The notes under the pieces are model-generated. The model saw nothing but the letters and a program-made list of their open reading frames with translations. It had not been told where the DNA came from and did not search any database. 64,000 nt of DNA from Salinicoccus sp. Bachu38 (GTDB taxonomy: Bacteria > Bacillota > Bacilli > Staphylococcales > Salinicoccaceae). The translations under genes and the position numbers were made by a program. Shown piece after piece: positions 1-64,000 of the stretch (its first letter is position 1; every line of letters starts with the position of its first letter). The stretch is taken from the NCBI RefSeq assembly GCF_038561955.2, contig NZ_CP138333.2, forward strand, positions 1,984,001 to 2,048,000, given 5' to 3'.

Positions 1-1
1 G

Positions 2-529
2 CTCGTCCTCCAGAGTGCTGTTACCAAAGAGTGGCTGGGGCCAGAGGATGCTCTATACAGGATATCCAGAATAATATTCCATCCCCGTGTTGAAAAGGTC
101 ACCTGGAAGTTGCTGTCAACATTCAATAATATCTTTCCCAACTTCGTCTATAGACGGATGCTCCCCTCCTTCAGCACGCTCTCCTATGAAGAGGCAGCCG
201 GCAAAATGTCTGAGGGAGATGTTGAAGCCGTCCGGAAGATGAATGCCAGGCAGTCTTCCGGAGAAGGATTCCTGATCGACCTGTCACAGACGGGACAGAT
301 TACCGAGCAGTACTTGCAGGATATCTCCTGCCCTACACTCATCATCCATAGCAGGAATGATGCTTCTGTACCAACTGATCATCCGCTTCATGCACATGAA
401 AATATACCGGACAGCCGTCTGATCATGACAGATTCATGGGGGCATCTGATTTGGCTCGGCAAGCATGCAGAAGAGATCGATGAAGCTGTTGTGAAGTTCC
501 TGAAGCATCCGTCGGAAAGACGGGTATGA
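2..529 (+). CDS. alpha/beta hydrolase, C-terminal part (cut by left edge)
   Basis: The reading frame is open from base 2 and the true start lies outside the window, so only about 175 C-terminal residues are seen. The segment SCPTLIIHSRNDASVP carries the Asp of the catalytic triad and DSWGHLIW carries the His, in the order and spacing of the alpha/beta hydrolase fold. The helical stretch before them fits a cap domain. The nucleophile Ser would be upstream of the window. A TTG at 110 could be read as a start, but the upstream in-frame sequence is equally protein-like, so I treat the gene as 5'-truncated by the window. Substrate unknown. Confidence 0.8.
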   Translation, partial: LVLQSAVTKEWLGPEDALYRISRIIFHPRVEKVTWKLLSTFNNIFPNFVYRRMLPSFSTLSYEEAAGKMSEGDVEAVRKMNARQSSGEGFLIDLSQTGQITEQYLQDISCPTLIIHSRNDASVPTDHPLHAHENIPDSRLIMTDSWGHLIWLGKHAEEIDEAVVKFLKHPSERRV

Positions 530-594
530 CCGTCATCGCCGATGCACATCATTTGTTTTCAATAATATGAATTTCATCACTTGGTTTTCACTAC

Positions 595-1374
595 CTAAGG
601 CTGTCTCGTCTGCTCTTCAATCCGGCTCATATACTGGAAGGTCATCTTCAAATCCTCATCCTCCACTCTTTCTGCCAGCTGATCAAGCAAATGCTGGTTG
701 ATCCGGGCATCGGTCACTTCTCCGAATTCGTCCTGGATTTTTTTGGCCTGTTTCATAATCTTCTTGTGCTTCTTCGAAGTCAGTCCACCGAAGTAGCGGG
801 CGGCATATCTGAGCTTCTTCGCTCGCTTACGGATATCATGCACCGCTTCATAGTCGGCCATGTCGACATTTTCATAATCCTCAGCAAGCTTGCGGCCACG
901 CTTCTTCAGCCGCTTGCCGATATAGGCATCCCAGTCGCCGTCGATTTCAAAGGACAACTCGTGGATGGCGGAATCGACGCTTTCAATCGCCGTCTCCGCA
1001 GCACGGATGTTCGTCTTGTTGAAGGTCCGGCGCATCTCCCTGGCGCGTTCCTGATGGAGGTATTTGAACATCTCCGTGTAATGGTCGCTCAAGTCAGGCT
1101 GCCGCAGTGCAATGTCACTGCACAGTCCAATCAATACATCCAATTCCCTTAAAGGCCCATATATTTGTGCGAGGCCCTTCAATTCGCGATTGAGCCTGTC
1201 ATACTCCTCCTCATCGAAAGTATGCTTCAGGAAGTTCAGCAGACTCCGCATTTTTCTCGAACTCACACGCAGGGAATGCGCCGTCTTCGGGTTATATGGG
1301 TTGTTCCCGTAATCTGTATGGGATTTATTCAGCTTTTCTGTACGCTTATGCAGTACATTTTGCAGCTCTTTCAT
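595..1374 (-). CDS. CHAD domain protein
   Basis: A 259-residue, highly charged helical protein. Two copies of the CHAD signature are visible: TAHSLRVSSRKMRSLLNF near the N-terminus and AVHDIRKRAKKLRYAARYF in the second half. Conserved His and Arg/Lys residues of this kind bind polyphosphate or other phosphorylated polymers in characterised CHAD proteins. I start at ATG 1374 because it has a GGGAG ribosome site about eight bases upstream; the longer open frame to 1485 has no such signal and reads as non-coding. No CYTH phosphatase domain or partner gene is adjacent. Role inferred: polyphosphate binding. Confidence 0.85.
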   Translation of the reverse strand: MKELQNVLHKRTEKLNKSHTDYGNNPYNPKTAHSLRVSSRKMRSLLNFLKHTFDEEEYDRLNRELKGLAQIYGPLRELDVLIGLCSDIALRQPDLSDHYTEMFKYLHQERAREMRRTFNKTNIRAAETAIESVDSAIHELSFEIDGDWDAYIGKRLKKRGRKLAEDYENVDMADYEAVHDIRKRAKKLRYAARYFGGLTSKKHKKIMKQAKKIQDEFGEVTDARINQHLLDQLAERVEDEDLKMTFQYMSRIEEQTRQP

Positions 1375-1667
1375 TTTTCTCACTCCCTTTCTTTTTCTAT
1401 ACCCCCATCTCCATAGAAATACCTTCATTCGTATGATCTGCATACCACCCCCTCGTCCGGCTGCCGTAATACACCGTTGACGCACATGGAAAATATTGCT
1501 ACGATTAACTTAATAGTTGTAATATTACAAATTTAAAGGCTGCGTGTTGCACACCCCCTCCACACATAGCAAGGCTCGTGCCTTCGGCAATCCCGATTAC
1601 ATAATATGGACTGCATATCGATCCACGGATATCCGGACCATATTAATAAATTTAAAGGGGTGTAGTG

Positions 1668-3431
1668 ATGAAGCAGTTTCTTGTACGTTCCAGTTTGGTT
1701 TCCGGCGTATTTCTGATGATTATCGCCACATTGTCCCAAGGTGTTCTGGCAGCAGACTATGAAGCGGATTATGGTACCGAAAACGACGTTGCAGAAGCGA
1801 ATGGCGGAATGGTGGTTTCAGCCCATCCGCTTGCTTCCGAAGTGGGTCTGGATATTCTCGAGTCGGATGGCAATGCCATCGATGCAGCAATCGCGATGCA
1901 GTTTACATTGAATGTCGTGGAGCCGATGATGTCCGGCATGGGCGGCGGTGGCTTCATGGTCGTCCATGATGGCGCCACAGGGGAAACGACCATCGTCAAC
2001 AGTCGGGAACGGGCACCGGCCGGTGCCACACCGGATATGTTCCTGGATGAAGATGGGGAGCCGATTCCTTTTGAAGAACGTGTCATGCAGGGTACTTCCG
2101 TAGGGGTGCCGGGCACATTGAAGGGTCTGGATACCGCGCACCAGATGTGGGGCACCATGGCCATGCCGCAGCTGGTTGAACCGGCGATCCACCTGGCGAG
2201 TGAAGGCTTCCCGATCGATGATGTCCTTGCATTCTCCATTGAGGACAGCCAGGAAAAGCTGATGGAAAGCGCAGCGAGTGAAGTATTCTTCAACGATGGA
2301 GAACCGCTTGCCGAAGGGGACACCCTCGTGCAGGAGGACCTTGCCCATACATTGCAGCTGATCAGCGACAACGGCATCGATTACTTCTACAACAGCGAAA
2401 TTGCCGAGGCTCTGGCGAACACCGTCCAGGAATTCGGCGGTTCGATGGAGAAGGACGACCTGATGCAGTACGATGTGACGGTGGACGATCCGGTTTGGGG
2501 TGAATTCAAGGGCTATGACATCGCCACGATGCCGCCACCGAGTTCCGGCGGCGTATTCCTGCTTCAGATGCTCGGCATACTGGATGGTTTCGACCTATCC
2601 CAATATGACATAAAATCCTGGGAGAAATATCACCTGATGGCGGAGACGATGCACCTGTCCTATGCCGACCGTGGTGAATATGCAGGGGATCCTGAATTCG
2701 TCGAAGTACCGATTGAAGGGCTCCTCCACCCGGATTATCTGGAGGAGAGACGGAACCTGATCAGCCTCGATTCGGTCATCGAAGAGCCGGAACCTGGCAA
2801 TCCATTCGACTACCAGGGCGGCATGGCGGACTATGATTCCGTCGACCAGCCGGGGGACAGAGTCGACGGACAGACGACACACTTCAGTGTCGCCGACCAG
2901 TACGGCAATGTCGTCTCCTATACGACGACGATCGAGCAGGTATTCGGTTCAGGCATCATGGTGCCTGAATATGGATTCATGCTGAACAATGAACTGACGG
3001 ACTTCGATGCAGAACCGGGCGGTGCAAATGAAGTCCAGCCGAACAAGCGTCCGCTGAGCAGCATGACGCCGACCATCGTCTTCGATGACGGCAAACCGAT
3101 GATGACCGTCGGATCGCCGGGTGGTCAGACGATTATCACTTCCGTCCTGCAGACCATCATCAACAACTTCGAATATGAGATGGAACTGCAGGCGGCGGTC
3201 GAAGAGCCGCGCATCTTCACGAACGGCATGGAGAACTACACCTATGAGGAAGGTGTGCCGAGTGATGTCATCGACCGTCTGAATGGCATGGGCCACAGCT
3301 TCGGTGACGAACCCGAGTCTCTCGGCAACGTCAACAGCATCCTGATCGACCAGGAAAACGGCTCCTTCAGAGGTGTTGCCGACAGCAGCCGCAACGGTGC
3401 TGCATTCGGTCTGGAGCCTGTGGCACAGTAG
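1668..3431 (+). CDS. ggt: gamma-glutamyltransferase, secreted
   Basis: Cleaves or transfers the gamma-glutamyl group of glutathione and related amides. A proenzyme of 587 residues, the usual family length. It opens with a typical signal peptide (MKQFLVRSSLVSGVFLMII... ending GVLA before ADYEAD), so it is exported. The autoprocessing site is seen in GQTTHFSVADQYGNVVSYT, with the nucleophilic Thr near residue 403; PLSSMTPTIV and GSPGGQTI are further small-subunit motifs. The start is ATG 1668 with AAAGGGG seven bases before it, rather than the overlapping GTG at 1665. It is convergent with a peptide-binding lipoprotein gene and shares a terminator with it; both could serve extracellular glutathione or peptide use. 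Confidence 0.95.
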   Translation: MKQFLVRSSLVSGVFLMIIATLSQGVLAADYEADYGTENDVAEANGGMVVSAHPLASEVGLDILESDGNAIDAAIAMQFTLNVVEPMMSGMGGGGFMVVHDGATGETTIVNSRERAPAGATPDMFLDEDGEPIPFEERVMQGTSVGVPGTLKGLDTAHQMWGTMAMPQLVEPAIHLASEGFPIDDVLAFSIEDSQEKLMESAASEVFFNDGEPLAEGDTLVQEDLAHTLQLISDNGIDYFYNSEIAEALANTVQEFGGSMEKDDLMQYDVTVDDPVWGEFKGYDIATMPPPSSGGVFLLQMLGILDGFDLSQYDIKSWEKYHLMAETMHLSYADRGEYAGDPEFVEVPIEGLLHPDYLEERRNLISLDSVIEEPEPGNPFDYQGGMADYDSVDQPGDRVDGQTTHFSVADQYGNVVSYTTTIEQVFGSGIMVPEYGFMLNNELTDFDAEPGGANEVQPNKRPLSSMTPTIVFDDGKPMMTVGSPGGQTIITSVLQTIINNFEYEMELQAAVEEPRIFTNGMENYTYEEGVPSDVIDRLNGMGHSFGDEPESLGNVNSILIDQENGSFRGVADSSRNGAAFGLEPVAQ

Positions 3432-3462
3432 GCTCCATTGCAAAATAATTCCAAACAAGCGA

Positions 3463-3502
3463 AAAAGCGCATTACCCGTCTGTCGACGGGTAATGCGCTT
3501 TT
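3463..3502. terminator. bidirectional terminator between ggt and the lipoprotein gene
   Basis: A perfect 18-bp stem (3463-3480 with 3485-3502) around a TGTC loop, A-rich on the left and T-rich on the right, so it can terminate both converging genes. Confidence 0.9.
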
Positions 3503-3506
3503 CATT

Positions 3507-5096
3507 TTATCTGTGCACGTCTTTGAGGAAATGGAAGCTTGCGGGATGCTGTCCATACCCTTCAATATCCGCCCCGAGTCCCGTAAGCAGGGATGGGTGG
3601 TAGATCGGAATAATCGGTGATTCGTCGAGGATAATCTGCTGAGCCTCTTCATAGAGCGCCAGGCGGCTTTCCTCGTCGGTTGCAGAACGTGCTTCATCGA
3701 GCAGTGCGTCGACTTCCTCATTGGAATAGCGGGAACGGTTGCCGGATGTGCCGATGTTGGAGGAATGGAACAGTGCATAGAGGCCATAGTCGGCATCCAG
3801 CGTCACCGTGCCCCAGCCGCCGATGAACATGTCGTGATCTCCTCCACCGACATAGTCGAGGAATGCGCCGGATTCGAGCTGGTAGATTTCAAGCTCTATG
3901 TTCAAATCGCCCAGTTCCTCCTGTATGAATGCTGCCATGTCGGCGGCAGTCCGGTCCATGACCGTAATCTCGGCAGTGAAGCCGTCTGCATATCCATTCT
4001 CTTCGAGCAGTGCTCTTGCCGCTTCCTTGTCGTTCTCAACAGTGTCCAGATCTTCACTGTGTCCGAACACGGCCGGCGCCAGCGGTGTATCCGCCACTTT
4101 TGCCCTGCCCACCAGCATTTCGTCGATGATGGCCTGCTTGTCGATGGCCATCGCGATTGCCTGCCTTACGACCGGATCATCGAACGGTGCCTTTTCCGTA
4201 TTGAATCCGACATATTCCATCCGGACACTTTCCGTTTCGTTCATTTTCGTATCATCCGACTCGTCGATTTGTGCATAGTCGTTCGGGTCGACCGGATAGA
4301 TCAGGTCGGCCGTGTCCGTCATGAGTTCCGCGATGCGCGTCGCGTCCTCAGGGACTGCCTTGAAAGTGAAGGATGCCGATTTGGCCGGCTCTCCCCAGTA
4401 GTCTTCATTGCGGGTCAGTGTCACGTAGTCGCCTTCTGAAATCTCCTCGAATTTGAACGGCCCTGTGCCGACCGGGTTGCGGTTGACCTCGGTCAGGATC
4501 TCTCCTCCATCTTCATACTGGGCATAGTCCGCCTCAATGACAGCCGGGCTGATCATGCCGCCCGCCGGGTGTGCCAAGTGCGACGGCAGGGCAGCGAACG
4601 GATGGATGGTCTTGATATGTACGGTATTTTCATCCACCACTTCGACCGCGTCTATCAGTTCAAAAAGGAAGGCTACTGGTGCACCCACTTCCTCATCCCT
4701 TACACGGTCGAGGTTCGTCTTGACCGCTTCAGCATTGAATGGTGTGCCATCATGGAATTCCACCCCTTCCCTCAGCTTGAATTCCCATGTCACATCATCA
4801 ATCTGTTCGTAGGATTCCGCAAGCGCGGGCTCGATTTCGAGATCCGGCGTGAATCTTACCAGACCTTCATATATATTCACGTTCACATGATTGGACGGCT
4901 GGTCGTTCGCCGCATGCGGATCCATGGAATTCGGTGTCGCAAGCAGGCTCATGGTGATGTCTTCGGATGTTTCCGCATCATCTGCGCTCGCCTCACCATC
5001 CCCTTCCGCTTCCTCTTCAACTTCACCATCATCTGTACATGCAGCCAGCACAAGTACGAAAAACAGCGACAGCATCAAAAACAAATACTTTTTCAT
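3507..5096 (-). CDS. peptide/glutathione-type ABC substrate-binding lipoprotein
   Basis: Extracytoplasmic binding protein of the family-5 (DppA/OppA) type, 529 residues. The N-terminus MKKYLFLMLSLFFVLVLAAC is a lipoprotein signal with lipobox LAAC, followed by an acidic linker. DVTWEFKLREGVEFHDGTPF is the family signature, and PAVIEADY and NPVGTGPFKF follow in usual order. Start ATG 5096 has GGAGG ten bases upstream. No permease or ATPase genes are next to it, so it must use components encoded elsewhere. Being beside ggt recalls the S. aureus gisABCD-ggt glutathione import locus, but here the genes converge and only a binding protein is present. Ligand is therefore inference. Confidence 0.9.
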   Translation of the reverse strand: MKKYLFLMLSLFFVLVLAACTDDGEVEEEAEGDGEASADDAETSEDITMSLLATPNSMDPHAANDQPSNHVNVNIYEGLVRFTPDLEIEPALAESYEQIDDVTWEFKLREGVEFHDGTPFNAEAVKTNLDRVRDEEVGAPVAFLFELIDAVEVVDENTVHIKTIHPFAALPSHLAHPAGGMISPAVIEADYAQYEDGGEILTEVNRNPVGTGPFKFEEISEGDYVTLTRNEDYWGEPAKSASFTFKAVPEDATRIAELMTDTADLIYPVDPNDYAQIDESDDTKMNETESVRMEYVGFNTEKAPFDDPVVRQAIAMAIDKQAIIDEMLVGRAKVADTPLAPAVFGHSEDLDTVENDKEAARALLEENGYADGFTAEITVMDRTAADMAAFIQEELGDLNIELEIYQLESGAFLDYVGGGDHDMFIGGWGTVTLDADYGLYALFHSSNIGTSGNRSRYSNEEVDALLDEARSATDEESRLALYEEAQQIILDESPIIPIYHPSLLTGLGADIEGYGQHPASFHFLKDVHR

Positions 5097-5155
5097 CTCT
5101 CTACCTCCATTTTCATATATATCCATTATACATAGTTATATACTCGGAATGAAGG

Positions 5156-5198
5156 CGCAAACTTACCATTTTGGTAGGAATAGTCAGCAACGTTTGCG
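5156..5198. repeat. nested inverted repeat in divergent promoter region
   Basis: In the gap between the lipoprotein gene and gldA, CGCAAAC (5156-5162) is matched by GTTTGCG (5192-5198), and inside it TACCA-TTT-TGGTA (5164-5176) forms a second palindrome. It could be an operator or an RNA hairpin; no T-run follows. Confidence 0.35.
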
Positions 5199-5281
5199 TC
5201 ACCATGTTTGAAAATACACGGCAAGGATAAATGAGGAGTGGATGAAAATTATAAAATCAATATAAAATGGAGGTCTTTCCA

Positions 5282-6373
5282 ATGGCGAAAATCGTATTCC
5301 AATCTCCGGGCAAATATATACAGGGAGCAGGAGTCCTTGCAACCTTGGGCGAAGAGACGGAGAAACTGGCCAAAAATCCCCTTGCCATCTCTGATGAAAT
5401 GGTCTGGTCAATCACTAGTGAGAAGATTACAGAAAGCTTCAGCAATGCCAATATCGATTTTGTATATGAAGAATTCAAAGGTGAAGCCTCTGAAACTGAA
5501 ATTGACAGACTGAGTGATGTTGGAAAAGAAAATGAAGTTGACATCATCATCGGTGTAGGTGGCGGCAAAACCTTGGATACTTCCAAAGCGATTGCCGACA
5601 ACTTGAAAGTACCAGTAATCATTGTTCCGACCACCGCTTCCACCGACGCACCAACCAGCTCCCTTTCGGTCATATACTCCGATGAAGGTGAATTTACCGG
5701 CTATCGGTTCTATGACAAGAACCCAGATCTGATTCTTGTCGATTCCGAAGTCGTCGTAAACGCACCAATCAAGTTATTCACTTCAGGTATGAGTGATGCC
5801 ATGGCCACGCTTGTAGAAGCCCGTGCAGTATTGAAAAGCAACGGGGAAACGATGGTAGGCGGGCAGCCTACACTTGCTTCCGTCGCAATAGCCGAAAAAT
5901 GCGAAGAAACATTGTTCAAGCATGGTCATGCAGCTTACAAGGCAGCATCCAAAGGACTTGTAACTCCGCAGGTGGAAGCTGTTATAGAGGCCAACACCCT
6001 TTTGTCCGGGCTCGGTTTCGAAAACGGTGGCCTTGCTGCCGCCCACGCAATCCATAACGGCTTCACTACACTGTCAGGGGATATTCATCACCTCTCCCAT
6101 GGTGAAAAAGTGACCTATGGTACACTCGTTCAGCTGATGCTTGAAAACAGTTCTGATGAAACAATGCTCAAGTACATCGAGTTCTACAAGGGTATTGGCA
6201 TGCCGACGACACTCAAAGAGATGCACCTTGAAGATACAGACTATGAAGATCTCGTAAAAGTTGGTCAACTGGCAACGGACCCGAACGACACATTTGCCAA
6301 CCTGAGTGACAAGATTACTCCAGAAGAAGTAGCGAACGCCATTCTTGCTGTCAGCGAGCTAAGTAGCAGATGA
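5282..6373 (+). CDS. gldA: glycerol dehydrogenase
   Basis: NAD-dependent oxidation of glycerol to dihydroxyacetone (iron-type alcohol dehydrogenase fold, zinc-dependent in GldA), 363 residues. GVGGGKTLDTSKAIAD and VPTTASTDAPTSSLSVIY form the NAD site. The metal ligands are the Asp in GMSDAMATLVEAR and the His residues in AHAIHNGF and HHLSHGEK. Start ATG 5282 has GGAGGT seven bases upstream. Its codons look more A/T-rich than its neighbours by eye, which may reflect high expression or a different history. It stands alone, followed by a terminator. Confidence 0.93.
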   Translation: MAKIVFQSPGKYIQGAGVLATLGEETEKLAKNPLAISDEMVWSITSEKITESFSNANIDFVYEEFKGEASETEIDRLSDVGKENEVDIIIGVGGGKTLDTSKAIADNLKVPVIIVPTTASTDAPTSSLSVIYSDEGEFTGYRFYDKNPDLILVDSEVVVNAPIKLFTSGMSDAMATLVEARAVLKSNGETMVGGQPTLASVAIAEKCEETLFKHGHAAYKAASKGLVTPQVEAVIEANTLLSGLGFENGGLAAAHAIHNGFTTLSGDIHHLSHGEKVTYGTLVQLMLENSSDETMLKYIEFYKGIGMPTTLKEMHLEDTDYEDLVKVGQLATDPNDTFANLSDKITPEEVANAILAVSELSSR

Positions 6374-6403
6374 GAATTCTCTCAAAACATCAACCTGTAG
6401 TAG

Positions 6404-6431
6404 AACCTGGCGGGACCATTCCTGCCAGGTT
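6404..6431 (+). terminator. terminator after gldA
   Basis: Stem AACCTGGC / GCCAGGTT with a short inner pairing, followed by a T-rich run. Confidence 0.75.
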
Positions 6432-6439
6432 TTATATAT

Positions 6440-6919
6440 TCAATATATGAAATGCACGGCTGTCAGGACGAACATCGAAATGCCCAACCGGATATGGAGC
6501 TTCCTGATCCTGATCCTCGGATCGATCAGCAGGCGATACCAGCCTGAGAGGACGAGTACGAAAAGGTTGATGGATGCGAGGAAACCTGTCAGTATCTTCA
6601 TGTTTCCAAGGTCGAACCCATACATCGCCACCACCGCCCAGGCATGCAGCAGGATGATCAGAAACGCCCCCGTCCCCACCCAGCGGTGGTAGGGCCTGAT
6701 CCGCTTCGACATTCTGGCGAGGCGGATCTTGGTCTGTCTGCTTTCGATGCTCCGTATCGTGGAGAATACCGCATTGCGCGTCCAATTGAATATGAAGAAC
6801 AGGAAGCCGGCGAACCCCAGCAGAATATGTATGTAGGGTGTGTGGACCGACACACCCGAAGCGACGTTCCAGATCGCCCAGATGAGCAGCAGCCCATTCA
6901 ATAGAAACCAGATGCTCAT
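6440..6919 (-). CDS. membrane protein, cytochrome b561/ferric-reductase-like
   Basis: 159 residues with about five hydrophobic helices. Histidines sit in or next to membrane helices (PYIHILLGF, PYHRWVGTG, IILLHAWAV, RKLHIRLGI, LTAVHFIY), which is the layout of small diheme b-type membrane proteins such as ferric-reductase-like or cytochrome b561 domains. That is a resemblance, not a firm family assignment. Start ATG 6919 is preceded by GGGGGGAG; the in-frame Met further upstream lacks one. Transcribed divergently from the flavin oxidoreductase at 7083, so a redox role is possible but unproven. Confidence 0.65.
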   Translation of the reverse strand: MSIWFLLNGLLLIWAIWNVASGVSVHTPYIHILLGFAGFLFFIFNWTRNAVFSTIRSIESRQTKIRLARMSKRIRPYHRWVGTGAFLIILLHAWAVVAMYGFDLGNMKILTGFLASINLFVLVLSGWYRLLIDPRIRIRKLHIRLGISMFVLTAVHFIY

Positions 6920-7082
6920 ATATTCTCCCCCCTCACTTTTTCTCTTCATACTCTACCACATTTTACTCATGTGCCTACCCTCCCCATATATGTCGAACAG
7001 GAAAATTGAAAAAGCGGAAAGTGGACTGGTATAGTATATTCCGTTGCATCAATCAAGAAATATCAGGAGGCTTCAAATCATA

Positions 7083-8213
7083 ATGAAGGAAAAGTACGCA
7101 TCCCTGTTTGAGACCGTTCCATTGCCGAACGGCGTCGAACTCAGGAATAAATTTGTATTGGCACCACTGACACATGTTACCTCGAACGATGACGGAACCG
7201 CATCGGATGCCGAGATAGAATATATCGGCAAACGCTCCAGAGGGATGGGCTTGGCACTTACTGCCGCTTCCAACGTGACAGACCTCGGCAAGGCCTTCCC
7301 CGGACAGCCATCCATCGCCCATGACTCCGACATCGAGGGACTGAAGAAGGTTGCCCAGTCCATGAAGGCGGACGGGGCAAAGGCCCTCGTCCAGATCCAC
7401 CATGGCGGTGTGCAGGCCCTACCTAAATGGACGCCGGATGGCGACTGTGTCGGACCGAGCCCGATCACCATGCAGAGCTTTGACGAGACGGAACCGCACG
7501 CGGCGCGTGAAATCACCGAGGCAGAGATCGAAGAGACGATCAGAGCATTCGGCGAGGCGACACGCCGTGCAGCAGAGGCAGGGTTCGACGGTGTAGAAAT
7601 CCATGGTGCGAACCACTACATCATCCACCAGTTCGTCTCCCCCTACTTCAACAGGAGGACGGACAAATGGGGACAGGACCGCTACCTGTTCGCGATGGAG
7701 GTCGTGGATGAGGTCGTCAGGGCGGCCGAGGCATACGCGGCCGATGATTTCATCATCGGCTACCGCTTCTCTCCTGAAGAACCGCAATCTCCGGGGATCG
7801 ACATGGAGATCACCGAAACGCTGATCGGCAAACTGGTCGACAAGCCGCTCGATTATCTGCATGTCTCCCTGTTTGATGTACATTCGGAGACACGCGACGG
7901 CAAGTACGCCGGCATCGAACGTGTCGAACTACTGCACAAATGGATTGGTGGCCGCATGCCGCTGATCGGCATCGGCTCCATCTTCACGCCGGACCAGGCA
8001 CTCGAAGCCGTGGAATCGGGCAACGTCGACATGATCGCCCTCGGCCGTGCCGCACTGCTCGACCATGACTTCGTCAAGAAGACGGAAGCTGGCAGGGAAG
8101 ATGAGATCATCAATGTGTTCGATCCGGAGCGGTCGGACAAGCACGAATTGCCGGACCCGTTATGGCAGCAGCTCTATAAAGGATTCTATCCCGTCCCACG
8201 CACGGACCAGTAG
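7083..8213 (+). CDS. NADH:flavin oxidoreductase, old yellow enzyme family
   Basis: FMN-dependent TIM-barrel ene-reductase, 376 residues. GVELRNKFVLAPLTHVTS is the usual N-terminal barrel strand; HGANHYIIHQFVSPYFNRR followed by TDKWG is the central family motif with the substrate-binding His and Tyr; GRAALLDHDFVKK is the phosphate-binding end. The length is that of the single-domain YqjM-like or Bacillus NemA-like group, without the FeS/FAD extension of 2,4-dienoyl-CoA reductase. The start is ATG 7083, with AGGAGG twelve bases upstream. Likely role: reduction of electrophilic enones or detoxification; physiological substrate unknown. Confidence 0.9.
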   Translation: MKEKYASLFETVPLPNGVELRNKFVLAPLTHVTSNDDGTASDAEIEYIGKRSRGMGLALTAASNVTDLGKAFPGQPSIAHDSDIEGLKKVAQSMKADGAKALVQIHHGGVQALPKWTPDGDCVGPSPITMQSFDETEPHAAREITEAEIEETIRAFGEATRRAAEAGFDGVEIHGANHYIIHQFVSPYFNRRTDKWGQDRYLFAMEVVDEVVRAAEAYAADDFIIGYRFSPEEPQSPGIDMEITETLIGKLVDKPLDYLHVSLFDVHSETRDGKYAGIERVELLHKWIGGRMPLIGIGSIFTPDQALEAVESGNVDMIALGRAALLDHDFVKKTEAGREDEIINVFDPERSDKHELPDPLWQQLYKGFYPVPRTDQ

Positions 8214-8217
8214 AAAT

Positions 8218-8246
8218 AACCCCTCGTATCATCGATACGGGGGGTT
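8218..8246. terminator. terminator between OYE gene and folA
   Basis: A 12-bp stem (8218-8229 / 8235-8246, one G-U) with a CATCG loop sits between the two convergent genes. Confidence 0.75.
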
Positions 8247-8258
8247 CCTCTATCTATA

Positions 8259-8750
8259 TCACTTGCGCCGCCACACTTCATACGTGTGCGGATATCTGTT
8301 CTTCTCGTCTACAGGGCCCGGCCATGCTTCGACCCGTTCGAATGGGCTATAGTCGAAATCCGCAGGGAAATACGTGTCACCTTCGAAGGTATCATGGATG
8401 ACAGTGCGGTAGAGTGCATCGACCTCATCTTCGAACATCCTGAACAATGTGGCACCGCCGATGATGTACAGGTCCTCCCCATTCTCCTTCTCAAGCGCCA
8501 GTATCTCCTCTTTGGAATGCACGACGATGGCGCCGGGGGCCTCGTAGTCCGCCTGCAGCGTCAGGACGATGTTGCGACGGCCCGGCAGTGGCCGGTTCGG
8601 GATCGTCTCATATGTCTTTCGGCCCGTTACGATATCCCCGCGCATCGTCACATCCTTGAAGAACTTGATGTCTGCAGGGAGCCGCCAGGGCAGCGCCTTT
8701 TCCCTGCCGATCAGTTTGTTTTCATCTTCCGCCCACACGTAGGCAAGCAT
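8259..8750 (-). CDS. folA: dihydrofolate reductase
   Basis: Reduces dihydrofolate to tetrahydrofolate with NADPH; target of trimethoprim. 163 residues. Visible motifs: WAEDENKLIGREKALPWRLP with the acidic catalytic residue in LPADIKFFK, VTGRKTYETIPNRPLPGRRN for NADPH, and IIGGATLFRMF. The Phe of GGxTLF, which corresponds to the S. aureus site altered in common trimethoprim resistance, is unchanged. thyA, often adjacent in staphylococci, is not here; instead folA follows a pyridoxamine-oxidase-like gene by 12 bases, probably in one transcript. Confidence 0.93.
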   Translation of the reverse strand: MLAYVWAEDENKLIGREKALPWRLPADIKFFKDVTMRGDIVTGRKTYETIPNRPLPGRRNIVLTLQADYEAPGAIVVHSKEEILALEKENGEDLYIIGGATLFRMFEDEVDALYRTVIHDTFEGDTYFPADFDYSPFERVEAWPGPVDEKNRYPHTYEVWRRK

Positions 8751-8762
8751 TGCGTCCCCTCC

Positions 8763-9182
8763 TTATAATGACAGTTTCACTTCTTCATATTTATCATCAT
8801 TCATGATCTTGATATCCGTCGGTGTAATCTTCAGCACCTTCAGGTGCGGATTGTCTTTCGAATCGAAGAATTCTGCATCCGCATCCTCCCATAGCCAGTC
8901 GATCGTCTCCTGAGCATTGATGCGCTCGACGTCACCATATACTTCGACGAACGCATGATTCCGAGAGTCATGGAACCCGAGCAGTACATGCGCTTTCGGA
9001 TTACCTGCGAGCTCATCATATTTCGGCGACTGGTCATTCGTCTTCGCATATAGTGTCAGTCCATCATTATAGAACCACATGTACCGCGCGTTCGGTTCAT
9101 TATTCTGTGCTGTGGACAATACGCCAATCTTCGATTCATCCAATATTTCGGTAATGCGTTCTATCGCCTTTGACTGTTCCAT
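8763..9182 (-). CDS. pyridoxamine 5'-phosphate oxidase-like (general stress protein 26 type)
   Basis: 139 residues of the split-barrel flavin-binding fold. ERITEILDESKIGVLSTA, NARYMWFYNDGLTLYAKT and PKAHVLLGFHDS match the general-stress-protein-26 branch of the pyridoxamine phosphate oxidase superfamily, which binds flavin or F420-like cofactors; it lacks the full catalytic set of true PdxH. The start is ATG 9182, with AGGTG upstream; the longer frame to 9245 has no ribosome site. Lies 12 bases upstream of folA on the same strand. Confidence 0.85.
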   Translation of the reverse strand: MEQSKAIERITEILDESKIGVLSTAQNNEPNARYMWFYNDGLTLYAKTNDQSPKYDELAGNPKAHVLLGFHDSRNHAFVEVYGDVERINAQETIDWLWEDADAEFFDSKDNPHLKVLKITPTDIKIMNDDKYEEVKLSL

Positions 9183-9275
9183 CGTATCACCTGTCCTTCT
9201 GAATGTTATACATATCCATAGCCCGATTCGGGGTGTTTGAATCATCAGAGCGGGCGCCCGGCTCCGAGGAACATT

Positions 9276-10739
9276 CTATTTGGCCAGTTCGGCTTTCGCC
9301 GGATTCTTCGGTTTTTCGCGTTTTTTCGCCATTTCCATCCTGTCATTGTATCCCCATACATAGGTGAGACCGAAGGCCAGGAACAGCGTGATTGCTGTGA
9401 CGAGGATGGCATACCAGAAGTTCTCAGTGATGCCGTTGTCGGGATCGATGAAGGAAGGCAGCCCGATGATCGATCCGATGATGCTCCACATGTTGATGCC
9501 GAGCAGGCCCGTCAGGAAGCCGCCGACTGCACTGGCGATGCTGGCACATATGAACGGTCTGCGGAAACGCAGGTTGATGCCGTAGATTGCCGGCTCCGTA
9601 ATGCCGCAGAATGCAGAAAAGGCGCCGGCATACCCGAGTTCCTTGATGTCCGCCTTTTTCGTTTTGACGGCCACGCCAAGGGCCGCCCCGCCCTGGCCGA
9701 CGATGGTCATGCTCACCATCGCAGACAGATAGCTGTATCCGAGTGTCGCAAAGTCATTGACATAGATCGGGATGATGCCCCAGTGCAGGCCGAAGATCAC
9801 CAGTAGCTGGTAGAATCCATTGATGATCGCGCCGAATATCGGTGCATTCAGGCTCAGCATGGATTCGAGTCCATTGGCGAGCAGTGAAGAGAATCCGATC
9901 AGTACCGGTCCTGTGAGTATGAGCGTGGCCGTCGCCACGATGCCGATGACGACGATGGGGATGAATATCGCCTGTATGTACGCCGACACCCAGGTCTTCA
10001 GCCAGTCCTCGAGCTTTTTGACCATCCATGCTGCAAGAATCATCGGAAATATCGAATAGGTGTATGCCAGGAACGGAAAATCGACCGTGCCGATCGAGAA
10101 GATGCTCACTTCGCTGTTCGCCGCCTCGAGTATGGTCGGATGAATGATCACGCCCCCGATGACGGCAGTCAGCAGTGGATTGCCATCCAGCCTTTTTGCC
10201 GCGTTGAAACCGACCAGCACAGGCAGGAAGTAGAATACCGCATCAGCCATCGCGTTGATGATCAGGTAGGCTGTGCCCGTATCGGAAATGATGTTGGAAC
10301 TGGTCAATACAGCGAGAAGCCCCTTGATGATACCCGCTGCTGCGAGAATATTGATGATTGGCATCACGGCACCGGTGATGATGCCAATCAGGTTATTGAA
10401 GCCATTCCGCACCTTTTCGGAAGCAGTGCGTTCCCCGGGCGGATCGGCTGCAGGTGCAGTTTCATCACCTGACTCATCGGAGAGGGACAGCTGCCCAGTC
10501 ACTTCCTTGTGGATGTCATCGACCGCCGGACCCACCACCACCTGGTACTGGCCCCCTGCCTCCACCACTCCCATGACGCCGTCCAATTCCTTTATCTTTT
10601 CGCTGTCGGGGAGGGTCTCATCCTTCAGATAGAAGCGAAGACGTGTGACGCAGTGGATGACGGTGTCGATGTTCCCTTCACCGCCAAGCAGCCGGATGAT
10701 ATCCTCCGCCAGTGTGCGATAGTCCTTTTTATTCTTCAT
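9276..10739 (-). CDS. PTS sugar transporter EIIBC, sucrose/beta-glucoside family
   Basis: Membrane permease that phosphorylates its sugar during uptake. 487 residues: an EIIB domain (about 1-85) with the phosphorylated Cys30 in IDTVIHCVTRLRF, a variable acidic/proline linker, then an EIIC domain with about ten helices including GGVIIHPTILEA and the sugar-binding GITEPAIYG. There is no EIIA domain, so it must borrow one, as ScrA and TreP do. No glycosidase, phospho-sugar hydrolase or regulator is adjacent, so the sugar cannot be named. I prefer ATG 10739 (AAAGGTG nine bases upstream) over the in-frame GTG at 10751. Confidence 0.9.
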   Translation of the reverse strand: MKNKKDYRTLAEDIIRLLGGEGNIDTVIHCVTRLRFYLKDETLPDSEKIKELDGVMGVVEAGGQYQVVVGPAVDDIHKEVTGQLSLSDESGDETAPAADPPGERTASEKVRNGFNNLIGIITGAVMPIINILAAAGIIKGLLAVLTSSNIISDTGTAYLIINAMADAVFYFLPVLVGFNAAKRLDGNPLLTAVIGGVIIHPTILEAANSEVSIFSIGTVDFPFLAYTYSIFPMILAAWMVKKLEDWLKTWVSAYIQAIFIPIVVIGIVATATLILTGPVLIGFSSLLANGLESMLSLNAPIFGAIINGFYQLLVIFGLHWGIIPIYVNDFATLGYSYLSAMVSMTIVGQGGAALGVAVKTKKADIKELGYAGAFSAFCGITEPAIYGINLRFRRPFICASIASAVGGFLTGLLGINMWSIIGSIIGLPSFIDPDNGITENFWYAILVTAITLFLAFGLTYVWGYNDRMEMAKKREKPKNPAKAELAK

Positions 10740-10943
10740 CGATGATTGCACCTTTCTTTACAATATTGTTTTTCATTCAATATCCCCTGAAATACATGCA
10801 TGTTCAGACCCTATTATTCTAGCACAAAATCCCGCTTGCGGAATCCTGTGCATTATTTGAATCCAGACAGGAATGGAGCCGGATTACGGGTATAGTAATA
10901 ATACATTGCTGTCCGGCAATTCATCATCATGGAGGTGATATGT

Positions 10944-12443
10944 ATGGAGAAGGAAGTGTTGATCGTCGGGGCGGGGCCGACCGGACTCGCTCTTGCCATC
11001 GGCCTGGAGAGGCATGGCGTCCCCTTCCGTCTCATCGAACAGCATGACGGTCCCGGCACGACTTCGCGGGCGATGGTCGTCCATGCGCGGACACTCGAAT
11101 TCTACCGGCAGTTCGGCCTCGCGCATCGACTGGTCGAAGCCGGCATCGTGGAGAATGCCGTCCACATCTACAAGGACCGGATGGAAGTGGGCACGATACC
11201 ACTCGGGGAAATGGGTACGGGCATCAGCCCCTACCCCTACCTGCTGAGTTTGGCCCAGGATGTACATGAGTCGATCCTTGTCGAATACCTGGGATCCAAG
11301 GGCGTCCGGGTGGAATGGCAGACGAAGCTGATGTCATTTGAGGAAAAGGAAGACCACATCGAAGCGGAAATATGCAGCCAAGGGGAAGCGTCGCATGCGT
11401 CATTCGCGTATGTATGCGGCTGTGATGGGGCCCATAGTACCGTTCGGCACCAGCTTGGGCTCGATTTTCCCGGCGGGACGTACAGTCAGATGTTCTTCGT
11501 CGCGGATGCTGAAAACACACAGCCGTTCAAAGGGATGTCGGCAGGCTTCCGGGGGAGTGAATTCAACCTGGCGCTGAACATCCGGACGACCGGGACCGTC
11601 CGTCTGATCGGCGTCATTCCGCCCCATCTGATCGACCCGGAACCCCCTGCTGAATTCGATCCGCTCATCCCGCATGTTGAAAGTGTACTGCCCGTCAAAG
11701 TGGGCAGGGTGAACTGGTACTCCCCCTACAAGGTCCACCACCGTGTGGCGGAATCCTTCAGACGGGGACGCACCTTCATCCTGGGCGACGCCGCCCATAT
11801 CCACAGTCCGGCAGGCGGCCAGGGCATGAACACCGGCATCGGTGATGCCTTCAATCTGGCATGGAAGCTTGCCCTTGTCATGCAGGGAAGGATGGACCGC
11901 AGCATCCTCGATACGTACGAGCCGGAAAGGATCGCCTTTGCACGGAAGCTCGTTGCGACGACCGACCGTATATTCAGGGAAGCGGTCAATCGGAAACGGT
12001 TCAGGAACATCATCATGCCCCATGTTCTCCCAAAACTGGTGCAGTTCTCGAAAGTGCGGCGCATGCTTTTCAAAGTCATCTCCCAGACAAGGATCCGCTA
12101 TCCCGACAGTCCGCTGAGTGAAGGAAAAAGTGGACGGATCGAAGCCGGAGACCGCCTGCCATGGATTCGGATGGAAGATGGCGACAACTTCGAACCGCTT
12201 GTGAGCGTGGATTGGCAGCTCCATGTCTACGGTCATCCGAATGGAGAGGTTAAGCAGCTGTCCGACCGGTCAGGCATCCCGCTCCACCATGCCCGATGGA
12301 CAAAAGGGATGAAGCGGAAGGGCATCAGAAAAAATGCCGCCTACCTGATCCGTCCTGACGGTCATGTCGGCGTGGCCACGACCACGGGAAATGTCGGACG
12401 TATCGAGGGGTACATCAAACGGTTCAATCTGAAAATGGAATAG
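10944..12443 (+). CDS. FAD-dependent aromatic-ring monooxygenase family
   Basis: 499 residues of the PheA/TfdB class of flavin hydroxylases. VLIVGAGPTGLALAIGLE is the FAD-binding Rossmann motif, YVCGCDGAHSTVRHQLG the DG motif, and FILGDAAHIHSPAGGQGMNT the GD motif with ribityl contacts. After about residue 390 the protein has the thioredoxin-like C-terminal region usual in this group. The start is ATG 10944, with GGAGGTGAT upstream. No ring-cleavage genes are nearby, so the substrate is open; family members hydroxylate phenols, polyketides or antibiotics such as rifampicin and tetracycline. Confidence 0.88.
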   Translation: MEKEVLIVGAGPTGLALAIGLERHGVPFRLIEQHDGPGTTSRAMVVHARTLEFYRQFGLAHRLVEAGIVENAVHIYKDRMEVGTIPLGEMGTGISPYPYLLSLAQDVHESILVEYLGSKGVRVEWQTKLMSFEEKEDHIEAEICSQGEASHASFAYVCGCDGAHSTVRHQLGLDFPGGTYSQMFFVADAENTQPFKGMSAGFRGSEFNLALNIRTTGTVRLIGVIPPHLIDPEPPAEFDPLIPHVESVLPVKVGRVNWYSPYKVHHRVAESFRRGRTFILGDAAHIHSPAGGQGMNTGIGDAFNLAWKLALVMQGRMDRSILDTYEPERIAFARKLVATTDRIFREAVNRKRFRNIIMPHVLPKLVQFSKVRRMLFKVISQTRIRYPDSPLSEGKSGRIEAGDRLPWIRMEDGDNFEPLVSVDWQLHVYGHPNGEVKQLSDRSGIPLHHARWTKGMKRKGIRKNAAYLIRPDGHVGVATTTGNVGRIEGYIKRFNLKME

Positions 12444-12446
12444 GAA

Positions 12447-12481
12447 ATGCCCCTGACGCCATCTTTCGGCACCAGGGGCAT
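12447..12481. terminator. terminator between monooxygenase and TspO-like gene
   Basis: Stem ATGCCCCTG / CAGGGGCAT around a 17-base loop, placed between convergent genes. Confidence 0.7.
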
Positions 12482-12501
12482 CTTATATTGGCTGTTGCCT
12501 T

Positions 12502-13254
12502 CTAGCGGTTTTCAGCCGGTACTTTGGATTCACCGCGCATTTTTTTGAATGCGACGATGATCGCCGTCACCAGCAGGACGATGGCCGCTACGAGCAGGAC
12601 GATATCAAGGCTGGCATATTCCCCATCGTTCTTCGTATATATGGCAAAATACGGCCAGGTGAAGACGAGCGGATACAGCCAGTCCCTGAAGTAGAGCGCG
12701 ATTGCCACGCCGATCAGGGTCGCCACGATCAGTATAAGGTTCGTCCAGGCAAGTTCGCCCAGCCCCAGGATGCTCTCGACATTGTTGTCCACGGCCAGTG
12801 TGAAAATGTTGACGATGGTCGCCACCGTCACCCAGGCAAAATATATGGAAAACGGCAGCCGGTCGAACCAGTGATAGCCGGTTTCAGTCATCGTGGAATA
12901 CATTTCCGCCAATGTATACAAGAGTGCGATGATCACGATTACGGACGCGAATATCCACTGCTGGGTGAAGACGATGATCCACACGGCATTCAGCAGGAAA
13001 TTGACGATCGGCCAGAATTTCAGGCGGTACGCCATAGAACCTTCCCATGTTTTCGCAAAGAACGCCTTAATGACCCATGCGAATAGCAGGATGTAGATCA
13101 GGCCCCAGATCGAGAATGCGAAACCTGCCGGCTGGATGATTGATTCATTATCGTTCGCCACACCGCCCACATTGGTGGTGGTCAAGTAGTTCACAAAAAT
13201 CATGAAGATGAATGCGACAAGATATCCAATCGCCCACTTCTTCTGTTTGGACAT
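12502..13254 (-). CDS. TspO/MBR-like tryptophan-rich membrane protein
   Basis: 250 residues with about seven hydrophobic helices and many Trp/Tyr residues. GFAFSIWGLIYILLFAWVIK, LNAVWIIVFTQQWIFAS, PFSIYFAWVTVATIVNIF and LAWTNLILIVATLIGVAIA resemble the TspO core (FxxPGPxFxxVWxxLY, NxxWxxxFF, W-rich helices) with two extra helices at the C-terminus. TspO proteins bind tetrapyrroles and act in stress responses; the function of this longer bacterial form is not established. The ribosome site GAGAGGGTG precedes ATG 13254. Confidence 0.7.
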   Translation of the reverse strand: MSKQKKWAIGYLVAFIFMIFVNYLTTTNVGGVANDNESIIQPAGFAFSIWGLIYILLFAWVIKAFFAKTWEGSMAYRLKFWPIVNFLLNAVWIIVFTQQWIFASVIVIIALLYTLAEMYSTMTETGYHWFDRLPFSIYFAWVTVATIVNIFTLAVDNNVESILGLGELAWTNLILIVATLIGVAIALYFRDWLYPLVFTWPYFAIYTKNDGEYASLDIVLLVAAIVLLVTAIIVAFKKMRGESKVPAENR

Positions 13255-13436
13255 AGGACTTCACCCTCTCAATAGGTGATTGTGTTCCTTACCTATTCTC
13301 TATATAAAGACCCGTGAAACATCCGTGGCCATCCAATCAAAGAATATCCCTTCGGCAACAGAGGCTTTCCTGTATGCCCAAAGGGATATCCTCCTGACTC
13401 TCGAAATATATTTTCCCGTCCGTTTTACGGAAATGC

Positions 13437-14591
13437 TCATGTCTTCCGCATGCCTGCAAGCCGCGTGGCGATCTGCGGCGCCATTTCAAACAGCAGGATG
13501 CCGGCGACGGCGGAAAAGAATATGAACATGCCGCTGAACGTCTTGAGTTCGGTCGCAGCGAGTGCGGCGATGATGATGGAGAACTCCCCGCGCGGGGTGA
13601 GTGAGAATCCCGCTGTCCACGACTGTTTTATGCCGAGACCATAGATCTGCCCGCCGAAGTAGCCGACGGCAATTTTGGCGACGATGGACCAGACGAGCAG
13701 GATGCTCAGCAGCGGAATCATCGGCACGCCTTCCGTCACATCTATGGTGGTCCCGAAATAGATGAAGAAAATCGGAATCAGCAGATCCCGCATGTTGCGG
13801 GTATGGTTCTGCAGGTCCTTCGACTGTTTGGATTCTGCGAACATGATGCCGGCGAGGAAGGCCCCGAGCACTTCCGACAGGCCAAGCCATAGCGCAAGCC
13901 CTGCATAGAACAGGGCGAACCCGATGATGAAGAGGATGAAGAAGTCTTCATCGAGCAGCCGTCCGATGAACGGCCTGAGGCGGGTGAACACCACTCTGGC
14001 AAGGAAAATCGCCACGGCGATCAGCACTATGATCTTTACGAAGACGATGAACAGCTGCATTCCTGAAATGCCGCCACTAAGATACATGCTTGCGATGACT
14101 GCAACAAGTATGGGCGCCACCACATCCTCGAATATCAGGATGCCGAGCATGAAGTCCGACTCATCGTTGATGAGCCGGTTGCTCTTCTGCAGCATCTTTG
14201 CTGTGATCGACGAGCTGGTTGCATAAACGACCCCGCCGACAAGCAGGGCACTCGTGACGTCGAGGCCCATGAATACCGCGATGAAGAAAGTCACACCGAA
14301 CGACAGCACCAGATCGATCAGACCCGGACGGTAGATGTCCCGGGCCATCCGGCCAAGCACCTTGATGGGAAACTCCATCCCTAGCATGAAGAACAGGAGG
14401 ACGATCCCCACTTCGGCAGCATAGTGCATCAGTTCCGATTCTTCAATAAAAAGTCCAATCATGATACCGAGCAGAAGGAAGATGATGACATCCGGTATTT
14501 TCAGCCTGTATGCCAGCAGGCCTCCGACAAACAGTGCAAGGAGGAGAAGCCCACTGACGAACAGCGTCGGCGCTGTAAGGAATCCACTCAT
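13437..14591 (-). CDS. khtU: K+(cation)/H+ antiporter, CPA2 family, membrane subunit
   Basis: 384 residues with eleven to twelve membrane helices of the Kef/KhtU type. LLLGIMIGLFIEESELMHYA, VGIVLLFFMLGMEF and VVYATSSSITAKMLQ are conserved helices of the family, and ESDFMLGILIFEDVVAPIL contains the ion-site acidic pair region. There is no NAD-binding (TrkA-N) domain on the chain; the regulatory subunit is separate and encoded immediately upstream with a four-base ATGA overlap, as in the Bacillus subtilis khtTU pair. Likely exports K+ (or related cation) in exchange for protons at alkaline pH or electrophile stress. Confidence 0.88.
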   Translation of the reverse strand: MSGFLTAPTLFVSGLLLLALFVGGLLAYRLKIPDVIIFLLLGIMIGLFIEESELMHYAAEVGIVLLFFMLGMEFPIKVLGRMARDIYRPGLIDLVLSFGVTFFIAVFMGLDVTSALLVGGVVYATSSSITAKMLQKSNRLINDESDFMLGILIFEDVVAPILVAVIASMYLSGGISGMQLFIVFVKIIVLIAVAIFLARVVFTRLRPFIGRLLDEDFFILFIIGFALFYAGLALWLGLSEVLGAFLAGIMFAESKQSKDLQNHTRNMRDLLIPIFFIYFGTTIDVTEGVPMIPLLSILLVWSIVAKIAVGYFGGQIYGLGIKQSWTAGFSLTPRGEFSIIIAALAATELKTFSGMFIFFSAVAGILLFEMAPQIATRLAGMRKT

Positions 14592-15076
14592 CCATGACCG
14601 CTCTTGCAGCGTTTTTCAAATTCGATGATTGCATCATATTCGCCGACGACCAGAAGTACATCACCTTCCATGATTTCAAACGATGCATCGGGCCTTGGCA
14701 CGATATCCTCATCCCTGTTGACGCTCACAATGGATATTTCATCCATATCCCCATCTTCTGCCTCCTCGATGGTCATGCCTGAGATGGGTGCTCCTTTACG
14801 CACCTTGATCCAGTCCATTATCTTTTTCTCTCTGAAGATGTTGAACCGTTCGAACTCCTCTTCGTCGATGGTGTCGTGGTTGATGTCGATCAGCTTCAGG
14901 CCGACATCCTTCGCCTCATCGGAAGTGAGGGCAACATTATAGTCCACATCTTCATCCTCGTTGACGATGTACAGCTCTCGCTTGCCATTAGTATGGAGGA
15001 CGATTACGATGTTCAGCCCATCCGTCGTCGTCAGGGAATATTTCGTACCGATTCCGGGCAATACCTGTTCTTTCAT
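14588..15076 (-). CDS. khtT: antiporter regulatory subunit with RCK-C (TrkA-C) domain
   Basis: 162-residue cytoplasmic protein. The N-terminal half (about 1-70) starts MKEQVLPGIGTKYSLTTTDG as in KhtT-type subunits; the C-terminal half (about 75-160, IMDWIKVRKGAPISGMTIEE... ILVNRDEDI-like region, GDVLLVVGEYDAIIEFEKRC) is an RCK-C ligand-binding domain. Its stop overlaps the start of the antiporter gene (ATGA, 14588-14591), implying translational coupling. The start is ATG 15076, with GGGGCGG before it. In B. subtilis KhtT gates KhtU in response to nucleotides and pH; that role here is by homology. Confidence 0.85.
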   Translation of the reverse strand: MKEQVLPGIGTKYSLTTTDGLNIVIVLHTNGKRELYIVNEDEDVDYNVALTSDEAKDVGLKLIDINHDTIDEEEFERFNIFREKKIMDWIKVRKGAPISGMTIEEAEDGDMDEISIVSVNRDEDIVPRPDASFEIMEGDVLLVVGEYDAIIEFEKRCKSGHG

Positions 15077-15140
15077 ACACACCGCCCCTATCCCGCATAA
15101 TATGGTATCCCGCCTTTTTCCACCTTCGTATCCCCAGCGG

Positions 15141-15845
15141 TCAGACGGGCCGTACGGTAATCTCGTTCACATTGACATGATCCGGCTGGGTGACGGCATA
15201 CAGGACCGCTTCCGCAATATCATCCGGGTCGAGCTTCCTACGGCCGTCCTCGAAGGGGCTTTCCGCACTCAAGTCCGTCTCCACCATACCGGGGGAGACA
15301 TTGGTGACGCGCACCCCGGACTGTTCGAGCTCCTTTTCCAGCCCGGTTGAAATGGCCCGTACAGCAAACTTCGTCGCGCTGTACACCGTAAGCCTCGGGA
15401 TGACTTCGAACCCGACATCGGAAGCGATGTTGACGATATGTCCGTTTTGCCGTGCAATCATGTCGTCGAGCACGGAATGGATGCCGTAGAGTACGCTTTT
15501 GACATTGAGGTCGATCATTTGGCTCCAGTTTCCCACATCACCTTCCACCACTCTGCTCGACCCCATCATACCGGCGCTGTTGACATAGATGTCCACTGCA
15601 CCGAATGCTTCCTTCGCACGTACCGCCAGTGCCGACACTTCCTCCTGCTTCGTCATATCGGTTTCGACACTTATCGCCCGCCCTTTACAGCCGATATCCG
15701 ATATCACCTTTTCCAGCCTGTCCCCGTTCCTTGCCGCAAGGACAACATTCGCACCGGCATCCGCAAGACGCTTCGATATCGCGGCGCCAATCCCGCTGCT
15801 TGCTCCGGTGATGACCGCTGTTTTTCCTGCCAACTGCTCCGCCAT
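15141..15845 (-). CDS. short-chain dehydrogenase/reductase (YdfG-like)
   Basis: 234-residue classical SDR. KTAVITGASSGIGAAISKRL is the NAD(P) motif, VNSAGMMG the stabilising NAG-like motif, and YSATKFAV holds the catalytic Tyr and Lys with the upstream Ser in NIASDVG. The sequence VVLAARNGDRLEK after strand two suggests NADP(H) preference because of the Arg. GGAGAATGT lies before ATG 15845. It is 170 bases downstream of the racemase gene on the same strand; no terminator is obvious between them. Substrate unknown. Confidence 0.88.
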   Translation of the reverse strand: MAEQLAGKTAVITGASSGIGAAISKRLADAGANVVLAARNGDRLEKVISDIGCKGRAISVETDMTKQEEVSALAVRAKEAFGAVDIYVNSAGMMGSSRVVEGDVGNWSQMIDLNVKSVLYGIHSVLDDMIARQNGHIVNIASDVGFEVIPRLTVYSATKFAVRAISTGLEKELEQSGVRVTNVSPGMVETDLSAESPFEDGRRKLDPDDIAEAVLYAVTQPDHVNVNEITVRPV

Positions 15846-16016
15846 TCCACATTCTCCTCATTTATATTTGTAGCTGGTCATGATGGTGGTCTTTATCAAT
15901 ACCCCCTGCCGGCGGCTATAGACCCTGCGTCTCCAATTTTTGCTTCAATCAGCAGACACCTGCAATCAGCATCCCCTTCTATCCACTCAAGCCATTCCAA
16001 TAGGATGAGGATGACG

Positions 16017-17018
16017 CTATTTCAGCAGGAAACCCGCCTTCAACGCGTCTTCAGGGTCGACGATGAACTGATGGAAACCGGTAATGAAGGCACTGCCTTC
16101 AATTTTTGGGATGATTGCCGGATAGTTTTCGATTTCTGCCGTCTGCAGCATGTGCGCCAGGAACTTCCCGCCGGTGATCCCCTCATGGATGAAACTTTCC
16201 CCTTCATTCAGCATTCCAGAGTCATAGAGCGATGCTGCTCTTGCAGCGGTGCCCGAGCCACAGGGAGAGCGATCAATCTGTCTATCGCCGAATACTGCCA
16301 CGTTCCGCGTGGGAGCATCCACACCTTCGAATGCGTCATAGAAAATGGTGCCATATATCCCTGAGATATCTTCATATGGATGTTTTACTTCCAATTGTGC
16401 TTCAACGGAACGCTTCACCTTTTCTCCCCATTCCTGCAGGGCTGGCAGACTATGAAGGTCCAATGCCATATCCAGTTCACGAATATCGACGAGCGCATAA
16501 AAAGCACCACCATAGGAGATGTCGGCTTCAAATCTGCACCCTTCCACCTCAAGGGGCAATGACTTTTTATACATGAAGGAAGGGACATTTTCAAATGACA
16601 CCGACTCCACTTTCCGTCCCCTGATTTTCGCATGTGCCTTCACGGGACCGCAGGGACAGTCGATGATGAAGTCAGGTGTGTCATCATCAATGGCGATCAT
16701 TCCGGTTTCAACCGCTGTTGTGACGACAGCGATGACGCCATGGCCACACATGGTGCTCCACCCTTCATTGTGCATGAATAATACGCCGAGGTCAGCGCCT
16801 TCTGTAACAGGCGGTGTAATGATGCAGCCATACATGCCTTCATGGCCCCTGGGTTCATGCATCAGCTCTCTCCTTATGTAGTCGAGATGCTCCATACAGT
16901 AGGCGCGCTTCTCAAGCTGTGTATTCCCTTTGATGTCAGGTACCCCTCCAGTGATGATCCTTAGGGGTTCTCCTGCAACATGGACGTCGATTGTGGTATA
17001 TATCTTCTTGAATTCCAT
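16017..17018 (-). CDS. proline racemase family (proline racemase / 4-hydroxyproline 2-epimerase type)
   Basis: 333 residues, PLP-independent racemase fold of two similar halves. Both catalytic cysteines are present: [12 protein letters not shown] in the first half and [14 protein letters not shown] in the second. The Cys/Cys pair fits a racemase or epimerase; trans-3-hydroxyproline dehydratases have lost one of them. [17 protein letters not shown] is the family N-terminus. AAAGGAGG precedes ATG 17018. It is 34 bases downstream of a nitrilase-family gene in the same operon, pointing to amino-acid or imino-acid degradation. Racemase versus epimerase cannot be decided here. Confidence 0.88.
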
Positions 17019-17052
17019 GGTGTTCCTCCTTTAGCCCTGTATCCTGCATCAT

Positions 17053-17859
17053 CTATAGAAAATGGTACATCTCTCTTTTCCGGCTATCGAATATCGGCAC
17101 TTCCTCCCGGATCCTTGCCACTTCATTCCCATCCAATCGACCGGTTACGACCCCGTCCCCATGGTCCGCCGTTTCATCGATGACTTTCCCAAAAGGATCG
17201 ATGATCATGGAACGGCCGGCGAATTCCTGGCCGCCGATTTCCCCGATTTCCCCGTAAGTGTTCGACGCGATGAGATAGCACTGGTTCTCGATCGCCCGGG
17301 CTTTGATGAGCACCTCCCAATGGGCCTTGCGCGCCATCGGCCATTCGGCGACGACGAATATGGAAGTTGCGCCCTTCAGTGCAAGATCCCTGAAGAGTTC
17401 CGGGAAACGGAGGTCATAGCAGATGACGACCCCGCACGTATTGCCATCCAGCGTGAACGTTTCGACCTTGTCCTGTCCGCCTGCCAGATATTCCGGTTCA
17501 TTCAGCATCGGAACGAGATGCATCTTGGAATATTCATACACGAGCGTGCCCTTCCGATCGACGACGAACGCAGTGTTATATACCTCATCCGGGTCTTCCT
17601 TGACGTTGGCGACGGAGCCGGCGACGATGTTCACATCATATTCTTGTGCGAGTTCCGAAATCATGGACTTTGCCGGCTCGAGATCCTGGCAGGCATGTAT
17701 CCTGATGTTTTCAAGATCATATCCCGATGTCCACATCTCCGGCAGCACGACGACATCGGTCTCTTTGAGCTCTGCCCTTTCGAACTGCTTTCTGACCTTT
17801 GTGAGATTTTCTTTGACATCCCCGAATGCCACCTGATACTGCAATGCTTTTATATTCAT
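17053..17859 (-). CDS. carbon-nitrogen hydrolase (nitrilase/omega-amidase family)
   Basis: 268-residue amidohydrolase of the nitrilase superfamily. The Glu-Lys-Cys triad is visible: Glu in VVLPEMWTSGY, Lys in YSKMHLVPML, Cys in GVVICYDLRFPELFR. Motifs NTCGVVICYD and ARAIENQCYLIASN match the YafV/omega-amidase group, which hydrolyses alpha-ketoglutaramate and related amides. I use ATG 17859 with AGAGGTG six bases upstream; the in-frame ATG at 17880 lacks a ribosome site. First gene of an operon with the racemase. Confidence 0.88.
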   Translation of the reverse strand: MNIKALQYQVAFGDVKENLTKVRKQFERAELKETDVVVLPEMWTSGYDLENIRIHACQDLEPAKSMISELAQEYDVNIVAGSVANVKEDPDEVYNTAFVVDRKGTLVYEYSKMHLVPMLNEPEYLAGGQDKVETFTLDGNTCGVVICYDLRFPELFRDLALKGATSIFVVAEWPMARKAHWEVLIKARAIENQCYLIASNTYGEIGEIGGQEFAGRSMIIDPFGKVIDETADHGDGVVTGRLDGNEVARIREEVPIFDSRKREMYHFL

Positions 17860-18163
17860 CAACAACACCTCTATATTCATGTTTGTCTGGAGGCAACCTC
17901 CTCCAATTTCTTCATCCGATTATCCAATACCCGTCTGATTACGGGTTTTACACTTTTCAGCATCATTCACCACCTTGAAGATGATTTCAGGCGTCGATTC
18001 GATTGTCCTATCATAGTAGTAGCGCTGCATAGACGCATCCGTTTGGCAGCTATAGAATTTTAAATATTCTGTATAAAGTATACTTTCCAGCCATTTTACT
18101 TTCAATTATTATTGCTTTAACCGGCAGGAAAGGGCTATTATTAAATGAAAAAGGGGTAAAGCC
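17860..18163. other. intergenic region, divergent
   Basis: About 300 bases between divergent genes. I see a GGAGG-CAA-CCTCC hairpin at 17889-17901, a weak ACCCG/CGGGT hairpin near 17932-17950, and an A/T-rich stretch (about 18056-18150) suited to promoters. No T-box or riboswitch consensus recognised. Confidence 0.4.
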
Positions 18164-18583
18164 ATGATTGAACTATCTACAGGCAGGGACGTCGGCTACG
18201 ATGACATTGAACAGCTCTATATGAGCAAGGGGCATACGTCCTATGACAAGCGGATGGATGCACTGTTTGAGGCTGTTATGGCTTCCGACTACATTGTCAC
18301 GGCATGGGACGACGGTCAGCTCATCGGTCTGATCCGGTCCTCCGGGGACTTGATGTTCACCCAGTATGTCGCGGATTTCGTCATCCACCCGGATCACCAG
18401 TCCAAGGGTGTCGCCTCGAAGCTGATGGATGCCTATCTGGAGGCTACTGAGGATGTGGAGAAGATCTACCTGCTGATGCAGGGGCCCACCAGTGCCTTCA
18501 CCAGGAACTGGCTGATACATAAGGGATTCGAAACAAGAAGCGGCGATCCTTCCGCCATCTACCTGAAGTCGAAAAGAAAATGA
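18164..18583 (+). CDS. GNAT family N-acetyltransferase
   Basis: 139 residues. The acetyl-CoA-binding motif A is FVIHPDHQSKGVASKLMDAY, preceded by strands QLIGLIRSSGD and FTQYVADF; a C-terminal WLIHKGFET matches motif B. AAAGGGG lies upstream of ATG 18164. It is alone on its strand and ends in a bidirectional terminator. Acceptor substrate unknown. Confidence 0.85.
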   Translation: MIELSTGRDVGYDDIEQLYMSKGHTSYDKRMDALFEAVMASDYIVTAWDDGQLIGLIRSSGDLMFTQYVADFVIHPDHQSKGVASKLMDAYLEATEDVEKIYLLMQGPTSAFTRNWLIHKGFETRSGDPSAIYLKSKRK

Positions 18584-18584
18584 A

Positions 18585-18608
18585 AAGACCCCGCCAAAGC
18601 GGGGTCTT
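18585..18608. terminator. bidirectional terminator
   Basis: AAGACCCCGC-CAAA-GCGGGGTCTT between the convergent GNAT and YitT-family genes. Confidence 0.85.
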
Positions 18609-18611
18609 CGT

Positions 18612-19505
18612 CTATATGAAATAGTTGCCGAGCACACTGTTCACATCGTGCACCACGACGAATGCTTCCTCATCATACCGCTTGATCAGACGCTTGAGCC
18701 TTGTCAGCTGGTTCTTGTTGATGACGACATACAGGATGTCCTTGTCCTCCTGTGTATAGAAGCCACGGCCGTTCATGATGGTGACACCGCGTCTGATTTC
18801 GCTGTTGATCATCTTGCCGAGCCGCTCCGGGTGGTCGGAAATGATCGTGATCGCCTTCTTCGGGTTCATGCCTTCGATGATGAAGTCCATGACTTTTGTT
18901 GCGATGTAGAGCGCAATCACTGTAAGCAGCACCTGCTCGAGTGTCATGACGGTCAGACCGATGGTGATGACGACCATGTCGAAGAACAGCAGTGCATAGG
19001 AGACGTTGATGTCCATATATTTATTGACCAGGCGCGCAAGGATCGTCGTGCCTGCCGTCGTTGCGCCGATCCGTATAATCAGACCGATGCCGAGACCGAC
19101 GAATATCCCGCCGAATACGGTATTGACCAGTATTTCGTCCGACTGTACGTGCCAGGATTCCGTCAGCCAGAGGAAGAATGATGTAAGGAATACGACGACG
19201 ATCGTATAGTACATCGAACGCTTGCTCAAATATTTGAAGCCGACGGCGAGCAGGACGGAGTTCAGCACCAGGTTCGACAGGGCGGGAGAAATATCGAATG
19301 CGTAGTAGAGGATGATTGCGAGCCCCGTGACGCCGCCCTCTCCCAGATTGCCGGCAATCATGAACGAATTGACACCAATGGCAAAAATAAAAGACCCGAT
19401 GATTACCGTAGCAATGTTGATCAGGGTCTGTTGCGTGATCCTGGGATCGAATGAAATTCTTCTTTTTTCAAAATTGATGTTCCTGAGTCTTTCTCTAATC
19501 TTCAC
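18612..19505 (-). CDS. YitT family membrane protein (DUF161/DUF2179)
   Basis: 297 residues. Five to six membrane helices (about 20-200; e.g. GSFIFAIGVNSFMIAGNLGE with GGVTGLAIIL, and GLIIRIGATTAGTTILARL) are followed by a soluble C-terminal DUF2179 domain (PKKAITIISDHPERLGKMI ... RGVTIMNGRGFYT). This is the usual YitT architecture; function is not established. I favour GTG 19505: AGGAGGAGG (19512-19520) lies six bases before it, while the in-frame ATG 19511 abuts that ribosome site and would be poorly spaced. Confidence 0.85.
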   Translation of the reverse strand: MKIRERLRNINFEKRRISFDPRITQQTLINIATVIIGSFIFAIGVNSFMIAGNLGEGGVTGLAIILYYAFDISPALSNLVLNSVLLAVGFKYLSKRSMYYTIVVVFLTSFFLWLTESWHVQSDEILVNTVFGGIFVGLGIGLIIRIGATTAGTTILARLVNKYMDINVSYALLFFDMVVITIGLTVMTLEQVLLTVIALYIATKVMDFIIEGMNPKKAITIISDHPERLGKMINSEIRRGVTIMNGRGFYTQEDKDILYVVINKNQLTRLKRLIKRYDEEAFVVVHDVNSVLGNYFI

Positions 19506-19596
19506 AATCATCCTCCTCCTCAATGTTTTTTATTCCACCGATACATGATATACGATAGAGGGAAATATTTCAACATCCCTGGGAGAGATTATGTCA

Positions 19597-20487
19597 CTAC
19601 GCATAACTCTCAGGCACATTGATGCGGACGCAGGCAGGGACCACCTCGATCTCCATGGCATTGAAAGACTCGGCATCACCGTCGACATCCATCACTTCAA
19701 GCCGGTCCGTGTCGAGCATGAGCTTCCGTGTGCGCATGTAATGGACATTCCCGTGTTCGACGATCCTGCCGCGGAATGCCGCAATGATGATTTCAATGAT
19801 CTCCTTCGCCGTGGAGGGCTGGATATTGATGATATGCAGCTGGTGGTCATCCACCCTCGCCTGTGGCAGCAGCCGGTCGAAGCTGCCGACAGAAGATGTA
19901 TTCGCAACAATTGTCAGTATCGAATCGCTCATCACCTTCTCTTCCGCCGTATCGATGGTCACACGGTAGTTCTTCATGGTGAACAGGGCGCGCAGGCCGG
20001 CGTAGAGATAGGCGAAGAGGCCGAACCTGTTTTTGACTTTCGAGCTGACACCCGTAAACGACTCCATGAAATCACCCAGTGCAATCAGGTAGGCCGCATG
20101 CCGACCGTTGAACCTGATGACGTCCACTTCGATGGTCTCCTGGGGCTTCGAGAGGTTCCGGATCGCTTCATTCATATCAAGAGGGAGGCCAAGGGCCCGT
20201 GTATAGTCGTTGACCGTCCCGGCCGGCAGGATGGACAGTGACGCGTCCGAAGCACATTCGACCATTCCATCGATGATTTCACCGATGGTCCCATCCCCTC
20301 CTGATGATACGATCAGATCGGCATATTCCGAGGCCTCCATGGCGAGTGCCTTCGCATCCGATCCGTCTGTATATAATATTTCGACATCATAACCCTGGCC
20401 CTGGAGGGCGCGCAGCACTCCATATTCGACCGGCGGCTTTTTCTTCTTCCCTGATTTCCTGTTGATGATTACCGCTGCTTTCTTCAT
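19597..20487 (-). CDS. diacylglycerol/lipid kinase family (YegS/DgkB-like)
   Basis: 296 residues of the DAGK catalytic fold. AVIINRKSGKKK opens the nucleotide domain and SSGGDGTIGEIIDGM is the GGDGT ATP-binding motif; LPAGTVNDYTRALGLP follows, matching the GT-NDFAR region. The C-terminal half is the beta-sandwich lipid-binding domain (GDFMESFTGVSSKVKNRFG, VMDVDGD). Likely phosphorylates diacylglycerol or a related lipid at the membrane; it could be DgkB or a YegS-like lipid kinase. GGGG lies before ATG 20487. Confidence 0.85.
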   Translation of the reverse strand: MKKAAVIINRKSGKKKKPPVEYGVLRALQGQGYDVEILYTDGSDAKALAMEASEYADLIVSSGGDGTIGEIIDGMVECASDASLSILPAGTVNDYTRALGLPLDMNEAIRNLSKPQETIEVDVIRFNGRHAAYLIALGDFMESFTGVSSKVKNRFGLFAYLYAGLRALFTMKNYRVTIDTAEEKVMSDSILTIVANTSSVGSFDRLLPQARVDDHQLHIINIQPSTAKEIIEIIIAAFRGRIVEHGNVHYMRTRKLMLDTDRLEVMDVDGDAESFNAMEIEVVPACVRINVPESYA

Positions 20488-20575
20488 ACATTTCCCCTAT
20501 CTTCATCCAGTTTCTCCAATCATATAAGATGACAGCGGCGCTGTCGATGGATGGATTCATTATGCATATAAAAAA

Positions 20576-20597
20576 ACATCCAGCTGATGCCGGATGT
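20576..20597 (-). terminator. terminator downstream of the DUF378 gene
   Basis: ACATCC/GGATGT stem with inner pairing; reading on the minus strand it is followed by seven T residues. Confidence 0.65.
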
Positions 20598-20658
20598 CCT
20601 CTTCTTGTATGCATTTTATACAACGTTTATGGAGATAGGAAAAATACTGTCGGTTCGA

Positions 20659-21102
20659 TTACAGGCGGTCGGTGTCGTCCGTCCTTCTGTTGCGGACAGT
20701 ACCTTCGTCTGTTGTGTTCGTCAAGTCATCAGGATCGTCCGTTGTAGTACGGGTATCGCCTGCAGTTGTCCTGTCACCGAGCGTGTCGTCCGTTGTAGTA
20801 CCGGTGTCAGCCGTGTCATGAGTGTCCCCTCTAACAGGCCTGTTGCCCGGAGTGTCATCGGCCGTCCGGTGTGTTGTGTCGTCTGCTGCCGTATGACGTG
20901 CATCATCGTCCGTAATCAGCCCGAAGAATTTCAGGCAGTACAGCGCGGACAGACCCACAAGAATGTAGATAATCTTGGAGAGGATGGCATCCTGACCGCC
21001 GAATATGGAAGCGACCAGATCGAATTCGAATAACCCGACAAGCAGCCAATTAAGACCACCGACTATGAGTAGTACGAGTGCAATGATATCCAATGCTTTC
21101 AT
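20659..21102 (-). CDS. DUF378 (YuzA-like) membrane protein with Thr/Asp repeat tail
   Basis: 147 residues. The first ~70 (MKALDIIALVLLIVGGLNWL, then LVGLFEFDLVASIFGG and IIYILVGLSALYCL) are a typical two-helix DUF378 protein, which normally ends soon after the second helix. Here a further ~77-residue tail follows, made almost only of Thr, Asp, Arg and Gly in imperfect units such as TADDT, RTADDTPGNR, TTTDDTLGDRT and TTTDDPDDL. The DNA repeats CGTCCGTTGTAGTAC at about 20738 and 20789 encode part of it. Start ATG 21102 has AAAGGAG upstream. Function unknown. Confidence 0.8.
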   Translation of the reverse strand: MKALDIIALVLLIVGGLNWLLVGLFEFDLVASIFGGQDAILSKIIYILVGLSALYCLKFFGLITDDDARHTAADDTTHRTADDTPGNRPVRGDTHDTADTGTTTDDTLGDRTTAGDTRTTTDDPDDLTNTTDEGTVRNRRTDDTDRL

Positions 21103-21193
21103 GTGCGCTTTCTCCTTTCTCATCGTTTGTTAAATTGTTCCCCCTATGAGGACATCTAAACATTGTCGGGCGATGTATTTTGAATTAAATGGA

Positions 21194-21217
21194 AACAGCC
21201 CCGGAACCGGGGCTGTT
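21194..21217 (-). terminator. terminator after amidohydrolase gene
   Basis: AACAGCCCCGG/CCGGGGCTGTT, eleven base pairs, then a T-rich stretch on the minus strand. Confidence 0.8.
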
Positions 21218-21218
21218 A

Positions 21219-22454
21219 TCATTCACCTATGATGTTCTTGTAGACGACGCCCTCTTTTGCGACGACTTTGATGTTGTCATTGTCCTTCAATGCACCGATG
21301 TTCTCCAATGGGTTCTCCTTTGAGAAGATGAAGTCGGCAACATAGCCCTCTTTGACCAGACCGATATCCGTATATCCCATGCATTCTGCAGCCGTCTTTG
21401 TTGAAGCGGTGATGGCATCGATCGGTGTCATGCCGCATTCGACCATCAGTTCAAGCTCCCTCAGGTTTGTGCCATGCTTGAACACGCCCGCATCTGTACC
21501 CATGGCGATCTTGACTCCGGCCTTATATGCCCGTGTGAAGCTTTCCTTGTGGATTTCGATGACTTCCTCGGATTTCTCGACGGCAGTCTTCGCCATCCCG
21601 AGCTCCTCGGCGAATTCGAGCACGGAGACCGGTGCAAGCAGTGTCGGAACGAGGTATGTACCCTGATCCTTCATCATGCCGCATACTTCATCATCGAGGA
21701 ATATGCCATGCTCGATGGAATGGATGCCCGCTTCCACACACTGCCTCACACCTTCCAAGCCCTGGGCATGGGCCATGACTTTGACGCCGTTTCGGAATTT
21801 CGCCTCCTCCACGATGACCTTCAGTTCTTCGAGCGAGAACTGGGTGAACTTCGGATGATCGGTCGGGCTCGATACGCCGCCTGTGGCGTGCACCTTGATG
21901 ATGTCGGCACCCGCCCGCAGCATCTCACGCGTCTTCTTGCGCACTTCCTCCACACCATCACAGATGCCGTGCGGCATGCCCGGATGCGGCTGCATGAGGT
22001 CCGTCACGACGCCCGAATAGTTGAAGCCATCTCCATGGCCACCTGTAATCGTCAGTGCATTCACACTGATCTGCATGCGCGGCCCCTTGACCAGCCCATC
22101 CTCTATCGCCTTCTTCAGACCGAGGTCGCTGCCGAGGGCGTCCCTTACCGTCGTCACACCTGCATTGAGCGTCCGGTTCAGGTATTCCATCGCAGCATAG
22201 AAGTTATAGGAGAACGGAGTGACGAGCCGTTCTTCCAGCGGTTTGAATTCCGTCATCATGTGTACGTGTGCATCGATCATGCCCGGGAGCATGTACTGCC
22301 CCGCGCCGTCCAGCACTTCTGCACCCTCTGCTGCGGATTCCTCGGCATCGATTGCCTTGAACCGGCCATCCTCCACAAGCACATTCGTATTTTTGACCAG
22401 TTCCGAACCCGTACCGTCTATCAGATTGACATTCTTAATGAAAAGCTTTTCCAT
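21219..22454 (-). CDS. metal-dependent amidohydrolase (imidazolonepropionase/prolidase-like)
   Basis: 411-residue TIM-barrel amidohydrolase. Metal ligands: HxH in MIDAHVHMMTEF, Lys in DIIKVHATGGVSS, His in KVMAHAQGLEG, His in IHSIEHGIFLDD, Asp in KIAMGTDAGVFKHGTN. This set matches the Xaa-Pro dipeptidase/arginine-carboxypeptidase-like branch often annotated as metal-dependent hydrolase family protein. GGAG precedes ATG 22454. The gene lies 29 bases after a multi-helix transporter gene in the same operon, so the transporter may import the hydrolase's substrate. Substrate unknown. Confidence 0.85.
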   Translation of the reverse strand: MEKLFIKNVNLIDGTGSELVKNTNVLVEDGRFKAIDAEESAAEGAEVLDGAGQYMLPGMIDAHVHMMTEFKPLEERLVTPFSYNFYAAMEYLNRTLNAGVTTVRDALGSDLGLKKAIEDGLVKGPRMQISVNALTITGGHGDGFNYSGVVTDLMQPHPGMPHGICDGVEEVRKKTREMLRAGADIIKVHATGGVSSPTDHPKFTQFSLEELKVIVEEAKFRNGVKVMAHAQGLEGVRQCVEAGIHSIEHGIFLDDEVCGMMKDQGTYLVPTLLAPVSVLEFAEELGMAKTAVEKSEEVIEIHKESFTRAYKAGVKIAMGTDAGVFKHGTNLRELELMVECGMTPIDAITASTKTAAECMGYTDIGLVKEGYVADFIFSKENPLENIGALKDNDNIKVVAKEGVVYKNIIGE

Positions 22455-22483
22455 TTCTACACTCCCATTTCTTTCATTTTAGT

Positions 22484-23635
22484 TTATATCATGCTCATGA
22501 CGAAGCTCGCGATGAATACGGAAGCCACCGTTACAGTGACGAAGCCGCCGATCAGCATCGGTGTCACCAGTTCCTGGAAGAGCCTGTTCTGGTCTTCCAG
22601 ATTGTTCGTTTCACTCCGTGCGACCTCTTCACAGATCAGATAGTCCCCGGGGAATCCGATTAGCGCCGTCAATGCGACAGGCACACCTTTGTAGGGATGC
22701 CAGCCGACCAGTTTGGATGCGATGAATCCACCCGTGATGATGCCGAATATGCCAAGGGCAAGAATCAATGCCACAGCCGGGATGTTGCTCACCACATCCT
22801 GTGGCGTGATGCCGCCCATCGTGCCGATAATAACGAAGATGAGCGCGACCATCATGAAGCTGAACGAGTTCGCAGACTCCAGGGCGCTTTTCGGCAGCAG
22901 ATTGAGGTTCAGGGCCAGTATGCCGAACAGCAGGCAGAACAGCGTATAGTGGATTCCGGTGATATCCCCGAGGATGACCCCGAGCATCCCCAGGACGAAG
23001 ATGACGAACAGTTTGATTGTATTGTTCTTCATCAGGCTGAAGCGGGAGATGCCCCGCTCTTCCTCAAAGCCGATGCTGTCATCTTCGACTGTCCGGTTCT
23101 CCGCCATGAAGGCCTTGCCGTACCGCTTCATGAATGCGGTTGCGAGAGGCATGCCGATCACCCCCTGGAAGGCCTGCACAAGTACAGGGACCACGACCAG
23201 GCTGGTGAGCCCGAGGTTCGTCAGCGTTTCGTTGGTGATCAGAAGCGCCACTACACCGCCTGAAATCGGACCGACCCCGCTCGCAGCCGTCGTGAAGTCG
23301 AATACAAGCGTCACGATGACGAGCACCAGTGTGAGTGCCCCTGCAAGGCCGGACAGGGCGATGATGACCGCCCGCCACTGCTTTTTAAGGATCGAGAAGC
23401 GCATGAGCGTTCCCATATGTACAATGAGCGGGCCGATCAATATCGCCCCCAGTGCCGGAAGGGTGGAAAGTTCGAGAATATTTTCCGGGAATATCCCCGT
23501 CCATGTAAGTATCAAAAAGCCGAGCATTGCTGTCATCAGCATCGGGACCCGTGCACGGGTATAGACCGAAATCAGTTCTCCGAGGGCAATCAGTGCAAAC
23601 AGCATGACCGTTGCAACAATGGGTTCCTGTAACAT
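22484..23635 (-). CDS. multi-helix membrane transporter, operon partner of the amidohydrolase
   Basis: 383 residues with about eleven hydrophobic helices. Features include LPALGAILIGPLIVHMGTLM, SGVGPISGGVVALLITNETL and a near-C-terminal LTALIGFPGDYLICEEVARS; two similar-looking halves separated by a charged cytosolic loop (EDDSIGFEEERG) recall the GltS/CitS-like inverted-repeat carriers. I do not recognise a named family with confidence. ATG 23635 has AGGAG eight bases upstream; the GTG at 23644 overlaps that site. It is first in a two-gene operon with the amidohydrolase. Confidence 0.65.
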   Translation of the reverse strand: MLQEPIVATVMLFALIALGELISVYTRARVPMLMTAMLGFLILTWTGIFPENILELSTLPALGAILIGPLIVHMGTLMRFSILKKQWRAVIIALSGLAGALTLVLVIVTLVFDFTTAASGVGPISGGVVALLITNETLTNLGLTSLVVVPVLVQAFQGVIGMPLATAFMKRYGKAFMAENRTVEDDSIGFEEERGISRFSLMKNNTIKLFVIFVLGMLGVILGDITGIHYTLFCLLFGILALNLNLLPKSALESANSFSFMMVALIFVIIGTMGGITPQDVVSNIPAVALILALGIFGIITGGFIASKLVGWHPYKGVPVALTALIGFPGDYLICEEVARSETNNLEDQNRLFQELVTPMLIGGFVTVTVASVFIASFVMSMI

Positions 23636-23748
23636 ATGTATCACTCCTAATCGTCTACGATGTAGGTAGTATACGCCTTCCTTAAGATAAAATAAAGTAA
23701 TTTTCAGAAATAATCAATCATTCTGACAAAAATAGTCTCCAGAAAAAA

Positions 23749-23773
23749 GAGGAAACAAGCAGCCTGTTTCCTC
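23749..23773 (-). terminator. terminator after the pyruvate-kinase-like gene
   Basis: GAGGAAACA/TGTTTCCTC stem with a seven-base loop, followed by TTTTTT on the minus strand. Confidence 0.8.
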
Positions 23774-23782
23774 TCCGCCTTC

Positions 23783-25288
23783 CTATTCCTTATTGTCGAA
23801 CGTATGATTGGCAATGCCGAGTGCCCGGAGCATCGCCGTCTTCTTGTAGTGGTGATCCTCGAACTTCTCCAGGATTTCCGAGACCACCTGGACGCCATCG
23901 GCGATATATTCACCCTTGTTCAGCATGATGCACTCGGAGCGCGAACCGGCCACCACATCCGAGATTTCGGAGCGCGTCGGTATGCCCGTCTTCACAAGCG
24001 ATTCCACCACCTGCGTCGCCCATACGACAGGCACATGGGCCGCTTCGCATATCCAGAGCAGCTCTTCCTGGATCTCGCTCAGCCGTTCGTAGCCGATTTC
24101 GACCGCGAGGTCGCCGCGTGCCAGCATGACGCCGAATGGCCTTGCACCTGCTGCACGCTGTATGATATCAGGCAGATTCCTGATGCCTTCCGGCGTTTCT
24201 ATCTTTGCGATGCTCGGTGTATCCTTCCTGTCTTCAGGCAGCCGCTCTGCCAGGGCTTCTTCAATGAGATCGATATCTTCAGTATCCTTGATGAAGGAAA
24301 ATGCGATGGCATCGGCATGACGGGTCGCGAAATCCAGATCCTTAAGGTCCTTTTTCGTCAGGACAGGCAGCTTGAAGTCGAGGTCGGGCAGATTGATGCC
24401 CTTCTCCGTCTTCACCTTTACACCGCCTTCCTTCACCGTCCGCTCCACTTCACATATGATGCCGGAGTCCGTCTTCTCCACCGCTTCAGCTTCGATATGC
24501 CCGTCATCGATCTTTATCTTCTGTCCCGGCTCCATCTTTTCGATCACTTCCGGCACGGAAGTATTGAGCGCGATTTCAACATCCTTCGGCAGCGTCATCG
24601 ATTCCGCACCGGAGAGCAGGAAGCGCTCCCCCACCCCGAGCTTCGGGTTTCGCATCGAGGTCAGTAGATGCTTCGTGCGAATTTTGGGACCGCTGATATC
24701 CATCAGTATGCGGCAGTCGAGCCCTGTCTGCTCTTCTGCTTCCCTGATGTTCCCGATCATGCCCGACCATGTCTCTTCATCGTCATGGGCACAGTTTATA
24801 CGGGCCATGTTCATGCCGGATGTGATGAGGGTCCTGACCAGTTCATAGTCACTTCCGGCGGCCGTTGGCATCGTTACAAGGATGCGTGTATCCCTGCCGT
24901 TCCTCGGCGGCCCGAAAATATTGTCCGAATTCCTCCTCAGTGCCAGATTGCGCTCCAGAAAGGAGTCGGAGGAGCGGTAGTCGACCTCCCCGACATCTTC
25001 ATCCGCGATGTAGCCAAGTGTGCGTGTAACGGCGTTCAGCGTCCCGAGCACATCCGCTTCCAGGCGCCCCAGTGAAGATACGCCCCACGGAATCAATTTT
25101 TCCTGCAGTTCCCTCATGTCCTTCTTGCGGAAAGCCATATAATAAGCCAGATTTCTGGCGCTGTTCCTATACGCGTCACGGATGGGCCTCCTGTCCCATT
25201 CATCAAACAGCCAGTCGCCCTCCTGCTCTACAGAAGCCCTGATCTCCATGACTTCCTCGAGCAGCGGGAGTACATGCTTCCTGTCCAT
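23783..25288 (-). CDS. pyruvate kinase-like protein with extra N-terminal domain
   Basis: 501 residues. Residues from about 133 on form a pyruvate-kinase barrel with inserted B domain: ILVTMPTAAGSDYELVRTLI, MARINCAHDD (canonical RxNFSHG), DISGPKIRTK, SIAKIETPEG (catalytic Lys and metal Glu), VMLARGDLAVEIG (metal Asp), VVWATQVVESL and GIPTRSEISDVV. Differences from true pyruvate kinase are an unrelated ~130-residue helical N-terminal region, KIETPEG for KIENxEG, replacement of the GxDAVMLSGETA segment by SRSECIMLNKGEYIADGV, and lack of the C-terminal regulatory domain. Probably a paralogue, not the glycolytic enzyme. The start is ATG 25288, six bases after GAGGTG. Confidence 0.8.
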   Translation of the reverse strand: MDRKHVLPLLEEVMEIRASVEQEGDWLFDEWDRRPIRDAYRNSARNLAYYMAFRKKDMRELQEKLIPWGVSSLGRLEADVLGTLNAVTRTLGYIADEDVGEVDYRSSDSFLERNLALRRNSDNIFGPPRNGRDTRILVTMPTAAGSDYELVRTLITSGMNMARINCAHDDEETWSGMIGNIREAEEQTGLDCRILMDISGPKIRTKHLLTSMRNPKLGVGERFLLSGAESMTLPKDVEIALNTSVPEVIEKMEPGQKIKIDDGHIEAEAVEKTDSGIICEVERTVKEGGVKVKTEKGINLPDLDFKLPVLTKKDLKDLDFATRHADAIAFSFIKDTEDIDLIEEALAERLPEDRKDTPSIAKIETPEGIRNLPDIIQRAAGARPFGVMLARGDLAVEIGYERLSEIQEELLWICEAAHVPVVWATQVVESLVKTGIPTRSEISDVVAGSRSECIMLNKGEYIADGVQVVSEILEKFEDHHYKKTAMLRALGIANHTFDNKE

Positions 25289-25369
25289 TGCCATCACCTC
25301 TTTCAGATAATCATGGGCGTTCCTTCCCTATACCCGTTTGACGGCGATCTATTATTGTATAATGAAAAA

Positions 25370-25402
25370 AGCCGCTTCAGACCACGGAGGCCGGAAGCGG
25401 CT
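25370..25402 (-). terminator. terminator after the 136-residue membrane protein gene
   Basis: AGCCGCTTC/GAAGCGGCT stem; on the minus strand it is followed by six T residues. Confidence 0.75.
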
Positions 25403-25408
25403 GGAATT

Positions 25409-25819
25409 TCAGAATCCGAGCCTGAACATGAGATGCAGCGCCTGGAGATAGCCGATATGGAATATCATCCAGAGCGCAAAACCGATATAGCCATTCAGCT
25501 CCAGGTTCTGTACGGAGAGGCTGGAGAGCACGAAATAGAGCAGCGTCACAACCACCCACACTGTCGCCAGTCCCGGCATGTACAGATGGCTTTTATTCAA
25601 GTACAGCCATTTCAGTATGATGGCCAGAGTGACAGAGACCATCAGATGGAAAATAAGCTCCATGAACAGACCCGGACTCCGGCCGAAAATGAAGTCCACA
25701 TTCAAAAGCAATGTCATGATCTCGATACCTGTGCTGGATTCCACATACGCACATGCAAGAAAAAGCAGCACACCGGAAACGACACCGGTAGTCAAACCTG
25801 ATACTAATATTCTCCTCAT
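25409..25819 (-). CDS. hypothetical four-helix membrane protein
   Basis: 136 residues, about four membrane helices: VSGLTTGVVSGVLLFLACAY, ELIFHLMVSVTLAIILKWLY, MPGLATVWVVVTLLYFVLSS and NGYIGFALWMIFHIGYLQAL. AAAGGAC precedes ATG 25819 and its own terminator follows. I do not recognise the family. Divergently placed from helD. Confidence 0.65.
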   Translation of the reverse strand: MRRILVSGLTTGVVSGVLLFLACAYVESSTGIEIMTLLLNVDFIFGRSPGLFMELIFHLMVSVTLAIILKWLYLNKSHLYMPGLATVWVVVTLLYFVLSSLSVQNLELNGYIGFALWMIFHIGYLQALHLMFRLGF

Positions 25820-25954
25820 GATCGCTGTCCTTTAACCAGTATGATATTCGCACGATTTTACACGTCAAGTATATCATATGGTCCCGATGAATTTAAGACT
25901 GTTAATTATTACAAAATACCTATATGCTAAGTGTCGAACCAAAGGAGGATCCCT

Positions 25955-28027
25955 ATGAAAATTCTATCATTTGAAGAAGAAGCCCGGCACCTGACCTTCA
26001 TCGTCGATTTTCTCAAAATATTCAATGCCGACCTGGAAACGAGGCAGAACCGCACGGCCCAGGGCATACTGGATACAAGATACGACATCAATGAAAACAT
26101 CTCCAATGTCGTCGATTTTGCCGATGGCAACGTCATGGAGTTCGTCCAGATGCTGCCGGAAATCAGAAGAACCGAAATGAACTACAATTATATAGAGACG
26201 ATGCGTGAACGCACAGAACGCATGATACCGAAACCCTATTTCGGCAAGATCACCGTCGATGGGGAGCCGATCTATATCGGCACCGGCACAATAAAGAACC
26301 GCGACAATGACATACTGATCTATGACTGGCGTACGCCGGTCGCAAGCCTGTTCTATGAAAACAGGACCGGCGACCTGTCATACCGCATTCCGGATGGCAG
26401 CAGGATAGATGCAACCGTCGAACAGAGGCGCCAGTTCATCATCGAAGACGGCGCCCTCCTCAACATGTTCGACAGCGATGTATATATTGGTGATGAGATC
26501 CTGCAGCGCATGATCACCGACTCCTCCCAGTCGAAGCTCAAAAACATCGTCTCGACCATCCAGCAGGAGCAGAATGACATCATCCGCCTCCCGCTTTCCC
26601 AGGATACGCTGGTCTATGGGCCGCCCGGCAGCGGAAAAACTTCCCTTGCCATGCAGCGGATTGCATTTCTGCTGTACCAGCACAAGGAGACCCTCGATCC
26701 GGAGAACATACTGCTCATTTCGCCGAATGAAGTGTTCAACGACTATCTGTCCGATGTCCTGCCGGAGCTTGGCGAAAACCACGTGCGGAACACGACGTTC
26801 TACCGCCTCATCTCACAATTCCCCTACTTCAAGGGAAGGAACTTCGAGCATGTCTATGACAACATCAAACGCCTGAGGGAAAATGATGAAGGGCATGACA
26901 TCTATGAATTCAAGAATTCCCTCGAGTACTTCAAATCCCTCCATGGCTTCATGAAGCATCTTGAGACCGACGGCATGGAGTTCAGGACCCTGCAGGGCGA
27001 GAATGGACTGTTCTACAGCAAGGAACAGCTGGTCCACGTCTTCTATAATGAACTTGGCGACCATCCCATAAGCAGGAGGCTCTCGAAGATGCAGGAAAGG
27101 CTGCTCAGCCTGTATACCGAGGAAGTCAAAAGACTGACGAATGAAAAGTACACGGAACTGCGCGACAGCAACAAGTACATCGGCGAGGCGCATGAACTCA
27201 AGAAAGAGGCACATGATTTTGCCAAAAAGCAGCTGAAGACCGTGCACCGCCAGGTCGCCCTGTTCCGGTTCGTCCACTTTGAAAAACTGTATGTAAAGTC
27301 GATATACGATAAGAAGTTCCGCAACCGGACCGTGCGCTCCGTCAAGGAGAATGATTTCAAGTATGAGGACATCGCACCAATGCTCTATATGTACATCCAC
27401 CTCCTCGGCAAAAATGACAGGCAGATCCAGCATGTACTGATCGATGAGGTCCAGGACTATTCGAACATCCAATACTATGTCATGCGCCATTACTATAGGA
27501 AGGCGACGTTCACGAGCCTCGGCGACCCGAACCAGCAGATCCACCCCGGCAGGAAGGATGCCCTGGTCGCCAAAAACCATGTCCAGAAAAGGCTCGAGCG
27601 CTCCTACCGGTCCACCAACCAGATCAATGCATTCCTGAACAGCATCATCCCTGGTTCCATACAGTCCGCTTCCGTCGATGGGGATGAGGTGCAAAAATTG
27701 CACACCGACGACGAAATCGGCCATGTCAGAGAGGTGCTCCGCTCCGGAGAGTACCCGCAGGTCGCCATCATCACCCCTTCAAGAGACGCAGCCGACCACT
27801 ATTACGCACAGCTGAAGGATGAGTTTCCGCACATGAAGAATCTCGGGGAGACGGATACACTGTACAACCAGTCGTTCATCATCCTGCCCTACTACCTGTC
27901 AAAAGGGTTCGAATACAACACGGTGATCCTGACGGATGCACAGTCCTACAGCGATTCGAAGCATATACTGTATGTGCTCGCCTCCCGCGCCACGCGGCAT
28001 CTCCACCTGCTCAACCCGACTGAATAG
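25955..28027 (+). CDS. helD: RNA polymerase recycling ATPase HelD
   Basis: 690-residue superfamily-1 helicase-like ATPase that strips stalled RNA polymerase from nucleic acid; HelD variants also confer rifampicin tolerance in some bacteria. Motifs: Walker A LVYGPPGSGKTSLAMQRIAF (near 230), Walker B VLIDEVQDYS, SLGDPNQQIHP, RSYRSTNQI, YYLSKGFEYNTVILTDAQ, VLASRATRHLHLL. The N-terminal coiled coil that enters the polymerase secondary channel is seen as a charged stretch (residues 1-90), somewhat short compared with B. subtilis HelD. The start is ATG 25955, with AAAGGAGGAT upstream; monocistronic. Confidence 0.9.
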   Translation: MKILSFEEEARHLTFIVDFLKIFNADLETRQNRTAQGILDTRYDINENISNVVDFADGNVMEFVQMLPEIRRTEMNYNYIETMRERTERMIPKPYFGKITVDGEPIYIGTGTIKNRDNDILIYDWRTPVASLFYENRTGDLSYRIPDGSRIDATVEQRRQFIIEDGALLNMFDSDVYIGDEILQRMITDSSQSKLKNIVSTIQQEQNDIIRLPLSQDTLVYGPPGSGKTSLAMQRIAFLLYQHKETLDPENILLISPNEVFNDYLSDVLPELGENHVRNTTFYRLISQFPYFKGRNFEHVYDNIKRLRENDEGHDIYEFKNSLEYFKSLHGFMKHLETDGMEFRTLQGENGLFYSKEQLVHVFYNELGDHPISRRLSKMQERLLSLYTEEVKRLTNEKYTELRDSNKYIGEAHELKKEAHDFAKKQLKTVHRQVALFRFVHFEKLYVKSIYDKKFRNRTVRSVKENDFKYEDIAPMLYMYIHLLGKNDRQIQHVLIDEVQDYSNIQYYVMRHYYRKATFTSLGDPNQQIHPGRKDALVAKNHVQKRLERSYRSTNQINAFLNSIIPGSIQSASVDGDEVQKLHTDDEIGHVREVLRSGEYPQVAIITPSRDAADHYYAQLKDEFPHMKNLGETDTLYNQSFIILPYYLSKGFEYNTVILTDAQSYSDSKHILYVLASRATRHLHLLNPTE

Positions 28028-28037
28028 TACGAATATA

Positions 28038-28064
28038 TTAATCCTACTTTACAAGTAGGATTAA
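28038..28064. promoter_or_regulatory. 27-base perfect palindrome between helD and tcyP
   Basis: TTAATCCTACTT-TAC-AAGTAGGATTAA, twelve perfect pairs, ten bases after the helD stop. It could act as an A/T-rich terminator for helD (a TTTG TTT run follows), but its right half overlaps the -35 box of the tcyP promoter, so an operator is at least as likely. Confidence 0.6.
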
Positions 28065-28076
28065 TTTGTTTATGAT
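28048..28076 (+). promoter_or_regulatory. sigma-A promoter of tcyP
   Basis: TTTACA at 28048-28053 and TATGAT at 28071-28076 are separated by 17 bases, and a GGAG ribosome site for tcyP follows. The -35 box lies inside the palindrome at 28038-28064. Confidence 0.65.
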
Positions 28077-28110
28077 AGTTCTACTTGATTTGAAAAGGAG
28101 CTATCATTAA

Positions 28111-29502
28111 ATGGATGCATTACTTGTCGTCATAAATATTATCGCCTTCCTGCTGCTCATCGGCGCACTTGTGTTCCTCAAGCGGCGGAATGTAAAATTC
28201 TCCCATCGCGTGATGATCGGCCTCATCATCGGCCTGTTCTTCGGTGCCGGACTGCAGCTGGTCTATGGTGTGGACAGTACAGTCATAACAAGCACGATGG
28301 ATTGGGTTTCCATCGTCGGCAGCGGGTTCGTCCGACTTCTGCAGATGATCGTCATGCCACTCGTCTTCATTTCCATCCTCGGTGCTTTCGCAAAGATGGA
28401 TGTAAAGGAGAAGTTTCTGAAATCCGGCGTCAAAATCATCGCACTGCTGCTCGGCACCACCGCGATTGCTGCTGTGATCGGTATTTCTGCCGCCCTGCTC
28501 TTCAACCTTGATGCTTCAAGCCTCAACCTGGGCGAAGCCGAAAATGAAAGGGCACTCTCACTCGAGAGCACCGCTTCTGAAATCGAAGATCAGACGCTTC
28601 CCCAGCAGCTCGTATCACTGCTGCCGGCCAATCCTTTCCTTGACTTCACCGGAGATCGTGCCACTTCCACCATCGCAGTCGTCTTCTTCGCCATCTTCAT
28701 GGGATTCAGCTTCGTCCGCCTCATGCAGCGCAATCCCGAGAGCGGCGAGAAGATCAGGACAGGCATCATCGCCCTGAACGACTGGGTCATGCAGCTTGTC
28801 AAAATCATTCTGGCCCTGACCCCTTACGGGATTCTGGCCATCATGACTTCTACTGTGGCCACTTCAAACTTCCAGGCCATATACGATCTTGGACTGTTCG
28901 TTGTCGCTTCATACACTGCACTGCTGACGATGTACCTCGTCCATCTGCTGCTGATCGGGCTGACAGGCCTGAATCCACTCCAATACTTCAAGAAGACTGC
29001 GGAAGCACTGCTGTTTGCCTTCACTTCCCGTTCGAGTGCCGGCACACTGCCACTCAACATACAGACGCAGCGGACAAGACTCGGCGTACCGGCAAGCATC
29101 GCCAACTTCTCGGGAAGTTTCGGACTGTCCATCGGACAGAATGGGTGTGCCGGCATCTATCCAGCGATGCTCGGCATCATGATTGCCCCGGCAGCCGGTG
29201 TTGAAATCAACGCCCAGTTCATCATTACGCTGATTGCCGTGACGGTCATCGCATCCCTCGGAATCGCCGGTGTCGGTGGTGGCGCAACATTCGCAGCAAT
29301 CATCGTCCTGTCAACGATGAACCTGCCGATCGCCCTCGCCGCCGTCCTCATCTCCATTGAACCCCTGATCGATATGGGAAGGACAGCCGTCAATGTCAGC
29401 GGCTCGATGACGGCCGGAACGATAACCGCAAAGACGAATCGGTCATTGGACAAGGATGTCTATGATGAAAAACGCTACGATGAACTCACAGCAGAAGCAT
29501 AG
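28111..29502 (+). CDS. tcyP: L-cystine:cation symporter
   Basis: 463-residue dicarboxylate/amino-acid:cation symporter fold. The family elements are SGFVRLLQMIVMPLVFISIL, the serine-rich hairpin FTSRSSAGTLPLNIQTQRTR, the NGCAGIYPAMLGIM segment and GIAGVGGGATFAAIIVLSTM. The overall sequence, including the N-terminal FLKRRNVKFSHRVMIGLIIG, matches TcyP (YhcL) of Bacillus and staphylococci. Imports cystine for cysteine and thiol supply. AAAAGGAG lies before ATG 28111; a sigma-A promoter with an overlapping palindrome lies upstream, suggesting control by a sulphur-responsive or other repressor. Confidence 0.9.
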   Translation: MDALLVVINIIAFLLLIGALVFLKRRNVKFSHRVMIGLIIGLFFGAGLQLVYGVDSTVITSTMDWVSIVGSGFVRLLQMIVMPLVFISILGAFAKMDVKEKFLKSGVKIIALLLGTTAIAAVIGISAALLFNLDASSLNLGEAENERALSLESTASEIEDQTLPQQLVSLLPANPFLDFTGDRATSTIAVVFFAIFMGFSFVRLMQRNPESGEKIRTGIIALNDWVMQLVKIILALTPYGILAIMTSTVATSNFQAIYDLGLFVVASYTALLTMYLVHLLLIGLTGLNPLQYFKKTAEALLFAFTSRSSAGTLPLNIQTQRTRLGVPASIANFSGSFGLSIGQNGCAGIYPAMLGIMIAPAAGVEINAQFIITLIAVTVIASLGIAGVGGGATFAAIIVLSTMNLPIALAAVLISIEPLIDMGRTAVNVSGSMTAGTITAKTNRSLDKDVYDEKRYDELTAEA

Positions 29503-29507
29503 TTTCC

Positions 29508-29528
29508 ACCGGCACTCGGAGTGCCGGT
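29508..29528 (+). terminator. terminator of tcyP
   Basis: ACCGGCACT-CGG-AGTGCCGGT with a run of T residues after it. Confidence 0.9.
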
Positions 29529-29535
29529 TTTTTAA

Positions 29536-29877
29536 TGAAATTTTTTAAAATTAATTTCATTTTTAACTGCTTCTCGAGTGGTATTACACTACACTTCTCT
29601 TCATTCATCGAGCAGCAGCAGTGTTTCTCCGACACACGAAATGTTGGAAAATGACCAATTTCAATCCGCGTAAAATCAACGATAAATTCTTCTTCTCCGA
29701 TTTTTTCAAAAATGCCCCATCCCTTGCCACTTCTCCTTTTCAATGCATTCTGCATGAAATGCTTAAAAATAAATTACCCTTTAATCCGAGTTTTTCATAG
29801 CATTTCACTTCTTCTTTGCTATAATGAAAACATAATTTAATATTCACACAATAACAATCGGGATGGAGGATCAAATT
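29536..29877. other. intergenic region upstream of sugar ABC operon
   Basis: About 340 bases, A/T-rich, no convincing gene. A TATAAT box at 29820-29825 fits a promoter for the ABC operon but a good -35 at 17 bases is lacking, which suggests activator-dependent or weak transcription. The minus-strand frame here has no ribosome site and looks non-coding. Confidence 0.5.
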
Positions 29878-31233
29878 ATGAAAAGGTTTCTATTTCTTAT
29901 TTTAGCGGCAGTTTTTGTACTGAGTGCCTGCGGCGGTTTCCAGATCGGGGATTCCGAAGGTTCCAATTCTTCAGAAGAAGACAGCGCATCGGGCGAAACG
30001 GAAGGCAGTGATGCTGAAGGCTCGAACGGCGAAACGGTTACGCTTGATTTCTGGTCATTCTGGGGCTCTGAACAGAGGCGTCCGGTAATCGACAAGATCA
30101 TCGAGGACTTCAACAATTCACAGGATGAAATCGAAGTACAGCATACCTACGTCCCTTGGGGCGACATCTGGACCAAGAACCTGGCAGCAATTGCTGCCGG
30201 CGACCCGCCGGATGTCATCATCAATGATATCAACACGGTGAAGCTGAGAGCACAGGAGGGGCAGATGGAGCCGATTACGGAATTCGTCGACTCCGATGTA
30301 CAGAACCGCTTCTACGACCAGATGACGGAAGCGACGATGCATGAGGATGAAATGTATGCCCTGCCGTTCAATACGGATACACAGATCCTTTTCTATAATA
30401 AGGATCTGTTCGAAGAGGCCGGCCTGGATCCGGAAGACCCGCCGTCCACATGGGCAGAAGCTGAAGAGTACGCTACCCAGCTTGATGTCGAGGAAGGCGG
30501 CAGCTACGAACGCATCGGCTTCTATCCGCTGATCGGGGCAGGTTCTGATGTATGGATGATGAACGCCCTCGGTGAGAACTACGTCAGCCCGGAAGGGGAT
30601 GTGAAAATCGATACGGAACCCGTCCACGATACATTCAACTGGATTCTCGAACAGAAGAACAAATACGGGGAGAATACGATCACGTCAATCAACTCCCAGT
30701 TCGAAAATGCCCAGCAGGATCCTTTCATGGCCGGCAACATCGGCATGATGGTACAGAATGCCAACTACTACGTCCAGCTCAGGGATTTTGGACAGGATAT
30801 CAACTTCGGTGTCGCGCCATTGCCTGAAAAAGAGGAAGGGAACGGACACACATCCTGGGGCGGCGGTTTCGTTGCCGAAATACCAAAAGGCGCCAAAGAT
30901 CCTGAAGCTTCCTACAAGTTCATCGAGTTCCTGACGAATCATGATTCACAGCTCTATTGGGCGGAAAACAACTTCGACCTCGTCGCCCATGAGGAGGCCG
31001 GCAATTCAGCTGCAGAAAGTGATGAATTCAGTGAATCAGGAAGGGAAGTCTATTCCCTCATGGTAGAGAACATGGACAATACACTCCTTACACCTCAGCC
31101 GCTTGTGGCTCCGGATTTCGCAAGCACGGTGAATCCGACATTTGAATCCATCATCAGTGAAAATACAACTGTCGAAGCGGGACTGGAAAAGGCACAATCT
31201 GACCTTGAACGCATAGTTGAAAATAATAGATAG
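29878..31233 (+). CDS. sugar ABC transporter substrate-binding lipoprotein
   Basis: 451 residues of extracellular binding protein family 1 (maltose/oligosaccharide type). Lipoprotein signal MKRFLFLILAAVFVLSACGG with lipobox LSAC, then a Ser/Glu/Gly linker. TLDFWSFWGSEQRRPVIDKI, PPDVIINDINTV, ALPFNTDTQILFYNKDLFEE and NHTSW-like GHTSWGGGFVAEIPKGAKDP are characteristic. GGAGG precedes ATG 29878. First gene of an operon with two permeases. Sugar not identifiable; no glycoside hydrolase or regulator adjoins. Confidence 0.92.
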   Translation: MKRFLFLILAAVFVLSACGGFQIGDSEGSNSSEEDSASGETEGSDAEGSNGETVTLDFWSFWGSEQRRPVIDKIIEDFNNSQDEIEVQHTYVPWGDIWTKNLAAIAAGDPPDVIINDINTVKLRAQEGQMEPITEFVDSDVQNRFYDQMTEATMHEDEMYALPFNTDTQILFYNKDLFEEAGLDPEDPPSTWAEAEEYATQLDVEEGGSYERIGFYPLIGAGSDVWMMNALGENYVSPEGDVKIDTEPVHDTFNWILEQKNKYGENTITSINSQFENAQQDPFMAGNIGMMVQNANYYVQLRDFGQDINFGVAPLPEKEEGNGHTSWGGGFVAEIPKGAKDPEASYKFIEFLTNHDSQLYWAENNFDLVAHEEAGNSAAESDEFSESGREVYSLMVENMDNTLLTPQPLVAPDFASTVNPTFESIISENTTVEAGLEKAQSDLERIVENNR

Positions 31234-31241
31234 GTGATTCG

Positions 31242-32129
31242 ATGTATAAAAAGAAAGAGAACCTCTACGGCTATATTTTCATATTGCCATGGATCATCGG
31301 TTTTTTGGGGCTGACACTCGGCCCCTTGCTTTTTTCTCTTGTAGGCAGTTTTACAAACTATAATGTGACGTCACAGATGGATTTCGTCGGATTCGCGAAC
31401 TATAAGGAAATGTTCATGTACGACGACCTGTTCTGGACATCACTCTACAACACCCTGTACTTCGTCGCCTTCTCCGTCCCTCTGACGACGATCGCGGCGA
31501 TACTGATATCGACACTGATGAACCAGGATATCCCGGGGATGCGCATATTCCGTACCATCTATTATCTGCCGGCAATCCTTTCAGGCGTCGGGGTCTATCT
31601 TTTGTGGATGCAGCTGCTCGACCCGTCGACGGGACTGATCAACCAGTTCCTCGCCCTGTTCGGCATCGACGGTCCGAACTGGCTGTTCGATGCCGAATGG
31701 TCGAAGCCTTCCCTCATCATGATGAAATTGTGGAGTGCCGGCGGCAGCATGCTGCTGTATCTCGCTGCGATGCAGGGTGTATCCAAAACACTCTACGAAG
31801 CAGCGATCATGGACGGGGCTTCCCGTGTGCAGATGTTCTTCAGGATCACCCTGCCCATGGTGACGCCGATCATCTTCTTCGATATCGTGACCAGCACGAT
31901 CGGGTCCTTCCAGATTTTTCAGGAAGCCTATGTAATGAGTGCGGACAATGCGGGGGCACCGGAAAACTCACTGCTGTTCTATAACCTCTACATGTGGATC
32001 AACGCCTTCAACGTGTTCGATATGGGTTATGCGATGGCCATGTCATGGATACTGTTCATCATCGTATTGATTCTGACCATCATCAACTTCAAATTCGCCA
32101 GACGGTGGGTCCATTATGAGGGGGATTGA
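31242..32129 (+). CDS. sugar ABC transporter permease (MalF-like)
   Basis: 295 residues, six membrane helices. The EAA loop that contacts the ATPase is YEAAIMDGASRVQMFFRITL followed by PMVTPIIFF. The N-terminus FILPWIIGFLGLTLGPLLFS is typical of MalF/MsmF-like permeases. Eight bases separate it from the binding-protein gene. Confidence 0.92.
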   Translation: MYKKKENLYGYIFILPWIIGFLGLTLGPLLFSLVGSFTNYNVTSQMDFVGFANYKEMFMYDDLFWTSLYNTLYFVAFSVPLTTIAAILISTLMNQDIPGMRIFRTIYYLPAILSGVGVYLLWMQLLDPSTGLINQFLALFGIDGPNWLFDAEWSKPSLIMMKLWSAGGSMLLYLAAMQGVSKTLYEAAIMDGASRVQMFFRITLPMVTPIIFFDIVTSTIGSFQIFQEAYVMSADNAGAPENSLLFYNLYMWINAFNVFDMGYAMAMSWILFIIVLILTIINFKFARRWVHYEGD

Positions 32130-32133
32130 TTGA

Positions 32134-32976
32134 ATGTACAACTCCAACAAGATGAAATTCTGGCGGGCCTTCAACTTCGTGCTTCTGATTGTCGGCAGCC
32201 TCTTCATGATTGCACCCCTGTTCTGGATGATATCGATAGCGCTCAAATCCATGGAGGAGATATACCGCGGGGAGTTCACATTCATCCCCCAGGATATCCA
32301 GTTCTCCAATTTCATTGACATCTTCGACATTGCACCATTTTTCACCTACTTCATCAATACTTCAGTCATCACGGTGCTTGTCGTATTCGCGAATGTATTC
32401 GTGAATGCATTCATTGCCTACGGCTTCGCCAAGATCAATTTCAAGGGACGGGAGATACTCTTCATATTTGTGCTCTCCACCATGATGCTGCCGGGGTTCA
32501 TTACACTGATTCCCCAGTACGTCATTTTTGCGGAACTTGGCCTTGTGAACACCTACTACCCGCTGGTGCTGCCTTCATTCTTTGGCAGTGCATTCAACAT
32601 CTTCCTGCTGCGCCAATTCTTCAAGGGTGTACCAGGCAGTATGATCGAAGCGGCCAGGATGGAAGGTGCAAACCACTTCCAGATATTCTTCAAGATTGCG
32701 CTTCCGATGATCAAGCCGGCACTATTCACAGTGGCGATATTCTCTTTCAACGGCGTGTGGAACGACTTCCTCGGACCGTTGCTGTATCTGAATGATGAGT
32801 CCCTCTATACGCTCCAGCTCGGCCTCCAGGTCTTCAAGGAGCAGTCGAGTACCCAGTGGAACTACCTGATGGCCGGTTCACTGCTTGTGCTCATGCCTGT
32901 CATCATCCTGTTCTTCTTCTTCCAGAAGTACTTCATACAGGGATCGAACATATTGGGTCAGACGGACGAAAAATAG
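32134..32976 (+). CDS. sugar ABC transporter permease (MalG-like)
   Basis: 280 residues with six helices. EAA loop IEAARMEGANHFQIFFKIAL then PMIKPALFTV; ending FFFFQKYFIQGSNILGQTDE typical of MalG/MsmG C-termini. Four bases after the previous permease. No ATPase gene follows, so the importer must share an MsmK/MsmX-type ATPase from elsewhere in the genome, a common arrangement in Gram-positives. Confidence 0.92.
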   Translation: MYNSNKMKFWRAFNFVLLIVGSLFMIAPLFWMISIALKSMEEIYRGEFTFIPQDIQFSNFIDIFDIAPFFTYFINTSVITVLVVFANVFVNAFIAYGFAKINFKGREILFIFVLSTMMLPGFITLIPQYVIFAELGLVNTYYPLVLPSFFGSAFNIFLLRQFFKGVPGSMIEAARMEGANHFQIFFKIALPMIKPALFTVAIFSFNGVWNDFLGPLLYLNDESLYTLQLGLQVFKEQSSTQWNYLMAGSLLVLMPVIILFFFFQKYFIQGSNILGQTDEK

Positions 32977-32999
32977 GACGCCCAGCAGGGCGTCCTATT
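32972..32999 (+). terminator. terminator of the sugar ABC operon
   Basis: AATAGGACGCCC/GGGCGTCCTATT, twelve base pairs, with an AGCA loop and a T-run. Confidence 0.9.
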
Positions 33000-33033
33000 T
33001 TTTTGTTATACTGGAGAAAAAAGGAGCGGAACA

Positions 33034-33426
33034 ATGAAATCCATCACCCCATTTTTGACATTCGAAGGCCGTGCCGAAGAAGCCATGAAATATTACGAGG
33101 AGACATTCAAGGATGCGGAGATCCGCCTGCTCCAGAAGTACGACGCTGCGGACCCGAGTCTCGAAGGCAAAGTGATGCAGGGAGCCATAAGGATACAGGA
33201 CCAGCTGATCATGATGATGGACAGCCAGGTCCCGCATGAGTTCACCTTCACTCCGAGCATGTCCTTCTATATTGAATGCGAAACCCTCGAGGAAATAGAA
33301 CTCTACTACAGGAAACTGAAAAAGCAGGGGGCCATCCATATGCCCCTCGACGAATATGGGTTCTCCAGACAGTTCGCCTGGCTCCAGGACCAGTTCGGCG
33401 TGGCATGGCAGCTCAACCTGTCATAG
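33034..33426 (+). CDS. VOC family protein (PhnB-like)
   Basis: 130 residues of the vicinal-oxygen-chelate fold, of the kind annotated as PhnB or glyoxalase-like. ITPFLTFEGRAEEAMKYYEE and FGVAWQLNLS are the conserved beginning and end. AAAAGGAGCGG precedes ATG 33034. The members' enzymatic role is mostly unknown; staphylococcal relatives are not fosfomycin enzymes by this motif pattern. Confidence 0.85.
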   Translation: MKSITPFLTFEGRAEEAMKYYEETFKDAEIRLLQKYDAADPSLEGKVMQGAIRIQDQLIMMMDSQVPHEFTFTPSMSFYIECETLEEIELYYRKLKKQGAIHMPLDEYGFSRQFAWLQDQFGVAWQLNLS

Positions 33427-33429
33427 GAA

Positions 33430-33459
33430 AAAGGCCATCCCTGAACAGGGATGGCCTTT
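33430..33459. terminator. bidirectional terminator
   Basis: AAAGGCCATCCCTG-AA-CAGGGATGGCCTTT between the VOC gene and the convergent 49-residue gene. Confidence 0.9.
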
Positions 33460-33465
33460 AATATC

Positions 33466-33615
33466 TTATGCAGTTCTTCTGCCGAATATCCTCTCAAAAA
33501 TGGACTTTCCGCTTCTCTCCTCTTTCTTCTTCTCTGAAAGGTAAGTATAGCTGTCAGCAATCTTCTTATATTCTTCCATGCGCAGATCTGCTGAAATACG
33601 ATCAGTTGAAAACAT
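33466..33615 (-). CDS. small basic protein, 49 residues
   Basis: Begins MFSTDRISADLRMEEYKKIA, continues with a Lys/Glu-rich helix (SEKKKEERSGKS) and ends FERIFGRRTA. GGAGG lies seven bases before ATG 33615 and the bidirectional terminator follows its stop directly. Strong ribosome site plus terminator support a real gene. No signal peptide or membrane helix; I do not recognise a family. Confidence 0.65.
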   Translation of the reverse strand: MFSTDRISADLRMEEYKKIADSYTYLSEKKKEERSGKSIFERIFGRRTA

Positions 33616-33930
33616 CCCAATTCCTCCTATTAATCTGTAATTTTATTTTTTTACTTTTAACAGATAGCATTTATCTCAAATTCAATATATCATCATATGC
33701 AGGTCTCATCAAACATAATGTGATTAAATTATCAAAGTAACTCTATTATAAATTTTTAAACAATTCTATAATATATAATATTTTAAGTAATTAAATTTCA
33801 TTTTCAATTGACTTGAAGAGAATTCATGCCCTGACATGCATCCTTATGCTTATGATTCCGCTTTCCTGTTTGTTTTATGTATACTTGGGGTATTTTCCTA
33901 ATACAACGTATGAAAGAAAGGCGGATGAAT
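33616..33930. other. A/T-rich intergenic region
   Basis: About 315 bases of low-GC sequence with no convincing gene. It contains many A/T runs that could hold promoters in both directions, for example TTGACT at about 33809 and TATACT near 33879, but no clearly spaced pair. Confidence 0.4.
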
Positions 33931-34128
33931 ATGAAAAAATGGATGCTTTCAATGGGAATGACCATGATGCTTATCCTTGGTGCATGTGCGCCGGAAGGTA
34001 CCGGAGATACAGATCCTCCTGTTGACGAGGATGAAGATACTGCCAACCCGGAGCAGGATGATGGAGACCGTGAGGAGGCTGCTGAAGATCTGGATGAAGA
34101 TTTCCAGGACGAAGAAGAGGATGACTAA
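33931..34128 (+). CDS. small acidic lipoprotein
   Basis: 65 residues. Signal MKKWMLSMGMTMMLILGAC with lipobox LGAC, so the mature part would be anchored by Cys19. The exposed part is almost wholly Asp/Glu (DEDEDTANPEQDDGDREEAA, DEDFQDEEEDD), which could bind cations or simply act as a charged surface brush. I use the ATG at 33931, six bases after AAAGGCGG, over the ATG at 33925 that touches the ribosome site. Confidence 0.7.
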   Translation: MKKWMLSMGMTMMLILGACAPEGTGDTDPPVDEDEDTANPEQDDGDREEAAEDLDEDFQDEEEDD

Positions 34129-34202
34129 CCATCCTGATTTCAGTCATAATGGTGTATAATTGATATACCTTCATAAGACTGAAAATGAAAGGGAGTCTGT
34201 CC

Positions 34203-34472
34203 ATGTGGTGGATAATCATGATTGTACTGATTGGTGTTGCGGGGGGCTTCGGCAGCGACTACTTGAAGCATAAGCGCAAGATGGAACAGATCCGGCTGGA
34301 TGTCCTCGACAAGGAACTCGAACTGGAGCGGATCAGGCAGGAGAATTTTCTTCTTGAAAACCACTCCATGAGGGAGGAACTCGAACGGATCCGCCTGGAA
34401 AACCGGCAGCTCTATGAAAAGGATACTGATCGTCGCTGGCTTATTGAAGAGACGAAGAGGAAAGAGGAATGA
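34203..34472 (+). CDS. hypothetical single-helix membrane protein with coiled coil
   Basis: 89 residues: one N-terminal membrane helix (MWWIIMIVLIGVAGGFGSDY) followed by a long charged amphipathic helix rich in Glu, Arg and Leu in heptads (MEQIRLDVLDKELELERIRQ, ENHSMREELERIRLENRQLY). This topology resembles small phage-shock or division-associated membrane proteins, but there is no firm family match. AAAGGGAG lies seven bases before ATG 34203; TATAAT at 34155-34160 may be its -10 box. Confidence 0.7.
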   Translation: MWWIIMIVLIGVAGGFGSDYLKHKRKMEQIRLDVLDKELELERIRQENFLLENHSMREELERIRLENRQLYEKDTDRRWLIEETKRKEE

Positions 34473-34475
34473 GCA

Positions 34476-34913
34476 TCATGCCCATTCCTCTTTGTATTCC
34501 ATATCGATATGCGGGATGCCATCTTCAAGATGGACCTCTGAAGTCGTCCTGAACCCGAGTGACTGATAGAATTTCTCCAGGTGTGCCTGGCCATGCAGAT
34601 AGATCCGTTCACCTTTGAAGTGTGTATGTACATAATCCATGGCCTGTCCCATAAGCGCCTGCCCCACTCCACTGCTGCGACGGTCTGCCCTGACAATGAC
34701 CCGGCCGATGGATATGGGGCTCCCATGCACGATTCTCAGATAGGCGATAATCCCCGTATCATCCGTCCTATAGATATGGGTACATTCCGGATCCAGGCCA
34801 TCAATTTCCTGATAGGCGCATGCCTGTTCCACCACGAATACGGAAACCCTGAGCCTGTATATCTCCTCCAGTGTACGGACATCCAATTCTTCAAATGCTC
34901 TAATATGCCACAT
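34476..34913 (-). CDS. GNAT acetyltransferase, ElaA-like
   Basis: 145 residues. The N-terminal IYRLRVSVFVVEQACAYQEI with DGLDPECTHI is the ElaA signature, and SIGRVIVRADRRSSGVGQAL is the acetyl-CoA motif. GGGAGGG six bases before ATG 34913 sets the start. ElaA substrates are not well defined. The gene is convergent with the 89-residue membrane protein with only three bases between stop codons and no hairpin between them. Confidence 0.85.
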   Translation of the reverse strand: MWHIRAFEELDVRTLEEIYRLRVSVFVVEQACAYQEIDGLDPECTHIYRTDDTGIIAYLRIVHGSPISIGRVIVRADRRSSGVGQALMGQAMDYVHTHFKGERIYLHGQAHLEKFYQSLGFRTTSEVHLEDGIPHIDMEYKEEWA

Positions 34914-34953
34914 CAAATACCCTCCCATTCAAATCTATTTAAATGATAGCACA

Positions 34954-34982
34954 AAAAAACCGATGCGGAGCATCGGTTTTTT
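34954..34982 (-). terminator. terminator after azoR
   Basis: AAAAAACCGATGC-GGA-GCATCGGTTTTTT; serves azoR on the minus strand. Confidence 0.85.
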
Positions 34983-34989
34983 TAGCATC

Positions 34990-35628
34990 CTATGCGAATT
35001 GGGCGTTGAGTTCCCGTGCGCATTCACGCACGCTTTCAAGACCTTCTTCAATGATTCTCGCCGCTTCCTGAGGCATTGCATTATGCCCTTCGATGATGAC
35101 TTCATCGATGATTTCCATGCCGAATACACCGCCGATGACATTTTTCATGTAGTTGTGGGACATATCCATGCCCTGCATTTCAGGTGCGCTGTACATCCCG
35201 CCACGTGCGTTGAGAAGGAGGACCTTCTTGTCCGTCATGAGCTGTGCCATTGATCCATCTGCATTGTATTTGAAGGTGAACCCTGCTGAGTATACATAGT
35301 CGATGAATGTCTGGAGACGTGCCGGAATCGTGAGATTCCATAGCGGGAATGCAAATACGATGATGTCCGCCGCTTCGAATGCGTCCATCGCTTTCTGCTT
35401 TGCATCCATCAGGCGCTGTTCGTCCGCATCCAATGCTTCGTCGTTCTGTATCTTGCCGAGTGCACTGAACAGTTCATGCCCGATATACGGCATATCTTCC
35501 TCGAATATGTCGTATACATTGATGTTCATATTTTTATTGCCCTCCACGGACTCCATGAATGCATCATACATTTTTGTAGAGATGCCGTCCGGACGGTTGT
35601 TTGCTTTTACTACGAGTACATTTTTCAT
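34990..35628 (-). CDS. azoR: FMN-dependent NADH-azoreductase
   Basis: 212 residues of the flavodoxin-like quinone/azo reductase family. MKNVLVVKANNRPDGISTKM places the FMN phosphate loop, FAFPLWNLTIPARLQTFIDY is the FMN and dimer motif, and LLLNARGGMYSAPEMQGMDM follows. Two-electron reduction of quinones and azo compounds with NADH; protects from electrophile and thiol stress in B. subtilis. AGGATC precedes ATG 35628. Confidence 0.92.
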   Translation of the reverse strand: MKNVLVVKANNRPDGISTKMYDAFMESVEGNKNMNINVYDIFEEDMPYIGHELFSALGKIQNDEALDADEQRLMDAKQKAMDAFEAADIIVFAFPLWNLTIPARLQTFIDYVYSAGFTFKYNADGSMAQLMTDKKVLLLNARGGMYSAPEMQGMDMSHNYMKNVIGGVFGMEIIDEVIIEGHNAMPQEAARIIEEGLESVRECARELNAQFA

Positions 35629-35756
35629 TTATGATCCTCCAATAAGATAATGTCTGTGCTTATCACATAATCTATATAATAACAAAAAGTAAGTACCTTG
35701 TGTATATAAATGCTCAAAAATCAAAAATTATCTTCAATTGAAGGGAAGATGCCCGT

Positions 35757-36557
35757 TCAAAGCTGCAGATTGTTCTTGTTCTGCAGAATCGCAACGCTCA
35801 AAATATGTGGAATCTTATGCCTGCCGTCGGGGAAATTGTCTTCAAGGTAGCTGCTGATGCGGTTCAATGTGTTTCTCCTCTGCTTCTCCTTGAATGCGGC
35901 AAGCCAGGAGACGGAGGACAGCCGCCCGGCCCATTCTTCGTTTGTAAACTTGACTTCATAGTCCATCTTATACAGGTCCATCAGATCGAACTTGGCATAT
36001 TTCCATTCGTCGAACCATTCCACGGGGAAACTGTTGATCATCTGGGTGGCCATATCCTTTGTGCCCGCCGGTCTGATCTGCTTGTCCGTCGAATAGGACT
36101 GGATGATCTTCATGGACTCCTTGACGATCTTCGAAGCGGATGTAAAACCGGAATCCATGATGACCAGATGGCCGCCAGGCTTCAGGATGCGCTTCACTTC
36201 CTCTATCGTCTTCTCCCGGTCGAACCAGTGCCATGCCCGCATCACGGTGACGATATCATAGCTGTTTGATGGCAGACCTGTATCTTCAGCATACTTCTGT
36301 ACGAAATTGATTCTCTGATCATCTCCGATGTGCGTTTTCCCCACTTCAATCAGTTCGGCTGAAGGCTCCACGGCATCCACGATGGCCCCCCTGTCACTCA
36401 GCATCTTGCTGAGCAGTCCGGGCCCCGCCCCGAGGTCCGCCACCTTGCTGCCTGCGATTGCCACGCCACGTTTTTCCAACCCCTTGATCAGGCTGTCAGG
36501 GATGTCATCCCTGTACTTCAGATAATTGTCAGCGACATTGCCAAAGTTTACATTCAT
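35757..36557 (-). CDS. class I SAM-dependent methyltransferase
   Basis: 266 residues. SAM-binding motif I is VADLGAGPGLLSKMLSDRG, the acidic motif II is DAVEPSAELIEVG, motif IV is YDIVTVMRAWHWFDRE, and LKPGGHLVIMDSG is the post-motif loop. The WHWF and HW-type segment is typical of the UbiE/YcgJ-like small-molecule methyltransferases. Monocistronic, divergent from the DJ-1/PfpI gene. Substrate unknown. Confidence 0.87.
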   Translation of the reverse strand: MNVNFGNVADNYLKYRDDIPDSLIKGLEKRGVAIAGSKVADLGAGPGLLSKMLSDRGAIVDAVEPSAELIEVGKTHIGDDQRINFVQKYAEDTGLPSNSYDIVTVMRAWHWFDREKTIEEVKRILKPGGHLVIMDSGFTSASKIVKESMKIIQSYSTDKQIRPAGTKDMATQMINSFPVEWFDEWKYAKFDLMDLYKMDYEVKFTNEEWAGRLSSVSWLAAFKEKQRRNTLNRISSYLEDNFPDGRHKIPHILSVAILQNKNNLQL

Positions 36558-36675
36558 TTCTTTCCCTCCATGAGCTGGATGATTTTTTATTCATCGACCA
36601 ATTTGTTTATTAAGATTATTAAAAGAAGATTAATCCCGATCCACTCAGGGTAAACCACAAGAAAGGAGAGTGGAT

Positions 36676-37347
36676 ATGACTATGACTAGATCCGTACTAC
36701 TTATAGTAACCAACCACGGTACAATCAACAACGATGAAGACAGACCGACCGGACTATGGCTCGGCGAGGCTGCAGAGCCCTATCATGTCTTCCAGAGTGC
36801 AGGCTTCAAGGTTGACATCGCATCACCGAAAGGCGGTTCCGTTCCCCTGGATCCAAACTCTTTGGACGGTGAGCAGGATGAAGGGAACAATGAGGTGATC
36901 AGATTGCTCCAGAACACCAAACGTGTGAAAGACATGGTATATGAAAGATACGACGCATTGTTCTTCGCCGGTGGGCACGGCACAATGTACGACTTCCCCG
37001 GCCAGCCCGACATCCAGAATATCCTGGCATTCTTCAAGGATGACGGCCGCATCATCAGTGCGGTATGCCACGGCCCCGCCGCATTCGCCGATGCCAAGAC
37101 CAAGGATGGCAAATATGTTGTGGACGGCGTCAAATTGACAGGCTTCACGAATGAAGAGGAGAAGTCGATGGAGCTCCTTGATGACATGCCTTTCGCATTG
37201 CAGTCGAAGCTCGAATCCAATGGCGCAGGCTTCGTCGTCGGAGAAGCGATGGAGGAACACATCGTTACAGATGGAAACTTCATCACCGGCCAGAATCCGG
37301 CATCCGCAGAGGCTGCAGCGAGAGCTGTCGTCAACAGGTTGAAATAG
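36676..37347 (+). CDS. type 1 glutamine amidotransferase-like (DJ-1/PfpI, HchA-related)
   Basis: 223 residues. The nucleophile elbow is IISAVCHGPAAFADAKTKDG with catalytic Cys, and the conserved Glu is in LWLGEAAEPYHVF; FFAGGHGTMYDFPGQPD is the third motif. This arrangement matches the group of glyoxalase III/deglycase-like and chaperone-like DJ-1 proteins common in Firmicutes. Likely protection from reactive carbonyls or general stress. ATG 36676 is seven bases after AAAGGAG, preferred over GTG 36670. Confidence 0.88.
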   Translation: MTMTRSVLLIVTNHGTINNDEDRPTGLWLGEAAEPYHVFQSAGFKVDIASPKGGSVPLDPNSLDGEQDEGNNEVIRLLQNTKRVKDMVYERYDALFFAGGHGTMYDFPGQPDIQNILAFFKDDGRIISAVCHGPAAFADAKTKDGKYVVDGVKLTGFTNEEEKSMELLDDMPFALQSKLESNGAGFVVGEAMEEHIVTDGNFITGQNPASAEAAARAVVNRLK

Positions 37348-37355
37348 CAATCCCT

Positions 37356-37374
37356 CCCCCGGAATCACCGGGGG
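37356..37374 (+). terminator. terminator of the DJ-1/PfpI gene
   Basis: CCCCCGG-AATCA-CCGGGGG followed by a run of T residues. Confidence 0.9.
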
Positions 37375-37452
37375 TTTTTTTTACATATGCCTTACATTAA
37401 AGATACTATAAATTCCCTTTAAAATGAACATCCCAATTTACCCATCAAAAAA

Positions 37453-37470
37453 GAGCATCACAAGATGCTC
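37453..37470 (-). terminator. terminator of the DinB-family gene
   Basis: GAGCATC-ACAA-GATGCTC; TTTTTT follows on the minus strand. Confidence 0.85.
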
Positions 37471-37471
37471 C

Positions 37472-37933
37472 CTAATGGTTATCCAGTACCCTTTTCATTT
37501 CCTGGACTTTGCCCACATGCATCGCTTCATGCAGAATGATGAAGGCGAACTGCTCCCTGCGGGTGGTCATTCCCATGAATTCCCTCGGAAGGTCTTCTTC
37601 GAGAACTGCTTCGTCCAGATCCTGAAGACGTTCAGGCTGTCCTTTGAGCAGGGCTTCGATTTCATCGGTCGCGGGGGTGTCCCCATCAAAATCATCCGGA
37701 CTTGTACCGAAAGCAAAGTATTTCTTATACCGCTTATGCGTATCGGTGTTCTTGTCCGTCAATGCAGCAGTCACCATCTCCATCATCGTAGCAATATGCC
37801 CGAGCTGCCAGTGGACGCTGTTTGGAAATCCTTCAGGGATGATATGCATGTCTTCCTCTTTCATTCCATCGAAGAGATCAAGCGTCCATCCTCTCGTCTT
37901 TTCCAGTTCAAACAACAGAAGTTCCTTGCTCAT
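37472..37933 (-). CDS. DinB family metalloprotein
   Basis: 153 residues of the four-helix DinB/YfiT fold. The candidate metal-binding histidines are in FPNSVHWQLGHIATMMEM and FIILHEAMHVGKVQEMKRV, the usual three-His pattern. DinB relatives include bacillithiol and mycothiol S-transferases (BstA, in staphylococci), so a thiol-dependent detoxification role is possible. AAGGGAG precedes ATG 37933. Confidence 0.85.
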   Translation of the reverse strand: MSKELLLFELEKTRGWTLDLFDGMKEEDMHIIPEGFPNSVHWQLGHIATMMEMVTAALTDKNTDTHKRYKKYFAFGTSPDDFDGDTPATDEIEALLKGQPERLQDLDEAVLEEDLPREFMGMTTRREQFAFIILHEAMHVGKVQEMKRVLDNH

Positions 37934-38087
37934 AAATAATCTCCCTTCCTGTTTTTCTCCATTATTCCTCTACCCTGATCCCGTCATTTCATTCATGGAG
38001 TGCCGTCAGGAATCTCTAGACCGCTTTGATGGACAGCCGGTCCCCTTGAAAGTTATATTCAACATAATAAACAATGGAGGTAAAAAT

Positions 38088-38261
38088 ATGACACGCCTAC
38101 TGCTGAACCTGGTGCTCATGGGCATCACCACACTCGCAATCTACTGGCTCATCACTGCATTCGCACCATCGATGGGCACCTATGCCATCCCCATCTCACT
38201 GCTTCTCGGCATCACCCTGGGATTCTTCATCTATATCACAATCGACAACAGGATTGGATAA
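38088..38261 (+). CDS. small two-helix membrane protein, 57 residues
   Basis: Two membrane helices (LLLNLVLMGITTLAIYWLIT and YAIPISLLLGITLGFFIYIT) with a short linker and the basic tail IDNRIG. GGAGG sits eight bases before ATG 38088. Family not recognised. It precedes the MFS gene by about 80 bases on the same strand, but the TATAAT-like box near 38300 suggests the transporter has its own promoter. Confidence 0.7.
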   Translation: MTRLLLNLVLMGITTLAIYWLITAFAPSMGTYAIPISLLLGITLGFFIYITIDNRIG

Positions 38262-38339
38262 ATCAGTGCAAAATCCTTGATTGTTTCGAAAATCGGAATA
38301 TAATAGTAATATTGATTTTAAAGAAACAGAGGTATTTGC

Positions 38340-39809
38340 ATGGAAACATCTGAAAGATCCAAGCCGGACTACCGTCTTATATTCATACTGCTCTCCGGCG
38401 CTTTTGTCGCATTGCTGTCCAATACGTTCCTGAATGTCGCACTGCCATCCATAAAGGATGACTTCGGCATCACCACTTCCACAGTACAGTGGGTCTCTAC
38501 AGCATATATGCTCGTCAGCGGAATCGTCATCCCGACGACCGCCTTCCTGATGCAGAGATTCAGCGCAAGAACGCTTTTCCTGGCAGCGATGCTGCTCTTC
38601 CTTTCCGGCACATTGATCGCCGGCTTTTCGCCCACTTTCCCTGTCCTGATCCTGGGCCGCATGGTACAGGCTTCCGGCTCGGCCATTCTCATGCCCCTGC
38701 TGATGAACGTCATGATCACAAGCTTTCCTCCGGAGCGCCGGGGGACGGCGATGGGCCTTTTCAGTCTGGTCATGTTCTTTGCACCGGCCATCGGACCGAC
38801 CCTTTCCGGATTCATCGTACAGAGCTACTCATGGCATTACCTGTTCTTCATCATGGTACCGGTACTGCTGGTCGTACTCAGCATCGGATGGTTCAAGCTA
38901 CCTGAGACGGAGACTGCATATTCCACTAAAATCGACATCCCCTCTGTCATACTGTCGACCCTCGGGTTCGGCGGCATACTGTATGGCTTCAGTTCCGCAG
39001 GAAACAGCGGCTGGCTGAGAGCAGATGTCATACTCGCGCTGCTCACCGGTTTCATCAGCGTGTTCTTCTATATCCGGAAGCAGACACGGATGCGTGAACC
39101 GATGCTGGACTTCTCAGTATACAAATTTCCGATGTTCACACTGTCTTCCCTTCTGATCGGAACGATGAACATGGCCCTTTTCTCCGGGATGATCCTCATG
39201 CCGATATACCTTCAGGATATCCAGGGCATCTCCCCGCTCGATACAGGCCTCCTGCTTCTGCCGGGGGCGCTGATCATGGGATTCATGAGCCCGGTATCCG
39301 GAAAGCTGTTCGACATGTTCGGACCGAGGAATCTTGCGATCTTCGGACTGGTCCTGACCGTATCGACGACATTCTTCTTCAGCCGGCTCACCTTTGACAC
39401 GAGCTATACGTTCCTGATCATGCTCTACTCGATCCGCGCATTCGGCATGACACTCGTCATGACGCCTGTGATGACGAACGGCATGAACCAGCTGACACCG
39501 AAGCTGACGCCGCACGGTTCATCCATCAACAGCATGCTGAACCAGGTGTCCGGCGCGATCGGCACGGCACTGCTGATCACCATCATGCAGAATACGATGA
39601 ACCGGAAGCTCTCCGGCGTTTCCCAACCGGATGCAACGACGATGAACCAGGCGATGCTCGATGGCATCAACTTCGCCTTCCTCGTCGCCACACTGCTGCT
39701 CGCCATCGCCCTTGTGCTGTCATTCTTCCTGAAACGTGTCACAACCGACGAAGTCCTTGGGGACTCGATGACTAAAGCACGGCCGATTGAACCCGTCGAA
39801 GAGAAATAA
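38340..39809 (+). CDS. MFS drug exporter, DHA2 (EmrB/QacA) family
   Basis: 489 residues, about fourteen helices. DHA2 signatures: LSNTFLNVALPSIKDDFG (motif D1-like), QWVSTAYMLVSGIVIPTTAF, ILGRMVQASGSAILMPLLMN (motif A/C region), PPERRGTAMGLFSLVMFFAP with AIGPTLSGFIV (antiporter motif C). Proton-driven export of drugs or other small compounds. It converges with a second DHA2 gene with very similar motifs, sharing a terminator. Confidence 0.92.
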   Translation: METSERSKPDYRLIFILLSGAFVALLSNTFLNVALPSIKDDFGITTSTVQWVSTAYMLVSGIVIPTTAFLMQRFSARTLFLAAMLLFLSGTLIAGFSPTFPVLILGRMVQASGSAILMPLLMNVMITSFPPERRGTAMGLFSLVMFFAPAIGPTLSGFIVQSYSWHYLFFIMVPVLLVVLSIGWFKLPETETAYSTKIDIPSVILSTLGFGGILYGFSSAGNSGWLRADVILALLTGFISVFFYIRKQTRMREPMLDFSVYKFPMFTLSSLLIGTMNMALFSGMILMPIYLQDIQGISPLDTGLLLLPGALIMGFMSPVSGKLFDMFGPRNLAIFGLVLTVSTTFFFSRLTFDTSYTFLIMLYSIRAFGMTLVMTPVMTNGMNQLTPKLTPHGSSINSMLNQVSGAIGTALLITIMQNTMNRKLSGVSQPDATTMNQAMLDGINFAFLVATLLLAIALVLSFFLKRVTTDEVLGDSMTKARPIEPVEEK

Positions 39810-39810
39810 A

Positions 39811-39842
39811 AATAGCGCTGCCCAGTCTCGGGCAGCGCTATT
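39811..39842. terminator. bidirectional terminator between the two MFS genes
   Basis: AATAGCGCTGCCC/GGGCAGCGCTATT, thirteen base pairs, with T-runs on both sides. Confidence 0.9.
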
Positions 39843-39850
39843 TTTATATT

Positions 39851-41248
39851 CTAGTCATGTGACACTGGCTTCCTCAAGGTGAAGGACAGCAGGAGTCCGA
39901 TGAGTGAAATGATGGCCGCTGCAAGGAAGGCCGTGTTCACACCATCTATCATGCCCTGCATCCCTTCGGAAGGATTGGCAGTATGGGTCATGATCGAGAC
40001 GAGCAGTGCGGTACCGACCGCCCCTGCGATCTGGCGCATCGTGTTGTTCATGGCGGTGCCATGGGGCACGAGCTTCGGTGACAGCTGGTTCAGCCCGGCT
40101 GTCGTCACCGGCATCATCACCATCGCCACCCCGAGCATCCTGACGGCATTGACCGCTGCCAGATAGGTGAATGTCGTATCTGTATCGATCATCGTGAACA
40201 TGTATGTCGTCACGGTCACCAGGCCAAGCCCGATGATTGCCAGCCACCTGGCACCGAACATGTCGAAGAGTTTCCCCGTCACCGGGCTCATCGAGCCCAT
40301 GATCAGTGCACCCGGCAGCAGCATCAGTCCGGATTCAAGTGGTGTGAATCCCATCATGTCCTGCATCAGGATCGGCAGTATGACCGCCCCACCGATCATG
40401 GACATGAAGACCACCATGCCGAGTCCTGTCGTCAGCGCAAAAATCTTGTCCTTGAAGACTTTGAATTCGAGGATCGGCTGTTCGAGCTTCTGCTGTCGTC
40501 TGATGAACAGGAACAGTGTCACTGCACCCAGTGTGAGCGAAACGAGCACCGGTGTACTCAGCCAGCCGCTGCTTCCTGCAACACTGAATCCGTAAAGCAG
40601 TCCGCCGAAGCCGAAGGTGGAAAGGATGATGGATGGGACGTCCAGTTTCGGATTCGTCCGCTCCGTCACATTCCTAAGTATGAAGTAGGCGACGATCAGG
40701 TCGATGATGACGATTGGAATGATGATGAAGAAAAGGCCTCTCCAGGGGTAGCTCTGCACGAACCAGCCCGAAAGCGTCGGCCCGATGGCCGGCGCAAATC
40801 CGATGACCAGGCCGAACATGCCCATCGCCGTCCCCCGCTTCTCAAGCGGATAGATCAGGAAGATGATCGTCTGCATCAGCGGCATGATGATGCCGGCACC
40901 CGATGCCTGGAGGATCCTTCCGACCAGGAGTATTTCAAAACCCGGTGCCAATCCACAGACGAGTGTACCGAATCCGAACAGCCCCATCGCCGTAAAGAAC
41001 AGGGTCCGTGTCGTAAACTTGCCTATGAGGAATGCCGTAATCGGAATCATGATTCCATTGACCAGCATGAATACGGATTGGAGCCACTGGGCGACGTCCG
41101 CATCAATCTGCAGGTCTTCCATGATCGGCGGGATGGCTGTCGCCAACAGCGTCTGGTTCAGAATGGCCGCAAATGCTCCGGAAATAAGTACAGCCATCAG
41201 TGGCAACCTTTTGATGGTGGCTGATGACTGCTGTTCACTAGCTGACAT
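39851..41248 (-). CDS. MFS drug exporter, DHA2 (EmrB/QacA) family, second copy
   Basis: 465 residues, about fourteen helices. Same landmarks as its convergent neighbour: LNQTLLATAIPPIMEDLQI, QWLQSVFMLVNGIMIPITAF, LVGRILQASGAGIIMPLMQT, PLEKRGTAMGMFGLVIGFAP, and MLLPGALIMGSMSPVTGKLF next to FDMFGARWLAIIG, closely matching MLLPGALIMG-like and GKLFDMFGPRNLAIFG in the other. GAAGGA precedes ATG 41248. The pair probably arose by duplication and inversion. Confidence 0.92.
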   Translation of the reverse strand: MSASEQQSSATIKRLPLMAVLISGAFAAILNQTLLATAIPPIMEDLQIDADVAQWLQSVFMLVNGIMIPITAFLIGKFTTRTLFFTAMGLFGFGTLVCGLAPGFEILLVGRILQASGAGIIMPLMQTIIFLIYPLEKRGTAMGMFGLVIGFAPAIGPTLSGWFVQSYPWRGLFFIIIPIVIIDLIVAYFILRNVTERTNPKLDVPSIILSTFGFGGLLYGFSVAGSSGWLSTPVLVSLTLGAVTLFLFIRRQQKLEQPILEFKVFKDKIFALTTGLGMVVFMSMIGGAVILPILMQDMMGFTPLESGLMLLPGALIMGSMSPVTGKLFDMFGARWLAIIGLGLVTVTTYMFTMIDTDTTFTYLAAVNAVRMLGVAMVMMPVTTAGLNQLSPKLVPHGTAMNNTMRQIAGAVGTALLVSIMTHTANPSEGMQGMIDGVNTAFLAAAIISLIGLLLSFTLRKPVSHD

Positions 41249-41341
41249 AAAAAATCCTTCTTTCTATAAATAAAACGAAATAATATTATATTTGCCAAAA
41301 ACAACATATATAATATTGCCTCAATGAGAAAGAAATATCAA

Positions 41342-42568
41342 CTACTTTTGCTCGGCGGCATTGCGGCTGATTTCAGTGATCACCTTCACCGCCTTCTCCA
41401 TATTATCTACAGAAATATATTCGAATTTTCCATGGAAGTTCTCTCCACCGGTGAAGAGGTTCGGTGTCGGGAGGCCCTTATATGACAGCTGGGAGCCGTC
41501 CGTCCCGCCCCTGACCGGTTCGATGACCGGAGTGATATCGAGTGCTTCCATCGCCTGCTTCGCATATTCGACGATCTCCATGTGCGGTTCGATCCGATCC
41601 CTCATGTTGTAGTACTGGTCATTCATATCCAATATGACACGATCTTCTCCGTACTGTGCCTTCAGTGCATCGGCATGGGATGCCATCTGTCCTTTTCGGT
41701 CTTCGAATGCATTTTTGTCGAAGTCGCGGATGATGAAGTTGACTTCCGTCTTCTCCACATCCCCGCTGATGTTGGTCAGATGGAAGAATCCTTCATATCC
41801 TTCCGTATGCTCGGGCGTGTCTTCAGCATTGAAGCGGGTGATGAATTCGGCAGCCATCCGTCCTGCATTGATCATCTTGTTCTTGGCGGTGCCGGGATGG
41901 ACGCTGTTGCCGATGAAGGTCACTTTCGCCGCTGCCGCGTTGAAGCTTTCGTACTGCAGTTCACCGAGCGGCCCTCCATCCACGGTATAGGCGAAATCCG
42001 CACCGAAGCGCTCCACATCGAAATGGTGCGGCCCGCGTCCGATCTCCTCGTCCGGAGTGAACGCCACCCTTATCTTCCCGTGCTTCACTTCGGGATGATC
42101 GATGAGATATTCCATCGCCGTCATTATTTCTGCGATGCCTGCCTTGTTGTCGGCTCCAAGGAGCGTCGTCCCATCCGTCGTCATGAGCGTGTGCCCCCTA
42201 TAGTCTTCAAGCTCCGGGAACTGCTCCGGAGTGAGTGTGACACCAAGCGCTTCATTCAGCACAATATCTCCGCCTTCATAGTCGGTCACCTGGGGATTGA
42301 CACCCCTGCCCGTAAAATCCGTCGCGGTATCCACGTGGGCGAGAAAGCCGATGACCGGTGCCCCTTCGGTATTTGCAGGCAGTGTGGCCATCAGATAGCC
42401 GTTTTCATCCGTTTCCACCTCCTCCATCCCGATCCCTTTCAGCTCTTCCTCAAGCAGGCGGATCAGATCCCACTGCTTGTATGTAGAAGGTATGGATTCA
42501 CTTGAAACATCGGACTGGGTATCGATTCTGGCATATTTTGATAGTCTTTCAATCAGTTGAGTGCGCAA
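41342..42568 (-). CDS. pepT: peptidase T (tripeptidase)
   Basis: Zinc aminotripeptidase of the M20 family, cytoplasmic. Metal and catalytic motifs: [93 protein letters not shown]. The ATG at 42577 has AGGAG directly touching it, which is too close. The TTG at 42568 is nine bases after AGGAG and gives [20 protein letters not shown], the same distance to DTQSD as in B. subtilis PepT. I therefore propose the TTG start (408 residues). Confidence 0.9.
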
Positions 42569-42680
42569 TTCATTCATCTCCTATGTTTTTTCTTCATTTT
42601 ACCATATCATCCGTTCATTCTTTTAATGAAAGGAAAGATTCAGTGATAGAATGGAGGCAATATGATAAGGGAGGAATCCT

Positions 42681-43727
42681 ATGGAACTCGGAATCAGTAC
42701 ATTTGCAGAAACATTGCCGGATCCCCACACAGGGGAAACGATCACCCATGCCGAACGGCTGAGGGACATCGTCGAGGAAATCGAAATGGCGGATCACGTC
42801 GGACTCGATGTCTACGCCGTCGGGGAGCATCACCGTGAGGACTATGCCGTCTCCGCGCCTGAAGTCATCCTTGCTGCAGGCGCCGCACGCACCAGCAGTA
42901 TCAGGCTCTCCAGTGCAGTGACGGTCCTCTCCTCGGACGACCCGGTAAGGGTGTACGAAAGGTTCGCCATGCTGGATGGCATTTCCGGTGGACGGGCGGA
43001 GATCATGGCCGGCAGAGGTTCTTTCATCGAATCGTTCCCACTGTTCGGATATGACCTGAATGACTATGACGCACTATTTGAAGAGAAGCTCGATCTTCTG
43101 CTCCAGCTTCAGAAAGGCGGTCCCATCCATTGGAGCGGCAGACACCGTGCACCGATCAGCGGCCTCGAAGTATTTCCAAAGCCGGAACAGGAGGCCCTGC
43201 CCGTCTGGATCGCCAGCGGCGGCACACCGGATTCCACGGTCAGGGCCGGCAAGCTCGGCCTGCCGCTCGTGCTCGCCATCATTGGAGGCCGACCGCAGAA
43301 CTTCGCAGCCCTTGTCGAGCTGTACAAGCAGACGGCGGCACAATCCGGCCACAGGATCGAGTCGCTCGGCATCGCCTCCCACAGCCACGGCTTTGTGTGG
43401 GATACGGATGAAGAAGCGGCGGACCTGTTCTTCCCTTCCACCCGACAGGGCATGAACAAGGTCGGATCTGAACGCGGCTGGGGCAACTACACGCGCCGGA
43501 GCTTCGATATTGCCCGGTCGGAAAAGGGCGCGCTCTACTGCGGCAGTCCGGAGACGGTCGCCAGAAAAATCATCGATCTGAGGAAGAATGTGGGCATCAA
43601 GCGGTTCCTGCTTCATACACCACTCGGCACGATGCCCCATGACCAGGTCCTGAAATCCATCCGCCTGTTTGGTGAGAAAGTGGCCCCCATTGTGAAAGAC
43701 GAGATCGCGCAATGGGAAGGGAGATAG
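42681..43727 (+). CDS. LLM class flavin-dependent oxidoreductase
   Basis: 348 residues of the bacterial luciferase-like monooxygenase fold. ELGISTFAETLPDP begins the barrel; VDYAVGEHH-like DVYAVGEHHREDYAVSAPEV and FAMLDGISGGRAEIMAGRGS are family motifs; KPEQEALPVWIASGGTPDST is the phosphate loop for FMN. GGGAGGAATC precedes ATG 42681. Such proteins oxidise or reduce diverse substrates with FMNH2 or F420; without neighbours in the operon the substrate is unknown. Confidence 0.88.
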   Translation: MELGISTFAETLPDPHTGETITHAERLRDIVEEIEMADHVGLDVYAVGEHHREDYAVSAPEVILAAGAARTSSIRLSSAVTVLSSDDPVRVYERFAMLDGISGGRAEIMAGRGSFIESFPLFGYDLNDYDALFEEKLDLLLQLQKGGPIHWSGRHRAPISGLEVFPKPEQEALPVWIASGGTPDSTVRAGKLGLPLVLAIIGGRPQNFAALVELYKQTAAQSGHRIESLGIASHSHGFVWDTDEEAADLFFPSTRQGMNKVGSERGWGNYTRRSFDIARSEKGALYCGSPETVARKIIDLRKNVGIKRFLLHTPLGTMPHDQVLKSIRLFGEKVAPIVKDEIAQWEGR

Positions 43728-43733
43728 AATATC

Positions 43734-43769
43734 AAAAATGCATCCCCTCAGTGGAGGGGATGCATTTTT
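43734..43769. terminator. bidirectional terminator
   Basis: AAAAATGCATCCCCTC-AGTG-GAGGGGATGCATTTTT between the convergent LLM and GNAT genes; the GNAT stop codon abuts the stem. Confidence 0.9.
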
Positions 43770-44284
43770 CAGGAAAGCACCTTCAGATCATCAAACCCAT
43801 ATACCAGTTCGACATGGACCGTGTTGCCGATGGCCGTCTCTTCCTTGCCGATCTTGTGTCCTCCGAGCTTTTCATAGAACCCGCATGCCGGATTGTCTTC
43901 AAGGACCGATATGACCATCTTTTCGAAGCCGCGTTCCAGAAGGTCGGCAGCAACCGCTCCGACCAGCTGCCTGCCTCCACCATTACGTTGGGCGGATTCA
44001 TAGAGGTAGATGGCGTAGAGTTCCCCGTCATACCCGACATATTCGCCTGAACGCTCGGGGCCGCCTATCGCAAAGCCGACAACTTCACCCGAACCGTCTT
44101 CAAGGAGGAATATCGGATTCTCCTCAATCGCACGTGTCCATATTTTTTCACGATCTTCATACTTCAGGTTCTCCAGATAGTCTTCCTCAATGATGCCATG
44201 ATAGGTCGTGCGCCAGCTGTCTACCTGCACTTTCGCAATGGCAGGCGCATCATTGGCATCCGCCTTCCTCAGATTGAATTCCAT
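43769..44284 (-). CDS. GNAT family N-acetyltransferase
   Basis: 171 residues. NLRKADANDAPAIAKVQVDS with WRTTYHGIIEEDYLENL is the typical beginning of the YuiD/PaiA-like acetyltransferase group; AIYLYESAQRNGGGRQLVGA is the acetyl-CoA motif and NPACGFYEKLGGHKIG motif B. Its stop lies against the shared terminator. Starts 22 bases after the stop of ddl, so may be cotranscribed with it. Acceptor unknown. Confidence 0.87.
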   Translation of the reverse strand: MEFNLRKADANDAPAIAKVQVDSWRTTYHGIIEEDYLENLKYEDREKIWTRAIEENPIFLLEDGSGEVVGFAIGGPERSGEYVGYDGELYAIYLYESAQRNGGGRQLVGAVAADLLERGFEKMVISVLEDNPACGFYEKLGGHKIGKEETAIGNTVHVELVYGFDDLKVLS

Positions 44285-44305
44285 ATCTCCATCCCCTTCC
44301 GAAAT

Positions 44306-45367
44306 TTATAATAGGTCCGTCTTCAGGCGGCTGTTCAGCCGGTGGCGTTCAATCGACAGCGTGACCAGCCGGTCCAGAAGTTCGGGATAGCTGATGCCCG
44401 ATGCTTCCAGCAGTTTCGGGTACATGCTGATGCTGGTGAACCCGGGAAGCGTATTGACCTCATTCACGATGACCTCCCCATCATCCGTCAGGAAGACATC
44501 CACCCGCGCCATCCCTTCGCAGTCGAGGGTCCTATAGACGGTGCGGGCAGTCTGGCGTATCTTTTCAGCAGTCGGCTGCTCGAGCCTCGCCGGGATTTCC
44601 AGTGCCGCCCCGCTCTCATCGATGTATTTCGATTCATAGGAGTAGAACTCGGTATTCGCCACGATTTCGCCAGGTACGGAAACGGTCAGATCCGTATTGC
44701 CGAGGACCGAGACTTCGATTTCGCGCCCCTGGACTGCACTTTCGACCATCACTTTCGTATCGAATTCGAATGCCAGGGCGAGGGCTTCATGGAATGACCG
44801 CTCATCCGTCACTTTCGACACACCGACCGAAGAACCCTGGTTCACCGGTTTGATGAACATCGGCAGACCGAGGTCCGCTTCCACTGCGTCGTAGTCCACC
44901 GCGTCCTTTTCCTCATGGCGGAAGACCACCCAGTCGGCCACATTGGTACCCTCAAGCTTCAGGAGGCGCTTTGTCATATCCTTGTCCATGCAGACCGCCG
45001 AACTTCTGACATTGCAGCCGGCGTAAGGGACGCCGATCATTTCAAGCACCCCCTGGACGATGCCGTCCTCCCCGGCCGTACCGTGCAGTATCGGCAGTAC
45101 GGCATCAAAGTGGTGCGTACCCTTTTCGGAGATGAACTGCTGCGATGGCACAATGGAGAGGCGGACGCCGTTGTCCCCATCCGTCAGCGCTTCGATCCGC
45201 TCGGACTGGTCCGCCAGCAGCCACTCCCCCTGCTTTGATATATGGATCAGGTGGATGTTGTACTTGTCCCTATCGAGTGCACCCAGTACACTTTCGGCAG
45301 AACGCATGGATACTTCATGCTCCGTCGACTGTCCACCGTATAAAATTCCTAAATTCAACTTTTCCAT
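44306..45367 (-). CDS. ddl: D-alanine--D-alanine ligase
   Basis: Joins two D-Ala for peptidoglycan precursors; ATP-grasp enzyme of 353 residues. LGILYGGQSTEHEVSMRSAE is the N-terminal signature, LPILHGTAGEDGIVQGVLEM with GVPYAGCNVRSSAVCMDKD the second, and EGMARVDVFLTDDGEVIVNE plus NTLPGFTSISMYPKL the metal/nucleotide motif. FYSYESKYIDESGA has Tyr in the omega-loop position expected for a D-Ala rather than D-lactate ligase, so vancomycin susceptibility at this step is expected. murF, its usual neighbour in staphylococci, is absent. ATG 45367 follows GGGAG. Confidence 0.93.
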   Translation of the reverse strand: MEKLNLGILYGGQSTEHEVSMRSAESVLGALDRDKYNIHLIHISKQGEWLLADQSERIEALTDGDNGVRLSIVPSQQFISEKGTHHFDAVLPILHGTAGEDGIVQGVLEMIGVPYAGCNVRSSAVCMDKDMTKRLLKLEGTNVADWVVFRHEEKDAVDYDAVEADLGLPMFIKPVNQGSSVGVSKVTDERSFHEALALAFEFDTKVMVESAVQGREIEVSVLGNTDLTVSVPGEIVANTEFYSYESKYIDESGAALEIPARLEQPTAEKIRQTARTVYRTLDCEGMARVDVFLTDDGEVIVNEVNTLPGFTSISMYPKLLEASGISYPELLDRLVTLSIERHRLNSRLKTDLL

Positions 45368-45516
45368 GTTAACACTCCCAGGTCGAGATTTTCTATGTTT
45401 GCAAGTCTCCATGAATCATCAATGGAATGGTACTACTATATTATCACAGAGCACCCTCCACTTCCCTCATTTACATGTGCCGGGGGACAAAAAATTCAAC
45501 TGTTCGACGAAATATA

Positions 45517-45545
45517 TTGACAATTCAAAATTTAATTGATAGGAT
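45517..45545 (+). promoter_or_regulatory. sigma-A promoter of the pheA leader transcript
   Basis: Consensus -35 TTGACA (45517-45522), 17-base spacer, and -10 TAGGAT (45540-45545). Transcription would begin near 45552, about 26 bases before the leader peptide start. Confidence 0.75.
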
Positions 45546-45577
45546 TGAACACAACTTAAAGGAATTGGGTGGTTCAT

Positions 45578-45637
45578 ATGGACGGCGTATATTATGGAAC
45601 TCAATTGAATACCTTTTTCTTCAGCTATTTTAGATAG
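45578..45637 (+). CDS. phenylalanine leader peptide of the pheA attenuator
   Basis: A 19-codon frame, MDGVYYGTQLNTFFFSYFR, directly downstream of a strong promoter and upstream of pheA. It carries four Phe and three Tyr codons; three Phe codons are consecutive (45614-45622) with Tyr and Phe just after. GGGTGG at 45567-45572 is a plausible ribosome site, with AAAGGAA a little upstream. This is the pattern of enterobacterial pheL leader peptides, whose translation senses charged tRNA-Phe. No T-box sequence such as AGGGTGGNACCGCG is present. It is too short for ordinary gene finding. Confidence 0.72.
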   Translation: MDGVYYGTQLNTFFFSYFR

Positions 45638-45794
45638 CGTCTATATTCCATCGTGGATATAGGCGGACTGTATCTATGATGGCTGATTTGAATGAAATTT
45701 TCATTCTTGGCCATTTATGAAATCTAAATGGCTGGGATTTTTATTTTTATGGACCATTTGGATTTCTCTTGTAAATAGAGCAGTCCAGATGGTC
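45638..45794 (+). promoter_or_regulatory. attenuator with alternative hairpins upstream of pheA
   Basis: Pairings seen: P1 45638-45649 with 45655-45665 (11 bp, directly after the leader stop); ATGGC 45679-45683 with GCCAT 45710-45714 enclosing GAATGAAA/TTTCATTC; GCCATTTA 45710-45717 with TAAATGGC 45725-45732; ATCTAAATGG 45722-45731 with CCATTTGGAT 45754-45763 (10 bp, one G-U); GACCATTTGGA 45752-45762 with TCCAGATGGTC 45784-45794 (terminator). Neighbouring pairings are mutually exclusive, giving a chain of switchable structures ending in an antiterminator or a terminator. Confidence 0.65.
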
Positions 45795-45805
45795 TTTTAT
45801 TTTAT
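45752..45805 (+). terminator. intrinsic terminator in the pheA leader
   Basis: An 11-bp stem (one G-U) with inner CTCT/AGAG pairing and a TTTTATTTTAT tail, ending about 20 bases before the pheA start, so it must act as an attenuator rather than an end-of-gene signal. Confidence 0.75.
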
Positions 45806-45823
45806 ATATTGGGAGTGGTAAGG

Positions 45824-46675
45824 ATGCTGATCGGATATCAAGGTGTAGAAGGATCATATAGTGAAATGGCGTGCAGGACTTTCGCAGGGGACGGATCATA
45901 TGAAATGAAGGGCTGTCCCACCTTCAAGGCGCTTGTCGACGACCTGATGCGGGACAGGGTCGATTACATCGCCCTGCCCGTCGAAAATTCCACAAGCGGT
46001 CCGATTACTCGGACGATCGACCTGATGAAATACTTGGAAGTGGATGCGGTGGAGGAGATCTATGTCAAGATCGACCATGCACTGATCACCAGGAAACCGG
46101 TGGCAATCGAAGAGCTGACAGAGGTCTATTCCCACCCCGAGGCACTAGAGCAGTGCTATAGCTACCTGAGCAGCCATCCGCATCTCGAAGTCCGTGAATA
46201 TTCGGATACGGCCGACGCGGTCAGGATGGTCAAAGCTTCCGATGACCCGACCGTGGCCGCCATCGCCGGCAGCCATGCCGCCGAGATGTATGGCATGAAC
46301 GTCGCACGTGAAAATATCAGCGACAATCCATATAACACTACACGGTTCCTCTTCTTCAGAAAAGGGGCGAAGCCGCGGCTGAAAAATACGAACAAGACAT
46401 CACTCTACATCGAGACGGACCACAGCACCGGGTCACTGAATGAAATACTCAACATCTTCAGCAGGCACGGCATCAACCTGCTGAACCTGACTTCAAGGCC
46501 GATACAGCATAAGCCATTCTCCTACGGCTTCTTCATCGATGTTGAAAAGGGGACGGACGATACGCTGCACTATGCGCTCGATGATATAGAAAAGGTCAGC
46601 AGGTATATCAACATTCTCGGCACCTATCAGAAAGGGAAGATCCCCTCCTATGAAGGCGTCCTTGTAAACGAATAG
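45824..46675 (+). CDS. pheA: prephenate dehydratase
   Basis: Converts prephenate to phenylpyruvate, the committed step to phenylalanine; 283 residues. Catalytic domain (about 1-180) with LIGYQGVEGSYSEMACRTF, IALPVENSTSGPITRTIDL and the diagnostic NPYNTTRFLFF (Thr172-Thr173). An ACT domain (about 192-265) with TSLYIETDHSTGSLNEILNI and LLNLTSRPIQHKPF (TSRP for the usual ESRP) should give feedback inhibition by Phe. Start ATG 45824 follows GGGAG; the frame upstream through TTG is not used. Expression is likely controlled by the leader peptide attenuator directly upstream. Confidence 0.93.
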   Translation: MLIGYQGVEGSYSEMACRTFAGDGSYEMKGCPTFKALVDDLMRDRVDYIALPVENSTSGPITRTIDLMKYLEVDAVEEIYVKIDHALITRKPVAIEELTEVYSHPEALEQCYSYLSSHPHLEVREYSDTADAVRMVKASDDPTVAAIAGSHAAEMYGMNVARENISDNPYNTTRFLFFRKGAKPRLKNTNKTSLYIETDHSTGSLNEILNIFSRHGINLLNLTSRPIQHKPFSYGFFIDVEKGTDDTLHYALDDIEKVSRYINILGTYQKGKIPSYEGVLVNE

Positions 46676-46733
46676 GTTCACCCTCCCCTTTCTTGTGTAT
46701 AATGAACTCAAATGCACAGGAAAGGGTTTAACT

Positions 46734-47636
46734 ATGAACAACAAAAATGCTCAGAAGCTGATCATGATTTCAATTGGAGGCGCCCTCGCATTTGCGGCAC
46801 TCGGAATCATATGGGGCCTTTATGCAGACAGTCAGATGATCCAGTTCGATGGCTACTACTCTTTCATCAGCGTCCTCCTGTCGATGATGTCGATGATGGC
46901 GCTCCGCTTCATTTCAAAGGAGGACCCGGAACGGTTCCCCTTCGGTAAGGAAAGTTTCATCCCGCTTACCATCGTCATCAAATATTTCGGCATACTGGTC
47001 CTCATCATCATCTCCCTCGTTCAGGCTTTCGTCACCCTGTCCTCGGGCGGCAATGCCATGTCGATGGGATCAGGTGTACTCTATGCACTCATATCAGCCG
47101 TCGGGTGCTACGTTGCCTACGCCTATTTCAAGTCGAAGGGCCACGGTGACGCACTCATCACTGCTGAAATGAACCAGTGGCGCATGGACGCCCTCCTCAG
47201 CATCGGTGTGCTTGCCGGCTTCATCATCGGATGGGTCCTGAGCCTGACTGTTCTGGACGTGCTCGTTCCCTTCATTGATCCGGTCATGGTAATCCTGGTC
47301 GCCGGGTATTTCATCAAAGTGCCCCTGTCCGAACTGTATGCGGCACTCAGGGAACTGCTTGAAATGGCACCGGACCGCCCCATTGCAGAAGCGGTTGAGG
47401 CGCAGGTCGTCCGCATAGGGAAATTTCATGGGTTCGAGGATCATGCCCTCAAGCTGCAGAAAATGGGCACCAAGCTCTACATCGAAGTAGACTTCATCGT
47501 CCCGCCGGAAAATGACCTCACCATACTGGAGCAGGACCGGATCCGCCATGAACTGAAAAGCGGGCTCCGGGGACTCACACTCGATCCGTGGACCACAGTC
47601 GTATTTACACACGAAAGACAGCAAAAATCCCGATGA
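46734..47636 (+). CDS. cation diffusion facilitator family transporter
   Basis: 300 residues: six membrane helices followed by a C-terminal cytosolic metal-sensing domain (from about 205). IQFDGYYSFISVLLSMMSMM is the TM2 signature with the metal Asp, and ALITAEMNQWRMDALLSIGV is the TM5 segment where classical CDF proteins have HxxxD; here it is NQWRMD, as in the predicted Co/Zn/Cd carriers of the COG3965 group. Metal specificity is therefore uncertain. AAAGGG precedes ATG 46734. Convergent with the RND gene. Confidence 0.83.
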   Translation: MNNKNAQKLIMISIGGALAFAALGIIWGLYADSQMIQFDGYYSFISVLLSMMSMMALRFISKEDPERFPFGKESFIPLTIVIKYFGILVLIIISLVQAFVTLSSGGNAMSMGSGVLYALISAVGCYVAYAYFKSKGHGDALITAEMNQWRMDALLSIGVLAGFIIGWVLSLTVLDVLVPFIDPVMVILVAGYFIKVPLSELYAALRELLEMAPDRPIAEAVEAQVVRIGKFHGFEDHALKLQKMGTKLYIEVDFIVPPENDLTILEQDRIRHELKSGLRGLTLDPWTTVVFTHERQQKSR

Positions 47637-47655
47637 CGGTGTCATCGGGATTTTT
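47623..47655. terminator. bidirectional terminator
   Basis: AAAAATCCCGATGAC-GGT-GTCATCGGGATTTTT between the CDF and RND genes; its left arm includes the CDF stop region. Confidence 0.9.
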
Positions 47656-47664
47656 CAGTCCGTT

Positions 47665-50600
47665 CTAGCTGTTCCTGTACCTCAGCTTGTAGTAGAGGTA
47701 GTACAGGCTTGGTGTTGCTATCATGGAGAGTATTGTGGAGAATGCAATACCCGCGATGACTGTTACAGCAAGCGGCACGAACAACACGTCGCCGCTGAAT
47801 GCCACCGGTGTCAGTGCGATGATGCTCGTGATGGTCGTCAGCAGGATCGGCTTGAAGCGGGCACGCCCACTTTCATATATCGCTTCGTGTATGTCGAATG
47901 CATCGCTCTTCCTTCGGGCTTCTATGAAATCGAGGAGTACGATTGCATTCCTGACGACGATACCCGACAGCGAGACCATCCCCATGATGCCGAGGAAACT
48001 GATCGGTGTCTGCGTGACGAACAGTCCGATGATACCGCCGCTGATCGCAAGGAAGATGCTGAATACGATGATCAGCGGCATGACGATGGAGTTGAATTCT
48101 ATCGCTATGACCAGATACACCAATATGAGTATGATGCCGAACAGTATGCTGATCTCAACGAAGAAGTCCGTCTGGTCGGATGTTTCCCCGCCGATGACCA
48201 TTTCACTCGACTCCGGCAGTTCCCCACGGAACTCTTCAATCTTCTCTTCTGCAGCCGCTTCATCGTCTGCATAGACTTTAAGTTCCACCATGCGGTCTCC
48301 ATCAGTATGATGGATGTACTTGGAACTTTCCGTCTCCGTCTCTTCGACAAAGTCGGTAAGCAGGAATGTTTCCGGCTGTTCCCCGGTCATCTTGATGATC
48401 TCCACATCTTCGACGCTGTAGTCGTTGGAATACTTCAGTGTCGTTCCCCGGTTTTCACCATCGACGATGATGCCCTGGATCGGTATGCCCTCAGACAGCA
48501 TGTTCAGTTCGTTCTTCACCTGGGAGATGGAAATGCCATTCTCTTCAAGTGCATCGTAATCGATGCTGTAGTTGACGGTGGGCACCAGATCTCCGATATT
48601 CGTCGTCACCAGGGCACCCTCGTCCTCAAGCGTGCTCTGGAGGCGGTTGGCCTCGGCATTGAGCTGCTCGAGGTCTGATTCATAAAGCTCCACTGTGATC
48701 GGCGCACCGGCCGGCGGACCCTGGATGATCGTCTCCATGAATACCGTTGCTTCCGGGAAGGCTTCCCTCACCGGCGCTTCAAACTGGTCGATCGTTTCGG
48801 AAGCACTGATCTGTTCCTTATCGATCTGGAGTGCAATCTGTGCTGTATTGGAGCCCGTCTGGTCGAGCGATGCACCGAACAGGTTCGGCAGCCCCGTGCC
48901 TGTAAACAGGGAGGCCGCTTCCACGTGCGGCATTTCATCCAGCATGTAGTCCAGCACTGCGTTCGCATCTTCATGCGTCTGTTCGATCGTCTGGTCCTCA
49001 TCGAAGATCAGATCGACGGTCACTTCCGAACGGTCCGCTTCCGGGAAGAATTCGAACGGTGTGAACCGTATCAGCCCGAGTGACAGCACGCCGATGACGA
49101 GTACCGTAAGGAATGTGATGAGCGGCCGTCTGATGATTGCAGGGAGTACCCTGTCTGCGTACAGATTGCCGCCTTTTGTAAACAGTTTGCCCAGCAGACC
49201 CGGATTCTCCGGCACTTTTTTGCGTTTGAGCAGATATCTCGCTGCCGGGACGAATGTCAGTGCCAGCACCGTCGATACGACCATCGTCGTGATCAGTATG
49301 CTCGGCAGTGCCTTGATGAAGTCCCCGTTCGCACCAGAGAGGAGCAGCAGCGGCGAGAAGGTGAATACGATTGCCAAGGTGGAGGCGACGACGGATGGTG
49401 CGACTTCCTTCACACCGTTATAGACGCCATCCAGACGGTCATCCCCCAGGGCGAACCTCCTTTCGATGTTGTCGTTGACCACGATCGAATCATCCACCAG
49501 TATACCGAGTGCGATGATCAGTCCGATGACCGAAATCTGGTTCAGGTCCACACCGAACCATGGTACCGGAATAAGTCCGATGATGACGGACAGGACCACC
49601 GTCGTCATCACAGTGATCGACCCGAACAGGGACAGGCCGAGGGAGGCACTGATGATGACGGCAATCAGTGCGAGGGCCAGTGACATATAGAGGCCGACGA
49701 ATATATCCTCCACATTCTCCCTTTCGGAAGAGATTGTCGTGACATCGATGGAATCAGGGAGGCCGGATATGCCATCATCCATGACCGCTTCGACATCCTC
49801 TGATACGGAAGGGACGTCCTCACCGCTCGACAGGAAGACGGTAAAAGAAATCGCCGGCTCCCCTTCATACTCTACGATATCTTCCGGGGCGCCCGTGGTC
49901 TCCGTCATTTCCGCAATATCGGCAAGCGGGGTGCTCCCCTGGCCGACCCTGACCTGCTCGAGGACCGAAAGCGGTGTTTCATCCTGGAAGGACAGGCGGA
50001 TGATATTGCCGTCCTCCTCCTCCTGGCCAAGGATGACCGGATTCAGTGAGGCCTCTATTTCGCTGAGTATTTCATTCGGATTGACCTGGGCTTCCGCCAT
50101 GGTGTCCCGGTCCAGATTGATTTCATACTCCTGATCGGTGTAGCCTTTGACGGTGACACCGCTGATGCCCTCCATCTGGGAGACTTCCCGTTCAAGGTCC
50201 TCCAGGTCACTTCTTATTTCATCCAGGTCTTCCCGTCCATTGCCATGGAACTGGTAGCTCAGCAGCGGGAATGTGTTGCTGATGGACTGGACTTCAGGTT
50301 CAGCAGCATTCTCCGGCAGGTCGCCGGAAAGGTCGCCGACGAGATTGTTCACTTCATTCAGGACGTCCTTCGTTTCCACCGCATTCGAAACTTCCAATGT
50401 CAGGACCGAAACATCATCCTGGGAAACCGAGGATACGCTGTCGATCCCGTCCACACTGAATATTTCCGCTTCGATGATCTCCGTGATGTTGGATTCGACA
50501 TCACTCTTGTCGGCCCCCGGCCAGGCTGTCGTTACGTTCACCAGATTGACCTGGGTCTCCGGTATTTCACGCTGCTCGATCGTTAGAAATGTATAGATGC

Positions 50601-50676
50601 CAAAGACTGAAATTGCAAATACCATGATGATGAACAGGAGGCTGCGCTCCATGATCATCCCGAATGCTTTCTTCAT
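47665..50676 (-). CDS. RND efflux transporter, SwrC/AcrB-like
   Basis: 1003 residues, two pseudo-repeated halves of six helices with large extracytoplasmic loops. N-terminus MKKAFGMIMERSLLFIIMVF; the proton-relay aspartates are in ALGILVDDSIVVNDNIERRF; GPPAGAPITVELYESDLEQL is the PN/PC porter motif; ISGGIIGLFVTQTPISFLGI and GIVVRNAIVLLDFIEARRK close it. Like B. subtilis SwrC it has no adaptor or outer-membrane partner gene, as fits a Gram-positive. Substrates in SwrC include surfactin; here unknown. AGAGGAAATT precedes ATG 50676. Confidence 0.93.
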   Translation of the reverse strand: MKKAFGMIMERSLLFIIMVFAISVFGIYTFLTIEQREIPETQVNLVNVTTAWPGADKSDVESNITEIIEAEIFSVDGIDSVSSVSQDDVSVLTLEVSNAVETKDVLNEVNNLVGDLSGDLPENAAEPEVQSISNTFPLLSYQFHGNGREDLDEIRSDLEDLEREVSQMEGISGVTVKGYTDQEYEINLDRDTMAEAQVNPNEILSEIEASLNPVILGQEEEDGNIIRLSFQDETPLSVLEQVRVGQGSTPLADIAEMTETTGAPEDIVEYEGEPAISFTVFLSSGEDVPSVSEDVEAVMDDGISGLPDSIDVTTISSERENVEDIFVGLYMSLALALIAVIISASLGLSLFGSITVMTTVVLSVIIGLIPVPWFGVDLNQISVIGLIIALGILVDDSIVVNDNIERRFALGDDRLDGVYNGVKEVAPSVVASTLAIVFTFSPLLLLSGANGDFIKALPSILITTMVVSTVLALTFVPAARYLLKRKKVPENPGLLGKLFTKGGNLYADRVLPAIIRRPLITFLTVLVIGVLSLGLIRFTPFEFFPEADRSEVTVDLIFDEDQTIEQTHEDANAVLDYMLDEMPHVEAASLFTGTGLPNLFGASLDQTGSNTAQIALQIDKEQISASETIDQFEAPVREAFPEATVFMETIIQGPPAGAPITVELYESDLEQLNAEANRLQSTLEDEGALVTTNIGDLVPTVNYSIDYDALEENGISISQVKNELNMLSEGIPIQGIIVDGENRGTTLKYSNDYSVEDVEIIKMTGEQPETFLLTDFVEETETESSKYIHHTDGDRMVELKVYADDEAAAEEKIEEFRGELPESSEMVIGGETSDQTDFFVEISILFGIILILVYLVIAIEFNSIVMPLIIVFSIFLAISGGIIGLFVTQTPISFLGIMGMVSLSGIVVRNAIVLLDFIEARRKSDAFDIHEAIYESGRARFKPILLTTITSIIALTPVAFSGDVLFVPLAVTVIAGIAFSTILSMIATPSLYYLYYKLRYRNS

Positions 50677-50734
50677 CCAATTTCCTCTTTCCTGAGTGTT
50701 TATGCTTCTTCAAGCCCTGTGTATCATACAACTT

Positions 50735-50761
50735 AAAAATGAAGCCTGTCAGAAGACAGAC
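50735..50761 (-). terminator. weak terminator between the 51-residue gene and the RND gene
   Basis: On the minus strand GTCTGTC-TTCT-GACAGGC (7 bp, one G-U) is followed by TTCATTTTT. It may separate the small gene from the pump, or allow partial read-through. Confidence 0.45.
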
Positions 50762-50765
50762 TCCA

Positions 50766-50921
50766 TCACAATTCACTGCTGTAGCTGAAATAGACGCCCA
50801 CAACAAATAATAGGAATGCCGCGATATAGCCCAGAACTGCATATTGATCCGGTACGACCGTCTGCAGGCCGACCATGGTCAGAAACCCCAGCAGATAGCA
50901 TATGCCTGCTGCATACTTCAT
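50766..50921 (-). CDS. small two-helix membrane protein, 51 residues
   Basis: Starts MKYAAGICYLLGFLTMVGLQ, continues with a short polar stretch VVPDQYA and a second helix LGYIAAFLLFVVGVYFSY. GGGGG lies about seven bases before ATG 50921. Clear membrane character and a ribosome site argue for a real gene below common size cut-offs. It is 89 bases upstream of the RND pump gene on the same strand. Family not recognised. Confidence 0.6.
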   Translation of the reverse strand: MKYAAGICYLLGFLTMVGLQTVVPDQYAVLGYIAAFLLFVVGVYFSYSSEL

Positions 50922-50961
50922 TTCAAATCCCCCAACTCCGCTGCCTGCCCCTGTGCCGCCA

Positions 50962-51030
50962 TTACAGTATGAGTGACAGTATGAACAGCACGATCAGGAC
51001 GACTACAACGATATAGATGATGTTTCTCAT
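50962..51030 (-). CDS. 22-residue single-helix microprotein
   Basis: MRNIIYIVVVVLIVLFIL is followed by SLIL and stop: a basic N-terminus and one membrane helix with nothing else. GGAGGAGGT lies seven bases before ATG 51030, among the best ribosome sites in the window, which is the main reason to believe it is translated. 40 bases upstream of the 51-residue protein. Similar in kind to known single-helix regulatory peptides, but no family match can be made by eye. Confidence 0.6.
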   Translation of the reverse strand: MRNIIYIVVVVLIVLFILSLIL

Positions 51031-51103
51031 GTTCTACCTCCTCCGGATACGCAATTAGTACACTATACCCGGAGATTGGAAGAAATAGCACCCAGGAATC
51101 AAT

Positions 51104-51682
51104 TTATTCGTCCGTTTCAAGCCATATCGTCTTTTCCTGGAACGGAGTACGCTTTGCATTGTCCTTCACCACGTCGGGTTCGCCGAGGAATACAAGACCC
51201 AGGATCTCCTCCTGCTCATCCAGTCTGAAGTACTCCTTGACCTTCGGCGTATTGTATATCGGTCCGCTCCTCCATATCGAGCCGAGACCCATTTCGTGTG
51301 CGGCAAGAAGCATATTCTGCGTCGCCGCTGCCACCGCACAGACATCTTCGGTGTAGATTGCTTTTGGGTTATCATCCGGCGAGAGTGCCACGACGATGAC
51401 CGTCGGTGCGGCAAAAGGCTTTCTGCTGATCTTTTCTATCCGCTTCATCCCCGCCTCGGATTCCGGGTCCTCGACACGGCCATGTGCCACTTCCTTCAGG
51501 ACACGGGAAAGCGGCTTTCTGCCCTCTCCGCTGAGCACGAAGAATTTCCATGGTTCCGTATGATGGTGGTTCGGTGCCCATGTGGCCGCTTCGAGCATCC
51601 TTTCAATCTTGTCCCGCTCCACCGGGGTGTCCTTAAGCTTGGGGATGCTGCGCCGATTCTTTATTGCTTCAAAAACTTCCAT
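51104..51682 (-). CDS. nitroreductase family protein
   Basis: 192 residues of the FMN-binding nitroreductase fold. AIKNRRSIPKLKDTPVERDK is the N-terminal FMN motif, AATWAPNHHHTEPWKFFVLS the second, and MLLAAHEMGLGSIWRSGPIY with EILGLVFLGEPD the third. This resembles the YdjA/YfhC-type single-domain reductases. The second in-frame ATG (51682) is eight bases after AGGAG and is preferred over ATG 51688. Substrate unknown; another flavin oxidoreductase among several in the window. Confidence 0.9.
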   Translation of the reverse strand: MEVFEAIKNRRSIPKLKDTPVERDKIERMLEAATWAPNHHHTEPWKFFVLSGEGRKPLSRVLKEVAHGRVEDPESEAGMKRIEKISRKPFAAPTVIVVALSPDDNPKAIYTEDVCAVAAATQNMLLAAHEMGLGSIWRSGPIYNTPKVKEYFRLDEQEEILGLVFLGEPDVVKDNAKRTPFQEKTIWLETDE

Positions 51683-51801
51683 TTCCATTGCTCCTATACT
51701 ATGTATTATAATGACTAATTATAGGTTACCAAACTTTGATGATGCTTTACAAAGCAAATGACAATAATTATCAATTACATTAGCCAGAAGGAGGCCGCAT
51801 T

Positions 51802-52722
51802 TTGATATTCCTGCTGATACTCGGCATCTTTGCCGGCATGCTCGTTCCGTTGCAGACATCCGTGAACAGCCGCCTGTCCCTGTTCACGAAATCATTGATA
51901 CTCGCTTCTTTCTACTCGTTCCTTACCGGAACCATCCTCCTGACCATTATCAACCTGATCATGAATCCTGAAAAACTGGCACCTGGTTTCATATTTTCCA
52001 GGGAACTTTCATACATATGGTTTACCGGTGGCCTGCTCGGTGTCGTCTACCTGACGGGGAATATGATCCTGCTGCCCCGGATCGGCGCCGCACTCACCGT
52101 CATCATGACGGTTGCAGGGCAGATGGTCATCGGGCTCTTCATCGATACGTTCGGCTGGTTCGAAGCGCCCGTCCAGCCGCTCACCCCCTACCGCATCATC
52201 GGCATCATCGTGATGATCGGCGGCATCATTTTCATGAACTATAAGAAGCGGAGTGCCCGCATCGCCGGAAGCCGCTCGAATGGATGGCTGCTGCTGGGAC
52301 TCTTCACCGGGGCACTGCCACCCATCCAGACCGCGATCAACAGTGCTTTGAGGTATGAAGTCTCATCCTTCTTCCTCGCCTCGCTGATATCCTTCGCAAT
52401 CGGCACGCTGGCACTGCTCGTCCTCTCCCTCGTCATCGCCCGCCGTCTGAGCCTCGCCTTCTTCACTGAAGGGGCCGGGCGCCTGAAGTGGTGGCACCTC
52501 GCCGGCGGTCCACTCGGCGCCATCTATGTCACGACCAACATCATCCTGATGCCCCACCTGGGAGCGACGCTGACACTGATGAGCGTGATATTCGGCCAGA
52601 TGCTGATCGGCCTTGCCATCGACCATTTCGGCCTCTTCGGCATACATCGTCACCCTGTGGATGCAAGACGGATCTTTGGCGTCATCCTGATCCTCACAGG
52701 CATCATACTGCTGCAGACATAA
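51802..52722 (+). CDS. DMT family transporter, duplicated DUF606 (YdcZ) halves
   Basis: 306 residues, about ten helices in two similar halves: LGIFAGMLVPLQTSVNSRLS versus LLLGLFTGALPPIQTAINSA, and WFTGGLLGVVYLTGNMILLP versus HLAGGPLGAIYVTTNIILMP. Each half equals a ~150-residue YdcZ-like unit, so this is a fused pair. The start is TTG 51802, nine bases after AAGGAGG; no ATG fits. Probably exports or imports small metabolites; substrate unknown. Divergent from the nitroreductase. Confidence 0.85.
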   Translation: MIFLLILGIFAGMLVPLQTSVNSRLSLFTKSLILASFYSFLTGTILLTIINLIMNPEKLAPGFIFSRELSYIWFTGGLLGVVYLTGNMILLPRIGAALTVIMTVAGQMVIGLFIDTFGWFEAPVQPLTPYRIIGIIVMIGGIIFMNYKKRSARIAGSRSNGWLLLGLFTGALPPIQTAINSALRYEVSSFFLASLISFAIGTLALLVLSLVIARRLSLAFFTEGAGRLKWWHLAGGPLGAIYVTTNIILMPHLGATLTLMSVIFGQMLIGLAIDHFGLFGIHRHPVDARRIFGVILILTGIILLQT

Positions 52723-52725
52723 AAA

Positions 52726-52753
52726 GGAAGCGGAGTATTCCTACTCCGCTTCC
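52726..52753. terminator. bidirectional terminator
   Basis: GGAAGCGGAGTA/TACTCCGCTTCC; its right arm holds the stop codon of the convergent 39-residue gene. Confidence 0.85.
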
Positions 52754-52860
52754 TTGTCCGTTGATTCGTCGTTATTCATCCTGTAAATGAAATATCCAAA
52801 GCCGCCCGCTGTCGCCAAAGCAATGAACTGTATCAGAAAATCTGCCAGATTCGCCTCCAT
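52741..52860 (-). CDS. small single-helix membrane protein, 39 residues
   Basis: Starts MEANLADFLIQFIALATAGG, goes on GFGYFIYRM, and ends in a charged tail NNDESTDKEAE. GGGGAG lies six bases before ATG 52860; an in-frame ATG at 52866 touches the ribosome site. Its TAG stop lies inside the terminator stem shared with the DMT gene. Family not recognised. Confidence 0.6.
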   Translation of the reverse strand: MEANLADFLIQFIALATAGGFGYFIYRMNNDESTDKEAE

Positions 52861-52948
52861 CTCCATCTCCCCTTCTAAAAAATGTTAAGCGAATTATAGC
52901 ATATGATGAAAGTGTTTTCACTAGAAAATATTCATATTCCCAAAATTT

Positions 52949-53356
52949 TTATCGGATCGGCTTTCTGCCATATCTGTTGCCTTCATCACTTGGCAGCAAT
53001 GAGAATACCAGACCGATGATGTTGACGGCTGCAATGATGGTGATCGCCGTTATTTTCATCCACTTTTTGGCGAACTTCATGAAGACGATCGGGAGAAGCA
53101 GGAAGGAGAGCAGCTGGGGCAGCTGATACCAGCCTGTAATGCCTGCATCCTGATACCGCCGCGCCGTCACGCTCAGGGAGGGAATCATCACAATTGCCGT
53201 GAACACCCCTTCCAGCGGGTTCTCCCCCTTATCTTTTGCGCCCACCAGTGCACCGATGGCCGCCAGGATGATACTCGGGATCCAGTACTCCTTGCGCGTC
53301 GCTCTGCCCCTGAACTGGAATGCCTTTTTGAAAAATCGAATGAAATATGTGAACAT
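52949..53356 (-). CDS. DUF805 family membrane protein
   Basis: 135 residues with four hydrophobic helices. FKKAFQFRGRATRKEYWIPS (FxGRxxRxEYW) and SLSVTARRYQDAGITGWYQL (ARRLHDxxxSGWW) are the two DUF805 signatures. Function of the family is not known. The start is ATG 53356, with GGAGCGGG upstream; the longer frame to 53398 lacks one. Confidence 0.87.
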   Translation of the reverse strand: MFTYFIRFFKKAFQFRGRATRKEYWIPSIILAAIGALVGAKDKGENPLEGVFTAIVMIPSLSVTARRYQDAGITGWYQLPQLLSFLLLPIVFMKFAKKWMKITAITIIAAVNIIGLVFSLLPSDEGNRYGRKPIR

Positions 53357-53475
53357 GATCGCCCGCTCCTTATTATTGGATTCATCCCGATTATACATCA
53401 GCCTACAGTAATGTTTCCATTCCGGAAATCAAGGGCATATAGGGGTGACATCATATAAAGGAAAGGAACTGCAGA

Positions 53476-53826
53476 ATGAAAAGGATTCTCATGGGCACCA
53501 TCTTCACCGTCGCAGGCATTGCGCACCTCCTGAAACCGGAAAGATTCGCCAATATTACGCCGCGGATCCTTCCATTCAGGACATTCATCGCGTATTTCAC
53601 CGGGATGGTTGAACTCGTATTCGGCATCCTTCTGCTGACGAGGAAAGTGACAAACTGGCAGCTCGGGGCCATGCAGAAGTTTCTTTGGGCGGTCTTCCCA
53701 GCCAACATCTACATGTATACACATCAGGACAAACTCGGCATCTCCCACCTGCCGGACTGGGCACTTCTCGGCAGGCTGCCCCTTCAGAAGGTGATGTCCG
53801 ATACGCTCGAAGACATGAAAAGATAG
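53476..53826 (+). CDS. DoxX-like membrane protein
   Basis: 116 residues, four helices: RILMGTIFTVAGIAHLLKPE, FIAYFTGMVELVFGILLLTR and WAVFPANIYMYTHQDKLG. The motif G-AHF-P at the start and Glu in the second helix match the DoxX/YphA-like group. AAAGGAA precedes ATG 53476. Role uncertain; relatives take part in thiol and oxidative-stress systems. Confidence 0.82.
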   Translation: MKRILMGTIFTVAGIAHLLKPERFANITPRILPFRTFIAYFTGMVELVFGILLLTRKVTNWQLGAMQKFLWAVFPANIYMYTHQDKLGISHLPDWALLGRLPLQKVMSDTLEDMKR

Positions 53827-53850
53827 GGCACACTCACATATGCCCTATCT
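53821..53850. terminator. bidirectional terminator
   Basis: AGATAGGGCA/TGCCCTATCT with T-run on the right, between DoxX-like and glycerophosphodiesterase genes. Confidence 0.8.
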
Positions 53851-54601
53851 TTTTCTTTGGCCGCTTCGTGAGAGCCATTATTTTTTCGGGGTAGTTCGTC
53901 ATGAGCGTCTGCACACCATGACCGAGCAGCTTTTCTGCGTCCCACACCTCATTGACTGTCCATACCCGGATCCGGTCCTCGATGCCGGCGATTCGTCTGG
54001 GGTTTTTCAGTATCGACTTGTAGCCGACGTGCAATGCTTCGAGTGACAGATCCTCCATTTGGTCTATCGGCCATAACGGCACTTTGCTCGTCAGCCAGGC
54101 AATCCGCGCTTCCGGATCGACCACCTTCGTCCGGAGGAGGCTCGGCAGATGGAATGAGGAATAGATGACCTTGTCCGAATAGCCATATCCTTCCACTATA
54201 TCGTGGACTTTCCGTTCAATCCCTTCATACTCGAAGACGTTGGTCTTCAGTTCTATGTTCAGCTCGACACCATGATGGGCGACCAGACCCATCACTTCAT
54301 CAAGCGTCGGAATCCGCTCCTGCGTCCACATCACGGGGTCATACTTCTCGAAAGTCTCGAAGTTTCGTCCTGCACTTAACCCTCTGAGCGTATGGAAACT
54401 CATGTCTTTGACTGCGCCACTTCCATCGGTTGTACGGTCGACATGCTCATCGTGGATGACGACCACCTCCCCGTCCTTCGTCAGATGGACATCTATCTCC
54501 AGGCCGTCCACGCCGGCATCGATCGCCTTTTGGAACGCCAGCATCGTATTTTCCGGGTATTCTCCCATAGCGCCTCTGTGACCATAGATTTTTGTATGCA
54601 T
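53834..54601 (-). CDS. glycerophosphodiester phosphodiesterase
   Basis: Hydrolyses glycerophosphodiesters to glycerol 3-phosphate and an alcohol. 255 residues, TIM barrel. Catalytic and metal motifs: KIYGHRGAMGEYPENTMLAF (HR), GLEIDVHLTKDGEVVVIHDE (ExD and HD), DRTTDGSGAVKD, and VELNIELKTN. No signal peptide with the start at ATG 54601 (GGGAGGAAG before it), so the enzyme is cytoplasmic, UgpQ-like. The 30-codon upstream extension lacks a ribosome site. Confidence 0.9.
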   Translation of the reverse strand: MHTKIYGHRGAMGEYPENTMLAFQKAIDAGVDGLEIDVHLTKDGEVVVIHDEHVDRTTDGSGAVKDMSFHTLRGLSAGRNFETFEKYDPVMWTQERIPTLDEVMGLVAHHGVELNIELKTNVFEYEGIERKVHDIVEGYGYSDKVIYSSFHLPSLLRTKVVDPEARIAWLTSKVPLWPIDQMEDLSLEALHVGYKSILKNPRRIAGIEDRIRVWTVNEVWDAEKLLGHGVQTLMTNYPEKIMALTKRPKKKIGHM

Positions 54602-54851
54602 CAGTCTTCCTCCCGACCAGTGTAATCGTGCAGGGACGCCTGTGCCCCATGCTTCCGATGTTCCCGATACTTTCATGCTCCCTCTACCATACACATACCC
54701 CCGCAGGGGCCCTCCTCACTTCCGCTCCCTGGCACCTGTGGATTTCCTCTTCCTCGTGTACCATTTAACCACAGAATGGACCCCCATAATGGAAATTTAC
54801 ATAATCTTAAAGAATATTAACCTTCCTTTAACCATTCTTCCCATATAAAAA

Positions 54852-54873
54852 GGACGGGCACCTCTGCCCGTCC
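54852..54873 (-). terminator. terminator of the hxlA operon
   Basis: GGACGGGCA/TGCCCGTCC with TTTTT after it on the minus strand; ends the seven-gene operon. Confidence 0.85.
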
Positions 54874-54886
54874 CCAACTGTTCCCA

Positions 54887-55504
54887 TCAGCCCATAAGTG
54901 ATCTGATGCGTGCAGCCTTTCCCTTTTTGTCCTCCGCCTTCGTGATGCCGCTGCCCACAATCACGACAGCAGGGTCGAGCGACATATAATTCTCCAGGTT
55001 GTCTTCATTGATGCCCCCCGCAACATAAATTCTGAAGACGGAGGCATCGAGACCCACAAAGCGCTTCTCCGCCGAGGCCCCCCCGCCCTGCTGATCTTTG
55101 CCGATATGGGCACTGACCGAAGACGCACCAATCGTTTCGAGCATCTCAAGCACATCAGGACCGGAATGGTTCAGGAGGTCCACAACCACTTCCCCGCCCT
55201 CTTGTTCCGCCACTTCAAGACAGTCCATGATGGTCTTCCTGTCCGCAAACGACATGACGGTGATGATATCCGCCCCGTATGAGAAGGCCACTTCGCTTTC
55301 ACTTCTGCCGGCATCACATATTTTGATATCGGCGAGCACTTTTTTATCCTTGTATCCATCCTTGATGTCGCGGACGATGCCGAGTCCGTATTCCTTGATG
55401 ACGCCTGTGCCCACCTCGATGATGTCGACATGGTCCGCCACTTCTTCCAATGTTTCAAAGCATTGTTCATAACTCATTCTATCGAGCGCAATCTGAAGTT
55501 CCAT
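54887..55504 (-). CDS. hxlA: 3-hexulose-6-phosphate synthase (HPS/KGPDC suprafamily)
   Basis: 205 residues of the OMP-decarboxylase fold. Asp8 in LQIALDRM, the DxKxxD triad in VLADIKICDAG (Asp59, Lys61, Asp64), His133 in VSAHIGKDQQGGG, and YVAGGI plus IVGSGIT for the phosphate. HPS joins formaldehyde and ribulose 5-phosphate to 3-hexulose 6-phosphate, or the reverse. The sequence is closer to HPS than to 3-keto-L-gulonate-6-P decarboxylase, but residue 136 is Lys, which is unusual. Last gene of the operon, ten bases after rpiA. ATG 55504 follows AAGGAGG. Confidence 0.85.
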   Translation of the reverse strand: MELQIALDRMSYEQCFETLEEVADHVDIIEVGTGVIKEYGLGIVRDIKDGYKDKKVLADIKICDAGRSESEVAFSYGADIITVMSFADRKTIMDCLEVAEQEGGEVVVDLLNHSGPDVLEMLETIGASSVSAHIGKDQQGGGASAEKRFVGLDASVFRIYVAGGINEDNLENYMSLDPAVVIVGSGITKAEDKKGKAARIRSLMG

Positions 55505-55514
55505 GATATCCTCC

Positions 55515-56180
55515 TTACCGGTCTTTTTCATATTTCTGGTAGGCCCCCTGGTCATCGAAACTGAAGATGTGGCTGACCTTCCTGTTGAAAATCCCCGTCT
55601 CTACAACGCCCGGGATGGCGAGAAGGCCATTCTGGAGATGGTCCATATCCTTTGGGTCATTGAAGCGGCAGTCTACGATATGATTGCCATTATCCGTAAT
55701 GAACAGGCCGTCCGCTCCGGTACGCATTTCAGTCTGTGCCTCAAAGTCCCTTTCAATCGTCCGGACTGTCATTCCATACAGATAGGTGTTGATTTCCACC
55801 GGAATCACAATGCCGCTGAAATTCTCCACCCTCTTATCCTGATGGGCAGCGATGACGATCTGATCCGAGAAGTAGCCGACCTGCTTCTCCCTGAGCAGGG
55901 AGCCTCCGCCCCCTTTTATCACCATGAGTGCCTCGTTGAACCGGTCCGCCCCGTCTATTGTGACAGGCATCCTTTCTGCATGGTGGACAACATTCAGACC
56001 ATGGCGTTTCAGATGTGCTTCGGTCTTTTCCGAGGTGGGAACGAAGGCAACATCCAGGTTGTACCTGTCGACGTGTTCCTTCATATAAGGGATGTACCCT
56101 TCGATCGTCGATCCGGATCCCATTCCCATTACGCTCCCGTCTTCAAGAAATGCATTCAGTGCATCATAAACTTCATTCAT
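55515..56180 (-). CDS. rpiA: ribose-5-phosphate isomerase A
   Basis: Interconverts ribulose 5-phosphate and ribose 5-phosphate. 221 residues. GMGSGSTIEGYIPYMKEH is the substrate loop (GxGxGST), MPVTIDGADRFNE the catalytic-acid region, and VIKGGGGSLLREKQ the KGGGGALLREK motif with the catalytic Lys. Asp-Arg where most RpiA have Asp-Glu is a small difference. Seven bases after the TRAP permease gene and ten before hxlA, so its product (or substrate) is shared with HxlA. The start is ATG 56180, about ten bases after GGAGG. Confidence 0.9.
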   Translation of the reverse strand: MNEVYDALNAFLEDGSVMGMGSGSTIEGYIPYMKEHVDRYNLDVAFVPTSEKTEAHLKRHGLNVVHHAERMPVTIDGADRFNEALMVIKGGGGSLLREKQVGYFSDQIVIAAHQDKRVENFSGIVIPVEINTYLYGMTVRTIERDFEAQTEMRTGADGLFITDNGNHIVDCRFNDPKDMDHLQNGLLAIPGVVETGIFNRKVSHIFSFDDQGAYQKYEKDR

Positions 56181-56187
56181 CTTGCAT

Positions 56188-57471
56188 TCAGCCTCCTTCA
56201 GCAAACATGTCTGGAATGATGAATACTATGGCCGGTACGAAAGCAACAAGCAGCAGTACGACCAGTATGATCAGGAGATATGGGATGACGGCGGCAAATG
56301 AACGCTCCACCGTCAGCCCTCCGATCTTGCTGGCAATCAGCAGGCACAGACCATACGGCGGTGTCGCAAGTCCGACCGCAAGTGTCAGGACGACGATGAT
56401 GCCCAGATGTACTGGATCTATGCTGAATGCCTCTGCTGCCGGCAGTACGATCGGCACGAACAGGATCATGGCAGGTATCGCATCCATGAATGTGCCCACA
56501 AGCAGGAAGAACACGATGATCAGCAGCAGGAAGAGCCATTTCGCCCCGATGTTTTCCGTGAAGAATTCCTGTGCCAGCGTGCCGAGACGATAGTAGCTCA
56601 GCAGTTCACCGAGTGCACTCGCCGTAGCCAGTGCAAACAGGGACAGGGCACTCAACGACAGTGTATCAAATATTATCTTCGGCAGATCCTTGAGCCGGAG
56701 CGTCCTGTAGTAGAACATGCTGATCAGTAGCGCATAGATTGAAGCGATGGCCGCCGACTCCGTAGCGGTGAAGACCCCCGTCGTAATACCGCCGATGATG
56801 ATGACGATTGTCAGCAGGGCAGGAAATGCGACGAAAAATTTTTTCACCAGATCTTTGAATGGTACCCGCTTGAATGTCGGATACCCCTTTTTGACGGAAA
56901 TGAAATATATGAATATCATCATGCCCAGACCAATCAGTATGCCGGGGATGATACCGCCCAGAAACAGCGCGCCGACTGATGCATTCGCGATGCCGGCGAA
57001 TATGATCATGGGGATGCTCGGCGGAATGACCACACCGATCGTGGAGGAGGCCGCCGTCACGCCGACAGCAGTCTCACGGTCATAGCCGTTCCTGAGCATG
57101 CTTGGTATGAGGACTTTCCCGGTCCCTGCAGTATCCGCCTGTGCAGCACCCGACACACCCGCAAACATCATCGATACGAGAACGTTTGCCTGGGCAAGTC
57201 CGCCTTTGAGCGGACCGACGACTGCCAGTGCAAGGTCGATCATCTTTTCGGAAATCTTCCCTGAATTCATCAGGTTGGCGGCCAGGATGAACAGCGGTAC
57301 GGCCAACAGGACGAATGAATCCAGTCCATTCAGCATCTTCATCGGCACGATGAGGCCCGGGATGTCCGGAATCGTCATGATGCCGAGCAGGGCCGTAATG
57401 CCGATGACGAAGGCGATCGGCACACCGATCACCAGCAGAAATATGAAGACGGCAACAAGTATATAACCCAC
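56188..57471 (-). CDS. TRAP transporter large membrane subunit (DctM type)
   Basis: 427 residues, about twelve helices. VFIFLLVIGVPIAFVIGITA, FVLLAVPLFILAANLMNSGK, ASSTIGVVIPPSIPMIIFAG and the C-terminal GLATPPYGLCLLIASKIGG are the DctM consensus. Start GTG 57471 shares one base with the TAG stop of the small subunit (TAGTG). Forms the Na+-dependent carrier with the DctQ subunit, fed by the DctP binding protein. Confidence 0.93.
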   Translation of the reverse strand: MGYILVAVFIFLLVIGVPIAFVIGITALLGIMTIPDIPGLIVPMKMLNGLDSFVLLAVPLFILAANLMNSGKISEKMIDLALAVVGPLKGGLAQANVLVSMMFAGVSGAAQADTAGTGKVLIPSMLRNGYDRETAVGVTAASSTIGVVIPPSIPMIIFAGIANASVGALFLGGIIPGILIGLGMMIFIYFISVKKGYPTFKRVPFKDLVKKFFVAFPALLTIVIIIGGITTGVFTATESAAIASIYALLISMFYYRTLRLKDLPKIIFDTLSLSALSLFALATASALGELLSYYRLGTLAQEFFTENIGAKWLFLLLIIVFFLLVGTFMDAIPAMILFVPIVLPAAEAFSIDPVHLGIIVVLTLAVGLATPPYGLCLLIASKIGGLTVERSFAAVIPYLLIILVVLLLVAFVPAIVFIIPDMFAEGG

Positions 57472-57965
57472 TAGCTATTCAACCCCTTTCCATTCAGATC
57501 CCTCAAGTAGCCGAAGGCCCTGGCGATATGGCCAGCCGAATACAGCAGCATCGTCGCCGACATGACCGGCAGTGACAGCCACACATATCCCTTTTTGAGG
57601 AACGGGAGCGTCTCCCATGTGTAGTTCCAGAAGTGGCTGATGATGACCACGCCATACACAAGCAGCACAACATTGAATGCCAGCAGCAGGACATCTATGA
57701 AGATATCCAGGTAAAGCTTCATTTTCCGCGGCAGCTTCATCTGCAGAAAATCGAACGTGAAATGCTCCTTACGGTTCACCATCACAGCAGCTCCCATGAA
57801 TATGGCCCATATGAAGCTGTAGTTTGCCAGCTCCTCCGTCCAGATGACCGACCAGCCCATGAAGCGGGTCAGGATCTGGAGCAGCGTCGCAAGAAAGAAG
57901 ACGAGCAAAAAGAATACCCCGAGTCCAATCTGCACTTTTTCAACCGATCGTATGATTGTTTTCAT
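57471..57965 (-). CDS. TRAP transporter small membrane subunit (DctQ type)
   Basis: 164 residues, four helices. GVFFLLVFFLATLLQILTRF, WSVIWTEELANYSFIWAIFM and GAAVMVNRKEHFTFDFLQM match DctQ. Sits between the binding-protein and large-subunit genes. ATG 57965 chosen; the GTG at 57980 overlaps the ribosome site GGTGG. Confidence 0.92.
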   Translation of the reverse strand: MKTIIRSVEKVQIGLGVFFLLVFFLATLLQILTRFMGWSVIWTEELANYSFIWAIFMGAAVMVNRKEHFTFDFLQMKLPRKMKLYLDIFIDVLLLAFNVVLLVYGVVIISHFWNYTWETLPFLKKGYVWLSLPVMSATMLLYSAGHIARAFGYLRDLNGKGLNS

Positions 57966-57992
57966 TTTTCCACCTTCCACTACCCATATTAT

Positions 57993-59012
57993 TTATTCGA
58001 GGCTTCTGACTTCCTCAAGCGTCTCTTCCATGTCCAGTTCTTCTGCAAGTCCGTCCTGGATCGGCGCTGCAATTTCCTTGAACGGCTCCGTATCGATCTG
58101 GTTGACCTCGGCACCTGCTTCCAATGCAATCTCCTTGTACTCCTCCTCCTGGGCCATCAGAGCCTCCCTTTCCGCTTCGACGGAAGCTTCTGACGCCTCA
58201 AGCAGGATCTGCTGAATATCTTCAGGATACTGGTCGAACCGTTCACCATTGGCCAGCAGGAAGCGTGTCGTGTAGTCATGCGCCGTTTCGGTGATGTATT
58301 GGCCGTTCCGCGTCGTATGGTGGTTCTGCTGGACGAAATATGGATAGGCATTCTCGGAGGCGTCCACTACGTTCTGCTGAAGCGCCTGGTACAACTCGCC
58401 CCAGGCGACGGAAGTTGGAATCGCCCCCGTCTGCTGCCAGAAATCGGCCACCACGCCGGAAGCCTGCGTCCGGATGGTCATGCCGTTCAGGTCGGACATC
58501 TCTTCGAGCGGCTTCTTGCCGTAATAATGCCTGGCGCCGGCGGACCAGTAGCCGAGCATTTTGAAATCATTGTCCGACTTCTCGTTGACCAGCTCGGCAA
58601 TATCCGCGCCGACCGGTCCATCCACCACCCGCTCCCAATGGTCATAGCTGTCGAAGAGATAGGGCAGGGCGAAGAAGTCGAATTCGGGAATCCCCGTCTG
58701 GGTCATGAAGCCCGGCGAAACCAGGACGACATCGGCTGCGCCGATCACCAGTTTCTCCACCAGTTCCGATTCTGCAGTACCGATGGTTCCTGCATGGACT
58801 TCCACAGTGATCCTGCCGTCCGACTCCTCTTCTGCGACTTCCTTGAATTTCAGCAGACCATCATGATACGGATTTTCCGTGGATGTCTGGTTGTGTGCAG
58901 CAATGATCTTGATTGGTTCCCCTGCCCCTGTATCCGGTGCACTTCCGCCGCTGCACCCGGCAAGAATGACCACTATGGCAAGCAGTACTGATGTGACGAC
59001 TGTTCTTTTCAT
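57993..59012 (-). CDS. TRAP transporter substrate-binding lipoprotein (DctP type)
   Basis: 339 residues. N-terminus MKRTVVTSVLLAIVVILAGC with lipobox LAGC: a membrane-anchored lipoprotein, as expected in a Gram-positive. Arg181 in LNGMTIRTQASGVV is the family residue that usually binds the substrate carboxylate; Asp218 to Asn221 (DASENAYPYF) line the other side. The conserved Arg argues for an organic acid or sugar acid ligand rather than a neutral sugar. Similar to sugar-acid-binding TRAP receptors by these motifs. 14 bases after hxlB. Confidence 0.92.
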   Translation of the reverse strand: MKRTVVTSVLLAIVVILAGCSGGSAPDTGAGEPIKIIAAHNQTSTENPYHDGLLKFKEVAEEESDGRITVEVHAGTIGTAESELVEKLVIGAADVVLVSPGFMTQTGIPEFDFFALPYLFDSYDHWERVVDGPVGADIAELVNEKSDNDFKMLGYWSAGARHYYGKKPLEEMSDLNGMTIRTQASGVVADFWQQTGAIPTSVAWGELYQALQQNVVDASENAYPYFVQQNHHTTRNGQYITETAHDYTTRFLLANGERFDQYPEDIQQILLEASEASVEAEREALMAQEEEYKEIALEAGAEVNQIDTEPFKEIAAPIQDGLAEELDMEETLEEVRSLE

Positions 59013-59025
59013 TCAATACACTCCC

Positions 59026-59574
59026 CTATTCCAGATTGAAATGCTTGGATTTAAGCGCTTCCCTGCTTTTGCCTGATACTGCATTGAGGTGGATGACCAT
59101 CGCATCGAGGATCAGATGCATCGACTGGTCGAACTGGTTGCCGAGCGGCTGGATCGTCGGTATGTCATTGCTCTTTGTACTCGCTTCAATGAACAGGACA
59201 CTGTCGAACTGCGCCTTCAGTGCCTCGTCCGGGGATGCTGTAACGAGCGCCGTCCTGCCACCGATGTCAGCCACCTTGTCCGTCATGCTTCCGACCGTCT
59301 GCCCTTTTCCCGAACCGCTGAGCACAATCAGCAGGTCCCCCGCTTCAAGTGCCGGGGTCGTCGTCTCCCCGACGACGTGGACCCGGTAGCCGCTGTGCAT
59401 CAGGCGCATGGCTATCATCTTTCCGACGAGTCCACTCCGGCCGTTGCCGTAGATGAATATGCTCCCCGCTTTTTCCACTTCCTGTGCGAGCTGCTCAAGT
59501 TCAGTGCTGCTCACCCTACTGCAGACCTCTGTGGCTTCTTTGGATACTGTTGAGAGAATTTCATTGATCTTCAT
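59026..59574 (-). CDS. hxlB: 6-phospho-3-hexuloisomerase
   Basis: Converts 3-hexulose 6-phosphate to fructose 6-phosphate. 182-residue single SIS domain. IFIYGNGRSGLVGKMIAMRL and LIVLSGSGKGQTVGSMTDKV hold the phosphosugar-binding Ser residues; TKSNDIPTIQPLGNQFDQSM is the PHI-specific segment with the expected Gln and the length fits. Overlaps the end of the lacI gene by 14 bases. Together with HxlA, four genes downstream, completes the hexulose-phosphate pair. Confidence 0.9.
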   Translation of the reverse strand: MKINEILSTVSKEATEVCSRVSSTELEQLAQEVEKAGSIFIYGNGRSGLVGKMIAMRLMHSGYRVHVVGETTTPALEAGDLLIVLSGSGKGQTVGSMTDKVADIGGRTALVTASPDEALKAQFDSVLFIEASTKSNDIPTIQPLGNQFDQSMHLILDAMVIHLNAVSGKSREALKSKHFNLE

Positions 59575-60565
59575 ATTGTTTCACCGACTCCCTTTCTATC
59601 AGATATGGTTGGAATCTTTCTATTCCAGATGTATTTTTACTGTTGTTCATCATTTCAAAAAGTGCGCTGACGGCGGCGGTGCCGATCTCCACTGCCGGCT
59701 GGGCGATGACGGTGATGCCCGGATTGAAGAAATCCGCAAATTCGATGTCATCGATGCTGATGATGGACAGGTCGTCAGGAATCAGAATAACCCTCTGCTT
59801 CGCCATCTTCAGCAGTTCGAACAGTGCCAGGTCATTGGCGACGATCAGGGATGCCGGCAGGCCGCCCTGATCAGCCAATTGCTCCAGTGACGATACCATC
59901 CCCTCCTTCTCCACCTGGATCGGTAGCGGGCGGATGCCGTAGGAAGCACAGAGTCCACGATATGCCGCATACCGCTCCTGCCTCGCGACGATGCCTTCGA
60001 CAGGCTCAGTCAGAAAGCCGATCTCCCGGTGTCCCCTTTCAGACAGATGTTCGAACGCTGTCCTGACCGATGCCCCGTTATCCAGCATATGGGACTGTAT
60101 GGGGACGTTTTCGATATACCTGTCGACGAATACGACCGGATAGTCCTTTTCAGCAAGTTCTGTAAAAAGCGCCCCATTTTGGGCAGTGGGAATGACCACC
60201 AGCCCATCGACCTGCTTGGCCAACAGCATTCGGATATAGTCCGCCTCCTTCTCCGGACTGTTGTCCGTATTGCAGACGATCACATGGTAGCCATGCCCAT
60301 GCGCAAAATCTTCAATGCTCCGGATCACCCGCGTCGAGAAGTTGTGCAGTATATTGGCGACGATCACCCCGATCGTCATCGTCCGTTTGTTCTTGAGGGA
60401 CTTCGCTATATGATTCGGGCTGTAGTCCAGATTACGGACCGCCCGTGCAATCCTGTCCCTGGTATCCGGCCCCATCTTCGTAAAGTGACCGTTCAGATAG
60501 TGTGATACGGTGCTCTTGGAAACATTCGCCTCATGGGCGACATCATTGATGGTCACGTTTTTCAT
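59561..60565 (-). CDS. LacI family transcriptional regulator
   Basis: 334 residues. Helix-turn-helix VTINDVAHEANVSKSTVSHY with hinge helix NHIAKSLKNKRT; the core has IGVIVANILHNFSTRVIRSI, FVDRYIENVPIQSHM and SLIVANDLALFELLKMAKQR. The sugar-binding cleft should sense a sugar or sugar phosphate linked to the operon. It heads the operon it is predicted to control, with three operator-like repeats in the promoter. The start is ATG 60565, with GGAGGAG upstream. Confidence 0.92.
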   Translation of the reverse strand: MKNVTINDVAHEANVSKSTVSHYLNGHFTKMGPDTRDRIARAVRNLDYSPNHIAKSLKNKRTMTIGVIVANILHNFSTRVIRSIEDFAHGHGYHVIVCNTDNSPEKEADYIRMLLAKQVDGLVVIPTAQNGALFTELAEKDYPVVFVDRYIENVPIQSHMLDNGASVRTAFEHLSERGHREIGFLTEPVEGIVARQERYAAYRGLCASYGIRPLPIQVEKEGMVSSLEQLADQGGLPASLIVANDLALFELLKMAKQRVILIPDDLSIISIDDIEFADFFNPGITVIAQPAVEIGTAAVSALFEMMNNSKNTSGIERFQPYLIERESVKQYEDQ

Positions 60566-60585
60566 GTAACACTCCTCCGGCTTGG

Positions 60586-60643
60586 TAAACCGTTTCACTA
60601 AAACGATTTACTAAAGTATAAATGACATGAAAGCGTTTTACAA
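60586..60643 (-). promoter_or_regulatory. promoter and LacI-type operators of the TRAP/hxl operon
   Basis: On the minus strand: -35 TTGTAA (60643-60638), 17-base spacer, -10 TATACT (60620-60615). Three similar A/T-flanked palindromes with central CG: TAAACCGTTTCA (60586-60597), TAAAACGATTTA (60599-60610) and TGAAAGCGTTTTACA (60628-60642). The last lies between the -35 and -10 boxes, the other two just after the -10: ideal for repression. The third also resembles a CcpA site with two mismatches. Confidence 0.7.
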
Positions 60644-60810
60644 CCATGAATTGGTTAAAAACTGAAAATTCATCCACTTTCGGATATCTGCATATCTGTT
60701 GAGTTTTCCGGTAAAGTAATGCCATAATAAAAGGGTGGAATCCTGTTATACAATGTGTGATTCAGGGAATAGACAGACTGATGGATCAATATACCAAAGG
60801 AGTGGAATTC

Positions 60811-61701
60811 ATGAATCAGGAACAATTCGACAAAGTCAAGAATGGAAAAGGCTTCATCGCAGCCCTCGACCAGAGTGGCGGAAGTACACCAAAGGCACTG
60901 CTTGCATATGGTGTGCAGGAGGACGCCTATTCAAGCGAAGATGAAATGTTCGACCTTGTACATGAGATGCGCACACGCATCATCACTTCCCCTTCATTCA
61001 ATGCGGATCAGATACTCGGGGCCATCCTGTTCGAACAGACGATGGACAGGGAAATCGAAGGCAAGTATACTTCCGAGTATCTTGCTGACAAGGGCATCGT
61101 GCCTTTCCTCAAAGTCGACAAGGGACTTGCTGACGAAAAGGACGGCGTACAGCTCATGAAGCCGATACCGGATCTCGACAAACTGCTTGAACGTGCGAAT
61201 GAAAGAGGCGTCTTCGGCACGAAGATGCGCTCCAACATCCTTGAACCGAACGAAAAAGGCATCAAGGAAGTCGTCGATCAGCAGTTTGAAGTCGGCAAGC
61301 AGATCCTCGCAGCAGGACTCATGCCGATCATCGAACCTGAGGTCAATGTCTACAGTGACAACAAGGAGAAATCCGAACAGATCCTCAAGGAAGAGATTGA
61401 AAAGCATCTCGATCAGCTGACGGATGATCAGCAGGTCATGCTGAAACTCTCCATCCCGACAAATGCAAATGAGTACAAATCACTCATCGAGCATCCAAGG
61501 GTCCTCAGGGTCGTTGCCCTGTCCGGCGGATACTCAAGGGATGAAGCGAATGAAAAGCTCAAGAAGAATGAAGGCCTCATCGCCAGCTTCTCCCGTGCGC
61601 TCGCTTCAGAGCTGAGCGTCAACCAGTCCGATGAAGAGTTCGACAGGAAATTGAAAGAGGCTGTAGATACGATCTACGACGCTTCCGTCAATAAGGAATA
61701 G
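60811..61701 (+). CDS. fda: fructose-bisphosphate aldolase, class I
   Basis: Cleaves fructose 1,6-bisphosphate to dihydroxyacetone phosphate and glyceraldehyde 3-phosphate. 296 residues, the length of the staphylococcal class I enzyme. [20 protein letters not shown] is the N-terminal signature, [20 protein letters not shown] is the first active-site block, and [10 protein letters not shown] has the Schiff-base Lys. ATG 60811 follows AAAGGAG; upstream in-frame Met residues lack a site. Divergent from the TRAP/hxl operon, to whose fructose 6-phosphate output it is metabolically adjacent. Confidence 0.95.
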
Positions 61702-61708
61702 TCCTGGG

Positions 61709-61732
61709 GCGCCCCTTCTTATGGAGGGGCGC
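61709..61732 (+). terminator. terminator of fda
   Basis: GCGCCCCT/AGGGGCGC stem, eight-base loop, then a T-rich run. Confidence 0.8.
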
Positions 61733-61762
61733 AATTCTTTTTAATTTATTTTGCATTAAGGG

Positions 61763-61791
61763 TAGACAGGGTGCTTTAAATGATGTATAGT
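61763..61791 (+). promoter_or_regulatory. sigma-A promoter of cspA
   Basis: TAGACA (61763-61768), 17 bases, TATAGT (61786-61791). Predicted transcript start about 61798, giving a 5' UTR near 150 bases. Confidence 0.65.
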
Positions 61792-61830
61792 AACTGTAAT
61801 AAGATTTTTAAGTAAAGCAAAGCAGTATCT

Positions 61831-61890
61831 AATTCACATGTTACAAAGAGTAATCGTGATTTGGCCGGTACTTTTTGTAACGTGTGAATT
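61831..61890 (+). promoter_or_regulatory. long hairpin in the cspA 5' UTR
   Basis: AATTCACATGTTACAAA (61831-61847) pairs with TTTGTAACGTGTGAATT (61874-61890): 17 pairs, one G-U, 26-base loop, then a short T-run (61891-61895). It matches the type of RNase III-cleaved, CspA-bound hairpin known in the S. aureus cspA leader; it could also attenuate transcription. Confidence 0.65.
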
Positions 61891-61947
61891 TTTTTATGTG
61901 TTAGTGCGCTTAAGATATTATTAAATTTATTTTTGGAGGTCATTTAT

Positions 61948-62148
61948 ATGACACAAGGTACAGTAAAATGGTTCAATGCAGACAAAGGTTTCGGTTTCAT
62001 CGAAGTTGAAGGCGGAGACGACGTATTCGCTCACTTCTCCAACATCGAAGGCGAAGGCTACAAGACTCTTGACGAAGGTCAAGCTGTAGAATTCAGCGTT
62101 GAAGAAGGTCAGCGTGGACCACAAGCTGTTAACATCGTTAAACTCTAA
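61948..62148 (+). CDS. cspA: cold-shock protein
   Basis: 66-residue OB-fold RNA chaperone. RNP1 is KGFGFIEV and RNP2 is [10 protein letters not shown]; start [15 protein letters not shown] is typical. GGAGGT precedes ATG 61948. The codon choice is strongly biased, fitting very high expression. A long structured leader upstream suggests post-transcriptional autoregulation. Confidence 0.96.
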
Positions 62149-62188
62149 TAATATTTTAAATAATATTTTAGTAAGTTTATGTTAATGG

Positions 62189-62220
62189 AAAAATCCCCTC
62201 TCATATGAGAGGGGATTTTT
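62189..62220 (+). terminator. terminator of cspA
   Basis: AAAAATCCCCTCTCAT/ATGAGAGGGGATTTTT perfect palindrome with further T residues. Confidence 0.9.
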
Positions 62221-62274
62221 TTGTGCCCAATTTCAGATCTGCATCCTATCTGCCCGGTTTCCATTCTTTACGTA

Positions 62275-62329
62275 GAAAACAGCATCCCGGAACCTCACTT
62301 GGCCCGGGATGCTGTTTTCAGTGTATTTT
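62275..62329 (-). terminator. terminator of proBA
   Basis: GAAAACAGCATCCCGG (62275-62290) pairs with CCGGGATGCTGTTTTC (62314-62329), 16 bp, just after proA on the minus strand. Confidence 0.75.
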
Positions 62330-62340
62330 GCGTTATGTTC

Positions 62341-63615
62341 CTACCCTTTCGTCTGACCCATGCCTTCCACGACATACTTGTAGCTTGTCAGTGCTTCCAG
62401 ACCCATCGGTCCCCTGGCATGGAGCTTCTGCGTGCTGATGCCGATCTCTCCACCGAAACCGAACTCTGCACCATCCGTGAAGCGGGTCGATGCATTGACG
62501 TACACCGCGGCTGAATCCACATCGTTCAGGAAGTTCTGGGCGTGGCTGTAGCTTCCCGTGATGATTGCATCGGAGTGTCCGGAAGAATACTTTTCGATAT
62601 GCCCGATTGCATCTTCATAGCCTTCCACCACTTTCACGGCGATTTCATTGCCGAGGTACTCCTTCTCATAATCCCCTTCTTCTGCGGCTACTGCATCATC
62701 TGTAATGCTGCAGACCGTCTCGTCTCCATGGACGATGACGCCTTTCTGCATCAGGGCATCAGCAAGCGCCGGCAGTGCTTCTTCAGCAATGCTCCTGTCG
62801 ATCAGGAGTGTTTCAAGCGCATTGCAGACCGAAGGCCTCTGCGTCTTGCCATTGACCAGGATCGATTCGGCCATCTCGAGATCCGCCTGTTCGTGGACAT
62901 AGAGATGACAGTTTCCCGTACCCGTCTCGATGACCGGCACAGTCGCGTTCTTGAGCACCGACTGGATCAGATTCGCCCCGCCGCGCGGAATGAGGCAGTC
63001 CAGCCCTTCGTTGAATTTCATGAATTCTGCAGCCAGTTCCCTGGACGGATCGGTGATCAGCTGGATGCTGTCGGCAGGAATGGATGTTTTGGAGAGTCCC
63101 TCCTGCAGCACCTTGACGAGCGCCTTGTTGCTGTTGATTGCTTCCTTGCCGCCTCTCAGAATGACGCTGTTGCCAGCCTTCAGGCATAGACCCGTGGCGT
63201 CGACCGTCACATTCGGACGGGATTCGTAGATGATGCCGATGACGCCGAGGGGTACACTCCTCTTGCTGATTCTGAGGCCGTCCTTGTTCACCCACTGGTC
63301 CTGTGTCTTCGTAATCGGGTCAGGCAGGGCAGCCATCTGCTTGAGGCCATCCTTCATGCTTTCTATGCGTGCTTCATTCAATGCCAGGCGTTCCACCATC
63401 GCATCCTGGTATCCCGCTTCCTTGCTGTGCATCATATCCTTCTTGTTCTCTTCAAGGATGAATGCCTTGTTCTCTTCCAGAGCCTCCGCCATGGCCAGGA
63501 GTGCCTCGTTCTTCTCTCCCGTTTTACTTTTGCGCAATGCTTTCGCTGCCGCTTTCGCAGCCAGTCCCATGTCTTTGAGAATGTCGTTCATATCGGCTGT
63601 CGTCTGAACCATCAT
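62341..63615 (-). CDS. proA: gamma-glutamyl phosphate reductase
   Basis: Second step of proline synthesis from glutamate; 424 residues, aldehyde-dehydrogenase fold. KRSVPLGVIGIIYESRPNVT is the NADP-binding signature, GKTQRPSVCNALETLLIDRS includes the catalytic Cys, and FGGEIGISTQKLHARGPMGL is the C-terminal motif. The first ATG (63615) overlaps the proB stop as ATGA, indicating translational coupling. Proline is a major compatible solute in halotolerant cocci. Confidence 0.95.
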   Translation of the reverse strand: MMVQTTADMNDILKDMGLAAKAAAKALRKSKTGEKNEALLAMAEALEENKAFILEENKKDMMHSKEAGYQDAMVERLALNEARIESMKDGLKQMAALPDPITKTQDQWVNKDGLRISKRSVPLGVIGIIYESRPNVTVDATGLCLKAGNSVILRGGKEAINSNKALVKVLQEGLSKTSIPADSIQLITDPSRELAAEFMKFNEGLDCLIPRGGANLIQSVLKNATVPVIETGTGNCHLYVHEQADLEMAESILVNGKTQRPSVCNALETLLIDRSIAEEALPALADALMQKGVIVHGDETVCSITDDAVAAEEGDYEKEYLGNEIAVKVVEGYEDAIGHIEKYSSGHSDAIITGSYSHAQNFLNDVDSAAVYVNASTRFTDGAEFGFGGEIGISTQKLHARGPMGLEALTSYKYVVEGMGQTKG

Positions 63616-64000
63616 ATCTCCTCCCCTTGCAATGCTGTCTCAAGTATGTTTTTCTTAAATAGCGTGCCTATTTCTTCCCCTTCGAGTATGTTGAATATCA
63701 AGGCGGGGTTCTCCGCACTTGTTATGATCATGCTCTTATTGTTTTCTATTAAGTATTTGGCCGCTTTAAGCTTCGTTTCCATGCCGCCTGTAGAGAACAG
63801 TGAACCTGTACCATTGGCCATGCTCAGTATGTCCGTATCGACCTGGCCGACAGCTGGAATCAGTTTGGCGAATTCGTTCGTATGTGGATTTTCATCATAT
63901 AGGCCATCTACATCGCTCAGAATAATCAGCAGGTCTGCATCAACGAGCTCAGTGACGATCGCAGCCAGTGTATCGTTCTCGCCGAATCTTCTGTTGTAGG
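63612..64000 (-). CDS. proB: glutamate 5-kinase, C-terminal part (cut by right edge)
   Basis: The open frame runs off the right edge; about 129 C-terminal residues are visible, starting YNRRFGENDTLAAIV. FGENDTLAAIVTELVDADLL, LSDVDGLYDENPHTNEF and GTGSLFSTGGMETKLKAA are the kinase motifs (amino-acid kinase fold). The protein stops about where the kinase domain ends, so it lacks the PUA domain of the long ProB form. Stop overlaps the proA start by four bases. Confidence 0.93.
   Translation of the reverse strand, partial: YNRRFGENDTLAAIVTELVDADLLIILSDVDGLYDENPHTNEFAKLIPAVGQVDTDILSMANGTGSLFSTGGMETKLKAAKYLIENNKSMIITSAENPALIFNILEGEEIGTLFKKNILETALQGEEI

Follow-up and report, generated by a model that had tools for sequence, protein, structure and literature searches.

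What controls pheA, the gene for prephenate dehydratase, in Salinicoccus sp. Bachu38? T-boxes are the common Firmicute device for the control of amino-acid genes, and our covariance model search recovered 15 of them in this genome, but all lie outside the window (i.e., the whole 64,000-nucleotide stretch of contig NZ_CP138333.2 analysed here) and none at the pheA leader, in agreement with an initial annotation made from the sequence alone. Two of these 15 matches stand in tandem (G000:C1:519572-520035; L001 and L008). A T-box or another riboswitch in the pheA upstream region would have refuted that annotation; no Rfam family reaches its gathering score in the window.

We read the segment 45517–45823 (coordinates are those of the window, forward strand unless stated otherwise) as a ribosome-mediated transcription attenuator of pheA that would respond to charged tRNA-Phe. 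This reading, to which we give a probability of about 0.8, relies on sequence comparison and modelling, in the absence of any experiment on the locus. Leader-peptide attenuation as such is likely, while the exact relay proposed below, through two strands called a and b, is probable but less sure.

The Leader Frame Upstream of pheA

A sigma-A-type promoter was located by a promoter scan (45517–45545) and its boxes can be read directly: TTGACA starts at 45517, TAGGAT ends at 45545, the spacer measures 17 bases, a TG stands ahead of the −10 box, and 10 of 12 positions match. As a class, promoter-like sites are not commoner in the region scanned than in its shuffled versions (2 vs. a mean of 3.5), so the support for this promoter comes from the recurrence of similar boxes 5′ of the leaders of relatives, not from site frequency. 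Downstream, a probable ribosome-binding site (GGGTGG, 45567–45572; GAGTG at the same place in many relatives) precedes the leader frame MDGVYYGTQLNTFFFSYFR (45578–45637), which comprises 19 codons (45578–45634), seven of them aromatic, and a TAG stop codon (45635–45637), the peptide ending in FFFSYFR-stop. The putative sensor codons are TTT TTC TTC (Phe-Phe-Phe, 45614–45622); such a Phe triplet is rare in the window without being unique, as it occurs in 3 of the 909 short frames with an ATG start on the two strands, nested starts included. The promoter, the frame, the Phe triplet, the seven aromatic codons and the hairpins had all been named in the initial annotation, and each was found where it had been placed.

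The leader folds better than its shuffled versions (z −5.42; 0/200). It is followed by the pheA ribosome-binding site (GGGAGTGG, 45811–45818) and by pheA itself (45824–46675), which encodes a prephenate dehydratase (PF00800 match) of 283 aa with an ACT domain. On the other side and in divergent orientation (44306–45412, reverse strand) lies a frame whose translation looks, by eye, like a D-alanine-D-alanine ligase.

Alternative Helices between the Frame and pheA

From the end of the frame onwards, most strands of the RNA have more than one possible partner. Strand s1 (AGCTATTTTAGATAG, 45623–45637) is the frame end itself and pairs with s2 (CTGTATCTATGATGGCT, 45668–45684) in the absence of a ribosome, while strands a (45638–45648) and b (45655–45665) pair with each other. 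Alternatively, b and the loop before it (45648–45662) can pair with s2 (45668–45682), to which they are complementary over 15 positions, and s2 can also pair with s3 (45679–45684 with 45709–45714). These strands are backed by folding and pair counts, b and s2 also by simulation, and s1 also by a match of our covariance model R1 (45614–45685, 82.4 bits). Two hairpins follow, both backed by folding, simulation and a swap test. The first (s3:s4, hereafter T1; 45705–45748) consists of a hairpin at 45705–45737 and its own T-run (TTTTTATTTTT, 45738–45748). The second (s5:s6, hereafter T2; 45751–45805), with its T-run, is the last terminator before pheA, its stem ending at 45795, 28 bases ahead of the ATG at 45824. 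As alternatives, s3 (45709–45714) can pair with s2, and s4 (45722–45731) with s5 (45754–45763).

The two helices of the initial annotation, GCCATTTA:TAAATGGC and ATCTAAATGG:CCATTTGGAT, are real, but its reading of s3:s4 as non-terminating does not stand: GCCATTTA:TAAATGGC lies directly 5′ of the T-run TTTTTATTTTT and is thus a second terminator candidate. Over the 123 resolved elements of the wider family described below, a T-run (at least 5 T in 8) follows s3:s4 in 11/17 pheA and 9/16 aroE elements, in 3/22 DAHP synthase and 5/67 transporter elements, and in the single unclassified one; it is thus chiefly ahead of pheA and aroE that s3:s4 seems to act as an additional terminator. Nothing is proved by the T-run after s5:s6, since elements were selected for it.

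A Putative Relay from the Ribosome to the Terminators

In the mechanism that we propose, translation, stalling, the geometry of the leading edge, the kinetic order of folding and termination itself are all inferred. RNA polymerase would transcribe the 19-codon frame with a ribosome following. The leading edge of a ribosome lies about 15 nt from the first base of the P site; from this value and the coordinates, a ribosome whose A site contains a Phe codon is predicted to cover the RNA to about 45626–45632, leaving a free, and a ribosome on the stop codon to about 45647, which exposes only the last base of a. When tRNA-Phe is scarce, the ribosome would stall on the Phe triplet, covering part of s1 and not a; a:b would hold b, s2 would stay free for s3, and s4, thereby freed, would pair with s5, so that both terminators would be blocked and pheA transcribed. 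When Phe is ample, the ribosome would reach the stop codon and cover a, b would capture s2 (15 base pairs), T1 and T2 would form and transcription would end. Without translation, s1:s2 and a:b would lead to the same terminated state. The initial annotation had left unexplained how a stalled ribosome is relayed to the two helices that it named; the chain a:b / b:s2 / s2:s3 lies upstream of these helices and would supply the relay, neither s2:s3 nor b:s2 having been part of that annotation.

Equilibrium folding does not reproduce such a switch. Without a ribosome, s1:s2 (0.95), T1 (0.99) and T2 (1.0) are formed, and T1 of the window leader remains at 0.88–0.99 under every mask, which does not bear out a purely thermodynamic switch. 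The idea that a stall frees s2 just by covering s1 is contradicted, for b captures s2 at equilibrium when s1 is masked, and it is this capture that made it necessary to add the a:b hairpin to the model.

In a simplified simulation of cotranscriptional folding, the window leader stalled on the first, second or third Phe codon gave T1 at 0.00, 0.01 and 0.24 and T2 at 0.00, 0.04 and 0.17, respectively, whereas a ribosome on the stop codon gave 1.0 and 0.95. In a repeat on the same leader (L009), the stalled state had T1 at 0.26, T2 at 0.15 and s4:s5 at 0.81, and the stop state T1 at 1.0 and T2 at 0.82; in the first simulation, s4:s5 was taken from final structures only. For the window leader, the outcome was the same at k0 2e6 and, with the stalled ribosome only, at slower transcription (judged by the two main structures); at k0 2e4, the stall state partly forms T1. 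Altogether, 8 of the 123 resolved elements were simulated, i.e., L009 and seven homologues, one of which (L015) is unscored. The expected direction is clear in L165 and L151, partial in L046 (from stop to stall, T1 falls from 1.0 to about 0.5 and T2 from 1.0 to 0.82) and weak in L200 (T1 from 0.82 to 0.72, T2 unchanged). In L042 only T1 follows it (1.0 to 0.82), T2 going in the wrong direction (0.0 on the stop codon, 0.74 stalled), and in L021 T1 goes the opposite way (0.09 on the stop codon, 0.53 stalled), with T1 at 0.86 for its stop state alone at k0 2e6.

Pairing and Covariation

Pair counts over 91 distinct sequences support the first part of the chain. Taken together, s1:s2 and a:b have 93.6% standard pairs vs. 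at most 43.0% when slid, and 130 two-sided changes vs. 33.0 when shuffled; the corresponding values for b:s2 are 88.0% vs. at most 44.8%, and 52 vs. 12.6. For b:s2, three of five measures beat all 500 shuffles, while the other two do not (38/500 and 152/500). The alignment had been fitted to the s1:s2/a:b structure and not to b:s2, and b also pairs with a; in these counts, b:s2 and a:b are competing helices.

The later strands were compared by a swap test on 51 representatives of the 123 resolved elements, themselves from 160, the rest being unresolved or identical. Separately, L067 dropped out of set A2 ahead of A3 and A4. For s4:s5, pairing with the own partner reaches −10.96 kcal/mol vs. 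−9.11 kcal/mol with partners of the same gene class (0/2000, z −5.8), while the controls s1:s4, s1:s6 and s2:s5 show no cognate excess in the same representatives. Thus, s4:s5, which excludes both s3:s4 and s5:s6, covaries. No covariation is observed within class for s2:s3 (−12.40 vs. −12.32 kcal/mol; free swaps 35/2000), a strong helix (−12.4 kcal/mol vs. −7.3 for s2:s5) that is conserved rather than covarying; for s3:s6, swaps within class give nothing (239/2000) and free swaps a weak signal (19/2000). Finally, part of the excess of s3:s4, s5:s6 and s1:s2 in this test is built in, because folding was used to choose T1 and T2 (together with the T-run for T2) and the fit to s1 to choose s2.

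Conservation at pheA within the Family

A pheA protein search returned a match in 30 of the 33 genomes of the family. The frame and the hairpins stand directly 5′ of pheA in 12/12 genomes of the window's genus and in 9/9 of a second genus, and no leader appears in the 330 bases upstream of the remaining nine pheA genes. Relatives with the hairpins and without a Phe-rich frame would have refuted the initial annotation; none was seen, both frame and hairpin set being present in 21/21 pheA leaders found (21/30 family pheA genes). Model R1 has at least two copies in each of these 21 genomes and at least one in 30 of the 33 family genomes. At one of the nine pheA genes without a leader of their own (L038), an element with FYF codons lies before a DAHP synthase gene, which adjoins pheA upstream, and pheA may be under this element as the second gene. 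Among the matches listed by a scan of public contigs (see below), Salinicoccus albus, a Jeotgalicoccus and Aliicoccus persicus are carriers from the family, the S. albus leader (L258) matching that of a genome in the window's genus (L019). Also among the matches listed, Oceanobacillus jeddahense (Bacillaceae) has an element before pheA too, with leader MLKHPSRQLNRFFFSYFR.

Elements of the pheA and DAHP synthase types coexist in the same genomes, including that of the window, whose second copy (G000:C1:132806-133006, L046; leader MLLTKQQQHNRFYFSYF) precedes DAHP synthase and, at 64.8 bits, exceeds the gathering score of the Rfam family RF02863. A third copy in a genome of the window's genus (L158, G025:C6:280798-280877 plus downstream sequence) has a leader with Trp and Tyr codons, MFRTINSNIWYSYRR, and is followed by a gene that resembles, by eye, a sodium symporter.

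Putative Sensor Codons and Downstream Genes

Codons were counted in 67 distinct elements, selected for at least two aromatic codons of three; L018, unclassified by gene call, was counted as pheA because the pheA protein search places pheA there. The middle sensor codon is Phe in 19/19 distinct pheA leaders and Tyr in 19/19 distinct DAHP synthase leaders, the three codons ahead of Ser being xFF (FFI once) in the former and xYF in the latter. Outside these counts, it is by eye Tyr in L128–L130, L132, L137, L139 and L140; also uncounted are L156–L160, L133 and L122, which repeats L038. Some pheA leaders have lost a single Phe codon (DFF, LFF, FFI, YFF), and 7/19 pheA elements have another codon in place of the Tyr codon of SYF (4 SDF, 1 SHF, 2 SRF), as against 0/19 DAHP synthase elements. 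As the pheA elements form one clade, the codon switch amounts to one event, and an independent-contrast test of codon vs. gene had only one independent pair and no significance. What sequence and comparison establish is the frame, its codons, the helices that could form and how well these are kept, and the difference in codons that sets pheA copies apart from DAHP synthase copies. The inference of the initial annotation that translation speed over the Phe codons is the switch has support from comparison and computation, the simulations being mixed in homologues, and none as yet from experiments at this locus.

The end of the peptide suggests another possibility, namely a TnaC-like arrest in which the nascent SYFR-stop end would stall the ribosome on free Phe and not on uncharged tRNA. 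In most elements, the final four residues vary strikingly little, and a ribosome that stays on the stop codon would yield the terminated state, but s1:s2 pairing can account for this constancy, DAHP synthase copies (own and second genus) end in SYF-stop without Arg, one pheA copy (L013) ends in SYFI, and the Trp-type copies described next end otherwise. Moreover, the uniformity seen in our scan of public contigs proves nothing, since that scan demanded the SYFR nucleotides. We give such an arrest very little credence and retain attenuation through charged tRNA-Phe.

The Rfam family RF04312 (trpB motif) widens the range of codons. Among the 16 loci fetched, 12 are of Trp type, one of His type, two of Phe/Tyr type and one without a recognisable leader (L082); 7 of the 12 Trp-type leaders end in WQxWR[RK] and 10 precede an ABC_sub_bind-like gene, no downstream frame of 100 aa having been called for L070 and L074. 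Equivalents of s1, a, b, s2 and s3 can be drawn in most of the 13 Trp and His loci, with both s1:s2 and a:b weak in L072 and L077, and s1:s2 alone in L074; as s2 was chosen here for its fit to b, that fit does not count as evidence. The His locus (L077, G063:C19:14519-14626) has an HHHH leader before hisZ-hisG, behind an RF04312-like hairpin; the weakness of both of its helices leaves its kinship with the scaffold uncertain.

A Wider RNA Family

Below the gathering scores, two Rfam families match the window element: RF02863 (sRNA_2410; 44.7 bits, E 3.7e-06, gathering 61), from s1 to T1, and RF04312 (33.6 bits, gathering 59), from b to T1. The first of these had been missed by the initial annotation. 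All other families in a permissive scan of the window were chance-like. The RF02863 model has matches in 27 of 299 genomes of the class, eight of them above the cut-off, and the loci that were read have the same architecture with other downstream genes. Our own model R1, built from 22 sequences, recovers both L063 and L064 among these loci; it includes the sensor codon columns and is thus biased toward F/Y codons. R1 matches 35/398 genomes of the class (Bacilli), in 11/145 genera, 32/157 genomes of the order and 4/398 genomes drawn across the phylum, one of which is outside the class. Where copies could be classified, the downstream genes encode prephenate dehydratase, DAHP synthase, shikimate dehydrogenase (aroE) and TrpX-like ABC_sub_bind proteins and, in single or rare cases, a DHQ-synthase-like protein, shikimate kinase, a BrnQ-family transporter and sodium symporters. 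In the clostridium Terrisporobacter mayombei (L197), an element of 61.8 bits with RF02863, whose leader ends in YYFSYFR, precedes the BrnQ-family transporter, which may therefore carry aromatic amino acids. In Enterococcus (L238; by eye also L181, L218 and L252), an aromatic leader precedes a protein (L238: 244 aa) whose match covers just a part of 3-dehydroquinate synthase (PF01761) and which is perhaps a diverged AroB-like protein.

A DNA-pattern scan of public contigs, which demanded F/Y codons and the SYFR nucleotides, has at least 120 matches; given these demands and the restriction to the matches listed, it provides neither rates nor a test of the residues demanded. Among the matches listed, 98 have the s2 motif, and an open ATG-started frame runs into the F/Y codons in 98/98; among the 22 without it, 11 have an ATG-started frame. 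Unrelated bacteria among the matches listed (Rickettsiaceae, Borreliella, cyanobacteria, Aquimarina and others) were rejected as chance. The 11 matches with a frame but no s2 motif come from Lactobacillales and are probably genuine elements whose s2 has diverged.

The Rfam entry for RF02863 would make the RNA a trans-acting sRNA gene, with read-through to pheA secondary. Its Rfam type is “Gene; sRNA”, and an RNA named sRNA_2410, of 195 nt and with two transcripts, was validated by Northern blot in E. faecium (PMC5593968, available in part); its name leads us to regard it as the source of RF02863. However, the element is placed and oriented before aromatic genes, and s4:s5, which breaks the last terminator, covaries, a helix that a stand-alone sRNA would not need. 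While an additional trans role of the terminated RNA is not excluded, an sRNA gene as the primary function is barely credible in comparison with an attenuator.

A small-molecule riboswitch, whose RNA would itself bind an aromatic amino acid or a precursor of one, the frame being merely incidental, has been put forward for apparent relatives. In 2015, two riboswitches of S. agalactiae, gbs2033 and gbs1262, were proposed upstream of paralogous ABC transporter operons, with short and long transcripts in RNA-seq, the gbs2033 type also occurring before aroFBC-tyrA of E. faecium and one resembling gbs1262 before a trpB gene (PMC4448216, as far as its accessible text goes). From the description, without alignment, we infer that they are the same as the present elements, which we read as leader-peptide attenuators where that paper sees ligand-binding riboswitches; “leader peptide” is absent from its main text, and neither the RF02863 nor the RF04312 entry has one in its name, type or printed description. 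Strong conservation of the RNA and its alternative structures would suit a riboswitch, but the frame runs into the F/Y codons in every one of the s2-motif elements among the matches listed, the codons before the stems vary with the gene (Phe, Tyr, Trp, His) on a constant scaffold, and most of the invariant columns fall, by eye, in codons or in strands capable of pairing. We consider direct ligand binding highly unlikely and keep to attenuation by a leader peptide, for which the short transcripts of the apparently related RNAs in S. agalactiae and E. faecium also speak.

Comparison with Known Attenuators

In the enterobacterial pheL and trpL leaders, a short frame with clustered codons for the end product is combined with mutually exclusive hairpins and a terminator before the gene. 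In general architecture, the window leader has these three traits in common with them. Unlike in pheL and trpL, the antiterminator strand s2 starts about 30 bases past the stop codon, the terminating ribosome would act remotely by masking a, which lets b capture s2, and there are extra strands, s4 to s6. A relay through a masked strand a is not known for trpL or pheL. The hisL leader of Salmonella and E. coli features an alternation of six strands. In general architecture, the present leader resembles it as a domino of alternating helices with the terminator last, and differs in its codons, in the a/b module in front and in the T-run that often follows s3:s4 (11/17 resolved pheA leaders). Part of the system might be mentioned in a comparative study from 2003 on aromatic regulation in low-GC Gram-positive bacteria.

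The initial annotation had set enterobacterial pheL against the usual T-boxes of Firmicutes; leader-peptide attenuators are, however, not foreign to the latter, where they are already known or proposed for other pathways (PMC5794164, PMC9413887 and PMC2965389, each available in part). The ilv-leu operon of S. aureus, a staphylococcal relative, has a leucine-rich attenuator peptide backed by mutants and reporters; it differs by its Leu/Ile codons and by an antiterminator that pairs with the poly-U tail (PMC5794164, accessible portion; sequences unaligned). Leader-peptide attenuators have also been proposed by comparison for Firmicute His leaders (PMC2965389, PMC9413887), and a frame with a Phe codon, uORFC-13-1, before aroF (the DAHP synthase gene) of Acholeplasma (PMC8632094); judging from the available parts of these papers, they belong to other lineages than the present elements (sequences unaligned). 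The main text of the RNA maps of E. faecalis and E. faecium (PMC7724050, available in part) does not mention the element, and we found no paper that calls the present elements leader-peptide attenuators, subscription journals being mostly uncovered. The claim of the initial annotation to an undescribed control system is thus partly right, with the reservation that the RNA family is already in Rfam, as an sRNA, and that similar elements of Streptococcus have been put forward as riboswitches.

Implications for Aromatic Amino Acid Regulation

The window leader should work like pheL, trpL or hisL, with a scaffold and a relay of its own. Beyond pheA, the odds are barely better than even that there is one reprogrammable attenuator scaffold in Firmicutes (s1, a, b, s2, s3 and so on), with exchanged sensor codons, placed before aromatic genes and read by a ribosome that would remotely mask a. 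At those same odds, it would govern pheA through Phe codons, the operons of DAHP synthase and aroE through Tyr/Phe codons, and TrpX-like transporters through Phe/Tyr or Trp codons; a few sodium symporters would also be among its targets, as would perhaps hisZG, with His codons. The scaffold may unite several unexplained RNAs; if the reading is true, it would by itself account for two function-less Rfam families and two proposed riboswitches, providing a possible function for the RF02863 and RF04312 RNAs and an alternative to the riboswitch proposal. The presence of Phe, Tyr, Trp or His codons on the same scaffold would then be a natural experiment in the re-specification of a regulator, while the a/b relay is a testable proposal for the way in which a ribosome at a stop codon could control a hairpin outside its footprint. 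Altogether, our results indicate that a group of Firmicutes holds the synthesis and uptake of aromatic amino acids under leader-peptide attenuation, beside T-boxes in the same genome.
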